DNA from: Magnetococcales bacterium
GTDB taxonomy: Bacteria > Pseudomonadota > Magnetococcia > Magnetococcales > DC0425bin3
Direction of reading: 5' to 3'
Assembly (NCBI GenBank): GCA_015229045.1
Contig: JADGCJ010000058.1
Coordinates: 1 to 8,141 of the forward strand
Length of the DNA stretch: 8,141 bases
Below, in pieces: positions 1 to 8,141 of this stretch; position 1 is the stretch's first letter; every line of letters starts with the position of its first letter. Both the position numbers and the translations under genes were made by a program. The notes beneath the pieces were generated by a model. It saw only the letters and a list, made by a program, of their open reading frames with translations, was not told the origin of the DNA and searched no databases.

Positions 1-18
1 CCTGACAAAGGCTTTCAT
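1..18 (-). CDS. Possible 5' end of a gene running off the left edge
   Basis: Only the first six codons (MKAFVR) could lie in the window, on the minus strand with the ATG at 18-16. An AG-rich stretch (AAGAAAGG) lies about 7 nt before the ATG and would serve as a ribosome binding site. A competing start in another frame is the ATG at 58-56 (MVTAQAPP...), which has only an A-rich upstream sequence. The product cannot be identified. If real, the gene would follow the 59-residue gene at 65-244 in the same direction with a gap of under 50 nt, so the two could be cotranscribed. Confidence 0.25.
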
Positions 19-64
19 GTCCAGGCCTTTCTTGAGGGGGTGCCTGGGCAGTTACCATTTTTCT

Positions 65-244
65 TCAACGAGCGCAGGGATGGAGGCGACCGTTGAGGGG
101 TTTGTTGCGATGAGATCGAGCCAGGCGATCCAGATTTTGCACCCAGAGTTGCAGGTCATGGCGCGTCAACATGACCATCGTTTGACGGCTTTCCGTCAAG
201 ATTTCAGCAGTTGTGGTATCGCCGACTTTTTGGGGAGTGTTCAT
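65..244 (-). CDS. Small uncharacterised protein, 59 residues
   Basis: This short open frame begins MNTPQKVGD and ends ...HPCAR on the minus strand. It is preceded by a GAAGGA ribosome binding site 6 nt before the ATG. The first 40 or so codons are moderately biased to G/C in the third position, which supports coding; the last 15 look less convincing. No signal peptide, membrane segment or known motif is visible; the middle (about residues 14-43) could form an amphipathic helix. I do not recognise a family. Another frame stays open beyond the stop to a TAA at 54-52 (..LDLIATNPSTVASIP..), so a frameshift from a slightly longer protein is possible. An inverted repeat sits just upstream of its ribosome binding site. 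Confidence 0.45.
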   Translation of the reverse strand: MNTPQKVGDTTTAEILTESRQTMVMLTRHDLQLWVQNLDRLARSHRNKPLNGRLHPCAR

Positions 245-261
245 GGAGGTTCCTTCACGAG

Positions 262-293
262 CCGACCTGTCCTTTCCGTGACGAACAGGTCGG
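262..293. repeat. 9-bp inverted repeat in the leader of the 59-residue gene
   Basis: CCGACCTGT (262-270) and ACAGGTCGG (285-293) are perfect reverse complements separated by 14 nt. Read on the minus strand, the hairpin lies immediately before the ribosome binding site of the gene at 65-244. It has no following T-run, so it is more likely an operator or a leader RNA structure than a terminator. The base pairing is seen directly; the role is inferred. Confidence 0.5.
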
Positions 294-320
294 AGGATGA
301 ATGAGCGACGCCATCCTGGC

Positions 321-353
321 CAAAAGCAGGCCCTGCCGATCCAGGCAAGGGCC
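321..353 (-). terminator. Probable intrinsic terminator after the 73-residue gene
   Basis: On the minus strand a GC-rich hairpin starts 14 nt after the stop of the gene at 368-589. GGCCC (349-353 complement) pairs with GGGCC (329-333 complement), then a one-base bulge, then a 4-bp stem (334-337 with 344-347) and a 6-nt loop. It is followed by TGCTTTTGG, giving a run of only four T. Position and shape fit a modest Rho-independent terminator. Confidence 0.5.
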
Positions 354-367
354 GGTACGTGGACGGA

Positions 368-589
368 TTATTGCAAAACCAGATCCGAGGGGGCGCACCA
401 ACGCTTTTCCAGACAGGGGAGGCAATCGTTCTCGTCCGGGGAGTGGGAGCGCGGAGCGCCCATGCCGGGCCGGGGAATGGCAACGCCGATCGGCTCACCC
501 TCCAGGAAGTATTCGATCACCGGGAGATCCGGGTTGATTTGAAAGGGCAGGCCAAACTTTCCCAACGTGGAAATCATGTATTCCGTCAT
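368..589 (-). CDS. Small uncharacterised Cys-containing protein, 73 residues
   Basis: The frame opens MTEYMISTLG and closes ...SDLVLQ followed by TAA. A GGAG ribosome binding site lies 8 nt before the ATG, and most codons end in G or C, so this is very probably a real gene. No signal peptide or membrane segment is visible. The N-terminal half is hydrophobic and mixed (LPFQINPDLPVIEYFLEGEPIG), the middle is Pro/Gly-rich (residues 39-51), and the C-terminal part holds three cysteines in a C-x2-C-x5-C pattern (C56, C59, C65) that might bind metal or form disulfides. I do not recognise a family. A terminator-like hairpin follows the stop, suggesting a single-gene transcript, and the start codon lies within a long-range inverted repeat that could control translation. 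Confidence 0.65.
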   Translation of the reverse strand: MTEYMISTLGKFGLPFQINPDLPVIEYFLEGEPIGVAIPRPGMGAPRSHSPDENDCLPCLEKRWCAPSDLVLQ

Positions 590-688
590 GGTTGCATCTC
601 CGTGTTATCGGTGGGGAGACCCTGTAACCGGGTATCCGCACCAAGCGTGGGCAATCATCCTTGCCCGTTGCGACTGACGGAATACATG
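575..688 (-). promoter_or_regulatory. Long-range 14-bp inverted repeat spanning the start codon
   Basis: CATGTATTCCGTCA at 575-588 is the exact reverse complement of TGACGGAATACATG at 675-688. In a minus-strand transcript the upstream arm could pair with the first codons of the 73-residue gene, including most of its AUG (587-589). The 86-nt interval includes a smaller hairpin (GGGCAA 649-654 with TTGCCC 661-666) and the ribosome binding site. This could form a leader structure that hides the start codon, or be a remnant of an inverted duplication. The pairing is seen directly; the regulatory role is inferred, and no promoter could be placed with confidence. Confidence 0.45.
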
Positions 689-727
689 CAAATCTTTTGC
701 CAGATTCCAGGCCGAGTTTATTTCGGG

Positions 728-874
728 ATGTGTGGTTTTTTAACTATTGAAAGACTGGGATGGAGGTCCAGGACTCTGTCCTGGACCTGTCCGGTCGCCG
801 GCCCCCTGGACCCCGATTCGTTGCCGGGTGCTGAATAGTTACAATATCTTTTTGATCACGAAGAAACCACACGT
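728..874. repeat. Repeat-like intergenic element with imperfect inverted ends
   Basis: The ends ATGTGTGGTTT (728-738) and AAACCACACGT (864-874) are inverted repeats with one G-T mismatch in eleven positions. Inside lies a perfect 11-bp hairpin (764-774 with 778-788, loop TCT) built from GGTCCAGGA/TCCTGGACC. A second CCTGGACC follows at 805-812 in a very GC-rich stretch. There is no coding frame with convincing codon use. The layout, a short palindromic non-coding element in an intergenic gap, resembles REP or MITE-like dispersed repeats, but copies elsewhere cannot be seen here. Confidence 0.45.
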
Positions 875-959
875 TTCAAAGCGGACGCGGTTTGACAGTT
901 GCGAAGACACGGGACGGCCTGACCGGGGTCTGGGGAGAGGTCGAAGGACCACAGAGACC

Positions 960-994
960 CACTCCCGCGCTGACACCGAGTCAGCGCGGGAGTG
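960..994. repeat. Perfect 15-bp hairpin downstream of ihfB
   Basis: Positions 960-974 pair perfectly with 980-994 around a 5-nt loop (ACCGA). The stem contains CTCCCGCGCTGA and its complement. It lies 73 nt beyond the ihfB stop in the direction of ihfB transcription. Neither side has a T-run, so it is not a classical intrinsic terminator. It may be a REP-type element or a transcript 3'-end stabiliser. The flanks 875-959 and 995-1067 hold nothing else that I can identify. Confidence 0.6.
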
Positions 995-1067
995 ACATCG
1001 GGATGGAACCGACAGGGTCAATCCATGTGGGCCGGACGTCGATTTGTCCGTGTACCCGGTTGAAGGT

Positions 1068-1349
1068 TCAGGCATCCACCCGGCGCCGCATCTCCTTGCC
1101 GGCCTTGAAAAACGGTGTCCGTTTTTCGGGGATGGAGACCAGATCGCCCGTTTTCGGGTTGCGTCCCTCGCGTGCGGGCCGCAGGCGGACACTGAAGGCA
1201 CCGAAACCGCGCAATTCAACGCGATCCCCACGCTCCAATGCCTGGGTAATGTTGCCGAAGACGGCAGACACGACGGTTTCAGCCTCCTGACGGGTCAAAT
1301 TGTGTTGTTCTGCGACTGACTGGATGAGTTGGGATTTGGTCAACTTCAT
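1068..1349 (-). CDS. ihfB: Integration host factor beta subunit (HU/IHF family)
   Basis: This 93-residue protein has the standard HU/IHF length and layout: two N-terminal helices (about 4-38), then the beta saddle and DNA-binding arms. The family signature is clear, with ELRGFGAFSVR at 45-55 and GRNPKTG at 62-68, where Pro65 would be the residue that intercalates into DNA. EKRTPFFKAGKEMR at 75-88 closes the domain. RGDRVELRGFGAFSVR matches IHF-beta better than HU or IHF-alpha, so I call the beta subunit. IHF binds and sharply bends specific DNA sites as an alpha/beta heterodimer, serving recombination, replication and transcription control. An AAGGGGG ribosome binding site precedes the ATG. 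The alpha subunit is not in the window, and the usual neighbour rpsA is not seen upstream. The downstream neighbour is non-coding DNA. Confidence 0.88.
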   Translation of the reverse strand: MKLTKSQLIQSVAEQHNLTRQEAETVVSAVFGNITQALERGDRVELRGFGAFSVRLRPAREGRNPKTGDLVSIPEKRTPFFKAGKEMRRRVDA

Positions 1350-1589
1350 TCCCCCTTCAGACTTGCTGGCTTGACGGAAAGGGTTTCTGGCATCTCTGCC
1401 CCACTTTAAACCGGGACGATTTTGGGCAAATTGTGCCCGGAAGCAAGGGATTTTCGCACTGATCGATGCGGATTGTCGATATAAATGATTTTTGTGGGGA
1501 GGCGGATCTGTTATCCGGGGGCGGCCTCTGCTATGATCGACCGGGATGCGGTTGCGTCAGGTATGACTCATGCGACGGGGTAGACAAGG
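1350..1589. promoter_or_regulatory. Divergent intergenic region between ihfB and the vWA/ABC operon
   Basis: These 240 nt must carry the control signals for ihfB (leftward) and for the operon starting at 1590 (rightward), if each has its own promoter. The only noticeable candidate is an AT-rich TATAAAT at 1480-1486 that could be a -10 box for rightward transcription, but no matching -35 box is seen at the usual spacing. A short GGGCA...TGCCC palindrome lies near 1424-1438. No open frame here has a plausible ribosome binding site. Confidence 0.35.
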
Positions 1590-2543
1590 GTGCTGAAAAA
1601 GCCAACTCGGGGAAACGGACGTCGAGTCAGCCAGAAGCCGCTGCCGCCCATGGAGAGGGGGCATCCGGATGGTGCGGTTCGTTCCGGACGTCGCAGGCGT
1701 CGCCTGTTGGTGTTGCTGTTTTTGACGCTGTTCCTGGGCATGGGTATGGCCAGATATCTTGGCAACGGGCGTGATCCGGGTCCTCCATCTGCCGGTCAGA
1801 CGCCCCCTGGTGCGCAGGCATGCCAGTTGCATGACAAAGAGGGGAGCTCCGCCCCGGAGATGATCGAGATACCTGACGGAGAATACAATCTGGCCAGATC
1901 GTCGCTTGCGCCGCACGTTCAGGCCTCCCTGGTTGCGGCTGACTTGTCGCGAATTCTGGTCAAAAAGCCCTATCTCATTCAGGTTCATGCGGTGAGCCAG
2001 GAGGAGTTCGCCCGCTACGAGGCGCATGTGCAGGCCCTGGCGGAAGGAGAGGAAAAAAACCGTTTGTTGGTCCAAATCGGCATGCACTGGAAAAAAGTAT
2101 CGACCGAAGTTGCCGAGAAACCCAAATTGATCAGCGCACTCTTTGGCGGCAAGACCAGGACACCGCTGCAAAGCATCTCCTGGGAAGCGGCACAGGGGTA
2201 CGCCGAGTGGATGGGTGGCCGCTCCGGGTGTCCGTACCATCTGCCCAGTCGTGAGGAGTGGGCAGCGGCGCTCATGTACCTGCACGGTGAGTTGCAGCCA
2301 AAGCGTCAGGATGTCGCCGGGGCCGGGCGGTACGACCTTCTCCTGGGAGTGCGGGAGTGGACTCGCTCCCCTTGTGCCGGAGGGTATTTCCTGGCCGGCG
2401 GAGACGCGGCTCGGACCGGAGAAGGGATGATTGCAGGTCAATGCATGCCGGCCATGGTCTCCATAGCCGGTTTTCGTATGGTCCTGAAGAGAAACGGCGT
2501 ACCTGATCGACAATCCGGTCCTTCTCCCAGGCCCGCATCATAG
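1590..2543 (+). CDS. Membrane-anchored formylglycine-generating-enzyme-like (SUMF1/TagR-like) protein
   Basis: The 317-residue protein begins with a basic cytoplasmic tail (residues 1-38, ending in five Arg) and one membrane helix (about 39-56), which puts the rest in the periplasm. The exported part has landmarks of the FGE-sulfatase fold: MIEIPDGEY at 91-99, SISWEAAQGYAEW at 195-207, YHLPSREEW at 216-224, VREWTR at 254-259 and GFRMVL at 294-299. The paired catalytic cysteines of true formylglycine-generating enzymes are not evident near the C-terminus (only one Cys, in GQCMP), so a binding rather than enzymatic role is likely. The start is a GTG, with GGGG about 10 nt upstream; an ATG at codon 21 has a poorer site. 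It leads an operon with vWA and ABC genes. In type VI secretion regulation the SUMF1-like TagR works beside an ABC pair and PpkA, and this may be its counterpart. Confidence 0.72.
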   Translation: MLKKPTRGNGRRVSQKPLPPMERGHPDGAVRSGRRRRRLLVLLFLTLFLGMGMARYLGNGRDPGPPSAGQTPPGAQACQLHDKEGSSAPEMIEIPDGEYNLARSSLAPHVQASLVAADLSRILVKKPYLIQVHAVSQEEFARYEAHVQALAEGEEKNRLLVQIGMHWKKVSTEVAEKPKLISALFGGKTRTPLQSISWEAAQGYAEWMGGRSGCPYHLPSREEWAAALMYLHGELQPKRQDVAGAGRYDLLLGVREWTRSPCAGGYFLAGGDAARTGEGMIAGQCMPAMVSIAGFRMVLKRNGVPDRQSGPSPRPAS

Positions 2544-2570
2544 GGGTAGGAAAGAGCCGAGAGGGGTAAG

Positions 2571-5342
2571 ATGATGCATGACAGCAACTTGACGTGGACT
2601 TCGCCAGCGGTCAGGAGTGAAAACGTCAGCATGAAAGGCGGAACGATCGTGGATATGAGATCCGAGCTTGCAAGAGAGGGGAAGCGTCGCACGCTGGGAT
2701 GGTGGGGGGCCGTCTGCGCGAGCATGGTTGGTTTGTGGGTGGTTCCACATGTGGCCTATGCCGGTACCCAGTCCAAGGGAGGAGGCGGAAGTTGCGCCAG
2801 CGTTGATTTTTCTCCCTATTACCAGGACAAGGCCCTCAAGTGGACCGGCCCGGTGGCACGGGTGATACGGGGGGTGGTGCCCGTCACGGACAAACCTCAG
2901 GCCGGTGCCAAGGTCGGCGATTTGCTCTTCAACCAGACCGCCGAGATCCTGGAAGAGTCGGGCGACCGGATCAAGGTGCGTTCGGCCCGCTTTCAGGAGC
3001 GTCCCTCCCTGACCGGGTGGGTGGCGAAACGGGATCTTTTGTGTCGCGATCTGCCCCTCAAAGGGGAGTCGGGGTTGGAGACCAAGTTTTTCATTCGCAC
3101 CTCCACCATGGCCCGGGAAGAGGGCAAGGGCGAACCCACCGTGCGGGTGTTTCAGGATCCGGATCTGGCCGAGTGCGCTGGCGGTCATGGCCATTGCCGG
3201 GAGGGGGCGTCACGATTTCACATGTATTTTGTCATGGATCAGAGAGAGAAAGCTCTGCTGCTGGCGGATCGCTTCCGCCTCAAGGAGGACGACCTTCTGG
3301 TCGGCTGGGTGAGCGAAAGTGATGGCTTCCCATGGGATAATGCCTTCGGCCTGCGCCCGCGGGAAGATATCAAGACCCCGGATGGACAGGGTCCGGGTAC
3401 CGTCTGTACCTACGAACGTCTGGAGGATGCCGTCGCCCGCTCGGCCTCGACCTGCAACCCGGTCGAAGGGGGCAACAAGTGGTTCAAGTCGGCGATGCGC
3501 ATCCCCGTGCTGGATATGGTGGATGCCCGCGGTCGCCATGTGGAACCGGAAGATTTGTCGACACCGGCTGGCGAGGAGATGCGTCGTTTTTACAAGGTTG
3601 CCCTGGCGCGGCCAGGTTTGGTGGGGCGTCCGGTGGGCAACGGCAAATTTGCCATCTCGCCGGGTCTGGCACAACGCATCATGCCGGAGTTCAAGTCCCT
3701 CGCCTCGAAGAAGAACGTCGACATCTTTTTTGTCCTGGATGCGACCGCCAGCATGGACGCCATGATCGATGCCGTGCGCGGTACCCGGCAAAAGCCCGGG
3801 GTGGTGCAGGAGATTATCCAGGGCCTGAAGAACACGGCCGGTTTCAAGGAGACGCAGTTCCGTTTTGGTTTTCGCGTCTACCGGGATACCTACGCTGACA
3901 AGCTCGTTGCCAACTCCCTGGGCGATGGTGTCGGCGAAGGGTATCCTCTGCCCGCGACCTGCCAATTGACACCGGAACAACAGTCCCAGAGCTACGACGA
4001 GTTTCAAAAGGCCATCGCCCAGGTCAGGGCCACCACCGATGACCAGGACGACTATGAAGAGAATCTCTATGGTGGCTTGCATCAGGCCTTGAGCAAGGAT
4101 ATGACGTCGTGCCCTGATCACCTGAAACTGGTGTTCGTCATCGGCGACAGCGGTTTTCGCAGCGGTCTGCCGTATGTCGATGGCAAGGGCAGACGCTTTG
4201 AGCGGGCCAAATATCGGCATCCGATCGATCGGGAGACGCTGATCAACTTCCTGCGGGGCAGTGACAAGCCCGGTGACAAGGCCAATAGCGTGATGCTTTT
4301 TGCCATCGAGACGCCTGCGTTGTCAGAAAAAGCCAAACATCCGGAGCTTTACAATATCTCCTATGCCAAATTTGAGGCCCAGTTGCGCTATATCTTGCAG
4401 CAGAGCCTGCCACGGGACAGCTCCGACAGCGAACACTTCTTCCGCATGGGTGAAGAGACTTTGCTGCCCAGGCTGGTCGGTACGGTGGAAAAGCTTGGTG
4501 GCAGCACCCTGATCAACGAAATCATCCTGGATGTCAACGGCGGCGCGGCCCTTGGTGCGGTCATCGAACGGTTGCGCAAGGAGCGGGTCGACATACCCGG
4601 GGTCTATTGGCACATCCTGAAGCAGGGGGCTTGCGGCGATCTGGGCGAGCAGTGCGAACGCCGGGTGTTTGACAATACGTCGGTAGGGTTTGTGGAGGCC
4701 ACCGACAAGGTGGTGGAGGACTTATGGGTCGACAGCCATGCCCTCTCCTCCTGGATCCGCGTTCTGAAAGGGTTCGAGGGGTACCACGAGATGCCGGAAC
4801 CCCAGTTGCGGCGGGCACTGATCAGCGCTCTGGTCCTCGGGCTGAAAGAGGTGATCCGGGGGCAAAGCATGGACAGCACGGAGACACCCGCCGAATATGC
4901 CCAACGTCGTGGCGGTCTGCCTGTACGGCGCCACAGTCCCCTGTTGAGCTACCATGTACCGGGATTGTCGGCCGAGAAGACGTTGCGGGACAAGGACAAG
5001 CATCTCATCGTCGCCGACGCGACCGGCAAGCCCGTCCTCGACCGGGCGAAACGTCCCATCCAGGCCGTGGCTTACTGCGAGCTGAAGCGCCTGGCCGTGT
5101 GGGCCATCCATTCGAAGCAGATGTTGGAGATCATCGAACGGGACCATCAACGGCCTGACTATCGTCTCCTGCCGGCCAGCAAGGTGTTGCAATGCCCCGA
5201 TTCCACGGCCAATGGCTCGGCCCTGCAACAGATCATGGGCAATATAACGGCAGTCCCTCTGGGGCCGGACAAGAACTACCGCTTCAGCCATGATTTTGGT
5301 GGTCGGCGCGGCTACTGGATTCCGCAGGACTATTTGCCATGA
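2571..5342 (+). CDS. Exported von Willebrand factor A protein with SH3-like repeats (PpkA periplasmic-region-like)
   Basis: This is a 923-residue protein. A hydrophobic segment at 41-62 preceded by KRR and followed by AYA-G (62-65) looks like a signal peptide or anchor. An SH3-like domain lies at about 95-158 (ends GWVAKRDLLC), and a second similar unit at about 170-255 ends in GWVSESDGFPW. The vWA domain starts near 380: VDIFFVLDATASM carries the metal-site triad D390, T392, S394, followed by FRFGFRVYRDT (432-440) and LVFVIGDSG with D526. Many cysteines suit the oxidising periplasm. The C-terminal 200 residues match nothing I recognise and end IPQDYLP. Translation start is uncertain: GAGAGGGG sits well before the ATG at 2571, whereas the ATG at 2655 gives a more normal signal peptide. 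There is no kinase domain. It overlaps the next gene by ATGA. It probably senses or scaffolds in the envelope. Confidence 0.8.
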   Translation: MMHDSNLTWTSPAVRSENVSMKGGTIVDMRSELAREGKRRTLGWWGAVCASMVGLWVVPHVAYAGTQSKGGGGSCASVDFSPYYQDKALKWTGPVARVIRGVVPVTDKPQAGAKVGDLLFNQTAEILEESGDRIKVRSARFQERPSLTGWVAKRDLLCRDLPLKGESGLETKFFIRTSTMAREEGKGEPTVRVFQDPDLAECAGGHGHCREGASRFHMYFVMDQREKALLLADRFRLKEDDLLVGWVSESDGFPWDNAFGLRPREDIKTPDGQGPGTVCTYERLEDAVARSASTCNPVEGGNKWFKSAMRIPVLDMVDARGRHVEPEDLSTPAGEEMRRFYKVALARPGLVGRPVGNGKFAISPGLAQRIMPEFKSLASKKNVDIFFVLDATASMDAMIDAVRGTRQKPGVVQEIIQGLKNTAGFKETQFRFGFRVYRDTYADKLVANSLGDGVGEGYPLPATCQLTPEQQSQSYDEFQKAIAQVRATTDDQDDYEENLYGGLHQALSKDMTSCPDHLKLVFVIGDSGFRSGLPYVDGKGRRFERAKYRHPIDRETLINFLRGSDKPGDKANSVMLFAIETPALSEKAKHPELYNISYAKFEAQLRYILQQSLPRDSSDSEHFFRMGEETLLPRLVGTVEKLGGSTLINEIILDVNGGAALGAVIERLRKERVDIPGVYWHILKQGACGDLGEQCERRVFDNTSVGFVEATDKVVEDLWVDSHALSSWIRVLKGFEGYHEMPEPQLRRALISALVLGLKEVIRGQSMDSTETPAEYAQRRGGLPVRRHSPLLSYHVPGLSAEKTLRDKDKHLIVADATGKPVLDRAKRPIQAVAYCELKRLAVWAIHSKQMLEIIERDHQRPDYRLLPASKVLQCPDSTANGSALQQIMGNITAVPLGPDKNYRFSHDFGGRRGYWIPQDYLP

Positions 5343-6139
5343 CCTGGGGGGTGGAGATCTCCGAGGCCGAAGTGGGTTGGGGCGATACGTTTCGTCTGAC
5401 CGTGGACGACATTCACGTAGAGGCCGAGACCATCTCCCGACGCTTGCCGGTGTTGGGTCGCAGCGGTAGCGGCAAGAGTACCTTGTTGTATCTTCTTACC
5501 TTTCTGAAACGTCCACGCCAGGGAACGGTGCGTTGGGTCTTTCCCAATGGTGCCCAGGCCCAATGGGGACCGAAGGGTCTGGAACGGCGACGCTCCGATC
5601 TGGATCTGACCCAGCTGCGGCGCCGTTATTTTGGTTTTGCCTATCAGCGCAGCACCCTGACACCTTATCTGAACGTGGGGGAGAATCTGCGTTATCCTCT
5701 GCAATTGCACGGCGGTCTGCCCCACCACGAAATCGAGGAGCAGGTCCACATGGCTGTGCAACAGGTCTTGATTTGCGGTCAGGGAGAGGACATGTATCAC
5801 AGTGACAGTCAGGATGTGGTGGGTGCCTTTTTGAGGCGGTATCCCAACCAGCTGTCGGGTGGGCAGCTGCAACGTGTCGCCCTGGCCCAGGCGATGATTC
5901 ACAACCCCAATGTCCTGTTTGCCGATGAGCCGACCGGCAATCTCGACGCTGCCACCCGGAAAGAGGTCATGGCGGTGGTCGATCGCTGGCTGGACCAGGG
6001 AGATCGTCTGTTGATCTGGGTGACGCATCACGTCTCCGATGCTGTGGATCCCCGGGTGACGCATCGCATCCTGGTGTCGCATGGCCATTGTCAGCTTCAG
6101 GGGCGTACCCGTCCCCCGGTCGCGGAAGCTGCTGCATGA
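5339..6139 (+). CDS. ABC transporter ATP-binding protein, LolD/MacB type (TagT-like)
   Basis: All ATPase motifs are intact in this 266-residue protein: Walker A GRSGSGKST at 40-48, Q-loop Q103 in FAYQRSTLTPYLNVGENL, signature LSGGQLQRVALAQAM at 172-186, Walker B VLFADEP at 192-198, D-loop NLD at 201-203 and H-loop histidine in WVTHH at 230-231. The order and the phrase DEPTGNLD place it with LolD/MacB/FtsE-type ATPases that partner FtsX-like permeases. It is somewhat longer than LolD (about 230), mainly from extra sequence between Walker A and the Q-loop (about 65-95) and before the signature. Its ATG overlaps the stop of the vWA gene, and its own stop overlaps the permease start, so the three are probably translated together. 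It should sit on the cytoplasmic face and power the permease encoded next. Confidence 0.9.
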   Translation: MTWGVEISEAEVGWGDTFRLTVDDIHVEAETISRRLPVLGRSGSGKSTLLYLLTFLKRPRQGTVRWVFPNGAQAQWGPKGLERRRSDLDLTQLRRRYFGFAYQRSTLTPYLNVGENLRYPLQLHGGLPHHEIEEQVHMAVQQVLICGQGEDMYHSDSQDVVGAFLRRYPNQLSGGQLQRVALAQAMIHNPNVLFADEPTGNLDAATRKEVMAVVDRWLDQGDRLLIWVTHHVSDAVDPRVTHRILVSHGHCQLQGRTRPPVAEAAA

Positions 6140-8082
6140 ACAGCCACTCCTCTTCCTTTTCCGCCCAGGCACCGCGTCGACGGCGTTCCGGCATCATGCC
6201 GGTCTGGATCTCTTTGGGCATGCGGGCGTTTCGTCGTTCGTTCTGGTGTGGCTGTTTTGGTTGTGATTCGGGCGGGCGGGACTTTGTCTGGTTGACCTTG
6301 TTGTTGACCCTGGTGATGACCATGACCCTGGTCTTTGTGGGTACCCGGGTGGGTTTCCTCGATCGTCTGGCGGACACCCTGATCGGCAATATCGAACCCA
6401 ATGGTGTGCCGGTCTGGGTGACCTCGCATTGGGAAAACCAGCAGGGTATCGACTCCGCCCTGCTGCAAAAGTTGACCGATATGAAACTGCCTGTCGCCCA
6501 GGGCAGGTCGCCCCAGGAGGGGGCTCACGTTGCCGAAGAGAAGAGTTCTCTCACCGTGTTTCCCTATCGGCGGCTGGGTGACAATCAGCCGGCGATCCAT
6601 CTGCCCACGCCCCAGTCCTGGAAAGGGACCACGCCCTTTGCCGGTTGGGCCGTCTATCCGAACGATCCCCTCTGGAAACTGGCGACTGCCGATGCCACCC
6701 GGTTGGGCATCTCCTACGAGGATGAGCGCTCTCCCTGGCTGGGGTTGCCGCTGGAGGTGGTCCTGAGCACCGCCCGGTTCCGTCGACATTTTGACTATGC
6801 TGCTTATCGGGAGGCGGTGGCACCCTTTCTGGCCGAGCAGAAGCGTCCCGCCCTGCCTGCCACCTTGGATTGGAACGACCCCATCCGTGCGTTGGAGACC
6901 CTCTGGCTGCGGGTGACCGTCTCTCAGGAGGAGCGGCTGATTCCTTTCAAAGTGCGCTGGGTGAGTCACATTCCCTCCATGGAATCGATCGCTTTTCTGT
7001 TTCCCCTGAACACCTATCATGCCTTGTTGGCTGCGCACCATCTGCCGGATTTGCGTTACCAACCGGAAAACGAGGGGCGGGGTGACTCCATCCAGAATCA
7101 TCGTCTGTTGACGCAGCCTGACTATCCTCGGGAACTCCTCAGCCAATACGCTGCCTGTGTCCAAAAGGAGCAGGAGAGTGCGGGGGGTGATGAGCGGCCC
7201 CAGGTGTCGCGGCAAAAGTGTTCCCCGCCATCGGCGGTGGCCAGATTGAACAGTGGCAAAAAGGCTGACGTCCCTGCCCAGACCTGGAAAAATCAATGGG
7301 ATACGCTCAATCATGATCGCAACCATCAGGTGTGGATCCCCTGTCAGAGGCTCTCCCGGGGGGATGCCCTGCGTGGCGCTCTCTGCGCAGGGCAGAGTGC
7401 TGAAGCAGGCGGAAATATGTTTGTTCCCTGGGATTTGACCCATGCCGGTCTTGCGTTTTCCACCGTGCATCTGTTCGTTCCCAATGCCACGCATCTGGCA
7501 CAGGTGATCGAACAGATTCAGGAGATTCGTACCTCGGACGGACGGCAGGCATTCAACATTCATCCCACCTACCTGGACGCCATGAGCCGTTTCAACCTGT
7601 TGAGCGACATGCTGGGGTCGTTGATTCCTGCCTTTGCCGGGTCGTTTTTATTGTTGTTGACGGCGTTGTTGTTTGCCCAGATTGGCGGGGTGATTGACCG
7701 TCGACGCAACCACTTTGGCATCCTCATGAGTCGGGGTTTTTCCTGGGTGACCATCTATGCCAAGGTGATTCTGCAAATGTTTCTGGCGACGACGTGCAGC
7801 AGTGTCGTGGCGGTGTTTGGGCTGGTGCCGGCCTTGCGCTGGTTCGTGATGCGCGATTTCAACACTGTGCTGAGCCGTTATCGGGAGCTGTTGCCCCCGG
7901 ACCATGGCCTTGACATCATGCCTCTCTCCTGGCAACCCATTGTCTTGACGGTGGGGGGAGTGGCGTTGGCCGTTATCCTGGTGGTGGCGATCCTGCTGTT
8001 GCGTATTCCCCTTTGGTGGCACACCACTCCGTCCGATCTGTTGCACGGCAACTATGCCAATCCCGACCGGAACCAGGCTTGA
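6136..8082 (+). CDS. FtsX/MacB-like ABC permease with large periplasmic domain (TagS-like)
   Basis: I chose the ATG at 6136 because it overlaps the ATPase stop (ATGA) and has GGAAG about 7 nt upstream; an upstream TTG in the same frame lacks support. The 648-residue protein has a basic N-terminal tail, one membrane helix (about 50-68), a roughly 425-residue extracytoplasmic region, then three helices (about 496-516, 543-565, 602-622). This 1+3 topology is that of MacB/LolC/FtsX permeases, which pass conformational change across the membrane or move lipoproteins rather than carry small solutes. The loop after helix 2 (DRRRNHFGILMSRGFS, 521-536) corresponds to the cytoplasmic coupling region that contacts the ATPase. 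Unusual are three closely spaced cysteines before helix 1 (C38, C40, C43). It ends the four-gene cluster, and the final residues are charged and cytoplasmic. Confidence 0.85.
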   Translation: MNSHSSSFSAQAPRRRRSGIMPVWISLGMRAFRRSFWCGCFGCDSGGRDFVWLTLLLTLVMTMTLVFVGTRVGFLDRLADTLIGNIEPNGVPVWVTSHWENQQGIDSALLQKLTDMKLPVAQGRSPQEGAHVAEEKSSLTVFPYRRLGDNQPAIHLPTPQSWKGTTPFAGWAVYPNDPLWKLATADATRLGISYEDERSPWLGLPLEVVLSTARFRRHFDYAAYREAVAPFLAEQKRPALPATLDWNDPIRALETLWLRVTVSQEERLIPFKVRWVSHIPSMESIAFLFPLNTYHALLAAHHLPDLRYQPENEGRGDSIQNHRLLTQPDYPRELLSQYAACVQKEQESAGGDERPQVSRQKCSPPSAVARLNSGKKADVPAQTWKNQWDTLNHDRNHQVWIPCQRLSRGDALRGALCAGQSAEAGGNMFVPWDLTHAGLAFSTVHLFVPNATHLAQVIEQIQEIRTSDGRQAFNIHPTYLDAMSRFNLLSDMLGSLIPAFAGSFLLLLTALLFAQIGGVIDRRRNHFGILMSRGFSWVTIYAKVILQMFLATTCSSVVAVFGLVPALRWFVMRDFNTVLSRYRELLPPDHGLDIMPLSWQPIVLTVGGVALAVILVVAILLLRIPLWWHTTPSDLLHGNYANPDRNQA

Positions 8083-8115
8083 ATCGCGTGCAGGGCAATC
8101 GCATTTGAAATTGGC

Positions 8116-8141
8116 ATGCTTGAAAAATCGGACCTTGAACC
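8116..8141 (+). CDS. Possible start of a further downstream gene, cut by the window edge
   Basis: An ATG at 8116, 33 nt after the permease stop, opens a frame reading MLEKSDLE to the edge of the window. The upstream sequence has no convincing ribosome binding site. The spacing would fit a fifth operon member, but eight codons are too few to judge. No terminator is visible after the permease gene. Confidence 0.2.

Follow-up and report, generated by a model that had tools for sequence, protein, structure and literature searches.

A four-gene cassette in a Magnetococcales genome

The window, by which we mean the whole 8,141-nucleotide stretch analysed here, comes from a Magnetococcales bacterium and carries four consecutive genes on the forward strand. 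It ends 59 bases past the last of these, which encodes a permease. All four are real genes, as the initial annotation of this DNA had observed. The genes and the features within them are:

1590..2543, + strand: SUMF1/FGE-like protein, 317 aa
2571..5342, + strand: vWA protein, 923 aa counted from the first ATG, its true start being unsure
2856..3350, + strand: beta-rich, SH3-like N-terminal region of the vWA protein, residues about 96-260
3708..4514, + strand: vWA (integrin I-type) domain, residues about 380-648
3738..3752, + strand: MIDAS-type motif D390-x-T392-x-S394 (DxTxS), invariant in 57/57 aligned sequences
5339..6139, + strand: ABC ATPase, 266 aa
6136..8082, + strand: FtsX/LolCDE/MacB-type permease, 648 aa
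6385..7563, + strand: large permease region separating helices 1 and 2, residues about 84-476, placed from the model and structural alignments

An in-frame TTG at 6088 would give a permease of 664 aa. Scanning the window for Rfam families and tRNAs gave no match, and promoter and terminator scans gave nothing above shuffled sequences. Among PADLOC defence models there were cross-matches to the ATPase (e.g. mad3) and none to the other three proteins.

The cassette is near class-wide in the Magnetococcia

The cassette is found nearly throughout the Magnetococcia, where it stands alone. The vWA gene is present in 43 of the 48 class genomes and is full length in 40, while the remaining five, two of which are 3.8 and 4.5 Mb in size, gave no vWA match. 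In relatives, genes were called as ORFs by script and several flanking genes were named by eye. Each partner gene flanks the vWA gene in 25 of the 26 genomes whose loci were examined, the partner-less exceptions being loci at contig ends. The outer flanks of the cassette differ between genomes.

No ORF in any of 13 loci (the window and 12 relatives) contains a Ser/Thr-kinase motif, based on a motif pattern that was applied to ORFs of at least 100 aa and that recovered 5/5 known kinases. With a crude lipobox pattern, candidate ORFs turned up in eight of these loci but not in the other five, and no lipoprotein gene recurs near the cassette by this measure. The T6SS sheath protein VipB (PF05943), whose gene was the single T6SS gene searched, was detected in 87 of 398 genomes and in 0/48 from the class; a further search gave 0/11. 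The earlier remarks that no kinase is in view and that the locus may be a stand-alone system are thus both borne out.

The vWA domain is related to that of PpkA

The vWA protein is probably periplasmic, because it has a signal-like stretch that ends in VAYA at residue 64, as judged by eye. The SH3-like region that follows was assigned from a weak SH3_3 match (E 0.17) and from strands in the structure model, and PF08239 is listed for two members of the vWA family, P0030 and P0045. Like the MIDAS-type motif, which probably takes part in metal binding, D526 is invariant in the 57-sequence alignment. The C-terminal part of the protein is conserved, ending YW[VI]PQ.[YF]LP in 13/13 sequences of a second alignment (A1). 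The model has a pTM of just 0.61, so the packing of the domains is unsure. A sequence search of solved structures found nothing useful, and a viral structure library returned vWA and SH3 matches that were mostly generic. The protein has no Pkinase match in Pfam or NCBIfam and no kinase motif.

In profile comparisons, the vWA domain is a specific relative of PpkA's periplasmic region and of the kinase-less equivalent encoded in Srf operons. HHalign gave 98.7% against a combined Srf and PpkA profile and 95.6% against PpkA alone, compared with 0.7% and 1.2% for control vWA families from the same class, which we take to be BatA-like (22 sequences, three of them with overlong frames of 658-779 aa) and YfbK-like (six sequences), respectively. 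These control sequences represent 28 of 30 loci; their labels, like HSI-I-like, TagF, PppA and IcmF, are provisional. The PpkA/Srf profile itself reached 86.7% against the BatA-like and 46% against the YfbK-like family, so the groups are not sealed from other vWA proteins. At E 0.01, hmmsearch on its own recovered no PpkA protein. The claim of a PpkA-like vWA domain withstood the comparison with the controls.

The SUMF1-like protein is not TagR-like

A hydrophobic stretch near the N-terminus of the SUMF1 protein (residues about 39-54, window positions 1704-1751) looks by eye like a membrane anchor. The FGE-sulfatase family (PF03781) matches the protein with 47.1 bits against a cut-off of 23.3, over profile positions 2-122 of 255 only, and a sequence search of solved structures gave marginal FGE matches (best E 0.006). 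Cysteines 78, 214, 262 and 285 are kept in 23/23 aligned sequences, the window included, and the protein could be enzymatic.

The resemblance to TagR that had been suggested did not hold up. HHalign comparisons of the SUMF1 profile with TagR gave 1.0% and 7%, and a SUMF1 HMM found 0/6 TagR proteins at E 0.01, yet it did find four other FGE proteins, in loci L046 and L047.

The ATPase and permease have the features of a type VII system

The Walker A, LSGGQ signature, Walker B and H-loop motifs of the ABC ATPase can all be seen by eye. In a phylogenetic tree, 27 ATPases from cassettes and from Tad-linked loci split from all others with support of 100/99, while TagT joins the ATPases of the Srf operons and of locus L037 (99/94); long branches were flagged in this tree, those of L011 and L037 among them. 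The cassette ATPase therefore belongs to a separate clade, and not to the TagT family as had been supposed.

The permease model (pLDDT 86.8) shows four long helices, one at the N-terminus and three towards the C-terminus. By analogy, the large region between helices 1 and 2 would be periplasmic. The best Foldseek match was a LolCDE chain (E 8e-7), and the best Z scores were 16.0 for LolCDE, 15.0 for MacB and 14.9 for FtsX, with BceB and YbbP matching as well. A four-helix FtsX-type permease with a domain after helix 1, accompanied by an ABC ATPase, displays the features of type VII systems.

Sequence kinship of the permease to named families is weak, with HHalign values of at most 39%. Comparisons with TagS spanned 5-39% (4.8% for TagS alone, 33% and 39% for TagS combined with the Srf and L037 permeases) and covered only the FtsX end, leaving the proposed resemblance to TagS unsupported. 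E. coli LolC and LolE gave 0.3-3.8%, but the 39% and 4% should not be weighed directly against each other, since TagS entered as a profile and each E. coli permease as a lone sequence.

The cassette is a sister branch of known vWA-ABC-permease loci

As references for TagQRST-PpkA we used six loci (L040-L045), assigned by gene order and domains. The cassette shares with them a PpkA-type vWA domain, the order vWA-ABC-permease and an FGE-fold protein in the operon. However, PpkA carries its vWA domain on the same chain as a kinase, which the cassette vWA protein lacks; the cassette permease has 648 aa, compared with about 400 aa in TagS; and the SUMF1 gene lies upstream, whereas the FGE gene of TagQRST lies downstream. 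The cassette also shows no recurrent lipoprotein neighbour, its ATPase sits beside TagT in a separate clade, and the class has no match to the T6SS sheath. Best matches thus fell outside TagRST/PpkA for the SUMF1 protein and the permease, half so for the ATPase, and not for the vWA protein. The initially proposed likeness to TagR, TagS, TagT and the PpkA vWA region is partly supported: it survives for the vWA domain, and the gene order is shared as well. We rejected membership in TagQRST, given the missing kinase, the SUMF1 protein unlike TagR, the separate ATPase clade and the lack of a T6SS sheath. Because of that clade, the lack of a clear match to TagS or TagR and the absence of the sheath from all class genomes, we conclude that the cassette is instead a sister branch to the vWA-ABC-permease core of the TagQRST-PpkA and Srf operons.

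With the Srf operon (SrfB, PF07520; SrfC, PF10139) the cassette has in common a kinase-less vWA protein and the order vWA-ABC-permease; it differs in its ATPase clade and FGE protein, and the permeases are not clearly related. A SrfB search found 0/48 in the class, but its controls were silent too, although hmmscan does detect SrfB in locus L034. Distant relatives outside the class, in Pinisolibacter aquiterrae (L011) and in G061, keep the vWA-ABC-permease core. Their vWA proteins are full-length relatives with about 31-33% identity, and their ATPases belong to the same group. Unlike the SUMF1 gene, the gene immediately upstream (X) matches no Pfam family, FGE included. A T2SSE ATPase gene lies directly downstream in both, with RcpC (G061) or TadE (L011) family genes nearby. 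The type VII systems LolCDE, MacB, FtsEX and YbbAP share the four-helix permease, the extracytoplasmic domain after helix 1 and the ABC ATPase, whereas the cassette has a distinct ATPase clade, dedicated vWA and SUMF1 partners, and a permease insert larger than that of LolC or FtsX.

A proposed function and its alternatives

We lean, with moderate confidence, toward the reading that the cassette is a type VII (Lol/MacB/FtsX-type) ABC envelope machine that would use ATP to act on an envelope partner, with the vWA and SUMF1 proteins holding that partner. The ATPase and permease would form a MacB/LolCDE/FtsEX-type complex in which the ATP cycle moves the large periplasmic domain. The vWA protein, with its SH3-like region, would be secreted and bind a partner through a metal-dependent vWA surface, and the membrane-tethered, probably non-catalytic SUMF1-fold protein would hold or present a ligand. 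Together, the four proteins might perform mechanical work on an envelope component or read out its state, operating without a T6SS, Srf, Tad or adjacent kinase.

Alternatively, the cassette could sense damage or contact in the manner of TagQRST and switch on a Ser/Thr kinase whose gene lies elsewhere in the genome, which we consider unlikely. The PpkA-like vWA domain fits this idea, as do the Pkinase-domain proteins found in 48/48 class genomes, and one study describes outer-membrane damage sensing by the P. aeruginosa TagQRST-PpkA pathway (PMC11881912). Against it, no kinase motif occurs in the 13 loci, the vWA domain of PpkA sits on the kinase chain, which is not so in the cassette, and the SUMF1 protein is not TagR-like; in the MC-1 genome there are seven Pkinase matches, and neither of the two inspected adjoins the cassette.

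Somewhat less probable still is a Lol/Ybb-like ABC system, particular to the class, that handles lipoproteins or lipids and in which the vWA and SUMF1 proteins serve as carriers or in hand-over. LolCDE chains are indeed the best structural matches of the permease, but type VII systems in general have this fold, E. coli LolC and LolE show no sequence kinship to the permease, and no lipoprotein gene recurs at the loci by the crude lipobox pattern. We give little credence to a MacAB-like pump exporting a secondary metabolite or peptide: the permease does match MacB structures, yet the cassette has no MacA/HlyD-type gene, a Pfam survey of nine flanking ORFs at six loci found an HlyD-RND pair at L010 only, and the ATPase clade is separate from MacB. 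The T2SSE, RcpC and TadE genes at G061 and L011 prompted an equally improbable role as a Tad/Flp pilus accessory, which is disfavoured by RcpC exceeding the cut-off in 0/48 class genomes (one sub-threshold match; a Caulobacter control was detected).

Implications of a form without kinase or T6SS

To return to the envelope machine that we favour, it looks like an unstudied system of magnetotactic cocci. Literature on Magnetococc* combined with T6SS or vWA held no description of the cassette among the matches listed, nor did literature on Magnetococcus combined with Mmc1_3113, Mmc1_3115, FtsX or formylglycine. A vWA link was sought in PMC8926400, where the text found concerns Arc proteins.

TagQRST senses damage and relays it in a manner not yet settled, and PMC11881912 proposes a signal that is unknown. 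A version that most of a class has retained, yet that lacks kinase and T6SS, would uncouple the sensor core from its output, so that the core could be examined by itself. More speculatively, and with considerable doubt, the vWA-ABC-permease core may be an independent, ancient device for envelope surveillance or force coupling that has been plugged into T6SS (via PpkA), Srf and Tad outputs, the Magnetococcia form serving the cell's own envelope without a secretion system. A point against the favoured reading is that the PpkA of Serratia functions in the absence of TagQRST and has another periplasmic domain (PMC6082577), so that even T6SS does not strictly require the core. An earlier report describes srfABC as co-occurring with tag genes, mostly without a T6SS (PMC3608642). 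In keeping with the favoured reading, when we surveyed 385 genomes with a wider profile, scoring at most two candidates per genome, all 11 weak matches adjoined Srf/Tag-type ABC and TagS genes.

Conservation and gene order of the cassette

Four plus-strand genes lie in the window, with two ATGA overlaps in our ORF calls and with ihfB as neighbour, an arrangement that the initial annotation had read correctly:

1068-1349, opposite to the cassette genes: ihfB
1590-2543, plus strand: SUMF1/FGE-like protein gene, with an N-terminal anchor-like stretch
2571-5342, plus strand: vWA protein gene, with a signal-like start
5339-6139, plus strand: ABC ATPase gene, in cassette order
6136-8082, plus strand: FtsX-type permease gene, in cassette order

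Upstream of ihfB, the ORF script called no genes in the first 1,060 bases of the window; this stretch of ~1 kb (1-1060) contains short inverted repeats at 960-994 and 764-788, and positions 150-199 are a 90% match to another locus, L009.

We found vWA profile matches in 43 of the 48 Magnetococcia genomes sampled: 40 carry full-length copies, two carry partial ones, and one has two contig-edge fragments. The five genomes with no match are 2.0-4.5 Mb assemblies whose completeness is not given. Named relatives of the vWA protein belong to Magnetococcales (one is labelled Nitrospirae in one source), the closest sharing 83% identity across 94% of the query. Magnetococcus marinus MC-1 also carries the cassette (L038), with the ATPase gene between Mmc1_3115 (vWA) and Mmc1_3113 (permease) and the SUMF1 gene upstream. 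When the loci of 26 class genomes were examined, the SUMF1, ATPase and permease genes were each found beside the vWA gene in 25; the exceptions to completeness, G007 and G034, are both at contig ends. The outer flanks vary between loci (ihfB, ATP synthase-like, leu-like, response regulators, RND pump; names assigned partly by eye). Because the partners of the vWA gene are constant while these flanks differ, the four genes form a self-contained unit. No description of this Magnetococcia branch was among the literature matches listed.

Extra vWA matches occurred in two class genomes: a 70-residue fragment in G003, and a second, different operon that G040, a Magnetococcus without the T6SS sheath protein VipB, carries in addition to the cassette. 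This kinase-less operon (L037; contig 35, 28000-43000) encodes a vWA protein (754 aa), an ABC ATPase, a permease (607 aa), a TagR-like protein and a lipoprotein-like protein, in this order, and is the only second Tag-like operon matched by the vWA profile in the 48 genomes.

Relatives beyond the class

The vWA profile matched 48 of 398 Pseudomonadota genomes, a sample that takes in the 48 class genomes: the 43 above, three Srf-type proteins (weakly), and the sole full-length relatives outside the class, in Pinisolibacter aquiterrae (G011, L011) and G061. Both of these loci retain the order vWA-ABC-permease, immediately followed by a gene for a T2SSE-family ATPase (15276-16610 of L011 and 5683-6705 of L032), and Tad-family genes are close by, TadE in L011 and RcpC in G061. 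The gene in front of vWA in each had no Pfam matches, and its two products resemble each other weakly (pairwise E 8e-8 over ~160 residues). Six more vWA relatives share 30-35% identity (P0067-P0072); for one of them there is a permease relative, P0128, whose contig has the same length.

Srf-tag neighbourhoods, mostly without T6SS, are already described (PMC3608642). A wider vWA profile (A4), run on 385 genomes of G061's class and scoring no more than two candidates in each, matched twelve: G061 and eleven weak hits (E 2e-8 to 2e-4), all vWA proteins adjoining ABC and TagS-like genes. SrfC and SrfB lie beside ten of the eleven; the last (L060) has only a weak SrfA-like match.

Kinship of the vWA protein to PpkA and Srf proteins

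The initial annotation had likened the vWA protein to part of PpkA, from the T6SS-controlling TagQRST-PpkA system of Pseudomonas aeruginosa, and profile comparison bears this out at a distance. Using T6SS reference loci picked via VipB and FGE searches (L040-L045), HHalign matched the cassette vWA profile to Srf plus PpkA at 98.7% (E 1.5e-16, 194 columns; 99.5% in global mode), to PpkA alone at 95.6% and to L037 alone at 97.3%. Three random subsets of six gave 98.2-98.9%, and a separate run against full-length PpkA gave 92.1%. The same-class controls scored 0.7% (22 BatA-like) and 1.2% (6 YfbK-like). Plain hmmsearch with the vWA profile did not find PpkA at E 0.01. These alignments point to a kinship that is remote but specific, centred on the vWA domain. 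Compared with the cassette family, the PpkA/Srf group stands less apart from other vWA proteins, since its own profile matches the BatA-like control at 86.7% and the YfbK-like control at 46%.

Secretion and kinase genes

VipB was matched in none of the 48 class genomes (87 of the 398 Pseudomonadota genomes were positive) and in 0 of 11 in a further genome search. RcpC gave no match above cut-off in the 48, and one below; SrfB matched none, with control genomes equally silent. A Ser/Thr kinase motif that picked up 5/5 positive controls was found in 0/13 loci. Because all 48 class genomes encode Pkinase-domain proteins elsewhere, a partner kinase encoded far from the cassette is possible. Among the matches listed, these proteins recur in frame sizes of ~650-700 aa and ~1000 aa.

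ATPase, permease and SUMF1 protein

The proposed likeness to TagR, and membership of the ATPase in the TagT family, found no support. In a 49-row ATPase tree, the cassette ATPases group with the Tad-linked ones (support 100/99), apart from a group of Srf, TagT and L037 ATPases (99/94) and from E. coli LolD, FtsE, MacB and YbbA (100/98). The permease model (pLDDT 86.8) had LolCDE, MacB and FtsX as top structure matches. The SUMF1 profile reached 1-7% against TagR in HHalign; the hits of its HMM were instead four FGE proteins encoded in other T6SS regions (L046, L047). Gene order differs too: the FGE gene is 3' of the permease in Tag and Srf operons, whereas it precedes the vWA gene in the cassette. 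Four cysteines of the SUMF1 protein are conserved in 23/23 aligned sequences and possibly form two disulfides.
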